From: Diploscapter coronatus
Lineage: Eukaryota > Nematoda > Chromadorea > Rhabditida > Rhabditidae
Reading direction: 5' to 3'
Length of the DNA stretch: 64,000 nucleotides
NCBI GenBank assembly: GCA_964036155.1
Contig: OZ038423.1
Span: forward strand, 25,497,249-25,561,248
Shown: positions 1 through 64,000 of the stretch, one piece after another
Position numbering within the stretch: position 1 is the stretch's first letter
Layout of the letters: each line of letters starts with the position of its first letter
Position numbers and translations under genes: made by a program
The notes under the pieces: generated by a model
Told to the model about the DNA's origin: nothing
The model's database searches: none
Seen by the model: only the letters and a program-made list of their open reading frames with translations

Positions 1-862
1 CATTCCACACGGCATTCTCACGCCCCGTTTGCCCATCGCTCGCTCTGCAGTCAATTCCATTTCACTCAAACAGCCAATTGTCGTCTCGCTCACGCCGCCT
101 ACTGCACAGTCCAGCATGCAAAAGGAGGTAGCAGTCGAGGCAGAAGCAGTCAAGCCCTTCTCTTCCCTGCCCATTCGACAGGCCACAGTCAAACTGCCCG
201 TCGAGAAAATGTGCATTTCCCACGAGCAGATGACCGACAAGGCGCTCATCAACGCGGCCAATATGGTAGGAAAAGAGATTTCTTGAGGATTTGAAGAAGT
301 GCATTTTTGCAGATAAAATCGATGATCAATGCAAAACTGAGTGAGAACCCAACCCCGGAAATCGCTGCAGCCGCACAGAGCCTCAATGTCTCGATCAAGA
401 CATTCACGAATGGAAACAAGGACTTCAATTATCGGGTTGGAAATTGGAATTCTTTTGGGAGAATATAAATAAGACTTACAGGAAATGTCAGCTATTCGCG
501 CTTTCGACAGGAGCAAAGTGGACAAAGTGATCGGGGGCACGCTGCAGACGATCGGATGCAGAGGGAATCTGTGCATGAAGGATGCTCTGGAAGGAGTCAT
601 TTTCGAGGGAAAATCGGTGGAAGAAGTGAGTGATTGTTACAGTGCATTGTGCAAAGGGAAAATGTTGTTATTGCAGTTCACAGACAAATTGGAGAAGCCG
701 TACCTATTGCGAGTGCTGAATATGGTGCTCTGGTCTGCACGAGAGTCGCTTCGTCACGATTCCTCGACCTCTCCCTCCTCGATTTCCACTCCGCCCTCTG
801 CCTCTGTCATTCACAATTCCTCTATCAGCCCCCCGACTCTCGTCGATCAGACCGAATCGTAG
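1..862 (+). CDS. Unidentified protein, 3' end of gene (5' partial)
   Basis: Four exons in one continuous frame are visible: 2-265 (open to the window edge), 313-435, 482-625 and 677-862 (TAG). Introns are 46-51 nt with GT donors and TTGCAG or TTACAG acceptors. The product has a Ser/Pro/Val-rich stretch, then about 110 residues of mixed hydrophobic and charged sequence that looks helical and folded (motifs MCISHEQMTDKALINAANM and KVIGGTLQTIGCRGN), then a Ser/Thr/Pro-rich tail ending DQTES. I do not recognise the family. The exon structure and phase continuity argue that it is a real gene end. AATAAA-like signals follow at about 965-980. The missing 5' part would probably decide the identity. 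Confidence 0.6.
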
Positions 863-1134
863 GGATTCAATTTTTACTCGTTCATTTAAATTTGACCACA
901 TGTGCAGAGTATCATTCCATAAGTGAGTTTCTATGAGTTCTTGGTTGTCGTACCTTTTCTACTAAATAAAGCAATAAATTTATTAATTACTTGTGAAGAA
1001 GCTATCGATATGCTTTAATATATGCCTATGCAGCACTCGTGTGTACTTCATTAGCAGCCACATTGCTTTGTCTCCTTCTGACCAGTCTCATTTCGAATGC
1101 ATTCCCTCCATATCCCTGTTGCTGCATTCCATCC

Positions 1135-3416
1135 TCACGCGCAGCAGCAGTCAATTCTGCTAATCTCTTCCTCCTTTGTGCTCCCAGTCTGGATTTGATC
1201 CTCCATCTCACAATTGTCGTCATCACTGCAGAGAGTTGTCTGCAATTCATTCCCTTTCTTCCCCACTCTATAATAATTCACAAACTGTGCAGTGATCTTT
1301 TTCTCGACTCGGTACGACTGAATGTTCTGTCCAGACAGTCCGTGCTCTCGCAAATCGGCACCAAGTTCTTCGTCGTATTTCGAGATCCTCAGGCCAATTG
1401 GAGAATGTTGCAGAGCATAGAGAATGATGAAGGAGCAGACGGCGCTCCACAATGCAATCACACAGGCTGCAAGGGTCTGCAGACCCAGCAGAGTGAAGCC
1501 GCCTCCGTATAGAAGGCCATTTAATTGCATGTCGTTTGTTACCTATTCAATGAATCCGGAGATCATTTCGATATCAAAGGCTTCTTATAAAATCCGCATA
1601 CCCCCAAAACTCTAATAAGAATAGAGGATAGGGCCCGGTAAGGGAATATCTGTCTAGAAAAGATCTTCAAAGTGTGCTCACAAGGGAAGTTCCCACTAGA
1701 AACCCACAGATTTTGACGAAACTTCCCAAATAGGGGTTTTCGATGACGCTGATCACGATTCTGAAATTAAAAAAGTGCCTAATCGCACTCTGCAATCTTG
1801 CATTTTTCACTCATATTGTGTTGGCAAATAAACGGTTTTGTTGCCTATGAAATCGTGTATTCAAATTTGAAATTTTTAATACAAGGATGAAATTAGATCC
1901 AACTCAAGATTGCAGGATTATAAGTGTTATTATGCACTGTTTGGTGTGATAAAAATGATCAGCGCCGTCGAATATTCCTATGTAAGAAGTCTCATCAAGA
2001 TCTGTGAATTCCTATATGGAAAACTCTTTTGTCAACATTTGAGACCGAACATCCCTTACATGACCTATCCCTAAATCTTGGTGGGTATGCGGATTTTACA
2101 AGAGGCCATATCGAACTACCTGATTTGTATCTAGACCATAATCTTTATTTAGAAAGATAGAGGGAGCAATCATTCCCCAGAAAGAGCCCACGACGTGGAC
2201 AGGGATGATTCCCACTGGATCATCAATCTGAATCTTTCATTTATTTGCAGCGACTAGTTAGACTTACATGCGCCCATTCAGTGAGAGGATAGATGGACAG
2301 AGCTGCAGCAGAGCCGATGCTGCCCACTGCAATGGCCTGCCAAGGAGTATAGTAGAGACAGCCTGCAGTGGTAGATACGAGGCTAGCCAGCATGCCGTCG
2401 ATGAGCATGTCGATCTCGATTTTCCTCATGGTCATTCGTGAAATGATGACTGTCACGACGCCGCCCCCAGCAGAGGCCATTATCGTCGCCACTGCCGATC
2501 TGCATACAGGCATTCCATCGCAAAGAGATGCACGTCATCTGACTGACCTCGTCCCCTCCGTCCATTGCTTATGTGACACTGCATAGTTGGAGGCGGTGTT
2601 GAATGCCACCCAGCCCCACCAAAGCATGAAGAAGCCGAGAATTGCCTTGGTCGGGTCGCTGATGTTCTTGTTGCCATTCGGACCAAATCGATGTCTCCTC
2701 GGTTTGAGATACAAAGTCGCTACCCTGAAAACCCGTGTTAGATCATCTGAAAACTGAGTTAGAATGAATTACAGTCCAGAAATGCCTCCCACAAGATGGA
2801 CGCAGCTGCAGCCGGCAGAATCGATGACTCCGATCCGTCTGAAGATGCCCTCTCTGGCCCAGACCCAATGGCCCGACACTGCATGGACGAGAGTGATGAA
2901 GAACGAAATGAAGCAGTGCGATTTGAGGTGAATGCGCTCTGCCATTCCTGCAGAGACGATTGTGGAAGTGGTCGTGGCAAAACTCATTTGGAAGATGAAC
3001 ATTGTGTAGCTTAGGCCTTTCTGAAATGCTGCTTGCAAATGAAAAGAAGAAAGCTGACTTCATTGAAATTGGCAGTGTCGTTGCGTTCTGGGTCGAAGAA
3101 GAAATCGCCAACCCCAACGAATGGATTCGACCATTCTGCGTAGGAACCGAAAGTCAGACCGAAGCCTGCTACCCAGTAGGCAAGACCTGATATCCCATTG
3201 AAAATGCTACAGAAAATTGGATGTTTTACCTCCAAAAATCATGTCGATCACATTTTTGACCATGACATTGACCTCGTCCTTGGCCGAGACTCTGCCACAC
3301 TCCAGCAGACCGAACCCACTGGTCATTGTGAAGATCGTGAAGCTGCAGGCGGACATCCAGACTCCATCGTCCTGAGCGGCCGTGTCTGAGGAGCCCCCTG
3401 TTGGCTCCACACCCAT
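1135..3416 (-). CDS. amt: Ammonium transporter (AMT/MEP/Rh superfamily)
   Basis: Seven exons on the minus strand: 3416-3230, 3186-3059, 3020-2773, 2724-2548, 2499-2268, 2227-2120 and 1542-1135, giving about 495 aa. The product is a polytopic plasma-membrane channel for ammonium or ammonia. Family marks: GYW-like GLAYWVAGFGLTFG in an early membrane helix; His180 in CVHLVGGISGL and His335 in PVHVVGSFWGM, matching the twin pore histidines; and the cytoplasmic C-terminal signature ELGADLREHG. The start is the Met before a short acidic N-terminus, just ahead of the first hydrophobic segment. Intron 6 is 577 nt and carries an inverted-repeat element. The last exon may hide a further 42-nt in-frame intron near 1211-1252; both readings keep frame. 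The tail ends in Cys-Cys-Cys-Ala. Nematodes usually have several AMT paralogues, so orthology is not assigned. Confidence 0.93.
1568..2114. mobile_element. Inverted-repeat (MITE-like) element in AMT intron 6
   Basis: The two ends of this intron are imperfect inverted copies of one another. The left arm runs from CGATATCAAAGGCTTCTTAT through about 1780; the right arm from about 1955 to 2114, read in reverse complement, begins CGATATGGCCTCTTGTA. Both share TAAAATCCGCATACCC near the tip and a GCTGATCA-containing block near the loop. Arms are about 150-200 bp and diverged. I see no open reading frame of note. The element fills nearly the whole intron, reaching within a few bases of the splice donor at 2119. 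Confidence 0.7.
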
Positions 3417-4026
3417 TCAGTCAAACTACGAGAAGCACTGCACACAACTCTTTCCTTTGCTGCTTCTGCAACTCTATTCTACTGCTGTTCGCTTTGCTGA
3501 TTCAATTGAGAATGCGAATTGCGAGTTGTCCAGGCAACGCAGTGCCTCCGCACAAGACTCTTTTTGTTCACAAGTTGCCACTCCTGCTGGCTGAAATTGA
3601 TCTGTTCACTTACTAGAAAGTACTTTGGAGGGGATATTCAGAGAACTTTATTCCTTATAAAGTTAAAACGGGTAACAAAATCAACAAAAACGGGAAAGGA
3701 ATAATTTGGAAGAACACAATTCCTCAAATCTACAACATAGACCTATTCAATGACAAACAGGCATCTTTTCTCGAAATTTTGCAGTAGCAATAAATTCTCA
3801 ACAACCAAAATGAACAAAGATTTCCAAGACGTGCTTATAATACAGGATCCCTTAATTCAGGGTGACATTATATGTGTTTTAGCAAACCAATGATCATCAC
3901 AGAATAATCGAGAGAATAAATGATACAGAAAAATAAAGAGAAAAGAGGACTGCTTTGTCAAAGAAGAAGACGAATGTGTGCCGATTCGAGAAGTAGAAGT
4001 GTCGAATTTGGTGGAATTGGGTGGAT
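3417..4026. other. Intergenic gap between the AMT start and the RACK1 stop
   Basis: About 610 bp. It holds the presumptive AMT promoter and 5' UTR (about 3417-3600, with a CAACTC/TTTGCTGC-rich stretch) and the RACK1 3' UTR. TTTATT at about 3647-3652 would read AATAAA on the minus strand. No further gene is evident. Confidence 0.5.
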
Positions 4027-7000
4027 TTAGAGAGCAGACGGCCTAACAGAGACTTGCCAGACGCGAATGACGTTGTCCGTGTAGCCCGCGTACAGAGTCT
4101 GTCCGTCCTGGGACCAGGCCAGGGACACGCATTCGGGCGATGCAGACGACTTTCCTGCAAATCGATGATCATTGATATTCGTTCTTTCCGACTTGTAATT
4201 TTTTTATTTTAATATCTTCACCAGACCCGCTAACCCTTCTCATTCCGACTTCGACCCTACCAGCTCCTTTCTAAAATTTCGTACCCGAACCTGCCCTACC
4301 TGCATTATTTTCTCGAATTTTACACCCGCACTCGACTCGAATACCCAAAATGCATACCCGACCGACCCGCGGGCGTTGGTGGTTTTCATTTACGTTTTCC
4401 TTCAATCATCATGCCGAGCTTTGAAAAGGAAACTCGGATATTTCAAATTGTCGTCTGTTTGAAGAAATCATGATATGGATAAGTATCGACTAAGCAAGGG
4501 TGATCAGTGTCAAGGTGTGAAGCTCGAAGGGTTTTCGTTGTTTTCTGACTATGGATCTCTCCTAACCGTGCTCCATTTTTATTCTTCAGGTTTTCAATAT
4601 GGAAAAGGGATGTGTGCTTTTCAAGCCAGCAATCAATCCGATGTCTTACTCAAGAAATTTAGCACCTCCCTTCTTAACTCACTCTCAACATTATCACACT
4701 ATTTCTTCAGATTGAAGCATTTCAACAGGTTTGAGTAGCGTTATTCATTCTCACTCACCAGATGCAATGTCAGGCTTCAATTCTTCGATTTCCTTCTTAT
4801 CTTCGAGATCCCAGATCTTGACGACGCTTCCCACAGCGGCGCACAGCCAGTATCGGTTGGGCGAGAAGGACATTGCATTGATGATCGCGTTGCCGGACAG
4901 AGTGTACAGGTGCTTGCCCTCGTTCAGGTCCCACAACATCGCCTGGCCGTCCTTGCCTTAAAATGACAATCAATTAGTCATTCCTCAAGGAATATCTGCA
5001 TATTCTGAACTGGAATTTCTGATAAGATAATACGAGGATCGAAACGAGGTCAAGTTATCGTAATGCCAAATTCAATCTCGTTCATATTCTTAATCCAATA
5101 AACATCCGTTTTCAAAATGTGCAATAAGTAATGAGCCTTTTCTTTGCCAAAAATCAAATTCGTAATTCAGACTATCAAGGCTTCAACTAGCTATTAACCG
5201 CATTGCAGCGAGAATGCCTTTTCGAGGAAGAAAATAGCATATCTTCGCTGTATCTTGAAAAAGGTATACTATCCAGGGATGTAGGAAGTTTTGTACAGGA
5301 GTGAGACGTTTCTTAACAAGAAGTTAAGCGGGACATTTCTGTATTGATTGAAGAACGTCTAATTAAAAATACGCCATTCGTCCCGTTTCTCTTCTATACG
5401 ACTCATTATTTCGCTCCAAATTCGATTTCTAATTGGCTACATAAATATCGATTTTCTCTCCAATCAACGATAGCATAAATGAGATTATTTTTAACAAAGA
5501 CGAATTAAACGAAGCTTTCTTTGTTACAAACATCCCACTTTACTTTTTTAAATACAAAACGTCACTTCTGTACAAATAATTCTATACCCGCATGAAAGTT
5601 GCAAATTAGATATGCTTGAACAAACCTCCAGAAGCACAGAGCGATCCATCGGGAGAGACGGTGACGGTGTTGACGTAGCCAGTGTGGCCGATGTGGTTGG
5701 TCTTTAGACGGCAATTGCCCAGATTCCACACCTGCAACACTGCATTCTTCTAGAGAAGATAGAGAGAGACAGACCTTGACGAGTTTGTCCCAGCCAGCAG
5801 AAACGATGACGGGGTCGCGGGCAGAGGGCGAGAAGCGGACAGTCGACACCCAGTCAGTGTGGCAGTCTTCCTGAAGATAAAGCAGTTAATTGCAAAATGA
5901 TACGCTGAATGGCCTATGCCTCGAGTCCGTAATCACCTTTGCAAACATTATAATTTTCGACTAATCTGTGTTGGAAAATCTGGAAGTGTCAATATTCGAT
6001 TTGAAAGAAAAAAATTAATTACTCTAAAAACAAGTTAATTGGTCCTAATTGCTACGAAACAAAGGATAGAAATTTGCGGGGCAATTTCCCCCATTTAATA
6101 AGGGATGCGCTGCTGCATTTATACATGTTGCGAGCACTGCTTGTAGAAGAAAAGTCTATGCTTCAACGTTGGAAGCCTCTGAAGCCCAGTACTTTTCAGT
6201 GCATGCTATTTTGTTTAATTTTTCGATCAAAACTCGTAAGTGCGACCAGGAAGTTCTGATTTGATGTCCTCGGCTGCTCGCAAGCATATATAAAGACAGT
6301 TTTGAACGCAAATCTCGATGAAAACGAATTCGTCACGAAATTCTCGTTTGATATTCCAGTGCGGTCTATTGAGTCTAGAAACTTCCAGATAAAACATAAA
6401 AAAATTACAAAATGAGAAATTTCCAAGTTTGAACCGACAAATTTTGCTTCCTTTCTTTCCATTTCTGCAAGGGGGCAAGAGAGGGAGACTACGGACTCTC
6501 TACTTATGTTTATCCAGCCTATCCCTAGTCCTAGTTCTTGGGGTTATGGACTGCATGTAATTTTCTTCAGTTAGAAAAGGGCAACTCACGGTGATGGTGT
6601 ATTTGCACTGAGCGAGCGTGTTCCAGAGCTTGATGGACTTGTCGCGAGAGCCCGAGACAATTTGACGATTGTCCGCAGAGAAGGCCACAGACAGGACGTC
6701 CTTGGTGTGCGACATGAACTGGCGGGTCGACTGGCCACTGCAAAGTCATTCATCAACTCAATCACACCAGCAGAAAGGGTGGCTGAATGACACATACGTG
6801 TTGATGTCCCAGAGACGGAGGGTCTTGTCCCAGGAGCCGGACAGAGCGAATTGGCCGTCGGAAGAGATGACCACGTCAGACACGAAGTGGTTGTGGCCAG
6901 CGAGCGAGCGCACGGGGCGGCCGATGGGCTCTCCGTCAGACGAGGCATTCGCGTTCACGTCCCACACCAGAATGGTCTTGTCTGCAAGTCGTTCAATAAA

Positions 7001-7152
7001 TCACTCAGTCAGTCAGTCATTCAGTCAGACATACCGCGAGAGGCAGAGATGACGGTGGTGGACGAGTCGCTGCGAGTGAATGTGGCGATCTGCGTCACCC
7101 AACCGGTGTGCCCGTCCAGGGTTCCGATCAGCTTCATCTGCTCCTGCACCAT
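4027..7152 (-). CDS. rack-1: RACK1, seven-bladed WD40 scaffold of the 40S ribosome
   Basis: Seven exons (7152-7035, 6981-6798, 6737-6590, 5870-5775, 5731-5626, 4956-4759, 4154-4027) sum to 978 nt, 325 aa, the usual family length. The protein binds the 40S head and recruits PKC and other signalling partners. It has seven WD repeats with clear GH/WD pairs, including [63 protein letters not shown] and [16 protein letters not shown]. The start [20 protein letters not shown] and the C-terminus [11 protein letters not shown] resemble nematode RACK1 more than vertebrate or insect forms. Introns 3, 5 and 6 are long (719, 669 and 604 nt), unlike the 40-60 nt norm here. In vertebrates RACK1 introns host box C/D snoRNAs; I looked and found no convincing C/D pair. 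Confidence 0.97.
4218..4378. repeat. Degenerate ACCCG-type repeat tract in RACK1 intron 6
   Basis: Between about 4218 and 4378 the + strand has many imperfect ACCCG/TACCC units (CAGACCCGCTAACCC, CGTACCCGAACC, ACACCCGCACTCG, ATACCCGACCGACCCGCG). This looks like a decayed short tandem repeat or the worn end of a mobile element. It is not coding. Confidence 0.45.
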
Positions 7153-9894
7153 CTTTGTTCTTTGAATGGAGGAGGACCCAAACTAGTGACAAATATTCCT
7201 GTCTGAAATTAAGAAACTCAAAATCGAATTTTCAAAAGAATACAAGTCGAAATACAAAGCGGAAATAGGCATGGAAAATGAATAAAAGTCTAGGTAAATG
7301 GGTCAAATTTGCAACCCAAATGGTCAGTGATTTCTAGAATTTTATAAAGCATTTTGATGTTAAGATATCGGAAAACTATCAGCGAAATTACGAAAATCGA
7401 GGCGAAAAATAAAAGGACTGGCCTAAAACAGCGAATAAAGGGCAACACAATTGGCGATGAAAACGGCGTAAACGCAATGCGAAAGGACACTTTACCGACG
7501 GACGATTTTATCTCGTTTGTATAATAAATATTATACGTCAATAAATCTAGTATAATATTCCAATCTCTATTGTTGGAATAAATTGAGAAATGCCCAAGGG
7601 GATGTTCAATTCGAGTATTGGGGCATCGCCGAAACGGAAGAATCGCTATTTCGGAAATGACATTTCAACAGTCAGATCGAGAAATTTCTATAGGAAATCG
7701 ATGTCGCTGATTCAGATAAACATATAGACCATCTGCGTGGAGGTCATTTCCAACCAGTTTCTATAATTAGCCCTGGCTTACTCATCAAAACATGTCATGG
7801 TGTGTTTGCATTCTAACCGATCTACAAAAGTGAGCAGAGCAAAGGAGCAATGGGCTAACTGTTAGTCAATAGTGGATGGCGGCTGTGAGCTAATCGGTCT
7901 GTTGCTGCTCTTCTTTCCAAAGTTCATTTTCCGGTTTTCGGTTTCAGATTGAGCAGTTTCGGTTTTGTCGAATTTACGAGCAAACAGTTTTTACTCATTT
8001 GAGTCTCGTTTTCTGAGATAAGTGCTTCAATCGAGAAAAGCATAGGAGAGAGGATTTTTGAAATTTCATTATGCATGAGTGGGTATGTGGAGAATCTGCC
8101 TGAGAACAGTGCCCTTCTGCCTCTTAGAATTCGAACCTCTCGTTTCACACATTAGAGCCCCCTGCCAAAGGCGGCTCTCTCATTTCCGCCCTCCGGCTGC
8201 ATTTTCATCCTTCTTCCCTTTTCTTCTTCAACAAAACAACCATCCCTTCATCTCCATCTTCATTTCACATTTCACATTTCGCATTTCGCATCTCGAATTC
8301 AACTCAATCTACAAGTCTCGATCCTCAATCCTCCAATCCCCTCTATCCTTCATATCTCTTCTAAGTCTGTCCAAAATCCCACAGCTTTTCCTCTACTTTC
8401 CTAAATTGTTATATCTGCAGCATCCTCTCTGCTCATTTCGACATTCTAAGCATTTCACAGTCAGTCAGTTAGTCAGGCAGTCGGTTAGTAAGGCAGTCGT
8501 CCCTCACTTCTCATCATTCATTTCACTCCGTTTGACTCTGTTTCACATCTGTTTCATCCCTCCCTCCTCTCCTTTCCTTTCTTCATGAATAAATTTCACA
8601 TTCATCTGTTCATGCACTTCTGTCCCTAAATCATTTGAGCATATTCTTGTCTTTCTCTATCTGCTTGCCATTTCTTCTCTAAGTACAGTCAGCTGAAACT
8701 GAAATTCCCTCCCATTCCCCTGACATTTCTCTTCGTTTTTCGTCTCTATTCTGCTCTGCTCTGCTTTGCTCTGCGCGTCAATTTCCTTTTCTGTTTGAGA
8801 ATTTTAATAGGATCATTAGATTGTGAAATTGTGTGAGAAACGAGTTGGAGAATGTTCCTTTAGTGATAAGTGCTGAAGAATTGCATTGCAGATGTGATTA
8901 TTGTAGGTGTTTTGTTTTATCACTTACAACTCCCATTTAAGATTTGCTCATTGATCCTCTATGCTTATAACTATCTTTATCCTTTTATCTCTATCCGCTG
9001 CTTTCATTTCCTTCATTATTCGTCTGCATATTCATTCGAGTTAAATTTCCTTTGTTGCCTTATCTCCTTTCAAAAATGCCTGCTTCAATTATCGACCACC
9101 TCCAACATTCCACTGAATTCCCACATATTTGCCCAGCTTCACGAGCAGAGCAGTCAATTTTTATTCCAATGACTGCTTTCACTTTTCACAAAGCTGAACC
9201 TCACTGATCATTCAATTATTTCATCATCACCGTATTGATATTTTCCACACTAAATCTCAATATTTTTTCGAAATTGATGTTTTTGATAAATGTTTGAGTC
9301 GGCTGCTCATAAACCTTATGCAATTCTTGTGAGAGAGGCAAAATGAGACTGTAAATAAACGGATTATGTTATTGAGGAGGGGCAGAGAAACATGAGCCAT
9401 TTCGGTAGTCAAACAGATTGCGCAGTTCAGTTTTCTTATAATCATTTCATCTGATTGCTTTCAACTTCAATTCCATTCCACATGAACTCATCGAATTCTT
9501 CGCTCTCCTCCTATATTCAAGTATCCAAGTTCAAGCGAGTTGTATGTGATTTGAGCTCTGTCGTTCGTCTGCAATTCGATTAGTTCCCCCTTCTTCTTCT
9601 CCTTTCCCCAATCCCTCTTTGGTTAAACTCGTTTTTGTGCAATGAATACATTGCCGCTAACTTGTTTAGTGTCGTTTCTCGATAGCTTTTTTTGTATGGC
9701 CGACAGATTTCCTTTATCTCCTTCTGTGAATGGATTTGTATCCACAGACTCAAGCACCCTGTCATATTTCTATCGAGGAAAAAACTTCGTATCTCGATAA
9801 ATTCGAGATTACGCAGAAAAAGGAAAGATAAAATACCTGACTGAATTAATTCAATTTCAGAGATACTTACTACTTCATCTAGGACTAAGATATA
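7153..9894. other. 2.7 kb non-coding region between RACK1 and the small secreted gene
   Basis: The RACK1 promoter should lie in the first few hundred bases. From about 8160 to 9230 the + strand is strongly pyrimidine-rich with loose CATTTCRCATTTC-like repetition (8260-8300). This produces long but biased open frames that I do not accept as genes. A candidate splice acceptor (AATTTCAG) at 9853-9860 lies 34 nt before the next ATG. Nothing else is supported. Confidence 0.5.
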
Positions 9895-10192
9895 ATGAAT
9901 TCCTTTCTACTGTCTCTGCTCGTGGCTTTGATCAGTTTGGTCATCGTTTGCTATTCACAGGATGCCACATCCAATACGCTCAATTCTACGGTAAGTCGTC
10001 ATGCTGATGTAATGCTTTAGAGTAATTGTATTGTTGTTTCAGTCGAATGACTCCGATGATATGTTTTCGAACAGTACTTCAAGCAGCGGCAATTCGACTT
10101 CCCCTGATGCAGACAGCCGACTCGACACAATTCACAGTTTCCTCTACATTTCCATTGCCAGCTGTGTTTCAATTATTCTGGCAAATCTCTAG
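9895..10192 (+). CDS. Small secreted, probably GPI-anchored Ser/Asn-rich protein (orphan)
   Basis: Two exons, 9895-9990 and 10043-10192, joined across a 52-nt GT...TTTCAG intron, encode 81 aa. Residues 1-22 (MNSFLLSLLVALISLVIVCY then SQ) form a textbook signal peptide. The short mature segment is rich in Ser, Asn, Thr and Asp with four N-glycosylation sequons (NST, NDS, NST, NST). The last 18 residues, from FLYISIASCVSIILANL, are hydrophobic and end without a basic cytoplasmic tail, as expected for a GPI-attachment signal. The small residues Ser/Asp/Ala before it could be the cleavage site. The predicted product is a very short glycosylated surface peptide, similar in architecture (not sequence) to mammalian CD52. 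I know no homologue. An upstream AATTTCAG at 9853-9860 could be a trans-splice or 5' UTR acceptor. Confidence 0.6.
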
Positions 10193-10401
10193 ACGAATCA
10201 TATTTCACCAATTATCTCATTCAACTAATTAGAGCCACATTCCTTTTATCTAATCGAACCTCCTCCTTGCACTAATCGAAATTAAGTCTATGCAATAAGA
10301 CAAGTTTAGATCAACACTTTTTTAATCTAAGCATTGCTCATGTTCTTATGTGTTTTTGTTATTTTTCGACAAATTATTGTAAATACCTAACAAGGAAAGC
10401 A

Positions 10402-10893
10402 TTGGACCTCGGGTCCGACTTTTTTAATGAGATCAAGTGGAATCTACCAAATCGACATCGCTGATTATGAGTATGCAAAAATTTGCTGCTATCAAGAATT
10501 TCCAATTCTCAAAAAATAGCATAAATTTAGCAAAAAGGGAAGCTGCAAAGAAAGTTGGCTAAAAGCATATCCACTGCGCTACTTCGCCAGACTAGTCTCT
10601 GTGCATTCCTCGCCTTTCTCATTCATCCACTGTTTTCTCTGTTCTATTCCAGTCGCTCGTCTTATCGTAGAGCAATGAAGGAGAAAACGATAATTGAGAG
10701 GTTAATGTGATGAAGTAGCGTAGCGAATATGCTTTTAGCCAACTTTCTTTGCAGCTTCCCTTTTTGCTGAATTTATGCTATTTTTTGAGAAATGGAAATT
10801 CACCGCAACAGAAAATTTTAGAATATTCATAATTAGCTATGCCGGTTTGATAGATTCCACTTGTTCCCATTCAAAAAGCCGGATCTTAGGTCA
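10402..10893. mobile_element. Inverted-repeat element (~490 bp, ~185 bp arms)
   Basis: Left arm about 10402-10590 and right arm about 10705-10893 are reverse complements with scattered differences. Matching blocks include GACCTCGGGTCCG against GACCTAAGATCCG, AAGTGGAATCTA, AAATAGCATAAATT, AGCTGCAAAGAAAGTTGGCT and AAAAGCATAT. The loop (about 115 bp) is unrelated CT-rich sequence. No coding capacity is seen. Target duplication is not evident. Architecture fits a MITE or foldback element. Confidence 0.75.
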
Positions 10894-11094
10894 AAATTGT
10901 CCCTTATAAGTTTTAGCAATAAATAATTATTATCAGTAGGCATGCTTAATGTGCACGATTTGCCAGTAGAATAATTGCGTCTATTTCGAGTTCTTTCCAG
11001 TGTCCTTATCACTGTAAGCGTTGACCATCTTATCAGCAATCAGCTTCATTAATTTCAAGTCTTCTATTCCACTCTGCTCGCCTCTTTCTGTGCC

Positions 11095-13327
11095 ATGAGG
11101 CGGCTTCTGTCAATTTTCCTCCTTCCCTTCTTCGTTTCTCTATCTTCTGCAGGTGATCTTCATCCATATGCTTCATTCAATCATTTTCTTCTTCTTCAGA
11201 TGTCAATCCCTGTATTCTGAGAGAGATCCAAGAGAATGCCTATGTTTGTGAGTGCAATGTATGCGTTCTTCATGGTTCATCCTTGAAATGACAAGTTCAG
11301 ATAACTTATTGTGACGATGTAGCTCCATTGGGCACTGTCGGGAAGAACCAGGGTCATTCCACCTATTCAAGCTAATTCTCCAATTGTTTTCATCTTCAGG
11401 CGTCTTGTTCTACACTTCACAATCCGGAAATCGATTACAACGACGTGATTTCCCACCAAATAGCACTGCTGCTCCGAACTCTGTCCAATTCATCATTGAT
11501 GTAGGAATATCACAAACTCTTCCGTGTATTTCTTTCATTCTAGGCTTCAATCACTTACCAGACCATATTTGGTTTTGGTGGTGCCTTCACAGATGCAGCA
11601 GGCATTAACTTGGACTCTCTGCCAACAACTATGTCCGATTTTATCATCAACCAATACTTTTCAACTGATGGTTAGGCTTTCAAAATGCTCGCAGAAAAAT
11701 CGTGAAGATCACCTTTTCAGGCCTCGGTTACACGGTTGGCCGAGTGCCTATGGCCAGTTGCGACTTCTCCACGCACGAATACAGCTATGATGACGTCGCG
11801 AATGACTTCAACCTGACTAACTTCAATCTGACGGCCGAAGACTTCCGCTACAAGATCCCCTACATTCTCAAAGCAAAGACTGCTGCTGGGGGCAGTCTGA
11901 GACTGTTCTCGACTCCTTGGTCACCCCCTGGCTGGATGAAGTCGAATGGCCGAATGAAGGGTGGAGGCGTCATGAAGGGAGATATGAATGGACAATACTA
12001 CCAGACTTGGGCAAAGTATTTCGTCAGATTCTTTGAAGAGTACCACAAGGCAGGCATTGATTTCTGGGGCACAACAATCCAAAATGAGCCCACTTCCGGG
12101 TTGGATCCATTTTGGAAGTGGCAGACCATGGTGAGATCGCACGATCTTCATAATTAAACAGCAGGTCTTTTAGTATCTCTCGGCGGCAATGGAAAGGGAC
12201 TTTCTGAAGGGAACTCTCGGCCCTACACTCAGAAGCTCCCCGTTCGCACAGAATCTGAGCATCATGATCGTAGACGATCAGAGAAACAATCTGCCCGCTT
12301 GGCCGGATACTGTGAGTCAACTCATTCATTCAATAGAACGCACCAGAGCTGAGACGAAATTGAAATTTTAAAATTCGAAATCGAAGCTGATCTCCCAAAA
12401 TTTTCGAAATCGAAATTTCGTCTCAGCTCTGGAACGCATTCTTAATCTGGTCTGTTTTCTGTGCAGATCCTGTCGGACCCGGATGCAGCCAAGTATGTGA
12501 GTGGAATTGCTCTGCACTGGTACGAGGACGTAGAGACAAGCCCTTCTCTGCTCACTCAAACACATCAAAATCACCCCGATTACTTCATCTTCGGAACCGA
12601 AGCTTGCACTGGCTACTTACCCTTGCAGGGACATCCTGAATTGGGCTCGTGGCCCAGGGCTGAGCAATATGCAAATGATTTGATTCAGGCGAGTAAAGAA
12701 CAAACGATTCGTGCAACTCTCAAATGTTCAGGACTTGTTGAACTGGAGTACTGGCTGGATGGACTGGAATCTAGTTTTAGACATGCAGGGCGGCCCCAAT
12801 TGGGTGGGCAACTTTGTGGACGCAGGCATAATCGTCGACTCGTCGCGCAATATCTACTATAAGAATCCCATGTGGCATGTCATGGGCCATTTCGCCAAAT
12901 TCATTCGACCCGGCAGTGTGCGCATTTCTGGGGAATTCCAGAATCTGCACGATGCAAACGTGGAAGGAGTTGCCTTCAAAGCCCCTGACGGAAGTAGAGT
13001 GGCTGTCATTTTGAACAAGGACGCGGTTAGTCGATTCGATTCACTGAATTTCACCAATCATAACCAAAATATGAAGTAGTTCTGTCGAAATGCGCCAATC
13101 TCTTTCTCCGCGCACTCTCGAGTAGAGAGCGCAAGTCCCGCCCACTTTGTTTTCTTTTAGTCTTTTCGAACTATGAGCGGCGAAATACGATTCATTTGAA
13201 AAGCTACAGGCAAAAGTTATTTTAGAAGAAGACCTACACAGTCTCAGTGCAAGATCAGTCGAACTTCTTCAGCGTATACAATGTGGTTTTGGAACCGAAC
13301 TCGATCGCAACATTGGTCTTCAATTAG
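11095..13327 (+). CDS. gba: Glucosylceramidase (glucocerebrosidase, GH30), lysosomal
   Basis: Ten exons: 11095-11152, 11200-11258, 11301-11352, 11400-11500, 11544-11670, 11721-12130, 12174-12311, 12467-12688, 12732-13025, 13226-13327; 1563 nt, 520 aa. The enzyme cleaves the beta-glucosidic bond of glucosylceramide in the lysosome. An N-terminal signal peptide (MRRLLSIFLLPFFVSLSSA) is followed by the family Cys-rich segment (VCECNITYCDD), FGFGGAFTDAAG, and the TIM barrel. The acid/base is Glu255 in QNEPTSGL and the nucleophile Glu360 in FGTEACTG, both conserved. WMDWNLVLDMQGGPNWVGNF and GHFAKFIRPGS follow, and a C-terminal beta-sandwich ends TLVFN. Intron 8 uses a GC donor (CAG/gcgagt). Intron 7 is enlarged by a hairpin element. 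Nematodes often have several GBA paralogues. Confidence 0.96.
12337..12438. mobile_element. 90-bp palindromic mini-element in GBA intron 7 with 6-bp target duplication
   Basis: 12343-12432 begins CCAGAGCTGAGACGAAAT and ends ATTTCGTCTCAGCTCTGG, perfect 18-bp inverted termini, with an interior that also pairs partly (AAATTCGAAATCGAA against TTTTCGAAATCGAA). It is flanked by direct AACGCA copies at 12337-12342 and 12433-12438. Removing it with one copy would leave an intron of about 60 nt, the local norm. Confidence 0.8.
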
Positions 13328-13884
13328 ATAACTTTATTTATAAAAAAGGAAATAAAAATTACAAATGATTGAAGCCGAGCACTCAAATGAAGAGAAGCAC
13401 TGCACACAGAGGGTCACTGCAGGTATGCGAATCGAAAAAGGGAGAGAGAAGCTCACAACCAACAAATCTCACCACTAAATGAAGAAAAAGGAGGGGGGTC
13501 TACACATCACAAATAAACGAATGAGAACTAGACTGGGGTTCAATTTGATTATGAAAGGAAGATGATAAGATTATGCTCTAGCTGACATATGAAATCTGAC
13601 ATTATGAACAAAAATGTTTGCACTCTATTTGTCAAAACTGCATGACAAGAAGATAAATAACAGAAGAATGAAATGCTCATGGAATTTACACATTATGATT
13701 TGGCAAAGAAATGATAACGATGAAGAGGAATGAAACAAAAATACTAAGTTGTTGAAGCAAGGGAATACCAAGCGTAGATTTATTCTGAAAGTTGAAATGG
13801 GCCGGGTGAGAGAAGAAGAGTGAAGAATTGGCAGAAAGGGAAATGAAAAGGGAACCCGGCACGCATTGTGAAGGGACGGATGAT
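13328..13884. other. Convergent 3' region between GBA and MOB3
   Basis: About 560 bp between two converging stop codons. GBA polyadenylation-like AATAAA occurs near 13349-13354, about 25 nt after its stop. The rest is A-rich on the + strand with no supported gene. Confidence 0.45.
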
Positions 13885-15885
13885 TCACATGTGACGGAGA
13901 CGACGATTCTGGCCACTCTCCAGCAGGCGCTCCGTCATTTCCTTCTGCAAGTCAACGAGTTAGTCTTGTTTTTCTCAAATTCATTTACCAGAGCCTCGAG
14001 CTCCTTGGACGAGACCATGTTGTGTTCAGTAATGAAGAAGTAGAAATGCTTGTACAGGGTGTTTGCGTGAGGCTCCTGAAGCATTGTCTGATTGCGTAGA
14101 AAACAGTGCCACGCGGAATTTCGATTTCGCGTGGCCCTGATAGGAAAGAATGAGAAAATGAACGAACCGCGCCGAGCTCGACCAGCCGATCGAAGTGGTG
14201 AATGTAGATGTGGACGAAGACCCGGAAAAGGCGAGTCAGGATCTTCTTGCAGGTCTGACGGAAGTCCTTCGGGAACGGCACAGCTGAAGGAGTGTTTATT
14301 AAAGAAAGAAATTATTGTCTTGGTTTTGAGAGGATTACTCAACCCGTGCAAAATGTGCATTGCAAAAATTTGATATGATCGTCTTTATCGCCATATTTTT
14401 GTATAGAATTATTGGCTAACACAAGTGTCCAATAGCAGTAGAGAAAATGGTTTGAAAGTTTGTACTAATACGCTAAATAGACTACTAAATTTTCGAAGAA
14501 AGGAAGTACAGTGCACGCTTGTCGTAAAAAATGGCATTGCCGGTTGAAAAATGAGCATTTTGTGATCTTTTCGAAAATGTTTGTAGCGTTTCTTGATTAC
14601 CACGATCTTATTATCATATAAGTAATTGATTATAGTATTTCTTTATAACAGTTTTGAGCACAACTCTAAGGAAAGGCTACATTTTTCGGCTATGTAATCT
14701 TTTTCTTAACAAAACAATATGTCAACTTGGAAACTTCTACAAATTTTCTATCCAAAGTATTGCCTATTAAAATGACATCAACTGTAGAATGTTTCAAGTA
14801 ATTCCGCCATCTTTGTCACAAAGAAAACTTTTATTATATCGATCAAGTTAAGTGAAAATTCGTGTGTTAAAGCGCGCCTTGCAAGAAATGTGCGTATGAA
14901 CTATGCACAAAGAGAGTAGCCGAGTGGCAGAGAAATAGAGTAAGCAGGAGACAGTAAAACGAGTCATACGCAATTTCTCGTCTCTCACCTTTTCTCGCTA
15001 TTTTTCGACGCATGAATTTTCAATTAATTTGACCGATACAATAAAAGTGCTATTTCTGACAAAGATGACGGAATTACTTGAAACATCCTGTGCTTGCGAC
15101 CTATTTTCAGTTTAATAAAGCCAAAGCCTACTAGTGCAAGAAGGGAAGATGTTCTCGTCGTTGATGCGGACCTCAATCCAGTCCATCAGCAGCTGCATGT
15201 ACCTAGGCGCAGGCAGTCGAGTTGGCTTCTTGTAGTCGATTCCGTCCTGCCATAGATACTCGTATCTGCAAGTTAGTCATTCAGTCGTCGTTTGCCAACG
15301 AGATGAATGTACTTGGGTCCTCCACTCATTGTGGGACAGGATTCCTCAGTGCAGACGTCTGCAATCGTGCCGTACATCAGATTGATACGGTTGAAGAAGT
15401 CCACAGCTGAATCAATAACATTAATCACACTAAATAATGCTTTTTCAAAGTCAAAGTTGTAAAACAGGACTGGAAAAATAGAGGTGAGGAGAGACGAAAA
15501 GAAACTAAGGAGAAACTGTCTTTCTTTTTTTTTACGAGGGAAGAAATAACAGTGCAAAAACAAGGAAACGACTAGTCGCAGTTTTTTACTGTTAATGAAC
15601 AGGAGTTTTGATGAAATGTTGGACGAATTAGAGGGAAAGAGACTGACTGTGGACAGCGATCCAGTCATCGAAACTCTCGCTGTTGGGCAGTTTGACGGCA
15701 GCGCGCAGATCGACGCCCGAGTGGAGAGTGGCCTCTGCCTGCTTGTGCAGAGAGTACCGCAGACTGCCCTGTGGGAATTTCTTCTTCGGACGAAACGTCT
15801 GCAAACATTCCTCCTCTTCAATTCACTAAGTCCGAAGACAGACCTTGTGCTTGTTGACCTGTAGAAAGTCGAGGAAGCTGCTCAT
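13885..15885 (-). CDS. mob3: MOB kinase activator 3-type (Mob1/phocein family)
   Basis: Seven exons (15885-15844, 15798-15648, 15406-15313, 15265-15132, 14283-14168, 14075-13989, 13944-13885) give 684 nt, 227 aa, close to the 217 aa of vertebrate MOB3. MOB proteins are small zinc-binding adaptors that bind and regulate NDR/LATS or MST kinases. Order of marks: [26 protein letters not shown], the zinc-site segment [58 protein letters not shown] (the [11 protein letters not shown] form favours MOB3 over MOB1, MOB2 or MOB4), [16 protein letters not shown], and KEMTERLL near the C-terminus. The chosen start (15885) gives [14 protein letters not shown]; the frame stays open upstream to 16119, so a longer Ser-rich N-terminus is possible. 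Intron 4 is 848 nt and holds an inverted-repeat element. Confidence 0.95.
14785..15095. mobile_element. Inverted-repeat element in MOB3 intron 4
   Basis: Left end at about 14787 reads GAATGTTTCAAGTAATTCCG; right end at about 15092 in reverse complement reads GGATGTTTCAAGTAATTCCG. Both continue into (C/T)CATCTTTGTCA and, further in, CTTTTATTRTATCGRTCAA. Arms are about 75 bp, strongly matched, then decaying. Total length is about 305 bp, no coding potential. It looks like a MITE; the target duplication is unclear. Confidence 0.75.
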
Positions 15886-16594
15886 CGCGTTGGTCAGCGA
15901 GTCCGCAGACAAATTGAACAGAGGCGATTTGAGGAGTTGCGAGGAGCGTTTCTGTGCGCAGGGCGAGGAGAGCCTGTTATAGTCGCTCGGGATGTTCACA
16001 ATCCGACTGCTGCACGTCGAGGGCTCGCGGGACACTCCTCCTACTCTTGTTACTGCTGCTGTTGCTGAAACGAAGAAATTCAGTTGGAAGGAATCGAATA
16101 AATTCGAATGGATTGGCAACGAGGCTTACAAATCATGATTGACTGAATGGTCGACAGAGCGGCAGGCGGCAGAGTTTGTGGAATGGCAAAGTATTGAAAC
16201 GTGACAAACAGGCAAGCGGGAAGATGGAGAACGTTCGAGTAGAGAACAGACAGTAGGGAAATGAACGAGCGGAGAAACGAAATGAGCCAAATGCAAAGTG
16301 GCAGAAAATGATGCAACTCAGAAATACAAATATAATGCAAAATAGAGCAATGAAAACCACATTTTCCTGTTTGTCGTTGTCGTTTTCATGATTCTTTCAT
16401 GAAATATTGAGAATTGGTGTGGCTTTCCATTGCATTTGTGTTTGGCGCAATGGGAGTTTGTGGGTGTAATGGGGCAATGAATTCGCCATCGCATGCATAG
16501 TTACAGCCACACAGCCACATACTCTTTCTGCTGACTGCTGACTGCTGACTGCAGCAGATAAGACAGTCTTTTTGTTACAGGGGAAATCGACCGA
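15886..16594. promoter_or_regulatory. Divergent intergenic region between MOB3 and makorin
   Basis: About 709 bp between two divergently transcribed start codons, so it should contain both promoters. A short tandem CTGCTGA run (about 16528-16556) lies just upstream of makorin. I see no clear TATA box. The MOB3 frame stays open to 16119, so part may be coding. Confidence 0.4.
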
Positions 16595-18932
16595 ATGGCT
16601 GCTTCGTCGACTGCATTGTCTGCCACGAACAGCTCGAGCCATTCTGACAGACCGCTCTGCAGGTCAGTCAGTCACTCATTCTCTTCACAATCAAGTGATC
16701 CGATTGCTTGCAGGTATTTCGTAAATGGAGTGTGTCGAATGGGCGATCGATGCACGTTCTCGCACGACAGATCGCAGCGCCCGGACATGGTTTGTCGATT
16801 CTATCTGCAAGGCAGCTGCAACTACGGCACTGCCTGTCGATACGACCACATCAGGCCCAGGAAGCAGCACAATCAGTCGCAGCCACACCAGCAGTCCAGC
16901 AGCTCCTTTGCATCTCTGCCCAGACCTGTTCAACTCCACTCGGCCGTTCCCCAAGTAACTTCAACTCTCAATGCAAACGCTCCCGAATTCGTCCCCAGTT
17001 GGAAGAAAAACCGTAAGACCTATCATTAACACGGGATTTTTTCGCCAAAATCGAAGCAGTGTTAACGGAAGCCGCGACGCGATGAACAGTGGGCTGGACC
17101 GCGTTTTCCTTAGCGCGTCGGCTTCTTGCAAAAGCCGTATACTAGCAAAACAGGGATAAGGGTAGGACCCCAGTAGGTTAGGCTAACTTTTTTCTCACTA
17201 CGTTACATGGCTCCCCTTTTCGTTTTTTCCCTTTTTGTGTCTCAGCGAGAATAAAATTCGTCATAACATTCGCCATAAATCAGTAATTGGCCTATTGATA
17301 TAGCGACGATTACGGTTGTTTCCTCGTTAAAGAGGAAAATCTGCGCCTCTTCATGTCACGCGCTATTTCTTCCTTTTCTCGCCCATTGCTGACACCGTAA
17401 AAAGGGGAGTAATTCACATAGTAAGATGCAAAATTAGAATAATTCAACTTTGAACTTTCTCCGGCTTCTAACACTTGAAAAGTGCGCAAATGCAATACAA
17501 AGCAAGAGTGATGCGAATCGTCGATGTTAACGAAAAGAGCCGTAGCATTTACTTCTGTCTATGACAAGTGCTGATTATTTCAGCTGAGCAGCAGCCAGAG
17601 AGCTATTCGAATGCAGCTGGAGGCAGGAAAGCGGGCGAAATCAAGAAGGACTTGCGGTACGTTAAATTTTCACAGTCCTGCTTTTTTATACAAATCATTT
17701 CTTTATTTGCAGTAACCGCCCTCTTTGTCCATATTTCGAGACAGGCCAGTGTTTACGAGGAGAAGGATGCACATTCGTGCACGGCCTGATGTGCGACATG
17801 TGTCAGATGCCTCGACTGCATCCGTACAACCCCGAACTGGCCAACAAACACAAGAAGGAATGTCTCGAGTCGCACAGCGCGTCCATGGAAGAGGCCTTTG
17901 CTCTGGCCAAGTCTGTCGACAAGTGCTGTGGCATTTGCATGGAGAACATCATGGAGAAGGTTGGAATTACTTTTTCTAGCCATTTACAAGGTTATTCACG
18001 AATTGTGTTACAACTTTGTTTTATTAATAATCATATTTGAAAACGGTCGACGAGATTCAATTCATCTAATAGAGATTTATTAATATGTATGGCACAATGC
18101 TTTGAGCTGTTCAGCATCATTTTTTCGAAATTTTTTTTATAATTTTCTATCTGTGGGTTATTTTGAAAATATTTCTCCACTAAAAATTCTTTAAAAATAT
18201 CCCCGACAATATAGACAAAATTTTGAAAAAGTTTAATATAAAATTATAAAAAAAAAATCGTGAATATCCCTATATTTTATTCCTGCAGAATCTCCGTTTC
18301 GGCATTCTGACGGGCTGCAAGCACACGTTCTGTTTGGAATGCATCAGGAATTGGCGCACAACGCACCAAAAGAGTGCAGATTTGCAGCCCGAAGTTGTCA
18401 GGTCAATTCATTCTTTCAATTATTCTCACAATTTACTGTATATCGCTTCAGATCGTGTCCCCAATGCAGAGTGCACAGTGACTATGTGATTCCTTCGATG
18501 TTTTGGGTGGAAGAGGAGGACGAGAAGACGCTGCTCATCGACATGTACAAGGAGAACACCAAGAAGAAGATCTGCAAGTATTACAAGGTAGATCGATCAG
18601 TCATTAATGGGGATTTGTGTGAGAGCAATGAATTGTCCTGCAGACAGGCAAAATGGAAGAGGCGTGCCCATTTGGGAACAAGTGTTTTTACAAGCACCAG
18701 CTGCCTGACGGAAGCATCGACCCTGGCGAGAGTCCGCGAGTTCGTCGCAGAATTCACGTTCTGTCGGAATTCATCTTGTGAGTCACTTCATCATTCATTC
18801 ATTCTTCAATTATCTTCCCTTTGCAGCGACGATCTGGACTCCGATTTTCCCTCGTCGGACGACGAGGACAGTCCCATGGGCAGTGTGGCGCGATTCATCG
18901 AGGGAAGATTGCGCGCTTTCAATTTCGACTAA
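16595..18932 (+). CDS. mkrn: Makorin-type RING E3 ubiquitin ligase with C3H1 zinc fingers
   Basis: Eight exons (16595-16662, 16714-17012, 17584-17656, 17713-17959, 18289-18401, 18452-18587, 18644-18777, 18827-18932) total 1176 nt, 391 aa. Makorins are RNA-binding ubiquitin ligases. Domain order: C3H1 finger about 22-41 ([20 protein letters not shown]), second C3H1 about 50-70, third C3H1 ([19 protein letters not shown]), makorin Cys/His motif ([14 protein letters not shown]), C3HC4 RING starting [12 protein letters not shown] and continuing [14 protein letters not shown] and [11 protein letters not shown] across a splice, then a fourth C3H1 ([11 protein letters not shown]) and an acidic tail. 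The arrangement is the canonical one. Introns 2 (571 nt) and 4 (329 nt) are long and AT-rich or repetitive. Paralogue status (MKRN1, 2 or 4) cannot be decided; the C. elegans relative is lep-2. Confidence 0.96.
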
Positions 18933-19675
18933 ATCCGACAGCCGCCATCATTCGGTAGTCATTTTCTAGAATATCCAATTCACGATTCATTTATTCATTG
19001 CCACTAGCAGTTTCTCTTTCAGCCCTCAGCCTTCTGCTTTCCTTCTTCTACCAGTCTATTCAGTCAAATTCTTCCGTTATTTACTTAATTCCCCCACTAT
19101 TACCTCTAACCAGCTTGGCTTTTTATCCGTGTTTCATTCGCTTTTATATCGTTATCTAATATTTAGTTATATCTGATTAGACAATCTCTAGGTTCTTTAC
19201 ATTTCGAGGTATTTCCATTTACTATTATGATGTATTGCCGGTGTCTCTAGATATCATATTTATTTCCAAAGTTTAACCGTTGTATAATGACAAAGTTCTA
19301 TTTATTTCTATCTCTTATGTTGCAAAGCAAGAGTCGGTAATAAAAGATTTATGGGAATTTGTATTGTTGATGAATATGAAGTATCAGATGGTTTTTTACC
19401 TCATACTAATATTTTTACACTCAATTGAATTCAGTTTGGCCCAATGGCAACTAATAAAGTAGTACCACAAACATTAACGAATATGCACATTTTGAGCCAA
19501 TTAAAAAAGTAATAGGATTATCTATAGAGTATAGGGTAGGGATTTAATAATAGAGTGCTGGATATCAAACTTTCAGCTCAGAAAATTCATATGATGATCA
19601 TTTTATGGATTTTTTCGGTGCTACTTTTATTAGTTGCCGGCCTAATCAGTTTTCCAATCTCAATTTAAGGATTAG
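18933..19675. other. Intergenic gap after makorin
   Basis: About 740 bp, AT-rich, with AATAAA-like signals near 19337. It should hold the makorin 3' end and the promoter or missing 5' exons of the NCKIPSD homologue. No SH3-like exon was recognised here. Confidence 0.45.
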
Positions 19676-22277
19676 ATGCACTACGCAGCAGTATTGAACG
19701 AGTACAGTTTGGCAGGGGAAATAGTGGACAATTTGAGGGCCACGACGGATGCATCGTTGGATGTCTGCATCGAAGCCGCGAAGAATGTTGCTAGACTCAT
19801 TGGGCAGTATGTCAGGTCAGAATACACAGCATTATTTCATCTTTCTGATAAATTATCTTCAAGGTACAATCTCTTGGGCAGATTTGAGACTTTTCCATCG
19901 CAACTGCGGTACGGTGGCCAAATTTCAAAAAACTCCCAAATCTGCTCTTGGACTTTCTGCGGTGGTATTAACCTCCTTTAGAACGAGATGCAACCACAGG
20001 AAAATAGTCTACAAAAGCGAAAGCGTGTGGTGCGACCACAACAATTCTCGTTTTTCTACATTATTTTCTTGCGGTCGCGCCCCTTTCTAAAAGAGATTGA
20101 TGCCATTTCTGTAAATATGTCCTCGAGAGCTTGTTTTTGAAATTCTTAAGTCAGCGGGACTTGTTCATAAGCGCCTTGCTTTCCAAGTGTCACAAAAGAC
20201 TTGTACCTTCAGTGACGAGGATTTCAAGCGAATCGAATATGCGCTGAAGAATTACACAGTGAATGTGGATGACTGTTACGACAGAAAGCTGCTGGACCAG
20301 TTGGTCATTCGACTCGACGATATTTTCAGGGAGAAGGAGCAGGTTGGCACATTCTCCACAGAAGGAATACACACAAGTCCCTTTTGCAGTTGAGCTATTC
20401 GATTCTTCAAGACGACTACAATCTGATCGAGTGTTTGAGAACATTTTCCGATACGGTTCGGAAGACGGACGCGCGAATTCCACTGGCTATCTTCTCTGAA
20501 GTCGACTATAGATGGTTGGGACAGTTGGTTGCTCTCTTTCAAATGGTATGACAATTTCTGAATGCGTATTCTTCCCTTCCAAAGCGCGGAAAAGAAAATG
20601 AGCGAGGAGCAGTGTTTGGGAGGAAAGATTACGCAGCCACAATCAGGGTTGCTAATAAATGCCGATCGAGTGTGAAATTTGCAACCCTGGCCGCAATTTC
20701 TCTGTAGAAAATGCACAATCCCACTTTTCAGGATCAGTCGAGAGATGTGAAAATGGCTGCCCTCTCGTGCATCGATTGTCTGGCAGAGCGATGTGGGCAG
20801 AGCATCTCTGCATTTCTCATCGACACCAAGCTGTCCATTGTCTTGGCCAATCAAATGCCTAACAGGTCTGTCTTCTAGTCTTTTCACTTCAAATTGTCAA
20901 TTCCTTTGCAGTGGCCCTTTGAACGAATTGCAGTTGTGCGGTCTCAAGCTGCTCACTCGCATTTTCTCCTTCTCCCTCTCTCCGCCGCTCGAACATTTCG
21001 GTATGTTCAATCTCTTCTTTTACAAAATACAGCGTGTCATATAAATTCGCATGACGGCTTTAAATCAACAGTATTTTGTACTGGTTAAATCGTTTGAAAC
21101 TCCTAAAATAGGGTATAATTTTGGAGCCTGATATAAGTCGATCATCATACGCTATTAATAATCTTATCACTATCCCACTTTTATCAATGATCGAGATCTG
21201 ATATCTCAATTAATGGCAGGAACGTTGAACATCGTCGACCATCGTTAAGACTCGGAACCCTGAGACCGTTTTGATGTTTCGAATCAAACAAATTTATGAC
21301 GAAAATAAGTCTTAAGGCCCAATAAAAAGATACCATGCAAAATTTCTTCTTAATTTCTCGCTTATTTTAAACCATCCTCAGGATTTAAAATATTTGAGTT
21401 CTCCAAGTGTGAAGCTTACGAAAGCATACTTGGCAGAAGTGATACCGTATTTTTGGAAGCGTTTCCAAACTTCACGGAATTTTTTCATAAACGCTATCCA
21501 TGTAATGGACATCTCAAAAATGATAGATTTGATCTATTGCCTATTTAGATAGCCCAAATAGAGTATCAAAAGCTGTCATTTGGACTTATGTGACATCTTG
21601 TACTTATTATTTTTCTTTACAGAATACTTCACGTCTGAATTCTTCCTCAAACTGATCGCTCTAATGGAATTCCATCCGCGAGAGGCCATCGACCTGATGG
21701 TCAATTTTAGTGCGGTTTGCAGTCAAATCGACTCGGATCCCATCATCGTGGCCCTCGAAAAGGACTGTCGGCCCGAATTCAGTCCGGTCTTCATCAAAAT
21801 GATCAACAAGGGCTGTTCAGGTTGGAATCTATGACTGCGTAATCTTTCCTCCCAGTGTGAAAGAGAAAAGAGCCAGAAATAGTGTTTGAGAGGCAAGATT
21901 ACGCAGTCAGAATTTGTTACGAGCCTGTCAAAACTTATAATCTCTCTTCTTTTAGTTCGACGTTTGGAGTTCTTCATAAAAATCACAAAAAGAGGTGACG
22001 ACTTGCTGCATTCGATTTTCTACATGAACGACCTGAAAGTGATGACGCATGTGGTGGCCAGAGAGTTAATTAACAACGAGAGTCTGCAGGTCTGAATAAA
22101 TGTCGTTCACAAGGAGGAGCCAGTCACTAGTTGCAGGTTCGCGAACTGTGTTTGAGTGCAATCGAGCAATTGGTCTGTTTGGGTCTGAAGGACGAAGAAA
22201 TGGCCGAGGCAGTGGCCAGTTGCACCCTTCCCGTCCCACAATCTCTGCAGGAACAACTCCAAATTCCCATTCGCTAA
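19676..22277 (+). CDS. nckipsd-like: NCKIPSD/SPIN90 (DIP/WISH)-like Arp2/3 regulator, leucine-rich domain
   Basis: Nine exons (19676-19815, 19864-19913, 20155-20342, 20390-20545, 20732-20865, 20912-21000, 21623-21820, 21956-22089, 22137-22277) give 409 aa. Family members bind Arp2/3 and seed linear actin filaments. The protein is an all-helical, armadillo-like repeat chain. Matches to my memory of the human protein: LAGEIVDNLRATTDASLDVC against AELMELVRRNTGLSHELC; VALFQMEDQ-like VALFQMDQSRDVKMAALSC against VAYYQMEHRASLRLLLLKC; FYMNDLKVMTHVVARELI against FYHTDMMALIDITVRHI; and VRELCLSAIEQLVCLG at the C-terminus. Vertebrate forms carry an N-terminal SH3 and Pro-rich region; none is visible here, so the gene is either SH3-less or has unseen upstream exons. 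The exon 2-3 join is the least certain. Confidence 0.72.
20554..20640. mobile_element. Short palindromic element, copy 1 (NCKIPSD-like intron 4)
   Basis: An ~87-bp imperfect inverted repeat starting TGAATGCGTATTCTTCCCTT and ending GGAGGAAAGATTACGCAGCC. It shares termini and internal sequence (AGTGTTTG.GAGG.AAGATTACGCAG) with the copy at 21827-21916. Non-coding. Confidence 0.7.
21827..21916. mobile_element. Short palindromic element, copy 2 (NCKIPSD-like intron 7)
   Basis: Begins TGACTGCGTAATCTTTCCTC and ends GAGGCAAGATTACGCAGTCA, inverted termini of about 23 bp with one or two mismatches and a loop of about 40 bp. It is the better preserved of the two related copies in this gene. Confidence 0.75.
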
Positions 22278-22452
22278 TCGATGCAAGTCTTTGGATATTC
22301 ATTCACATTTCCCATGACATGAAATATTTATTCTAACTTTTCTATGTCTATTCAACAGTCTACCCGTATTTTGCTATTTGCGCGGTGAATCTCCTTGTCG
22401 TTGCCATCGAATCCTTCATACAGCTTGTCTTCCAAAGTCGAGTCCGCTCTGC

Positions 22453-23218
22453 TCAGTTGAGCCTCTGCCACCTGCTGGGCGGCCAGATGATGTGTGTGGC
22501 TCGATTGCGGACCAATCCTCTGCTCACCTAATCATTTGATCGTTCGTTCTAGTTATCATTTATCTTTCATTGTTGGATCTGATATATATTAGATTATCGC
22601 CTAGCATGTTTTTAGAGAAACTCATCTAGTTATCCCTGAGACTATATTAAGACATTCCATTTTATATCCTCTACTTGTACTACATATTCATGTGATTAGT
22701 TGTGCTAGTTGGAATAAAGTTTTATCCCTTTCAAAGATTTGAGATTTACCGGTCCATAGATGTTGCTGTCGTAGGCATTCTCCGGGTTGTCGCTCTCCAT
22801 CCACAACTGACCAGAGGGAATCATCATCAGCATTTCGTGCTTCTTCGGTCTGAATCGACAATCTACAAAACCAGACTGAGTGGACTGACTTGACGAATTC
22901 ATTCTCGACTGCGGTCACCCGTTTGATGTGCAATTTGTCGGGATTGCGAGGAGGACTGCAACATTGCATTCATTTGAGTAACTTTTAATCCGAAACATAC
23001 ATGAAAGTGACGATGTCTCCCCTGACAGCCCCCTTAGCTCCCCAGGGAGTGACCCAGACGAAGTCTCGTGCAGTCCACCTGCTGTCCTCGCCCTGCAGCG
23101 TGGGAGTCATCGAGGCTCCAACCACCATCGCCGGATGGCCGATGCAGTCGAACAGGGTGATGACCACACACCCGCCCAACGCACATTTCCCCACAAATCG
23201 CGCAATTCGTCTGGCCAT
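22453..23218 (-). CDS. immp-2: Mitochondrial inner membrane protease subunit 2 (IMMP2L, S26 peptidase)
   Basis: Four exons (23218-23001, 22955-22890, 22849-22750, 22527-22453) total 459 nt, 152 aa. The enzyme removes bipartite intermembrane-space sorting signals. An N-terminal hydrophobic segment (about 12-34) anchors it. The catalytic serine is Ser36 in VVGASMTPTL and the general-base lysine is Lys84 in LHIKRVTA, spaced as in the human protein (Ser43/Lys91). Downstream are the S26 boxes IPSGQLWMESDNPENAYDSN and IYGPVSRGLVRNRATHIIWP. The Asn/Asp-Ser box (YDSN) separates IMP1/IMP2 from bacterial leader peptidases. The Met start is at 23218 with only 225 bp before the large foldback element begins. 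Intron 2 is just 40 nt. It converges on the NCKIPSD-like gene with 175 bp between stops. Confidence 0.95.
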
Positions 23219-23456
23219 CTTCGTTTTCGGCTACTGCAAGGAACGAAAATAAATCGACCGCAATGGCTGCACAACGCTGTAATGACCAGTTGACTCGGAG
23301 TTTTCAGCTTCGAACAAAAGTCTACAGTAATCTCATGCTTGAAAGCCTTCATCTTGCTTTCGTTGCCCCGAGGAAAAATTGAACAAATGTGAAGTCGAAT
23401 ATATCGCTCTGTCCAATTCGACTGTCGATTTGCATCCGTTTCATCGTCCAACGGCT

Positions 23457-23613
23457 TTTTGTATAGTTCACCCGTTCACCTGTTCACCCTTTTGTATAGT
23501 TCACCCGTTCACCTGTTCACCCTTTTGTATTGTTCACCGTTTGTATTGTTCACCCTTTTGAATAGTTCACCTTTTGTATTGTTCACCCTTTTGTATTGTT
23601 CACCCTCATTTCG
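23457..23613. repeat. Terminal minisatellite, left arm of the foldback element
   Basis: Eight or more imperfect units around TTTTGTATTGTTCACCC (about 17 bp), with variant GTATAGTTCACCCG and GTTCACCTG units near the tip. The mirror-image array lies at 28231-28401. Confidence 0.9.
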
Positions 23614-25242
23614 CCAACTGCGCCAAAGAACTCAAATTCGTAATGTTTCGTCCGCAATCTGGAAATGAAGGCACCTATTTATTCAAACCAAAATAGCCGG
23701 AAAGAAAGTCTCGACTTATAATTTTCAAATTTAGCATATTTTCGTCAATATTATGTAAAATTTAGAATTTTCTTTAGAAATTTCATATAGTAACTCATAA
23801 TAATCGGAAATAACTTACTATTTTGGCAACTTGTAAAAGTAACCCCGAATTTAAAAAATGTCAGTAGCATACCGAATGACCCCAAAAAGTGTCAAATCGA
23901 TATGCTAATTATATTCTACATTTAATCTCCTTCAATTTCATGTATGGTATCCTTAGGTAGTAAATTTCTACTTGTCTTCAATAAGATCCCCTAGAGTTAA
24001 CTATAGGAAACTCAGAGTATCTGACAGAAATAGAGGTTTTTGAGATACCTAATTCCCGAAGTTCACTATAGACCCCCAAACCCCCTATCAAAATGAACTA
24101 TTCTATCATGTCTTACTATTTCTGAAGTCTATAGGCCATTACATCCATCTTTCTGGTCATTGGACTCACTCATGTACTCAAAATCGAGGTAAATTTACAT
24201 TACCGTCCCTACAAGTGATCACAGTGATCCCGGAACTTCTAGTTGCCGATCAGGGAATGGCTAGTTTTCAACAGGACTATCAAATTTACTAATTCCATAT
24301 CCTGATTAGGTTCTTTATAGTCATTCGGGGGTGACTATGAGGGTTGAATTGGGTCTATTTTCAAAAAAATCGAAAATTTCAAAAATTCAACCATTTCATG
24401 TAGGGCTACTATTCTAGAAGCTCTCAGTAGCTGATCGGGGAATAACTGACTTCCCTTTTTGATAACATATCTCCAAACATCATATCTGTTTTGGTAGTAC
24501 TGAAGTCATCTTAGGTCACTGTCGACTTTTTTCGACCAAACCGACATATGGCTGCAAAATATGACATTTATCCCCACCGAATGACCCGGAAAAGTGACAA
24601 ATCGATATGCTAATTAGTCTAATTATATTCTACACGAAATCTCCTTCAATTTCATGTATGATCTTCATAGATACTAAATTTCCACTTGTCTCCAACAAGA
24701 TCCCTTAGAATTACTATAGGAAATTGATGATATCTGACAGAAATAGAGGTTTTATAGATGTCTGATTCGGGAAGAATGTCATAGATCTCCAAATCGCCTA
24801 CCAAAATGAACCATTCTGTCATGTCTTACTATCTCTGAAGTCTATAGCCCATTACATCCATCTCTGGAGTCACTGGGCTCGCTCATGTATAGGGAGTTTC
24901 AAGTTTATCTCCATATTTTACTTTTTGAATATTTTTCTTTTTTATTTTTCATCCAAATTGAGTACGGTTTTTTGCATACTACTCTCCTTACCTTATGATT
25001 TTGTCTGGTATAGCTCTTTAATCGAAACAAATTACCCACACCCATAAAACCACCTGTTTTGTCAAAAACTAATTCTTGGTACCTAAGAAAATGTTCAAAG
25101 ATTCATAACTTTCTTATTTCGGAACAAAATTTCATTATTCTTTTTTTATTCGACAGCATCTAGTCTCTAGATTATCATGCATCAAGAGATAATTTTTTTG
25201 AATACTAACTTCTGCGGAAATGCGCATTTTTCGCGTCTCGAT

Positions 25243-26250
25243 TGCAGACTTTTCTATCCGTACTGCCTATACGCGTAAATGACGTCGGAAAAATTCGTCC
25301 TTCCAGTATGCTGTGCAGAATGACACGACGAACAACTTTTCTTTCAGGACCGACCTCGGATTCATTATCGTTAGGGCTCCAAAATTTTTTGAAGTTCGAC
25401 GGCCAAATTCAGCATAATGATTTTTTAGTAAAAATTTTCAAAAAATCATATCTCCCTGTGTGTGCATATTCTAAAATAACTTCTGGAACAAAAGTTGTTC
25501 ATCATGTCCATCTGCACAACATATCGAAAGGACAATTTTTTCCAACGCCATTTACGTGTAAACGTAGTACGGGCGTATAGGGTATCTTCGGGTAGCTTTT
25601 TCCTGCCAAAATTAATTTTCAAAAAATTTCTTGCTACTTTTAGATTATTCTCCTGTTGAATATCTGCAAAATAAAAAAATAATTACGAAAATTTTCCAGG
25701 TACATAGGAAGATATGATTTTTTGAAATTTACTGTCCAAACAGCACTTTGCAATAATTAGTCATTGAACTTCAAAAAATTCTGGAGCTCCAACGATAGCG
25801 ATTCGAGAGTTGGCCCAATGACGAAAGTTGTTCAGCATGTCATTTTACACAACATATTGGAAGGACGGATTTTTCCAACGCCATTTACGCATAAACCCAG
25901 TACGGGTATATGGGGTAATTTCGGGTAAATTTTACCCGTCAAAATTAATTTTCAAAAAATTTCTTTTTATTTTTCCCATATTCTCCTCGACAAGATCTAA
26001 GAAACAAAAAAATAATTATCAAATTTGGTTTAGAAATAAGAAAATTATGAATTTTTAAAAATTTGTGCTAAAAAAGCATTATGCTGAATTTGGCCGTCGA
26101 ACTTCAAAAAATTCTGGAGCTCCAACGGTAGCGATTCGAGAGTTGGTCCAGTGATGAAAGTTGTTCAGCATATCATTCTACGCAACATACTGGAAGGGCA
26201 GATTTTTCCAACGTCATTTACGCATATAGGCAGTACGGATCTAAAAGTCC
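25243..26250. repeat. Central ~333-bp tandem array of the foldback element
   Basis: Three direct copies of a segment running from AGTTGTTCA to CAGTACGG-like sequence start near 25496, 25825 and 26158, a period of 332-335 bp. Each contains TTTTTCCAACG.CATTTACG. A further inverted copy occupies about 25250-25345 and continues the palindrome (CGTACTGCCTATACGCGTAAATGACGTC...). Flanking copies of TTCAAAAAATTCTGGAGCTC appear near 25770 and 26103. No coding function is apparent. Confidence 0.75.
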
Positions 26251-28230
26251 GTAATCGAGACGCGAAAAGTGCGCATTTCTGCAGAAATTGGTATTCAAGA
26301 TTTTTTATCTCTGATGTATGATAATCTAGAGACTAGATGCTGTCGAATAAAAAAAGAATAATGAAATTTTGTTCCGAAATAAGAAAGTTATGAATCTTTG
26401 AACATTTTCTTAGGTACCAAGAATTAGTTTTTGACAAAACAGGTGGTTTTATGGGCGTGGATAATTTGTTTCGATTAAAGAGCTATACCAGACAAAATCA
26501 TAAGGTAAGGAGAGTAGTATGCAAAAAACCGTACTCAATTTGGATGAAAAATAAAAAAGAAAGTTATTCAAAAAGTAAAATAGGGAGAAAACCCTGAAAA
26601 ACCTGTACATGAGTGAGCCCAGTGACTCCAGAGATGGATGTAATGGCCTATAGACTTCAGAAATAGTAAGACATGACAGAATGGTTCATTTTGATAGGGG
26701 GTTTGGGGGTCTATAGTGAACTTCTGTAATCACACCTCTCTAAAACCTCTATTTCTGTCAGATCTCATGAACTTCCTATAGTAATTTTAAGGGATCTTGT
26801 TGAAGACAAGTGGAAATTTAGTATCTATGAAGATCATATATGAAATTGAAGGAAATTAAGTATAGAAGATAGTTAGCCTAATTAGCATATTTATTTACCA
26901 CTTTTTCGAGTCATTCAGTGGGGGTGAATGCCATATTTTGCAGTCATATCTCGGTTTGGTCGGAAAAAGTCGACATAGTGACCCAGGGTGACTTCATTAC
27001 TATCAAAACAGATATGATATTTGGAGATATGTTATCAGAGAGGATAATTAGTTATTCCCCGATCGCCAGCTAGAAGTTTCGAGATCACTGTGATCACTTA
27101 TAGGGACGTAATGTAAATTTACCTCGATTTTGAGTGAATGAGTGAGCCCAGTGACCAGAAAGATGGATATAATGGCCTATAAACTTCAGAAATAGGTGTA
27201 TCACATCCAACTGGTCATTTTGGTAGGCGATTTGGGGATCTATGACATACTTTTGGAATTAGGTATCTCAAAAACCTCTATTTCTGTCAGATACTCTGAG
27301 TTTCCTATAGTTAACTCTAGGGGATATTGCTGGAGACAAGTGGAAATGTGGCACCTAGGGAAGTCATACATGAAATTGAAGGAGATTAAGCGTAGAATAT
27401 AATCAGGCTAATTAGAATATCGACTTGTCACTTTTCGAGTCATTCAGTGGGGGTGAAAGTCATATTTTGCAGCCATATGTTGGCTTGGTCCAGTTGTAAC
27501 CCCATAACTCAACTAGGCATATCCGAGTATGGTGATTATGACATGGTATCAGGAGTACTGATACCAGAGATGAAATACAGACCATGAACGACCATTTTCG
27601 GATATGTTTTGGACTGCTACGGTCGCTCGAGTATGTCTATAGTGAACGTTTCATCATTTTTGAGTACATGAGTGAGCCCAGTGACTCCAGAGATGGATGT
27701 AGTGACCTATAGACTTCAGAAATAGTAAGACATGATAGAATAGTTCATTTTGATAGGGGGTTTGGGGGTCTATAGTGAACTTCGGGAATTAGGTATCTCA
27801 AAAACCTCTATTTCTGTCAGATACTCTGAGTTTCCTATAGTTAACTCTAGGGGATCTTATTGAAGACAAGTAGAAATTTACTACCTAAGGATACCATACA
27901 TGAAATTGAAGGAGATTAAATGTAGAATATAATTAGCATATCGATTTGACACTTTTTGGGGTCATTCGGTATGCTACTGACATTTTTTAAATTCGGGGTT
28001 ACTTTTACAAGTTGCCAAAATAGTAAGTTATTTCCGATTATTATGAGTTACTATATGAAATTTCTAAAGAAAATTCTAAATTTTACATAATATTGACGAA
28101 AATATGCTAAATTTGAAAATTATAAGTCGAGACTTTCTTTCCGGCTATTTTGGTTTGAATAAATAGGTGCCTTCATTTCCAGATTGCGGACGAAACATTA
28201 CGAATTTGAGTTCTTTGGCGCAGTTGGCGA

Positions 28231-28401
28231 AATGAGGGTGAACAATACAAAAGGGCGAACAATACAAAAGGTGAACTATTCAAAAGGGTGAACAATACAA
28301 AAAGGTGAACAGGTGAACGGGTGAACAATACAAAAAGGTGAACTATTCAAAAGGGTGAACAATACAAAAGGGTGAACAGGTGAACGGGTGAACTATACAA
28401 G
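28231..28401. repeat. Terminal minisatellite, right arm of the foldback element
   Basis: Imperfect ~17-bp units around GGGTGAACAATACAAAA, the reverse complement of the left-end array, with GGTGAACGGGTGAAC variants near the tip. Copy number and unit order differ slightly from the left side. Confidence 0.9.
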
Positions 28402-28415
28402 AAGCCTCGTCCAAC

Positions 28416-28811
28416 ACATTCTCTCTTCGCCCCGCCCACTTCTCTTTGTCCGCTTTGCATTTATTCATCCCGCTGCTTTTCTCATTTGAAACACTTTTGT
28501 CACAAGATTGTCGTTACTTTTCTGATTTTCATAATGTCTTCGTTTTCATTCGTTCCATTCGGGCACGGAATATTCCGTCTCGAAAACCCGAATTTCGGTC
28601 ATTTTTGGGCCCATTCCATTTCGTTTCGCGTCCTGAAAATTTAGGAAGCGAATTCTGTTCCGCGCTGTGTTTCGAAAATCTCCAAATTCCATTTCGTACA
28701 ACCCTAGTTTCATTGAATTATTCAAGCTCCAGAGTCCCTCGTTCGCAATAAATGAACCGTAATGAATCGAGAAACTGCGAGATAATTTTAGATTTTAAGC
28801 GACTAATTGAA
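28416..28811. other. Gap between the foldback element and ATAD2, with a TTCCGTTYCG-type interspersed repeat
   Basis: About 28540-28710 is low-complexity sequence built of ATTCCATTTCG/TTCGAAAA-like words ending TTTCGTACAACCCTAGTTT. A similar block at 53635-53705 ends TTCGTACAACCCTGATTA. The ATAD2 promoter should be in the last 100 bp. A 101-residue frame here is not accepted as a gene. Confidence 0.45.
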
Positions 28812-31800
28812 ATGGGGCGTCACAGTGGATTGTCGCCTCAGAAGGACGTGCGGAGGTCGACCCGAGACAGAAGTGCCACGTATGGGTGGTAAGCAATGCA
28901 GAGGCACTCAACAAACTCACGAATGAATTGCAGTTTGGACGAGGATCGACTGTTCTCGAACGTGCTCAAGATGAGTGGAAAGTCCATCAATTCCGTAGTG
29001 AGCGAGGCCCAGAGACTGCGCGATAAGGAGGCCGCTGAGGCAGGACAGCCGCTGGGCTACTTCCGCCCGAGGAGACATGCACAGCCACAATTCACTCTGC
29101 CCGACTCGACTGATGAAGAGGAGGATGTACCTCCGAAGAAGAAGCTGCGCAAGAGGAGCGATGACGGCCTTGTGTACAGGGAGCGGGGCAACACTGCAAC
29201 CGAGAGGAGACGAGTTGTGCTCGACGATGATGAAGAGGTGAACAATCACCGAGTTCAACACAAATAAGTCCTTTGGAATTCCAGGAAAACAGTGCTCGTT
29301 CGAATGCAGTGGAAGTGGAAGTGGAAGAGGAGGCGATGCACTCGTCAAGCGGCTACAAAAGAAGCGCCAGAGCGAGGAGCACTAGGAATTCGGGCGGACT
29401 GGGCAGTGGAATTGGGAACGAAACGGGGGATGAATTGCAGACGCCCGTGAGGCAGATGAGGAGAACTGCGAAGAACGAGGAGGACATTGTGCAGGTGAAG
29501 AGACTAATTTTCTGCAGCAAATACTGAGATGAACTTCAGGAGACAGAGGAAAAGCATCTCCGAAGCCGAACAAAACCGAAACAGGAAGAAGAAGAAGAAG
29601 AAGAAGAGAAGATGGAAGAAGGCACTGGGGGAGAAGGGGCAGAGAATGGGAATGAAGAGCCAGAGGAAGAGGAGGACGAGCCCAGCGAACCCAGGCAGTA
29701 CGAACTCCGAAGGAACAGAGCGCCTGTCGACAGACTCAATATCAGGTACACTTTCCGCAATTATTCAAGGAATGCTACAGCAATGTCTGTAGTTTCAACC
29801 AGTCGGGCGTCAAGGAACGAGAAAGGGAGGCCAGGAGTGAGACGCTCAGAAGACTGCAGGCACTCGAGAGGCAGAACAGGATGGAGAGGAGATACGAGAG
29901 CAAGATGCACAGAAGAAACAAGAGGTTGGACAACCCATGGAATGCTACAACAAATTGAGTGAATTGCAGTCGCCGTCGCATTGTGAGAAGCGATTCGGAT
30001 TCGACAGACAATGAGGAGGACAGAAGACATGGAGGGATGAGGCGAGGCAGAGCGAACGATGAAGAGATGTTCGAGCAGAGGAAGGAGAGGAGCATGGCCA
30101 AACACAGGGCCAGGTTCATGCCCATTAACCTGGCCGAAAAGGACCTCACTTCGGGACAGGGGATAGTTCGCGACCGACTCCGACAGACTGGAGGAGCCTC
30201 CTGCAGCGACATCGACCCCATGAGCATCGATTTGAATGTCGGATTTGACCAGGTTCGGCTTGAATTGACATTTCAACAAACCCTCGTTCTTGTCGCAGAT
30301 CGGCGGTTTGGACGGACACATCCAGTCTCTGAAAGAAGTGGTCGTGTTTCCCATGCTCTATCCAAACGTCTTCAAGCAGTTCGACATCAACCCGCCCAAA
30401 GGAGTCATTTTCTATGGACCACCTGGTATGTCATCAGACCTAGGGAGAATTTGAGTCCGACTCAAAAATATACGGGGGTAGGTCACAGAGCGAAATTTGC
30501 GTTGTGACTTCATCGTGAATATAGGAAACTTGAAAACTAAATGCTAGATATTTAAAAATTGAAGACAATGTTATAGGGGTTAGGTCGCATAACCATCCTG
30601 ACTTTAAGTTCTCCCTAGGGTTGTGTGCCATTCAATTGCTTTTTTTCAATGCACTCTGTTCAGGAACTGGAAAGACTCTTGTGGCTCGAGCTCTGGCGAA
30701 CGAATGCAGAAAGGGCGCAAATAAAGTGGCCTTCTTCATGCGGAAAGGGGCTGATTGCCTGTCCAAATGGGTTGGGGAATCTGAAAGACAATTGAGGTCT
30801 GCATTTTGCTTCTTGAAAACCTCGGAATTTCTCTATTTTCAGACTGCTATTCGATCAGGCCTATTCGATGCGTCCCTCGATCATTTTCTTCGATGAAATC
30901 GACGGCCTCGCCCCCGTTCGCTCTTCCAGACAGGACCAGATTCACGCGAGCATTGTCAGTACTCTCCTTGCACTCATGGATGGATTGGACAGCAGAGGAG
31001 AGGTACATTCGCATTCTGTTGCATTCTAACAAGAGAAACTATCGCACGGTCTGTCGACACAGCGTAAAATTTGTGCACTATTACGACCAAATTGAATTTC
31101 CCCTAAAAATGTTAGCCGATTCTGTGAATAGCACTGGTAGTTTTCTTTGTAAGGCAAATTCAATCCCGTTGCAGGTGATTGTGATCGGTGCAACGAATCG
31201 TCTCGACACTCTAGATCCCGCTTTGAGAAGGCCTGGCAGATTCGACAGAGAACTGCGCTTCGCACTGCCTGACAGAGCTGCCAGATTGCAGATTCTAGAT
31301 ATTCACACGGGCACGTGGAACGAGAACAAACCTGACAGGGAGACGCTCGAGTGGATTGCGGACAACAGCAGCGGATATTGCGGGGCTGATTTGAAGGTAC
31401 TTGGCTCATTGAAAGACGCGTCTTATTTCTTCTTCTTGCAGTATCTGTGTACCGAGGCAGTCCTGATTGCATTGCGCATGCAATATCCTCACATCTACAT
31501 GACGAATGACCGATTGGCTGTCGATATTCAAAAGATCAAGGTCAAGAAGGAGCACTTCCTCGATGCAATGAGGAAGATCGTTCCTGCTTCCAGAAGAGGT
31601 CTGCACAACTTCTTTTGAGTTCTCTTCAATTGGTTCAAATGCTGCTTGCAGACATGTCAATTCCCTGCCGCCCTCTAAACGACCGCACCTCGATTCTGAT
31701 CGGCTCGACCATCGACTGCATTCTCTCTGCCAACATTCCCTCTGGCTACAAGAACTACCAGACTCTGCAGAACAACGAGCAGATCAGCCCATTGGAGAAG

Positions 31801-34459
31801 GTGGTGAGGGCTCTCGAGCCGCCTCCCACGGTGCCTGCTACTCGCTTGCTGCTGGTGGGCAGTGCAGCCACCCCCGATGCGGGTCAAACTGCATACATTC
31901 TGCCTGCACTGCTCAGCAGACTCGACCATTTGCCTGTCTTCTCCATTGGAATCAGCAAGATCTTCTCAGACGGCCATCCTGAGGTATTCATTTCTAATTC
32001 TTCTATGAAAAACTACAGGGTGGGCAAAATTACGAACACATGAGTGCTTTTGGAACAAGTTTGAGCTTTTTTGATTGGTAGAGAGAGCTAAGCTAATTGT
32101 ATACGAAATTTTAGAAAGTTTCTTGCGCAAAAATATTCTTGACTAATAAATCAAGCGAAAGTACCTGTAATTTTGCCCGCCTATTATAGTGATTTGCAGG
32201 AAGCCCTCTCGGTCACGATGCAATCAGCGGTTCGTGCCGCGTCTTCAGGCCCCTGCATCGTGCTGCTCCCCTCTGCAGATGAGTGGTTCTCTGTCGTCTC
32301 GCCCTCGGTCGCTCATGTGGTTTGTTCTTCTCTTCAGTTCCCCTCCAGATTCACTCGCTTTCCAGTTGCAAACAGCCCTGGATTCTCTCTCTGGCTCTAC
32401 TCCAATCATGCTGCTCGCCACAGTCAATTCCAACTACGAGCAGGCCAGTGACAATGCAAAGAGGCTGTTCAGATTTGCAGAGACTGTCAGGTACTCGATC
32501 AAATGCAGCTACAGTAAATAATTCTCGTTTCGCAGTATGCCTGCAATCTCTCCATCCAGCAGCAAGCAGTACTTCGAATTCGTGTTCGCCCCCATTCAGC
32601 TGCCTCCCAAAGTGTTCGATCCCAGTCAATACGAGATTCCCTTGAAAGCTGCAGAGGCAAAGCCGGATGAAGTGACGAGAAAACTGAGTGCAGAGGAAGC
32701 CCGACAACTGGAGAAGCACTACGAGTCACAGCAGAGGCAGTTCAGAATATTCCTCAGAGACAAACTCAGTGAGCCTTTGAATTTTCTATTCATATCGTGT
32801 GAACTCCCCTTTGCAGACAGAATCATCCGCGACCGTCGCTTCACGATCTTTGTGATGCCTGTCGACGCCGAGGACGCAGAGGACTACTATGAAGTGATCA
32901 CGAGTCCGCTCTGTCTCACTGAAATGATGGAGAAAATTGACAAGTCAGAATGGTTGCATTTGGGCTGGAAGAAGAGGGTGAATTGCAGGAAGGAGTACGT
33001 TCATCCCGATGAGTTCCTGAGCGACATAAAACTGATAGTGACGAATGCTCTCGAGTACAACCCGAACGTGAGCGTGGAGGACAAGCAGATCAGACACGCG
33101 GCTATGGGGCTGAGGGAGGTCTCTGAGGAGATATTCGACTCCGAGCTGGACGAAGATTTTGTTGGAGCTATGGAGGTTTGACTTCACATTAATCTAGAAA
33201 TGAGGATGAAATTGCAGACGACAGCCAAACTGCTTCGAGAAGCAGGCATCAGGCCAGTGAACGAGCGACTCATCGACCTGCCCGAGGGATTCGTGCGAAC
33301 GGAGAAGTGGAGTGTGAATGACTACGCGATGCGGAAGAATGGCAGCATGATTCTCAAGGCGAAGATGGACAAGGAAAGGGCCACTGAGAACAGGACTCCC
33401 GTTGGAAATGAGGCTGAGGAGAGACAGGTCTCCAAGGTTATTCTTTGGCTTTTGACTAACAAGTCAATGTGATTCTTGCAGGCTGTTTCGACCTCTGCCC
33501 CTCCCGCTTCTACTTCGATCTCAGCCAATTCCCTCAGTCTGAATCGTAAGAGGAAACACCGCCCTGGCAGCTACAACTTCCCTTCCTCGTCCAGCAAAAA
33601 GAAGAAGGCCAAGCAGATCGTCAAGAAAATTGCCGAGTCTTTGGAAAAGTAAGGGCAATTCATTCATCCCTTCACAATTCAATAACGAATTTTGCAGCTC
33701 CTCTGCTGATAACAAGAACGGCGATGTCTCGGATCAGGAAGATATGAGAGAGAAGGAGAATGGAATGGAGGAGAGGGAGAACGAACCAGAAATTGCGGAG
33801 GGAATGGAAGAAGTAGACGAAGACACGCAGCAGTCGATGGATGTGGTAATTAGGGGGAATCAGGAACAGGGACTCGTCCTCGACTTGCCGAGGGTCGATG
33901 CACTCATCAATAAGGTCAGAAAAGTCGTGTTTCGCAGAAATGAATAAACTAACTTGCAGTGTGCCGCGATGAGCAAGGACTGGTCGATTGACGAATTCGA
34001 GAGACTGGCCGCGAGAATCACGCAGCAGATCGAGGCTTACAAGTACTCTTTACTTTACTCGAATGTTCCCCTGGCTCCAATTTTTCGTGTTTCTTCTCCA
34101 TCTCTCATTACGAAATATTTCGCCTTTGATGATAAACATGACAAAACTTTCCCGGAGGAGAGAGCCGAAACCTTTGTTAGATGTTTCATAAATACTCCAT
34201 ATGCTACCATTGCTCTACAGGCGTTTGCCGCAATTCGTCGTCTTTCGCTAGAAATGAGAAAGTGAACGAAAAAGCGTGTGAAAATGAGAGCGATAAGAAA
34301 CGAGAAAATGAAAACCAGGAGTATTTGAAAGAAAAGCGATATAAAGGCATATTTCCATTCAATTCAGAGAAGAAATGAAATACTTGCAGAGACGAGTGGA
34401 ATCGGCTGGAGCTCATCACCAAACTCGGGGACCTAGTTCTCAACTGGACGAGCAATTAA
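28812..34459 (+). CDS. atad2: ATAD2-type AAA+ ATPase with bromodomain (ANCCA/Yta7/lex-1 family)
   Basis: Twenty-two exons, first 28812-28888 and last 34390-34459, with intermediate starts at 28934, 29284, 29540, 29781, 29970, 30299, 30664, 30843, 31175, 31442, 31652, 32200, 32366, 32536, 32817, 32989, 33218, 33482, 33698 and 33960. The total is 3903 nt, 1300 aa, close to the ~1390 aa of human ATAD2. This is a nuclear chromatin factor that handles histones and reads acetyl-lysine. An acidic, basic-patch N-terminus precedes AAA1: Walker A GPPGTGKT about 447-455, [20 protein letters not shown], Walker [10 protein letters not shown] about 508-515, [21 protein letters not shown] degenerate second AAA follows, then the bromodomain about 940-1060 with the acetyl-lysine-binding Asn1011 in NALEYNPN. 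The C-terminal helices resemble vertebrate ATAD2. Intron 4 is only 35 nt. Confidence 0.96.
30436..30620. mobile_element. ~180-bp inverted-repeat element in ATAD2 intron 7
   Basis: Left end at about 30438 reads ACCTAGGGAGAATTTGAGTC; the right end near 30618, reverse complemented, reads CCCTAGGGAGAACTTAAAGTC. Interior GGGGGTAGGTCACAGAGCGA and GGGGTTAGGTCGCATAACC are related. Non-coding and MITE-like; the intron is 238 nt against a local norm near 45. Confidence 0.65.
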
Positions 34460-34875
34460 ATGTCTCCTTCTTTCGATTTATATAACCTAACTTAACTTAT
34501 TCTTATAATTTATTATCTGTAGAATTTTCCAATGTAATTCATTCACCGGGTCATTTTCGTTTTCATCAACTGAACAGCAGTGAATTGACTTTCAGTACAA
34601 CTTGGCTTATCCCCATTCTTGTTCTCATTACTCATCCCTTTTTATTCATGTTCTATTTATCCCATTCAATTCACTTCATTTCCTAAATTCTGTGTCTCTA
34701 TTTTTGAACTGTCAATTTACCACTTATCTCTTTCGAAACGAAATCCCAGATAATAAAGTATTTGGTAAAAAATTATGATTACTGTAGGATATTGCTCTAT
34801 GTGATGTAATCACTAACAAATTCTTACGAAAGTCTAAGCTTTGGATTCTGAAATGATGATGTAACTTTATTTAGA
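34460..34875. other. ATAD2-ERCC1 intergenic spacer with acceptor-like site at the ERCC1 start
   Basis: About 416 bp. ATAATAAAGT near 34751 may be the ATAD2 polyadenylation signal. The spacer ends TAACTTTATTTAG (34862-34874), a splice-acceptor consensus 1 nt before the ERCC1 ATG. It could be a spliced-leader site or the end of a 5' UTR intron. Confidence 0.45.
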
Positions 34876-36216
34876 ATGGCAGACACAGACGCCAGCAGCA
34901 GTGCAAGCACAAGTCAAACGGCGAGCGCTTACTCCGTTCCCCCGACCTCTTCGAGTGCGAGTGCAGGCAGTGGACTGGTGATCAATCGAAGAAGGCAGGA
35001 GGGTAATCCGCTACTCAAATACGTCAGGAATGTCCGCTACGAGTGGGGCGACATTGGGCCCGATTTCGAATGCGGATCGAATTGTGGAGTGCTCTATCTG
35101 GCTCTGAAGGTCAGTCAGTTTTTATTCATCCGCTTTCAAATTCCGAACTTTTCCCTCTTTGCTTCGTTCGACGAAACCCCCTTAAGAACGACTTAAGAAT
35201 CGATTATTTCTTAAGTTACAATGGATTTTTTAAAGTATCTTCTTTGATGAAATTGTAGAGAATATTTCAGGAAAAAAGATTTTATAAATAATGATAAATA
35301 TTAAGTTGAATTCAATTTTTCAAATAAATGGCACCGGACAAGACAAATCACTGAAATCGGTCATTTTCAGTATCATAGACTCCATCCCGACTACATTCAT
35401 ACGAGAATTTCCGGCAAGAGGGAGAGCAATTATCTCTGTAAGGTTTGTGATTGTATTCACAGATGAAAAATATGACAATTCTCATTCCGGGTTCTGCTAG
35501 TTCTGTGCAACGTAGAGGAGCCGAAGCACTTGCTGCGAGAAATCAACCTGCTCTGCTACAGAAGAGAATGGACTCTGATCATCTGCTATTCAGTGGAAGA
35601 GGCTGCGGAGTACATCGAGAATCTCAAACTGTCTGACGGGAGGGATCCTTCTTTCAGGCTTGTCAAAGTCAAGGAATATGTAGCAATTCAATATTTCTTG
35701 CAGAAAGCCTCATTCAAATGAGCCAATGGATGAGCGAACAGAGCTGATGAATGCAGCCATTGCAATTCTGACCTCTGCCAGAAGCATCACCAAAACTGAC
35801 GCACAGAGGTCGATTTTACAACATAGTGCTTTTGGGTCATTCCAGTCTTTTTTTCAGAAAATTTCTCAACTCTGCATTATTTTAAAATTACTTCTTTCAT
35901 AGAAAAATTCGAAAAAATATTCTCGACAATCTTATCTGATTAAATTTTTTAAAAATTTATTAGAACATTATAAATAAATCGATTTCGATGCCAATTTTTA
36001 GAGGGTTTCGCTGAAATGAGAAAAGAGCAAAGCACTGTGTACAAATTTGTACTTGAATGTAGAATTCAATCGAGTTGCAGATTGCTGATCAATTTTGGGT
36101 CGTTGAAGAACGTCGCGATGGCCAAAGAGGAGCAACTGGCCATGTGTCCTGGCCTCGGCCCAATCAGAGCTGCCAATCTCTACAAATATCTCAGACAGAA
36201 CTTCTCCAATGCATAA
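34876..36216 (+). CDS. ercc-1: ERCC1, DNA-repair endonuclease subunit
   Basis: Five exons (34876-35109, 35371-35437, 35501-35657, 35704-35808, 36081-36216) give 699 nt, 232 aa. ERCC1 is the non-catalytic partner of XPF; the pair cuts 5' of lesions in nucleotide-excision and crosslink repair. A Ser/Thr/Ala-rich N-terminus precedes the nuclease-like central domain: GNPLLKYVRNVRYEWGDIGP, YHRLHPDYIHTRISGK, then NVEEPKHLLREINLLCYRR and IICYSVEEAAEYIE. The C-terminus is a double helix-hairpin-helix for XPF and DNA binding: LLINFGSLKNVAMAKEEQL and CPGLGPIRAANLYKYL. The XPF active-site motif ERKxxxD is absent, as in all ERCC1 proteins. Intron 3 appears to use a GC donor (CAG/gcttgt), the only reading that keeps frame. 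The human protein is 297 aa; the shortening is at the N-terminus. Confidence 0.95.
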
Positions 36217-36474
36217 TCACCTTTCTCTTCCCACTGCATTTACAGCGCCTTTTCAAATAGAGTTGTTTCTTTCTCTGTCCTCTCTTGTATTCTTCTGTTC
36301 TTTTATACTTATCTCAAATTAAGCGAATACGGATATTTTTTTTTTCGAAATTCGCTTTATTTTATCCTTCGTGATGTTTTATAAAAATTTACTTTATTTC
36401 GTTATGAATTTTCTGTACAATGTTCGAGACATTGACAAATATCTCAATCTTTCTTCAAAATGACCTAATTAAAA

Positions 36475-36488
36475 AAAATATTTCAGGA
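36475..36488 (+). promoter_or_regulatory. Candidate trans-splice acceptor before SF3A2
   Basis: AAAATATTTCAG ends at 36486, 2 nt before the SF3A2 ATG (36489) and only 270 nt after the ERCC1 stop. The close spacing and acceptor fit downstream-gene processing in an operon. A 5' UTR cis-intron is the alternative. Confidence 0.4.
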
Positions 36489-38456
36489 ATGGATTTCCAA
36501 AATCGAGCTGGAGGCAAAACAGGAGGAGGAGGGGTTGCATCAGCCTCTGATGCGGGCGTTGACAGAAGGGAAAGACTCAGGTTGGTTGGAACGAGTTAAA
36601 CCCAAGAAGATAGAAGAATTGCAGGCAGCTCGCCTTGGAGACGATAGATCTACAGAAGGACCCCTATTTCATGAGGAATCATGTCGGAACGTACGAATGC
36701 AAACTCTGCTTGACTCTCCACAACAATGAAGGTCGGAACAGCTCATGGCTTTTGATAAAAAAACATTTCATTGATCATCCGTTTCTAAAATTCACCAATA
36801 ATTAACTTTACAAGAAACACATGTTTCCTGCCCAACCACACCCTAACCCTGCCCTAGCCTAGCCTTATTGTTGGTGAAGTTTCGAAACTAATGAAAAATT
36901 AGCTCTACGAATGAGAATTAGTAAAAATTTTAATTCATTCTTTTTCAATATTCAATTAAGGCTCCTACCTGGCCCACACTCAAGGCAAGAAGCACCAGTC
37001 TAATTTGGCCCGTCGCGCAGCCAAAGAGGCAGAGGATCAGCCCTATTTGCCTGCCGCCTCGCAGCCGAAAGTCGAGCTGAGGAAGTTCGTGAAGATCGGT
37101 CGACCTGGCTACAAAGTGACGAGGGAACGCGACTCACAAACGGGACAACAGGCACTGCTCTTTCAGATCGACTACCCGGAAATTGCTGAAGGAATCGCTC
37201 CAAGGTTAGTATTTTCCTAATCAATTTGAAATACTGTCGATAAAAGATAACTTGGAATAAAGTAAAAGAGGTGAGTTTCTTTCTCTTTCCGGTGAGCCAC
37301 AAATTTCCCTCGATTTGACGATTTTTTGTTTTCTTTTCACGCTTTTAAGAATAGTTATCGATAACTAATCACGTAATGTCCGTCAATATCGATAGAGAAC
37401 AATAGTTGGAAGATTTTCATGAAGAAAATCCCGTTAGTTTCAATGAGATAATTAAGGATCGCAAACTCCTCCCCTCTGCAAAATGCGACAGGGAATATAG
37501 AAAGTGATTATATGAAACCCAAAAAATACGAAGCAAGTACCTTTTAAAATGGATATTCACGAAAGATCACCATCAGAGTCGATGTGCTACTCATATAAAA
37601 ATGGTTACTCACCGGAAACCCTTGTCAGAAGTACGCGTCCGCAAGCGTTTTATATTGGCAAAACGTATTCATTTCGCAAGCCACTTCTGTTGGCTTTTTC
37701 GGTCAAAAGTTATTATTATTCTGTTTTTCTGCATGAGTATCTTAGTTACATCAAGAGCGACAAGTTTGGATAGAAAATTATAAATTTTGTAAAACTATTT
37801 GCGGCCCCTAGAAATGACCAAGAAAAACGAAGAGAATTTAGTTTTAAAAAATGCCGTCTATGCTCGCTTTTCGAAGTTCAAATGAGGGAGAAAAGAAGCA
37901 CGTCCTTTTTACTTTATTCCAAATAGTCGCTCATCAACAATAATATATATCTCTTTTCAGACACCGTTTCATGTCTGCATACGAGCAGAAGATCCAGCCT
38001 CCCGATAAGAAGTGGCAGTATTTGCTGTTCGCTGCAGAGCCCTACGAGACAATTGCCTTCAAGATTCCCAGCAGAGAGGTCGATAAATCTGACAAGTTTT
38101 GGACGCTCTACAACAAGGACACCAAACAGTTCTTCCTTCAGGTTAACTCATTCAATCATGTTTTTGAGCAGAGGATAATTAGAGGTTTATTGTGGGGAAC
38201 ATAGAGCGAAATGAATGAAATGGTGGGCTTTTGACTTTTACTACGGCCAAGTTTCATCTAATTGCATTACACATTTCTCATTTCGATCTGATTGATGGCT
38301 CTGTTCGCAATAACTAAGAGATTTATGTCTAGATTCTTGCAGGTCGCGTTCCGCATGGAGGGCGGTCACAGCTCCATCGACTCTTTCGTGCCGCCCGCCC
38401 CGCCCCCAGCCATTTTGAACGCTCCCCTGGCTCCTCCAATGTTCGTTCAATATTAA
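36489..38456 (+). CDS. sf3a2: Splicing factor 3A subunit 2 (SF3a66/Prp11)
   Basis: Five exons (36489-36580, 36625-36731, 36961-37204, 37961-38141, 38343-38456) give 738 nt, 245 aa. It is a U2 snRNP component needed for branch-site recognition in the nucleus. The N-terminus MDFQNRAGGKTGGGGVAS is nearly the human sequence. The matrin-type C2H2 finger is YECKLCLTLHNNEGSYLAHT followed by QGKKH. Then come KFVKIGRPGYKVTRERDS, LLFQIDYPEIAEGI, PRHRFMSAYEQKIQPPD, WQYLLFAAEPYETIAFKIPS and TLYNKDTKQFFLQV. The C-terminal tail is a short Pro run (VPPAPPPAILNAPLAPPM) instead of the long heptad-repeat tail of vertebrates; short tails are normal in nematodes and yeast. Intron 3 (756 nt) is unusually long. 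Confidence 0.97.
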
Positions 38457-39968
38457 TTTTCTCTATACCAACTATTATTTATTTCTGTTGAAGTTTTTTT
38501 CTTTATCAGTTTTTCCAATAAATTTCATCAACTGAATCATCGTTTTACTGTTTGGCACAGTCCTCACAAACAGCTCAAAAATAAACAAAATCGGCGGAAA
38601 GAAGAGAAGCAAAGAAAAAGGAAAGAATAGAGGGAATTGAAGAATGTGTGAATGTGAAATTGATATTTGCAGAGATGTTGCCTCTGCCTCGTGGAAATTA
38701 GCAGAGTAATGAGAGGGAGTGAGGAGAGGAGATATAAGGAACGAAAGAGGATAGACAAAGAGATTGGAGAGAGCACAGACAGAGATAGAGAGGTGGATGG
38801 ATGGATGACTAAGTCATGGCCATTGCACGATTGGACGATCACACTAGCACTACGACTGATAGCCCTGCTCTGCTCGCTTTATAGATCTCCTTTCTTCTTC
38901 ATCTCTTTGGTTGTAATGTCCCTTTCTCCTCCCTGTCTTGTAATGTCCATCCCTTCCCCTTTCACTTCAAACAGCTGCATTCATCGATTCTTCCCCATTC
39001 TTTCAGTTCAGCCATACTTTTCTTCTCTTTCGAGCAACAGCAGCAGCAGCTTGTTTGTATTTTTCCTTTCCCCAGCCTGTGGCAATGAGGCAATGTGATA
39101 CGCAAATTTGCCCTGTGCCCTCGTTGCTCTGTCTGCACGTCTCAATTAGCCTGTTCTTCCGTTCTGTTTGCAAGTCACCTGCCTTCTCTCTATCCAGCGA
39201 TAACTCATCACTCATCAGTCATTCTCCATCTCATTCTCTATCTCCTTTCCTTCCCCTTCCCTTCTTCTATTCAAATCGATTCCTCTCTCCCTTCCTCTTT
39301 TGGTCTGTTTCTGTTTTGTCACTACAGATCCAATTGCCATTCAGTCCTCAATCGCTGCTTTGTTGTCAATCGATTCCATTCAACTTCAGCATTCAGCATT
39401 CGACATTTAGATTCAATCCCCTCGAATCAGCTTGCCGTATTTGACTAACAAATGGATTATCGTTAATCCCCACCAACATAGGCTAAGGTTAGTTAGTTGA
39501 TCCAATTAGAGAACAACAATAACAGAACGGAATGCCTTAACGCTCATTAGAGAAGCTGATCTGAAAAAGCGAAGTGAAAGGTGAAGCGGGTTTTTCTACG
39601 ATGAAAGAAGCGAGAGACCGAGAAATTCGCTCATCCGCCCACACAAAACATGCAACGATGTAGAGATATGAAGAGGGCAGCGGTCTTTTCAAGGTTCCTT
39701 ATCAGTCAGTCACGCCTTGAAATAATGCAGCTTGGGCTGTAGATGCACATACTCTACTCGCACATTCCAGGTGTGACATGATGACTTCGTATTTTTAGAT
39801 TCGGCAAGTTTTTGGTTCTGAGCGACGCCTATTTCGACTTCCGTTTTTCTAATTTATCGTGAAATCAGTCAGGTGGAAAAAGACGGTACGAATCGAGTGA
39901 ATCAATAGAAGTGTTAGTCAGATTAGTTTAGTGAAGAAGGGCATCGAAGTAAATTGGACAGTTTCGAG
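38457..39968. other. 1.5 kb non-coding region between SF3A2 and the ACK kinase
   Basis: AATAAA at about 38517 suits the SF3A2 3' end. Positions 38,870-39,450 are pyrimidine-rich on the + strand and give compositionally biased open frames that I reject. The ACK promoter and 5' UTR should occupy the last few hundred bases. Confidence 0.5.
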
Positions 39969-43721
<3,753 letters not shown>

Positions 43722-44316
43722 TCACATCTTGTTACGTTATCAATTCTATCTCAAAATGCGTGTACATCCAAGTGCCAGAACATAGAATCGCTGTGAATTA
43801 TCTGCTATCCTTTCATTCAGTCATTTTCTATAGAACTGCCGTGAAACCTCTAAAATTGAAGCCAGAGCTGCCAACAGGTATCTTGACAGGTCACGCTTCC
43901 ATCCTTTTCAAGAAATTCACTACGCGATTATGCAGAGTGCACTCTGCATTAATCGCGTAGTGAATTTCTTGAGAAGAGAATGGAGGAGTGCAGAAGTTTC
44001 ACGGTACTCGCTTTGACGCAGCCTTGTGTTTATAAAGTGCCGTTTGCTTCTCGCCTTGCCATTTCTTCTGTTTACTTCGAACATTTTTTCATTCCCAAAT
44101 TATTTCGTTCTAGGTTAAATTTGTATATTCTAATCACTTATAGAGTCCATAATATATCAACGATCACATCAGACAAATCAGCCATTATATGATCCCAAAC
44201 ACATTTTCAGTTCGATATCCGGTTTTGATTTTGAGACATTTATTTTTATTGTTAGTTTATAGAGCAGATATGATGAACAATTTACATATGAAGATATATT
44301 TATGAATAAAGAATTT
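43722..44316. other. Convergent gap after the ACK kinase, holding a near-perfect palindrome
   Basis: About 595 bp between the ACK stop and the minus-strand gene's stop. It contains the hairpin listed separately. Otherwise AT-rich with no supported gene. Confidence 0.5.
43898..43985. repeat. Long near-perfect palindrome (stem ~33 bp, almost no loop)
   Basis: The centre is GAGTGCACTC (43936-43945). Outward, ATGCA, then TAATCGCGTAGTGAATTTCTT on one side mirrors AAGAAATTCACTACGCGATTA on the other, with a single missing A in the left arm. Weaker pairing (CCAT.C..TT.TCAAG) extends it to about 43898-43985. It could be a MITE core, a hairpin RNA source or a replication-slippage product. Confidence 0.85.
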
Positions 44317-45346
44317 TTAAGACATAAATTCAATTATCATTTTGCTGCATGGATGATTTAAATATAGTGAAAGTTTGGCAGTAATATTGAAAGCTTTTTC
44401 CAAATTTTTGAACAATTCTGTACATTCCTCTGGCGCCAAATTAGAGCAATTTGGCAGTTCATTGAGCATTTTTTTACTATCAGTATACAAATCCGTAACA
44501 TCTTCGAGCATCTTTTTGATAGGCTAAAATGTCGGTAATTAATATGCAACTAGCTTTAAATAAATACCTCAGATTCACCAATAATTGCTTTAAGCTCAGG
44601 TAATTTATCAACCAAGTTAGAAGTTGCTTCTGTTGTTGATTTTAGGGCGTACTAAATCATAATTTTAGAATAGTATTATACAAAAATGACTAACTTCAGA
44701 AAAGTTCTTGAAAGATCTATTACCAAAGTTCTCATAGTATTTCGGAATCTAAAAATTTATTATTATATCTATTATTCCGACTTTCTACACACATATTCGA
44801 GAACCTTGTTACCCTCCTTCCTAAGCATTTCGTCAGTCGCGTCAATGGCATTCATGGTTTCTTTGATATTTTCAGATGAAGGAGCAGGATGAGTTTCTAA
44901 ATTTAATTTATAATTTCAAGATTATCAGAATTGGATCATCAACCTTGTGGCTGCTGTTGATTCATGACAGATTCAGTTTGAGGAGCAGTTTTAACTTCGT
45001 TGACTTCATTCACAGCAGTACGAGTGTTGTATTGCATTTGTGTGTGAGTTTGTGAATACATAGGAGGAGGAGCGATGGCTGACTGTGGGACTGGATTAAC
45101 TGAGGATGCATTGCTAAGTGGGACTGGAGGGGGAGGACCGATTGGCAGATTCCCAATTGGCACAGGTCTCGTTCTTTCCAATACGAGGAAACAGATGGAA
45201 GAAGTGAAAGAAATCTTGCTGAAGTTGAGCAGCGAAAGTCGCAGTTTGTTCCCAACATCCTCTGAAATGCGATCCATTGGATATTGAGTCGAATCCAGCC
45301 ATAGCTGATCTTCCTGTTTCGGGATTAGCTTTCCATCTCTGTCCAT
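44317..45346 (-). CDS. Unidentified Pro-rich plus helical protein
   Basis: Five exons (45346-44944, 44896-44805, 44748-44695, 44651-44568, 44523-44317) join in frame to 840 nt, 279 aa. Introns are 43-56 nt and end in TTTAG, so the model is internally consistent, but I do not recognise the family. Residues about 1-40 are charged (MDRDGKLIPKQEDQLWLDS...). Then follows a Pro/Asn/Gln-rich segment (about 60-135, with GNLPIGPPPPVPL and NQQQPQ). The C-terminal 145 residues are Lys/Glu/Leu-rich and helical (SSENIKETMNAIDATDEMLR; LEDVTDLYTDSKKMLNEL). A small adaptor or a helical subunit such as those of Mediator would fit, but this is only architectural. Base composition of the 3' exons is more AT-rich than neighbouring genes. 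Confidence 0.6.
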
Positions 45347-48300
45347 TCACCTTATTTAACCCTTCTCTCTATTTCTATCCCTTTTTTTCCATCCACTGTC
45401 TTCCATATATCACTTCATAGCTGGCCTGTGTGCCTGTCTGCCTCATTTGGCTGTTTCTCTTTCAGAGTCTCAAATTTATATGTTCAGTTTCCTTCTTCCA
45501 TTTCACATGTGACTCTGTCTTAGACATGACATTATCTTCGAAATGCTCACAAGTCAGATCTTAAATTTTTTCATAACGATTTTATTTAACGTCCTTGTTA
45601 AGGTATACTAAGCTGATTATAACCCGTTCTTCCTCTTATCACAAAAATTAATAGATTCACATTAATCTTATTGATGAATAAAATTCTTCCAAATATGTGC
45701 GTTTTGCGTGTTTTTGTCTCCAGTCTTTAGTGCTCTCCATCTTTTTGTTATCAACTTTTTGTCTGAAGGACCTCATTATGGCAGATTTGAAGAGATGGGG
45801 ATTTCTTTATGGCACAATATCTTTTATTCTCTCGATATAAAGTATTTTTGTGCCAAATCCGTTAATCGCTGTATCCGAACACCTGCAGCTGAATGAAGCC
45901 TGTCCATCCATTCGTTTTGTAGAAACCCAAGCTTTTCCTTCCTTCCTTCCCTTTGCACTCATTCATTCACTCATATCTGCTCGTGATCACATTCAACATT
46001 GCAGAATTGCGCAATTCATGCAGTTTCTTAGGGACTTTATGATTTGCTCTTTCCATTTACAGCCTTCCCCTTCCTTTGGAAATGACCAGATAAGCCAATT
46101 AAATGTCCCTCGAGCATTGCGTCGAAGCAAAACATTTAAATCTGCCAAATCAGCTGCAGCCATAAATCGCAACTTTCATAAACGACACTCAGAAAGGAGA
46201 TCTTCATGGCATAAATCCATTTCAACTCGAGAAGAGGAGGATTGACATTTCGAAATTCGAAGATGGCACAAATTTGATACGAATTAGTTTGAATAGTTTA
46301 TGTATACGAAAGGTCACATAATAATTACTGAAAGAGTGGCCATTTTAGCACTTTTGGATGTTTGGAATCGTAATGAGTTGATGAATTGGGAGTGAGAAAT
46401 TGAGCCATGCACTTGTGTGTGCGAAAGTCCCGATTCTGTTTGAATATTCCTCTCCTTTCGCAGCTATGTTTTCTCTATTTCCCTCATAATATGGCCACTC
46501 TGTCTGTCTGTCGGTATATTCCTTTGTGGTCCATCAAGAGAAGAGACTCTCTCATTCACTCTCTCCATTCGAAGGGTCATCTCGATAAACCTTTCCTGTG
46601 GCGTTTCCTTTTCTTTTCCCCTTTCCACTGTCTTCATATGTATTGTTTCATCAGAACGCCTTCAATGACCACTTCTCATTTCACGCAAAAAGTGCATCCA
46701 GCAGCCCTTCCCTCTTCATTTTGAATTGTTTATTCTAATTAGTCGGTGGATTTCCATCAGATCTAACGACTGTCCTGCCCCTGCACCAGCATTTCCTGTT
46801 TCCCGTCCTCTTTATCACTTTTTCCATTGCAATTTCTTTCAGCGCGATTCACTTATTCATTCATCCCCTCTGCTTTTCTGCACTATTCATCTTCTTCTTC
46901 TTCTTCTTCTTGTCATTCTTCTGTAGCCCTTTTCAACGGTTTCTTGTCTCGATTCTATTTGTCCGAGTCGTAAACTTGTTATACAATGCCTGTGGGCGAT
47001 TCTTCTCCACTCTCCTCTCTCTCCCAGCTTCTTCCCTCCATCTCCCCATCTGGGCGTCCCGCTTATCAGAGATACCTCACATTAGCACTTTGCAATTCAA
47101 CATTTCTGCATACAACCGAATTTATCGATAAGGGAATGAAGTGCATGTTATTCATGACATCCTAACTCTGCCTTCGCTCTGCACTGCTCTGTTTTGCTGC
47201 CAGCTGGATCGTCTCTATCATCTCTTTTATTTCATATCCATATCCTTCCTGTGGGTGGGATGAGCGATATCCCTTTTCCTTTCCCTTCTCTCTCTCTCTC
47301 TCTCCGTATGTCCATCCCCTATCTCGGTCTTTCTACCGCAAAATATTCGCCCTCCTGTCGCATTTCCTGTATCGACTTCAAGTTGATCTTCATTACATTT
47401 TTCATTTCTATCATTATGCAATAGTCTAAACCTCAGTTTCTCATTGAATTCTTCTGGGTTACTTCGTCGTGTGCCAATTCAGCAGTTCCATGTCAAGATA
47501 GCCATCTCTGTCTATCTGTCTCATTCCTCCTTTTCTTTCTCATTCTCTTCGATCTCTCTCTGTCTCTTCCTTCTGCTTGGATGTTCTGCTGTAAGCCCCC
47601 TCTCTTCTTGCTGGAAGAACGCTTTCCTGCCTTCCTGCCCACTTTTCATTCCTCACAATTCTAGTAAACTTCACAAATCCTACTGCATAAATATACTCTC
47701 GCTCCAATTCCAATGCACCAATGCAATAGTAGTGGCATTTCTACTTTCCATTTCAAGTCTGGGATTTTCGATTTCGACCCGCCAACTCAAATTCATTTAT
47801 CTTTGTCTCAACGTTTGCACGTGCTCTCTGCTAGACCTGTCAAAAAGTTACATGAACTCAGTGGGTCTTTGAATTTATGCGAATTTTGAACCATGTCAGC
47901 CCGTCTCCTTTCTGTTTCAGTTTTCAGTTAGTCTGACTGTCCTCCCCCTCTCTCTCTATCCTTATCGCTAAATTTGCATATTCGAATGCGTAATGGGTTT
48001 GGTAATGGTTGTGTTCTGCCTGTGTCTATCTCTTTCACTCCCATTCTTCTTCTCCTTTCCAAATGTGTAAAATTGGCTCATTCTGACAATGTCTCCAATG
48101 CATGTACCAGCTATCTTCCATTTTCCATCTCTACTCCCGCAGAGGGACCAGCCAACCAGCCATCCATCCATTCATTCAACACCCTACAGTCCTCGATCCA
48201 ATATATCTGCTCACCTGTTATTGCCTTCCTTTCTCATCAAAATGCCCATAGTTTTTCCCTCCTCATTTGATTGTTCTTCACTTTTACAATTGGCACTTCG

Positions 48301-49838
48301 CCTTTGAATTGCCGCCTTTGGTCATTCGATTTAATGCTAATTTTTATGCGATGAAATATACGCCCTGTGCTGACTTGTTGACTAGAATTGCAAGAAATTC
48401 GGCAGTCTCCCACATTTGTTAAAATCTCAATTACCTATTGTGTCTGCGATGATGAATCTAAGCATCTTGATCTCTCTCGGCTCTCACAGATTCGTTCCAT
48501 CCGTTCTATTTGCGAATCTCCTTTCCCCGACAGTCCTTCTATTCTTTGCCAGGCCTCAGGCCCTGCACCCTTGCAGCCTTGCAGCATTATCGGCTACTCT
48601 ATTTATCATCTGCTGATGGCTGATCTGATCTGTCCTCTCACAAATCGGATCATCCCTTCGTCCTCCTCTACTCTATATTCTTTCCCTTTCTTTCTTCATT
48701 TACTTTGATGCTTCAACTCTAATTGTTCTGTAGTCCATTCTCTATTGTTCATTCAATTAGATTCCCCCGGAGACCATTTCGACCAATCTTTCTGCATTCT
48801 GCATTTAGTGAGTGCCAATGCACTAAAGTACTAAAGCAGAAGTTGAAAGTATTTCAGTTTCAGTTGGCGGGGTTGCAATTTCAGACAACGAGAATAGAGC
48901 CGTTGGCATATCATTCTGCAAATACACATACACACACACAGACATCTGCCTCTCTTCTTGACCTTGGTACTCCCTTTCCCTCTTTCTACTCTATACTTTC
49001 CCACTTCCCATCAAAGGACCTTCTATCTTTACTCCAGGAAGAATGAATGAAGAACATCTTTATTTTGTCCATAACAAGAAGCGACAGCCATCTCCTTCTA
49101 ACCTATAACCCCTAATTATCACGATTCAATTAACTTATTGTCCTGCCTTTTTCTCCTGATCTAAGGCCGTGAAATCATATCCTCAACAATGGTCAACAAC
49201 ATCTCCTCAGATCTCAGACGCAGTAAAGTTTTACTTTTTCCCAAGTTGCGAAATTCATTTGGTGGTCTTCGTTGCCCCTGCCCCATTCTGCCTGGTCCTA
49301 AATCTTTTGTCAGTTTTGCCTAAGCAATTGCCTTCTTCATGCTGCTGGGCTATCAGTCATTTTGCTCTTCCCCTATTCCTTGCCTCTTCTTCTTCTTCTG
49401 CCTCTGCTCTGCTTCAGCTTCCGTCTTTCCGTCAAGGGACCTTCCCCTCTCTTTGTCGTCTTTGCGGTATCTCCTCTATCAATTCTCCACTCAGCAATTT
49501 GTTTCTGTCAACTGCTAACTAATTTTTCGACCCAACAGCTTCTATTTTCACACTCCTTCTGTACAATTTGATCTCACGCAACTCACATATTTTTGTCCCA
49601 TTCATTATAATGCAATTGAATTCAAATTGCAAACAAATTGTGTGAAGGTCAGATTCTCCTTCAACTCGCAAAAACCGTCTGTGTGTCGGATGCTTTATGA
49701 GTAAGAAAGCGGGTATTCTCCCTTCCTTCTCTTCTATTGTATAGTTCCGTAAGATGCTCCTTCTCTTCAGTCATTTTTCACGCTCCTTTCATTTCTGTCG
49801 ATTTGTTGCCAAGATACTCCTTTTCCGGAAAGTATAAA
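45347..49838. other. 4.5 kb pyrimidine-rich region upstream of prickle
   Basis: The + strand is C/T-rich almost throughout, with microsatellites (CTT)n near 46888-46912, (CT)n near 47288-47306 and (CA)n near 48925-48940. Many open frames of 60-140 codons appear because stops are rare in such DNA; none shows domain structure or splice continuity. It probably contains prickle 5' UTR exons and regulatory DNA. Confidence 0.5.
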
Positions 49839-52800
49839 ATGGATTTTTCAGAATTTATACAAAAAATTGAATGGGAGATGGGAGATAGCTCGAGGAGAAG
49901 GCGAGTTGCGGCTAGACTTGCAGAGAATGGAGGTGCATTGTCTCCTGCAAGCAGACTGAGGATTGCTGCTGATCTTCATCGACATTCCACTAGCGATGAC
50001 GATTCTGGATGTGTTCTCGAAGAATACGCATGGATTCCGAGTGGAGTCAAGCCTGATATGGTACATTGAGTCGTTCATGATGAAATTCATACCAATCTAT
50101 ATAGGTTCATTCATACTTCGCTTGTTTGTCTGAAGACAAGATTCCCTATGTGAATTCGGTTGGAGAAAAATGGCGACAGCGGCAACTCAGAGCCCAGTTA
50201 CCGCCTCAGGCAAGTCTAATACATTACTGTAGAATTCAATTTATTTAATCGAATCGAATGTGTGAATATATTAAGTCTAACTGCCGTTTTTGTAGGACTC
50301 GGATCCTCGTTACTGTGAAGGGCTGTCTCGGGAGGAGGAAGAGGAATTGAGGTTAGACAAAATGGGCGATTCAATTGGATTGAAGAGGAATTGCAGGACA
50401 TTCGACAAGGGCCGGAAGAAGGAGTGCTTGGGAAGGGGTCTCGTGCAGAGAGTGCCCTACGAGGACAGGCAGTACAAATGCAGAAAGGTCTGATCTTCTT
50501 CACTCGGTTCATTCGAAATGTGTGGCCAGCTGTTCACAACTTGTCACAATCCATTCCCTCTAATCCCAACTCTCCTCTATCATTTTTCATCTCCTCGTCC
50601 ACTTCTCCGCGTACTGTCAGGAGATATTAATCAAAGTCGCGCACACACAGCCAAAGCCATCCGCCGCACACAAAATCTGTCGCTCTTTCTCACAGACTGT
50701 GCGGCAAATGCAATGCTCTATGATTATATGATTAGACGACCATAAAGGCACTAAAGATAATCTAATAAAAACAAGGTTTATGGAGGGTCAGTTATCGCAA
50801 TGACAGAGTGACAGAACTGCTTGCTTAAGGAAACATTTAGACGTTGCATAATTGAGATAAGTGAGAAAGGTTCGAGAGGGCCAGCTGTTTTTTGCCATCT
50901 CAATATTTCTACAGTATCTCTATCTTAACAAACAAACATTCTTCCTCACCATACTAAATTGCAACATTTGTGCGAAGGATGTTTCTCGAAGAAGTTTATA
51001 ACTTGCATCTGTTTGAGATGTATGTTAATTGGAGAAGGAATAAAGTTCACAAATGTTGCAAGAAAACCTAGAAAAGTACGATTTTCTCTATCTTAATCCA
51101 AATAAGACCCCATGTGGTGAGGCTGTGTGCGGCTCTCTTTCCTCTCTAATCCCTGCCTTTATGCTCTAGTGCCGTATATCATTTTCATTGAGGTCAAACT
51201 GTGAGGAAAATCAACAAAAACAAACAATCACAAATCGAGTCGATAAGCCATTTACTTTCTAATTTAGTGCAATCGATTGTTGGATGAAGGAGAAGTCTGT
51301 GTCGCTGCAGCGAGAACGAATTCCTTGTACCATCCCAGCTGCTTCAAATGTCATCAGTGTGAAGCCCTGCTTGTCGATTTGGTTTATTTTGCTCATGGAA
51401 CGAAGGTATAAATCCAGCTCGTTTAGCTGATTTCCATTATAAATCAGACAATTTTAGTTGTTTTGTGGCCGCCACCACGCGGAGCAGTTGAAACCTCGCT
51501 GTGCGAAATGTGATGAGGTCAGTCTTTTTCCTTTTCTTTACTCTAGTCATTCACTTCATTCATATCTTCTGCATTTTCTGCACCTCGAATTCGCGCATCT
51601 GTGCGTTTCACTAAAGTCCTCAATTCAAATGTGCCACTAGCTCGTAAACGTCACTTTCTGCTTCTCTCTTCTCTATTATTTTACCATACTATATCTCTTC
51701 CTGACAGTCAGCTATAACCTCTCTCTTGGCCATGTGTTGGTTTGCGCGTAGAGGGCATTAAAAAGATTCCCCATTCTTTGAAATTTGAAGGAAGAATTAC
51801 AAGTTCTGAGAATTAAATGATAGCAACGGAAGGAATAGAGTGACATATTTGGTAGTGTTGACAATGTTCATCTCGCCAAGCTTATCCTTGTCTTCATCTC
51901 TGCACTTCCCTTCCACAAAGCGGCTCTCTTTCCACACCCGGTCTCATCTCTTTATATGCTAATTAGACTCATCACTTTGCCTCATCTCCATGCACAATCT
52001 AGGCATTGGATCAATTTGCACTATTCACACTATTTCAGCTGATATTCGGCGAGGAGTGCACAGAAGCAGAGGGCCGAACGTGGCATCTGCATCACTTCCA
52101 GTGCAATGAATGTCAGGATGTTCTGGGAGGCAAAAAGTATATGCAACGGTAGCCCATAACTCTACAGACCAATATAAACTGCTATATCTACAGAGATGGT
52201 CGACCAGTCTGTTTGCAATGTTTCCACAATACAAAATCAGCCGAAACATGTGTGACATGTCGGACAGCCATTTCGATGGACGAGCCTTGCATAATGCAGG
52301 GCAGGAAGTACTGGCACGCAGACGCGAACTGCTTCCGATGCTGTGTTTGCTGCAAGAATTTGCTCGGCAGGAAGTACAGTCTGGTCGATGACAGTCTTTA
52401 CTGTGGATACAACGCTTGTGCAGGGGATGATGGTATATTCATTCACAGAATAATATTTACTAAAGTAAATTTGAAGATGAACCTCATGGCTATATGAAAT
52501 CGCCGCAGTTGCCTGCACCGATGCAGAAACGAAGACCCAAGCGCTTGCCAAGGTAGGTATTATAGAAGCCTTTCCAGAAACGCTTACCTTCTTCGAGTCT
52601 CTCAAATTTTTCCCCACTTCTAATATTCTTCCGCTTTTGCTGACCAAGTGCTGATAACTCAAAAACGCGAGTCTTTCCTCATAGAAATATATGATGTAGT
52701 GGATAGAAAGTTAGATCTTTGCCCTTTCCCGAATGTTATGCGAGAAATGTTTAAAAACGAGGGCACAGAGAAACTCGAAAAAAAAACGTAGACGTTTTTG

Positions 52801-53317
52801 GTAAGGCTAGGGTATCATTTATCTAATCGGTTCTTGAACAAATTGAATGATTTAGGCCGCTTCCTCCTCAAAGAGCGCCTCCCCAGCCGCCCTCCGAGAA
52901 CATCTACGAGACGGTTCTGCCGACTGCCTGTGCCTCAGGTCTGTCAGATCTGCTGCAGGTCTCCGACAAATCCTGCTGCTCCTCTGCACCCCAATCCCCT
53001 CACTCTTCGAATTACTACAGTCGAACTCCGAATAGACGGCAGCAGTCTAACGTAGATCCACTCAACTATTCGTAAGCTGTTAGTTTTAGCTAGAAAATGA
53101 TGATGTTATAATTACAGTACCTCATCATCGGACTCGGAAGACGACATGTTTTACATAAATCAGCTGATGCAAGCAGCTACGATAAATAAGGTATATAATT
53201 TTTAGACAGTTGACATTTTCTTAACGAATTTTTCAGATTCGATCTCAACAATTAGCCAGCTCGAATGAAGTCAAGCTAGCAAAGAAAAAGAAGAGCAGTC
53301 GATGTATAGTTTCGTGA
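49839..53317 (+). CDS. prickle: Prickle, planar cell polarity protein (PET, three LIM domains, CaaX)
   Basis: Twelve exons (49839-50060, 50105-50209, 50296-50351, 50397-50487, 51268-51405, 51458-51517, 52039-52148, 52194-52432, 52477-52552, 52856-53071, 53118-53190, 53237-53317) total 1467 nt, 488 aa. Prickle is a cytoplasmic core planar-polarity protein that binds Van Gogh and Dishevelled. The start of homology [18 protein letters not shown] is nearly identical to vertebrate Prickle. The PET domain (about 55-150) has [23 protein letters not shown]1 starts [13 protein letters not shown] and includes [19 protein letters not shown]2 has [20 protein letters not shown]3 has [20 protein letters not shown]. 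The protein ends [11 protein letters not shown], a CaaX farnesylation box preceded by basic residues, as in Prickle. Intron 2 has a perfect GC donor (CAG/gcaagt). The long Prickle C-terminal region is reduced. Confidence 0.97.
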
Positions 53318-53861
53318 TAAAGCACATGAATTTTCTATCACTAAAATCGCAATACTTATTTCACCCAAGTCAATGGATTAGAAATTTGTGATAAGAATAA
53401 ATATTTTCTATTAAACAGTTAAAATGTTAAAAATGTTAAACCTGGATATAGTTTGTAAAAATTAGTTTAAATTATTAGTATGACATGAGATGCTAATATA
53501 TTGCATTCTTCTGGTATTTAGCTTAGGCGAATGATATTTGCTAAAAATGCAAGAAAGAAAATTGACTTTTCTGGTAATGGCGTTATCGTAAATAATGGAG
53601 AGTAAATGACAGGATCAGAGCTGTCTGAGGTTCAGAAAAATCGAACTTGAATTGAACTGAACCTCCAGACAATTCGAAATTCAGTTCAGTTCGTACAACC
53701 CTGATTAAAAGGAATATTTATTTCGGTTGCAATTATCCCTCATCCCTTTTGGATTTATTCGAGAGTTGTCTGTACCATGTTCATTTGAATTAAACTATTA
53801 TTTCATTTTATTGAGTAAAATTTCTATATGAAATCTGAGATTAGTATAATAAAGTTTTATT
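53318..53861. other. Convergent gap between prickle and the F-box/kelch gene
   Basis: About 545 bp, AT-rich. AAGAATAAATA near 53394 suits the prickle 3' end. Positions 53620-53705 hold a low-complexity GTTCAGTTC/GAACTGAAC inverted block ending TTCGTACAACCCTGATTA, related to the block at 28.6 kb. Confidence 0.45.
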
Positions 53862-55119
53862 TTATGCTATTTTTCCGATTTCACGCCATTTATTCGTTTG
53901 TGGATCGTATTCCTCGATTGAATTGCAAAAATTTTTGGTAGAATCTTCTTGAAATCTAAATTGACAAATATATCATATAAAAATATGTAAAATCTCAGCT
54001 CACCCTCCGATTGCATACAATTTCTCGTTAGCGACAATGAGCGAATGACAATGTCTTCCATAATTCATATCAGCGATTCGAGAAATTCGACTGTCAACTG
54101 GAGCTGAGGGGTCGACACACAGACAGGATTTTAATGAACTAGGATAACTAAATATATACTGATACATTATTTATCATACAAAATTAACGACTTCCGTCCT
54201 CCAATTATGTAAATTTTTCCATTTAGCGATGTAACTCCGAGATAACATCGTTGTTCTGGAACCTTTCCAATTTCAATCCATTCCCGTTCATCGTCTGATA
54301 ATCGATATATCTTTCTACTATTCCATCCATCAATAACTGAATATCCATGATTACAATAATGAATATGCTATAATGTGACCGTATAAAGTTCCATCGCATG
54401 TTATTGTTTGAGCCCATCTAATTGAAAGAGGAAGAGCAGGTCCTGTTTGCCATTTTCCATTTATTAAAACCTGAATAAATTATTTCATGGATTTCATTCT
54501 ATCTTCTTACATCAACTCGATACGTGTCTTTATATGCTTCAGGACCATTTCCACCCAAATAATACAATCTGTCTTTGAAATAAGCAACAAATGCATATTT
54601 ACGCCATTCAGGAGGATCTGGTCCTGCAAAGAATGCAATAAAATTAAGTCAATCTATTGGCTTTTGTAATGTTACCTCTAGTGATTTGTCGAGTATTCAG
54701 GTCGAAGATTTCAAAGAGTTCTTTTTCACTGTCCAATGCAAAAATCTAAAATTTACAAAATTGGCAATGCCAAATAAAATAATCTACTTTATCTTTTGTG
54801 GTTGCAACTTTCCATGGACATAAATAATTAGTAAATTTTGCAATATGCTCAACATAATTAGTATGCGAATCAAACGGACAAATTCTTCCTTCCCAAATGT
54901 TGCTGTTTTCATAAGGCACTAAATACTAAAATTAATTTTCGCTCATACAAGAAGTGTTTTCTTACGATAGAATAAAATTCTCCTATCGAGCGCTGCCGGC
55001 AGATATTTTTTTATGATTTGCATCATTCGCTTGTTAGTCCAGGCCAATTGTCGCAGCTCTTTGAATTCGGGATGCTCGCAAATCAACAACACAATTTCGA
55101 CTGGTAAATTGGCTAGCAT
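53862..55119 (-). CDS. F-box/kelch-repeat protein, probable SCF substrate receptor
   Basis: Eight exons (55119-54966, 54918-54788, 54745-54676, 54623-54511, 54470-54380, 54336-54192, 54147-54004, 53955-53862) give 942 nt, 313 aa. The N-terminus MLANLPVEIVLLICEHPEFK and following ELRQLAWTNKRM is an F-box that would bind Skp1. The rest consists of kelch blades: YLGGNGPEAYKDTYRVD, NGKWQTGPALPLSIRWAQT, LNGKIYIIGGRK, and the last blade EEYDPQTNKWREIG; about five blades are readable, diverged. Role as a Cullin-1 ubiquitin-ligase adaptor is inferred from architecture. Upstream of the Met a TTTAG acceptor (about 55133) keeps the frame open, so an extra 5' exon is possible. All introns are 35-55 nt and AT-rich. 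Confidence 0.85.
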
Positions 55120-57884
55120 CTTTGCTAAAAGACCTAAACAATCAGCATAGTATTATTTAGAAATGAAAATAGTCGATTGAATGAGGAAAGTCTGCAGTTA
55201 ATAAGTTTGAAATTAGTCATTGAAGAAAGGAGAACGAAACTACTAAACTGATGTTTCGCAATTTCTATCGGACTAAAAATCGATTCCTAAACATGGCTTA
55301 TCATTTAAGACGCATTCTTTGAATAACCCGAACAAAATATAAAGAGTGGTCGGACAACTGCAAAAGGGTTCCGGATCCGAATCAAACCCATATGGTGGAT
55401 ACACTCATGGACCCTAATCACAAAAAAATGAAAACTAGGTCACATCTCCTAAAGTAGGCGGGGCTAGGTGGGAGTCAAAGTTCGTGATTTTCACGATTTG
55501 ACTGTCAACGGGAGGTACAAAGAAACTTTTTTGCTATAAAAGATTTTCGAAAAATTTAAAAAGGATGAACATGGCCATGAAATGTACTTTCTAAAAATAT
55601 ATAGACTTTAGAAGGGTTGGCCACTTTCTGGGTATGGAAGGGATCCCGAAGTAAAAAATGTCAAAAGTGGCAGTTTCAAAAACATGCATATTTTGCATAA
55701 AATCGCCCATAACTCGAAAATTTGTTATTTGCCGGCAAAATTTTATTTCATATTTAGATTCTCCTGGTAATTCTGTATCTTATACACCAGAAATTAAGTC
55801 CTAAAAAGGGGGACACCAGTAACATTACTATCGCACCAAAGTTGGCGACCCAAAAATCGGAATTTCAATTTTTTCGGGGAAATTTCAGACTTGCTTGGTT
55901 GGACATGATAGCTTGTTGCTGATCAGATGGTCGAAGTTCAGTGGGAAGGCTTGACATTTGACATATTTGTTGGGCTGAGAAGCATGGAATTATGAACTCG
56001 AATCACTATACTTGAAATCTTATTGAAGAAAAGACGGTAAGTGGCTATAGGGCTTTGCTAGCGCTGCTCTGCTTGTTCTCACAACAGTAGCAGCAGCAAG
56101 CAGTCAGTTAGTCGTCCACATTCATCCAGTCCCCGCTCCTCCTTCTCTATTTCTGTCCAACCAGTCAGTCGTCGTTTTGTCTTTTTCCATCTACTTTTCC
56201 TTCCTCTTTACTCCTTCACTTCTGTCTTGTCTTCTGTCTTTCCTTTCCTCATCTAGATTCATTCTTCATTCCTCTTTACCTCACACCGTTGTGTGTCTAT
56301 CTATACAGAGAAAAATGCACCATCCATCGGCTAGTTATTTTATAAACTAATTTTGCTTCTCATTTAAGTCAGAGACGATGGGATATGAAGAGGGCAGAGA
56401 GAGGCTGAAATGAGAGAAGATACGGCAGACGACAGTGGCCTCTTCAGAAGCATCGCCACATCGCTACAGCCAAGCAGCTGTGTGTAGCCACAAGCCACAA
56501 CTTATCCACTGCCCACTACCTATGACTATTGATTTCCTACAGAAAATGGTAAGCCATGCTATTGTTTTTGTTCCTACTCATCCTAATAAGGGAAAGTTAG
56601 GTGATGTCTAATGCTTTCCTGTAGGGAGGGGCATATTCCTTATTCCTTATTCTCTATGTGCCTACAGCTAAATGTCTCTGCACCGTTCGCCTTTAGCCCT
56701 TTCGGAGATCCCATCTGAATGCTGACATGTTCATTTCGCATGTCAGGCAGCTGATTTATCTAGCATTTTCAACAATCAAGCATGTTTCAAATCTGTTTTT
56801 CTCTACAATTCATTCCTCACAAAGAGACCCCCTTCTTTGATCATTATCATTTTTGATAATAAGCTGATAAATCATCCCCTTATCAGCCTGGATCTGTCTT
56901 ATCTGCACTTCACCCATTGTGACATCTCAGTTTCATCTCTCGACTGTCTTCATGTCGCTGTCACTTTCTCTCTTCTCCTCTCCTTTCACTTCTCTGCTTT
57001 CTGCTATTTGACAAAGGCGGTCATTTTTGGATCTTCACTTTTTCTTCGCGAGGATTTCATTTCCAAAGTTGGGCAGCAACAAGACATATTGCGAAATGTA
57101 ATAGGGAAAAAAATTATAGGAGAAAAAAAAACTCAATAATCTGTTTTTCATTCAGCTGCCTGATGTGTGCCCAATTCGGGTCATCCTCATATCCTCGCTT
57201 TCTCCGTTCATTTGCCCCCTGCCGAGTCAGCCAATCGGCCAATGACATTCATTCAGTAATTCCAAATCGGCTGTCTCAACCCTTTCCTTTTTTGAATTCC
57301 CCCCAATTTCAATTGGCTCGTCAGATGTGAAAATTCTTGTCGAAGAAGTGCAGTTTTCACGGAATCTGGGAGATATTTTCGATTTTATGTGGAATGCGCA
57401 CGAAGACGGGAATGATATGGAAAGAGCGAGAGATAACGAGATAATGAGATGAAAGGGATAAGGATAAGGATAAGAGAAAGTCTCGATCTCCTTTCCCTTA
57501 CCCTTATCCACTATCTGATGCTTCAGCTTCTATGTCACTGTCTTCTTTTGTTCATTTTCTTTTTCTGGTTCCTTTTAGCTTCTTCCAAATTAGACGACAG
57601 AAAATCTCTACATCCCCCCTTCTTCCACAGCCCAGAAGCAGCAGGTCATCTAATTTGCTTGCGATTCTCCTTTCTTTCGTCATATCTCCCCGCTCTCCGC
57701 TTCCAATCAGAACCTGCCCAGTCACCAACCTCTTCCAACAGATATCTGCACATACACACGCACACAACCTATCAGCCATCGATTCCATTAACTGATTAAC
57801 CACAAAAACATCTGTTCTGGTTGCAGAATCACATGGGAAGAGCCTATCGATCGAGTCCCCAGTGAATCAGTGAAGCAGTGAAAG
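55120..57884. other. 2.8 kb non-coding region upstream of the cadherin
   Basis: About 55,320-56,010 is a block of repeat-like sequence with no ORF, in style close to the interior of the 23-28 kb foldback element (for example AAAATTTTATTTCATATTTAGATTCTCCTG). From 56,100 on, the + strand becomes pyrimidine-rich and probably carries the cadherin promoter and 5' UTR, ending with an acceptor-like GGTTGCAG at about 57825. Confidence 0.45.
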
Positions 57885-60800
57885 ATGCGCAACTCGTTTT
57901 TATTCCTAATCCTACTGTACTTCTCGCAAGTCGATGCCGAGCAAGAGCAGTGTTCCTTTCCCCAGTCGAGCGTCAAGCCGTTCTACTTCGAATTGGCCTC
58001 CGATGTGCAGCCCGGCACTGTGGTCGTCGACACGAAGTACGAGCCGCCAGAGGCACAGCCAGTTCTTGCCTCCATTCGATCCGATTCTCTGCCTGATGTA
58101 ATCTTTGTTTTCATCTATTCATTTTCACGTCGAAATTTAGACTCCTTTCTCTGAGCGGTTTTCCCTCGAGAACCCATCTCCAGGTCGTCTGATCTTGCGA
58201 ACAGTCACCTCAATGGCCCTGCCCGCCTACCCCTCGCCAGTCAACAAAACCACTCTGTACATCACAGTTGTGTGCAATCAGCAGGCCTTTCCACTGATGA
58301 CTGTCCGAATTGTCGCAACCAATGCAATGTCTCCACAGTTCTATCACGAGCCATACATTCTGAAGATCGATAAGGTTCATTGAAATAGATTATGAAATGT
58401 ATATGAATGATGAAATTTCTAGACCATGTCGATGGGAACTGTAGTGGACACTTCGGTGACGGCTGTCGATTGGGATCCTTCGCCTGTTTATCCGATTCAA
58501 TTCAAAATCGAAGTAATCGTTCAAAATTCGACTATTCAATCAACTTGGTATGTTCAGGGTCAATCTCCGTTTGAAGTGGCACACGAGTTGAATCGCAAAG
58601 TGCAGATGTCGATCGAAGGCAGTGCGAATTGGCCCCTCGAGCAGATGATTTCCGTGGTGCGATTGCGTTTGGTCAAGCCACTTCCCCCATTGCCCACCAC
58701 AATCAGAATCGTTGCTTATGTAAGTCGCTACAGGTTATTTGATGAAGATCAGCTTTCATTCTTGCAGGACAATGCTCAGCCACCTCGTACTTCATCGACG
58801 ATCATTAGAGTAGAGGATTACAAAATGTTGACAACCGATGAAGTAACTGAAGAGAACAACGAACAAGATGGCAAGGAGAAGGAGAGTGAAGAAGACCCGA
58901 CAACGACAACAGCGACGACTACAAAGAAGATGAAGGTTATTCATGTAAAACGACCGAAGACTAAGGCTGATGCAAAGCCGAGACAGGAATTCCGAGCCCA
59001 TGCTTCTAAGATTCAGGTTAAATTTTAAATTTCTTCATTTTTCTAAGTGTATGATTTCAGAACACTCTCCCAGTTGATGCAATCGACACGGCGGATTTTG
59101 AAGAGTCGGAAAAAGAAGCCCTTGCTCCTTTGAAAAAGACAACACAGACGCGAACGACTCCTGCAAAGAGAAGGGAATTGAAGACGCTGTCTGAAGAAGT
59201 GCCGAATGCGGAGGAGGAAAAAGGGGAAGAGCCTGTGACTCGATTTAAGCACTGCTCTGTCAGAGTGAAGATTCCTGAGAATTCGCCCATTGGGACATTT
59301 GTTACTCGATTGGAAATTCTCAATCGGCAAAGGGTAAAAGTCGACACTAATTCCAACAATCATGTGCAAAAAATTGAAGGACACTCATCTAAGTCTGCTG
59401 GATCCAGATGGAACATTTGCATTGGACTCGAAGACGGGCGATTTGAAAGTGAATGACAACTCGCTTCTGGACAGGGAGATGTTCAGCACTCTCGAGGTCG
59501 TGGCTCAGATCGATGGAATCTCTCACGGTGTTTTGTGCGGCAGAGTTCGAATCAAGGTTGATCTTCAGGACTTGAATGATAATCGGTAAATTGTCATAAT
59601 TTATTCGTTTTTCTAATTAATTACCTATATAGACCGACATTTGAAAAGGAGAAATATTGGATTCATCTGGATCGATCGTTCCCTGTAGGCAGAGAAGTGA
59701 TCACGCTCATTGCAAGGGACATTGACGATGTAAGAATAGCCTTTTTCCTGTGCAAAATTCCAGAATTTTTATTCCAGGCAGAGAATGGCCAGATATCGTA
59801 TCGTCTCATCACCCCCGACGTGCCGTTCCAAGTTCGAACCAAGGGCAAGGACTGCGTCATCACGAGCACCGGCGACATTTCGGGCGAGAGCGAGTACCAC
59901 TTGACTGTCGAGGCTCGAGACTATGGAGATTCACCCAAATCTGCACAAGTGCCTGTCGACATATTCATTCTGCAGGGAGCTGCCAAGAAGAAGGCAAGAA
60001 AACTACTGACGAAGGCTAGCAAGAAGACTACTGCGTTGGCTAGAGGAGTTATCAATACTGGTAATAATAAACTTTCATTACTCTGTAGATAGGTTACCCG
60101 AGCAGATATGCTAAATCACATTCCGGGGGAAATTTTTAACGAGAATAATTAAGGATGTTAATAAGAATTGTGAGAAAAATATGAAATTTTCTAACCGAAA
60201 AGTTAGCAAAAATCAATTATCGAAAATGAACACATTTTCGCAAACCAAATATCACTTATGCTTGAATATTTGTGGCTATTTTATTCCGATTTTCTGCAAG
60301 AAATTTTGGGTTTGAAGGATACTTCTTTCCCAAATTTCTAACTTCAAGCTATCACGTTTCTATAACAAACGCATTTCATTGAAGGGGCGCGGAGCTTGTA
60401 AACTCTATCTATAGATTTTCGTATGTTTTAGAAAACGACATTGAACCTATTTCCACTACAACGGATGAGTCTGAAGATGAAGAAATCGAGCCGACCACTG
60501 CAGAAACTCGCACTACGAGAAGATACACTCCGCGGAAGACGACTAGACCTGTGCCTTTGACTGCTAGTGCTGCAAGGCCACAGGAAATTCGGGAGGAGAA
60601 AAGAAGCAAGTCGAAGGCGAATTCTATTGAAAAGACCGACAATGAATCGCCTTCAACTAGAGCTACTGAAAATGTAAGATTGATTGATCCTTGAAGTGAA
60701 GACAAAGCTGGTCTTCAGACTGACGAAAAGTTCACCTTCAAAGAGCCTTCATATTATTACGAAGCCCTGGGAGATGTACAGGAGAATGACATTCTTGGAC

Positions 60801-63800
60801 GGGTTGTGGCTGACGGAGCTGAGATGTTCGCTGTCGAAAGAAAGGTAGACTGATTTAGATTTTAAAAACCATATGACAGCATGAAATGTGTGTTCCAATA
60901 TAGTATTACTATGTAAGAGGAAAGTATATTTCATATATATCATAGACGATCATGTTCTCATGTAGTTCCCAAGCCATCTCTTGATTTTTAGCCGTATGTA
61001 AACCACGATAATTTTCCAATTGCAGTTTGCGAATTTGGTGAAAGTGGACGAGACGGGCGAATTGCTGGCGGCGAAGTCGATTGGAGAGCAGCCGACCGGC
61101 AATCACTCGATCAAAATCTCTGCCACAAATGGATTCGCAACGGTTAGTCGATTAACTACTGTCGTAAAAAAGCTGATTCAATTTCCCTGTTTCCCCTAAA
61201 TCGAGCCTAATTTTTTGCCAGTTGACTTGTGACCAGCTAAGTGTCATCCCTCGTTCTGCCCTATGCTGGCCATTAGCCCGGGCATCTCCTTGACAACCTC
61301 ACTTTTCCTTCTCAAATAGTAAATGGCCAGAAGAGTTTCGCTTTAAGTGCTCCTTTCGGAGAATGGCAAAATGACCAATGCTTTGATGCAAGGGGAGGCC
61401 AGCCTAACCCTTTCGAATGAGTAGAGAAGTGAAAAGTAGTAAGTTAACGAAAGCGGATTACATTAAGTTGGTCAGATCTTGGAATAGTAGTCGAAAGTGA
61501 TGCAATATAATAGATGGAAGCAAGAGGTTAACCTACTCGTAGTTAAATAGTGCACTTGTCATTGCATTCCTGTATTCACTCGAATGATTTCTTTCTGTCA
61601 GTTAAGATCTTACTCTAATCCCTATTTTAGTTCTCTATTCTCTCTGCCAAAACGGTCAGCCTTTGTGCGACTGTTTAGGTCCTTTAGCGACAGGTGCTTT
61701 TCTGCTATTTTTCAAGAAGAAAGGAAAGACGAAGCAATTAGAAATTAGACGAGAATGACCACAGCAGAGGGAATTTGACTGGTTTAACCGCAAATGCTTC
61801 TGTACAATGGCAGTGAGTATGGATACGAAACACTAAAGACTACTTGTAGGGAATCGCGGAGAAAATGATGCATTCTCACGCAAAAACTAGCGGGAAGCTT
61901 TTCTCTGCCTAAAAATTACTGGCCCGTTGCCAAGGCTACACGATTATGCAACACACAAACTTGATGCTATCAGAATTTAGTCGCTCTATTAGATTAGTCC
62001 AAACATATTCACTGAACGTCAATGACATACTCTTCTTCTGACAGATATTCTTGTTCACTCGAACTCAGCTGCGACTTCCTGTGAGTGGGCGTGGCCACCT
62101 GCCCTTCCTCCTTTCCCTCTCCTTTCCTCTTTCCTTTCCGCTCTGGGCATGTTCCCTTCATCTTACTATTCTTTTACCTTGGAATCGAGTTCATTCGAAT
62201 CTATCTAAATTCCATCCGACTAGTCTATGGAATCATCAATAGAGATAGAATGATTGCATCGCCCTCTGCCAGACATTCATGTTTCTGCTAAATGCTCTTT
62301 GCATTGTTATTTCATCAGTGCAATTGGTTTGAAACGAGTTTTCACGAAGACCGATCTAAATTCTATGAATTTTAGACTTCTACGGTAGTTACATTGGCAA
62401 TTGACCGAGAACGACGAAAGGAAGAATCGAAGCCTCAATTCGACCAGTCCATCTACAGGTTCAGAACGGCAGAAAATGAGCCCCCGGCAGTGTTGGGCTA
62501 TGTTCGAGTAAGCCTATGAAATAGTGACTAAAATTCGATATCCTATATTTCAGGCCTTCCACCCCTCAGTCAGTTCGTCCTCGTCAATCTCCCAACTAAC
62601 ATACTCGCTTCTGTCCTCGGATCCCCAGTTGCCTTTCACCGTCGATCCTCTTTCCGGTGAAATAATCACGAAGATCTCTCTGGACTATGAAAAGCAGAGT
62701 AATTATAATTTCAAGGTGGGTTATTTGTTTGGATGAGGAGAGAATATCAGAGAAGAAAGTGCAACGAAACAGGTTGTGCTTGCCATTTGACAATTTCTTT
62801 TAATTCCTGCGATATTATCCGAGTGAGAGGGATTAACATAGGAATTATAGAGGAATTACAGAAAACTGCAGAAGTGCAGAAGATATACAGTCACAATCTG
62901 CAATGCGACTGCATTCCGCTTCATTCAACTGCTTACAGCCGATTCGAACTGTGCCTAAGACTGTTTTATGAACTACAGAACTAGAGAATTGAGAGAATTA
63001 AACTACAAATAAAACGCATAATTTCGAACTAGTTTGTGTTGACTTTGTCAGTGAAATTTTCTTGAATCAAGCGCAGCGAAGAATATATTGCATGTCTGTC
63101 GGTGAAATAGAGATCCAATAATGCAGGCAGGTAATACAACCTAATACAGGGGTAGGCAGACCTATGCAGCACACACATAGAGGATGTCATTGGCCTTTGC
63201 CTTTATTGGGTCCGCGATATATTAGAATAGAGCCAATCAAAGAGGATATATGACGGAAAATCCATAAATTGCATATTTAGGTCCGAGCCTGTCTTTCGAC
63301 TTATGCAGCTTCATGCGGTTTGGCTACAATCCTTGTGACAGTCGATGATATAAATGACAATCCACCCAAGTTTTCAACGAGTATTTTTCAAACGGCGGTT
63401 CCTAGCGACCTTCCCATCGGGTCTCAGGTAAAGCATAATCCTTGGATGAGGAATTGCAGAGAAAAGTTTAGGTTTATCAAATGCAAACAACCGACGAAGA
63501 CTCGGGAGCAAACGGACAAATAACCTACACGATCAGTCCTCCTAGTGCCATTTTTGCTGTGGATGTGAATACTGGCAAAGTCGTTACTCTCCAAACCCTC
63601 ACCGAGTCCTTCTACTCGATTCTCGTGGAAGCCTTCGACAATGGAGTCCCAAGGAAATCTGATATCGCTGAATTGCGCATTTCCGTTCACGGCACAAACC
63701 CCTCTGCACCTGTGTTCGAAAAAGAGACCTATGATGTGATGCTGAATGGCCCGATCAGAACAGGCCAGGTCGTGGCTGAGGTGAGGGCCACAGACCCAGA

Positions 63801-64000
63801 TCCAGGACAGGAAGGCAAAGTGACGTACAGACTGCCCGAGGACAGCAACAGCGAGACCATCAGGTATATTAGATTCATAAGCAATTCGATTCTTATGTTA
63901 AATTTAAGCCTGAACTAGAGTCGTTCATATTTAATAACACGTTTCGTATTCAGGATTAAAGTTAATAAACCTGAGTTTAAGACAGTCATTGATTAAACTT
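57885..64000 (+). CDS. Large cadherin-repeat protein, 5' part (3' partial)
   Basis: Fifteen exons are visible: 57885-58097, 58141-58374, 58423-58719, 58768-59016, 59061-59333, 59380-59585, 59633-59729, 59778-60060, 60432-60673, 60719-60844, 61026-61142, 62376-62507, 62554-62715, 63281-63427 and 63472-63863. They encode about 1056 residues before the gene runs past the window in an intron. It is a cell-surface adhesion protein. A signal peptide (MRNSFLFLILLYFSQVDA) opens it. Cadherin calcium-site motifs are clear: LLDRE, DLNDNRPTFEKE, DIDDAENGQISY, DDINDNPPKFS, TDEDSGANGQITY and TDPDPGQEGKVTY. The first domains are divergent. Two blocks (about 280-390 and 550-680) are Lys/Glu/Thr-rich linkers between EC repeats, which is unusual. 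The C-terminus, needed to choose between Fat-like, classical or nematode-specific cadherins, is not in the window. Confidence 0.88.
61143..62375. other. 1.2 kb cadherin intron without an evident gene
   Basis: The longest intron in the window. It contains pyrimidine-rich patches like those in the upstream gaps (62,085-62,180) and AT-rich stretches. I found neither an exon in frame nor inverted repeats here. Confidence 0.45.

Follow-up and report, generated by a model that had tools for sequence, protein, structure and literature searches.

Two points about foldback transposons are unsettled: how they are born, and why their long arms remain alike. In Drosophila Foldback (FB) the inverted arms are long and contain tandem repeats, and the target duplication is 9 bp; in this familiar description FB resembles the element reported here, which differs in containing a mariner-like palindrome as a separate part. 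Tetris of Drosophila virilis is likewise a non-autonomous foldback with 8–10 bp duplications for which an autonomous partner was not found, and its arms of up to 1,735 bp carry internal tandem repeats that are possibly homogenised; its arm repeats are 220 bp long, however, and the passages of the Tetris report drawn on here do not mention a nested mariner-like core (PMC4079207). Galileo, a member of the P superfamily, is similar in that its arms exchange sequence and length, and its authors suggest that one arm is repaired from another and that copies are chimeric, but 7-bp duplications and a P-type transposase set it apart (excerpts of PMC3573991). Among Mutator-like elements (MULEs), whose duplications range from 8 to 11 bp and are typically 9 bp, Rehavkus and Phantom, like the present element, duplicate 9 bp of target (Phantom, 8–10 bp) and have minisatellites close to an end; they carry a transposase, whereas none was found with the tips described below (sections of PMC6446971). 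For Tm1 (Transposon in Meloidogyne-1, Mutator/Foldback) of root-knot nematodes, the discussion of the Tm1 paper cites gradual expansion of the ends as a proposed origin of foldbacks (PMC3169594).

The window analysed is a 64,000-nucleotide stretch of the Diploscapter coronatus genome. At 23453..28406 it contains a non-coding foldback element of 4,954 bp, without assigned strand, delimited by its inverted repeats and flanked by perfect copies of the 9-mer TCGTCCAAC at 23444..23452 and 28407..28415 (both on the plus strand). The unit is a recently inserted, protein-less mobile element whose halves are mirrored around a second mirror-image element. Its inverted ends, GGCTT(T/C)TTGTATAGTTCACCC, are exact at 23453 (plus strand) and 28406 (minus strand). 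The left tip (23453..23605, plus strand) consists of GGCTTTTTGTATAGTTCACCC followed by a minisatellite, and the right tip (28235..28406, minus strand) of a minisatellite with terminal GGCTTCTTGTATAGTTCACCC as read on the minus strand; the arrays themselves, with units of about 17 and 33 bp, occupy 23457–23605 and 28235–28404. With up to 3 mismatches, the tip pattern has 9 matches in the window, all within the element; 100 shuffles gave 0.02 on average. The longest stop-to-stop frame spans 123 codons (median of 300 base shuffles, 95; 95th percentile, 133), and an Rfam search of the element gave no match. An earlier sequence-only reading had described a foldback transposon of about 4.95 kb with a 9-bp duplication, inverted GGCTT(T/C) ends adjoining the 9-mers, minisatellite tips, arms of about 2 kb that mirror each other and no coding frame; the measurements bear out each of these features, the arms as a patchwork with unequal numbers of units.

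The left arm (23653..24887, plus strand) contains two units about 714 bp apart, and the right arm (26608..28188, minus strand), which mirrors it, contains three units about 530 bp apart and thus exceeds the left by one unit of about 530 bp. Nested inverted repeats of 653 nt (98% identity), 429 nt (83%), 288 nt (97%) and 253 nt (83%) join the arms. Compared in 100-bp steps, arm-to-arm identity varies from 97–100% down to 47–94%, the lowest values being partly due to gaps; the mirroring, about 2 kb per side, is therefore patchwork and not uniform. Tandem repetition occurs at three scales, as 17/33-bp units in the tip arrays, 530/714-bp units in the arms and 333-bp units in the core. Long inverted arms that make up most of the element and tandem repeats within them, the two features examined for the foldback structural class, are both present. 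The outer margin of each arm carries a buried tip, termed ‘C’-type, at 23653..23674 (plus strand, CGCAATCTGGAAATGAAGGCAC) and, as its mirror copy in the CGCAATCTGG version found on the left, at 28167..28188 (minus strand); the left one equals one outer end of relatives at C2:43799275 and C2:61149251.

The two long contigs of the genome are called C1 and C2, C1 being the one that bears the empty site. The flanks of the element are 92–94% identical to C1, which is apparently the other haplotype. C1:27159909-27160961 is 94% identical to the left flank and C1:27160953-27162442 is 92% identical to the right flank, and the two alignments overlap by exactly the 9-mer, present there as a single copy, TCGTTCAAC (C1:27160953-27160961). 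Because this site is empty on C1, where the 9-mer stands once, the element is a true insertion on one of two haplotypes, and the insertion reading stands up to the empty-site comparison on which the sequence-only reading had staked it. Precise loss on C1 could alternatively account for the empty haplotype. The arrangement points to insertion of the transposon after divergence of the haplotypes, probably in an old asexual lineage. Palindromes are a known source of mis-assembly, as part of PMC7953838 also states, and the mirror might be imagined as an artefact of assembly, or else as a plain segmental duplication in inverted orientation. This explanation is highly improbable, since the site on C1 is exactly empty with a single 9-mer and a second copy stands elsewhere with a different 9-bp duplication.

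That second full copy, at C2:22516139-22521590, has its own perfect 9-bp duplication, GATTTTTAG. A query made of its joined flanks gave no listed match crossing the junction among the 40 scored of 322 candidates, a number explained by the right flank being a high-copy repeat. Genome-wide searches with the tip motif (also written GGCTTYTTGTATAGTTCACC and GGCTTYTTGWATWGTTCAYC; up to 3 mismatches) returned 164 + 155 = 319 matches, which include minisatellite units inside elements, against 8 + 7 = 15 for the reversed motif used as control. Other copies, whose lack the sequence-only reading had named as the finding that would speak against it, therefore exist as a second full copy, relatives and miniatures. 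Twelve short elements were read, L009 and 11 others picked as close inverted pairs among the tip matches, and these are miniatures of 80–207 bp; their 9-bp duplications are perfect in 2, have 1 mismatch in 1 and 2 mismatches in 2, and show at least 3 mismatches in 7, one of which had a cut-off flank. L076, another of the miniatures, has a hairpin fold (z −4.8). Only two-tipped elements were counted among the large ones, as the automatic duplication search gave many false ends (cut regions and inverted repeats of the core); C2:38522869 (L010, with a diverged single tip) and C2:61508600 (with one ‘C’ tip only) were left out. Seven large elements have tips that can be recognised at both ends; six of them have a perfect 9-bp duplication and the seventh, C1:65293976-65299025, a perfect 8-bp duplication read by eye. 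Relatives with 82–89% similar arms and core carry two other tip sets, with duplications of 8–9 bp, which brings the tip sets found on this related arm-and-core body to three; the ends of the two ‘C’-tip relatives at C2:43799275 and C2:61149251 are unlike each other (GGCAACTTGG and CGCAATCTGG).

The window copy and the second full copy are identical in 4,738 of 5,473 alignment columns, with identical tracts of up to 1,070 bp, and 184 of the 195 substitutions between them fall in five patches. One of these, 23996..24099 (plus strand), differs from the second copy and equals the opposite arm of its own element at 104/104 positions, which makes it a probable arm-to-arm conversion patch; the same 104 bases occur also in a third region, a second possible donor. 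In another patch, at 26456–26839, the second copy matches the opposite arm of that same copy at 379/385 positions. For three of the five long patches no arm donor was found. Judged by sequence, two of the five thus look like arm-to-arm conversion.

The mirror axis is occupied by a palindromic Tc1/mariner-like core with 333-bp internal repeats (24890..26605, no strand assigned), delimited from its repeats and a motif scan, with the right end placed by eye. A TA stands at its left edge (24888..24889, plus strand), found in the sequence and by the motif scan, and another at its right edge (26606..26607, plus strand), where the end is too diverged for the scan and was read by eye. The core is 1.7 kb long, non-coding and nearly one whole palindrome. 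The core-end motif, with up to 6 mismatches allowed, was matched 50 times across 46 merged regions, and TA is read at every match; one, at C2:22522695, evidently belongs to another element. The TA target duplication characteristic of Tc1/mariner elements is present at the core, which we take to be a member of that superfamily from its ends and TA alone. Relatives of the core stand alone elsewhere in the genome, with flanks unrelated to each other, and the centre is a separate Tc1/mariner-like element, distinct from the foldback that surrounds it. Among the titles and opening abstract lines of papers on arm conversion and on palindromes of foldbacks, none was found to describe a mariner-like palindrome within a foldback, and one may still be in print.

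The core sits on the mirror axis both here and in a second foldback family (C2:37997120 and C2:64804093), where both of its flanks read GGAAAAAG directly followed by TA. In five arm-bearing regions with both motif ends, and by eye in the window, the flanks are mirrored arm ending in CTCAT(G/A) directly before TA. This mirroring up to the TA, in the window, the five regions and the second family alike, would be expected if a mariner transposase had placed the core into the central TA of a pre-existing palindrome, the tip of a hairpin or cruciform serving as target, and a symmetric TA could be preferred by TA-targeting elements. Such an order of events is a possibility of some weight, if a minority one; it demands exact hits in two families, and the coreless mirror centre it calls for, TCATGTACATGAGNGAGC, had no match when up to 1 mismatch was allowed, which is weak evidence given that the arms of relatives differ by 10–18%. 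The coreless arm junction CTCATG-TA-CTCAAAA is present in 14 of the 46 regions and favours neither model of origin. The region at C2:29662878 was considered as an unmirrored precursor and rejected, its left inner arm being replaced by other sequence.

A converse proposal, which we advance tentatively, is that the palindromic mariner-like core is a seed around which other DNA becomes a foldback transposon. The core would land in a transposon, and fold-back copying over its inverted halves would mirror one flank together with its tip, and the product would be a new element whose two ends match and which a MULE could move; tips would later be swapped or added in layers, and conversion would keep the arms alike. 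Events of this kind would place the core at the mirror axis of both families, and they would leave the same CGCAATCTGG buried tip in both arms, as against the two unlike ends of the ‘C’ relatives.

No transposase was found inside the element. A profile search with the MULE domain PF10551 gave no match at E 0.001 and four weak matches at E 10. A MULE transposase exon is present at four loci, 100% identical over 125 aa; the PF10551 score of the MULE is 20.5 bits, below the Pfam cut-off of 27.6 bits. Of seven homologues, two carry the name D. pachys, which, like the divergence of the two long contigs, is among the grounds for Diploscapter as the probable host (PMC5483258, PMC9071541). One MULE copy lies inside an element of 4,339 bp that has minisatellites at its ends and is flanked by a 9-bp duplication (AATAATCAA, found by eye); its tips differ from those of the foldback. 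Within 10 kb of the six MULE-like loci, no tip with up to 2 mismatches was seen by eye among the matches listed. The sequence-only reading had proposed a non-autonomous foldback moved by an unseen transposase, which is supported; of the full-length copies with a transposase that it had suggested looking for, copies were found, and a transposase between these tips was not. The duplication lies within the Mutator-like range, though 7 of the 12 short elements lack a clean one. Another cut-and-paste transposase that makes 8–9 bp duplications, such as a Merlin/IS1016, P or hAT relative, would fit the duplications of 9 and also 8 bp and the failure to find these tips among the matches listed near the six MULE-like loci, and Galileo illustrates that foldback shape does not fix the superfamily (part of PMC3573991). 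A mobiliser of this kind is nonetheless unlikely: the same genome has a MULE element that ends in minisatellites and has duplicated 9 bp of its target, its exon identical at four loci, and an intron-blind search at E 1 gave no match in this genome to the Merlin-type domain DDE_Tnp_IS1595 (PF12762), which represents Merlin among the three candidates.

The best explanation, which we regard as probable, is a non-autonomous foldback DNA transposon mobilised by a MULE, with mirrored arms around a mariner-like core and the arms kept alike by patchwise copying. The element would have inserted into one of two haplotypes of a probably parthenogenetic Diploscapter nematode, by means of a transposase supplied from elsewhere, most likely Mutator-like, that recognises the GGCTTYTTGTATAGTTCACC tips with their minisatellite and duplicates 9 bp, at times 8 bp, of the target. 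The mirror may have arisen by fold-back copying across the palindromic core, and patchwise copying between the arms, of which the conversion-like patches would be the trace, may maintain their likeness. New beyond the sequence-only reading are the mariner-like palindromic middle, the body with three tip sets and the many short miniatures. The element may reveal how mirrors are built and stay alike; patchily differing copies, relatives with other tips, an empty allele and an axis palindrome in two families are at hand as test material, and the proposals on origin are therefore testable by strain comparison.

The comparison with Tm1 draws on passages of PMC3169594. Tm1 tandem motif C is about 14 bp (consensus CGATTCAGTATCGC), as against about 17 bp here (TTTTGTATTGTTCACCC, by eye), and its outer motifs A1/A2 are asymmetric, whereas both tips here read GGCTT(T/C)TTGTATAG; the element thus has neither of these hallmarks of the Tm1 family. 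While both tips here begin GGCTT(T/C)TTG, the ‘C’-tip relatives do have unlike ends, as in Tm1. The Tm1 elements whose lengths those passages give are about 0.9–2.6 kb long, compared with 4,954 bp, and a Phantom-type transposase with Tm1 ends exists, whereas none was found with the ends described here. One Tm1 element holds a nested 936-bp inverted-repeat element, reminiscent of the core but with 7-bp duplications instead of TA, and its position relative to a mirror axis is not reported in those passages (PMC3169594). The core itself resembles Mcmar of Meloidogyne chitwoodi, which is Tc1/mariner-like with unusually long, repeat-bearing inverted ends; these are 355 bp, whereas the core is nearly one non-coding palindrome of 1.7 kb (via PMC3169594). 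Like Tm1, the present element has inverted ends of composite build in which short tandem motifs vary in number, duplicates 9 bp of its target, belongs to a set of many miniatures beside a few larger elements that do not code, and has an empty site; the hosts of Tm1 include asexual nematodes, as the present host probably is (PMC3169594). Tm1 of root-knot nematodes is the closest known system, and the element is probably a Mutator-like foldback, a new relative of the known foldbacks.

The foldback transposon in the window, 4,954 bp at 23453–28406, is bounded by two perfect copies of TCGTCCAAC as read from the sequence, and is a real, non-autonomous foldback insertion. The assembly (169.7 Mb) consists of three contigs, two of which, C1 and C2, are the long ones (87.7 and 82.0 Mb), whereas the third, about 13.4 kb by subtraction, is perhaps the mitochondrion; the window lies at C2:25497249–25561248. 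The left flank of the element aligns to C1:27159909–27160961 (94%) and the right flank to C1:27160953–27162442 (92%), and because these matches overlap by nine bases, TCGTTCAAC, which form a single uninterrupted target, the element is present on C2, and C1 has the site empty, with a single 9-mer. The insertion proposed in the sequence-only reading is thereby borne out by comparison with an empty site. At this site C1 and C2 behave like the two haplotypes of a diploid with high heterozygosity, which fits the published D. coronatus genome (170 Mb, 2n = 2, 5.7% heterozygosity; PMC5483258); the host is probably a Diploscapter. The insertion is younger than the haplotype split, unless it was precisely lost from the other haplotype. 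The right flank also contains a dispersed repeat (28563–28717), parts of which recur elsewhere on C1 and C2, at 12 locations.

At its termini the element reads GGCTT(T/C)TTGTATAGTTCACCC, and next to these lie minisatellite arrays whose units measure about 17 and 33 bp. With up to three mismatches, the tip pattern matches nine times in the window, each time within the element (mean in shuffles, 0.02). Arm-to-arm pairing comprises stretches of 653 and 288 nt at 98% and 97%, and of 429 and 253 nt at 83% each. Ends, 9-bp duplications, minisatellite arrays and inverted repeats, on which the foldback interpretation was originally based, have all been located, and the reported lack of a coding frame holds: the longest frame in the element (123 codons) is below the 95th percentile of base shuffles (133), and nothing within the element encodes a protein. 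The tip CGCAATCTGG of the ‘C’ group, one of the outer ends of related elements at C2:43799275 and C2:61149251, is buried twice within the window element, at 23653 and in mirror orientation at 28188, and the element is therefore layered, with outer tips, buried tip, arms and core. One version of the buried tip is common to both arms; the two ‘C’ relatives have two different versions, one per end.

Genome-wide, the other copies expected of a transposon family are present. A second full copy, at C2:22516139–22521590, has its own duplication, GATTTTTAG, and the tip pattern (up to three mismatches) has 319 matches vs 15 for the reversed control, a figure that includes minisatellite units. In twelve short elements of 80–207 bp, a sample of chosen close inverted pairs, the 9-bp duplication is perfect in two, has one mismatch in one and two mismatches in two, and has at least three in the other seven, including one whose flank is cut off. 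A near-identical miniature occurs at C2:15144440 and C1:15949232 with 12-base flanks alike, and some miniatures thus seem, unlike the window element, to predate the haplotype split. Relatives with other tips have arms and core 82–89% alike to those of the window element; those tipped GGCTCTTATAAAAAGCCGTAGGGCC are flanked by duplications GCTTATAGA and CTTTCAGGA, those tipped GGCAACTTGG/CGCAATCTGG... by TGAATATTC and GTTTTTAAG, and one further relative by CATTCTTC, a duplication of 8 bp seen by eye. A related foldback at C1:67280272–67286286 has outer arms 100% identical over 1,057 bp, and since these extend right up to the limit of the retrieved sequence, the palindrome probably continues beyond it.

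The core (24890–26605) has many stand-alone relatives (40 of 965 candidates were scored), which start with TACAGGGTGTTTCAAGTTTATC or nearly so and have unrelated flanks. TA is present at 50/50 core-motif matches (46 merged regions), one match being evidently in another element. The core resembles a palindromic, non-autonomous Tc1/mariner-like element, a superfamily that we presume from its ends and TA. In the five arm-bearing regions with both core ends found by motif, mirrored arm sequence starts at the TA on both core flanks; by eye, mirrored arm likewise flanks the core from the TA outward in the window element. The core flanks are also mirrored arm sequence in a second foldback family (C2:37997120 and C2:64804093), but not in its member at C2:29664370, where the left inner arm is replaced. 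Either the core landed at the exact centre of palindromes that were already there, or fold-back copying built the mirrors around it; a search for coreless mirror centres, allowing only one mismatch, found none. Related arms with another centre occur at C1:23290241, 82040443, 84043139 and 48433878; in the two mapped (23290241 and 48433878), about 0.8 kb of sequence other than the mariner-like core makes up this centre, and the arms are 84–86% alike to those in the window.

When the second copy is turned around, 4,738 of 5,473 alignment columns are identical to the window element, in tracts of up to 1,070 bp; one core unit accounts for 333 gap columns, and a further 185 fall within one patch. 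Five patches of >100 bp contain 184 of the 195 substitutions. At 23996–24099 the window element equals its own opposite arm (104/104), whereas the second copy differs, its nearest match within either element being 83/103. At 26456–26839 the second copy matches its own opposite arm at 379/385, vs 347/383 for the window element. These two patches may be read as arm-to-arm conversion, with the reservation that the 104-base version of the first is also found at C2:74958648 (104/104), so that its donor could be a third copy. The remaining three patches lack an identifiable arm donor; one of them closely resembles part of a stand-alone core (125/129).

A genome search with the PF10551 profile gave no match at E 0.001 and four weak matches at E 10. 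Four loci share the underlying exon without a difference across 125 aa, and two others hold more distant relatives of it; the exon's MULE-domain score is 20.5 bits, below the cut-off of 27.6. Diploscapter pachys is named for two of its seven homologues, and among four homologues scanned, two reach scores above the cut-off, at 28.2 and 27.7, a third scores 19 and the fourth, from D. pachys, has no match. Between 1.6 kb before the exon and 1 kb past it, 30-base samples of two MULE copies agree at 5 of the 10 distances sampled. One exon copy lies within C1:28701730–28706068, an element whose inverted ends carry minisatellites and whose 9-bp duplication is AATAATCAA, both features read by eye in this one copy at positions not fixed beforehand. 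Thus, a MULE with minisatellite ends is present and, as the identity of its transposase exon in four loci suggests, was apparently copied recently. Duplication length and company assign the window element to the Mutator-like group, which is not proof, because the tips of C1:28701730–28706068 differ from its own and no tips of its type (up to two mismatches) are listed within 10 kb of the six MULE-like loci. An intron-blind search of the genome for the Merlin-type domain (PF12762), at E 1, gave no match.

The closest known system is Tm1 of root-knot nematodes (PMC3169594), whose ends are composite and carry minisatellites, and which makes 9-bp duplications and includes miniatures as well as a Phantom-type MULE. 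The window element works alike, but is not filed as Tm1 because it lacks the two Tm1-defining end features that were compared. Exchange or possible homogenisation between arms is already described in the portions considered of the Galileo and Tetris papers, and arm conversion as such is therefore not new. In D. pachys, one gene-bearing palindrome is described by a survey of parthenogenetic genomes that targeted gene order rather than elements of this kind (PMC7953838). Judged by titles and abstract starts, the literature searched contains nothing on a mariner-like palindrome on a mirror axis or on three tip sets on one body; relative to that literature, these two features appear new. The window element is of use mostly for how such mirrors form and persist.
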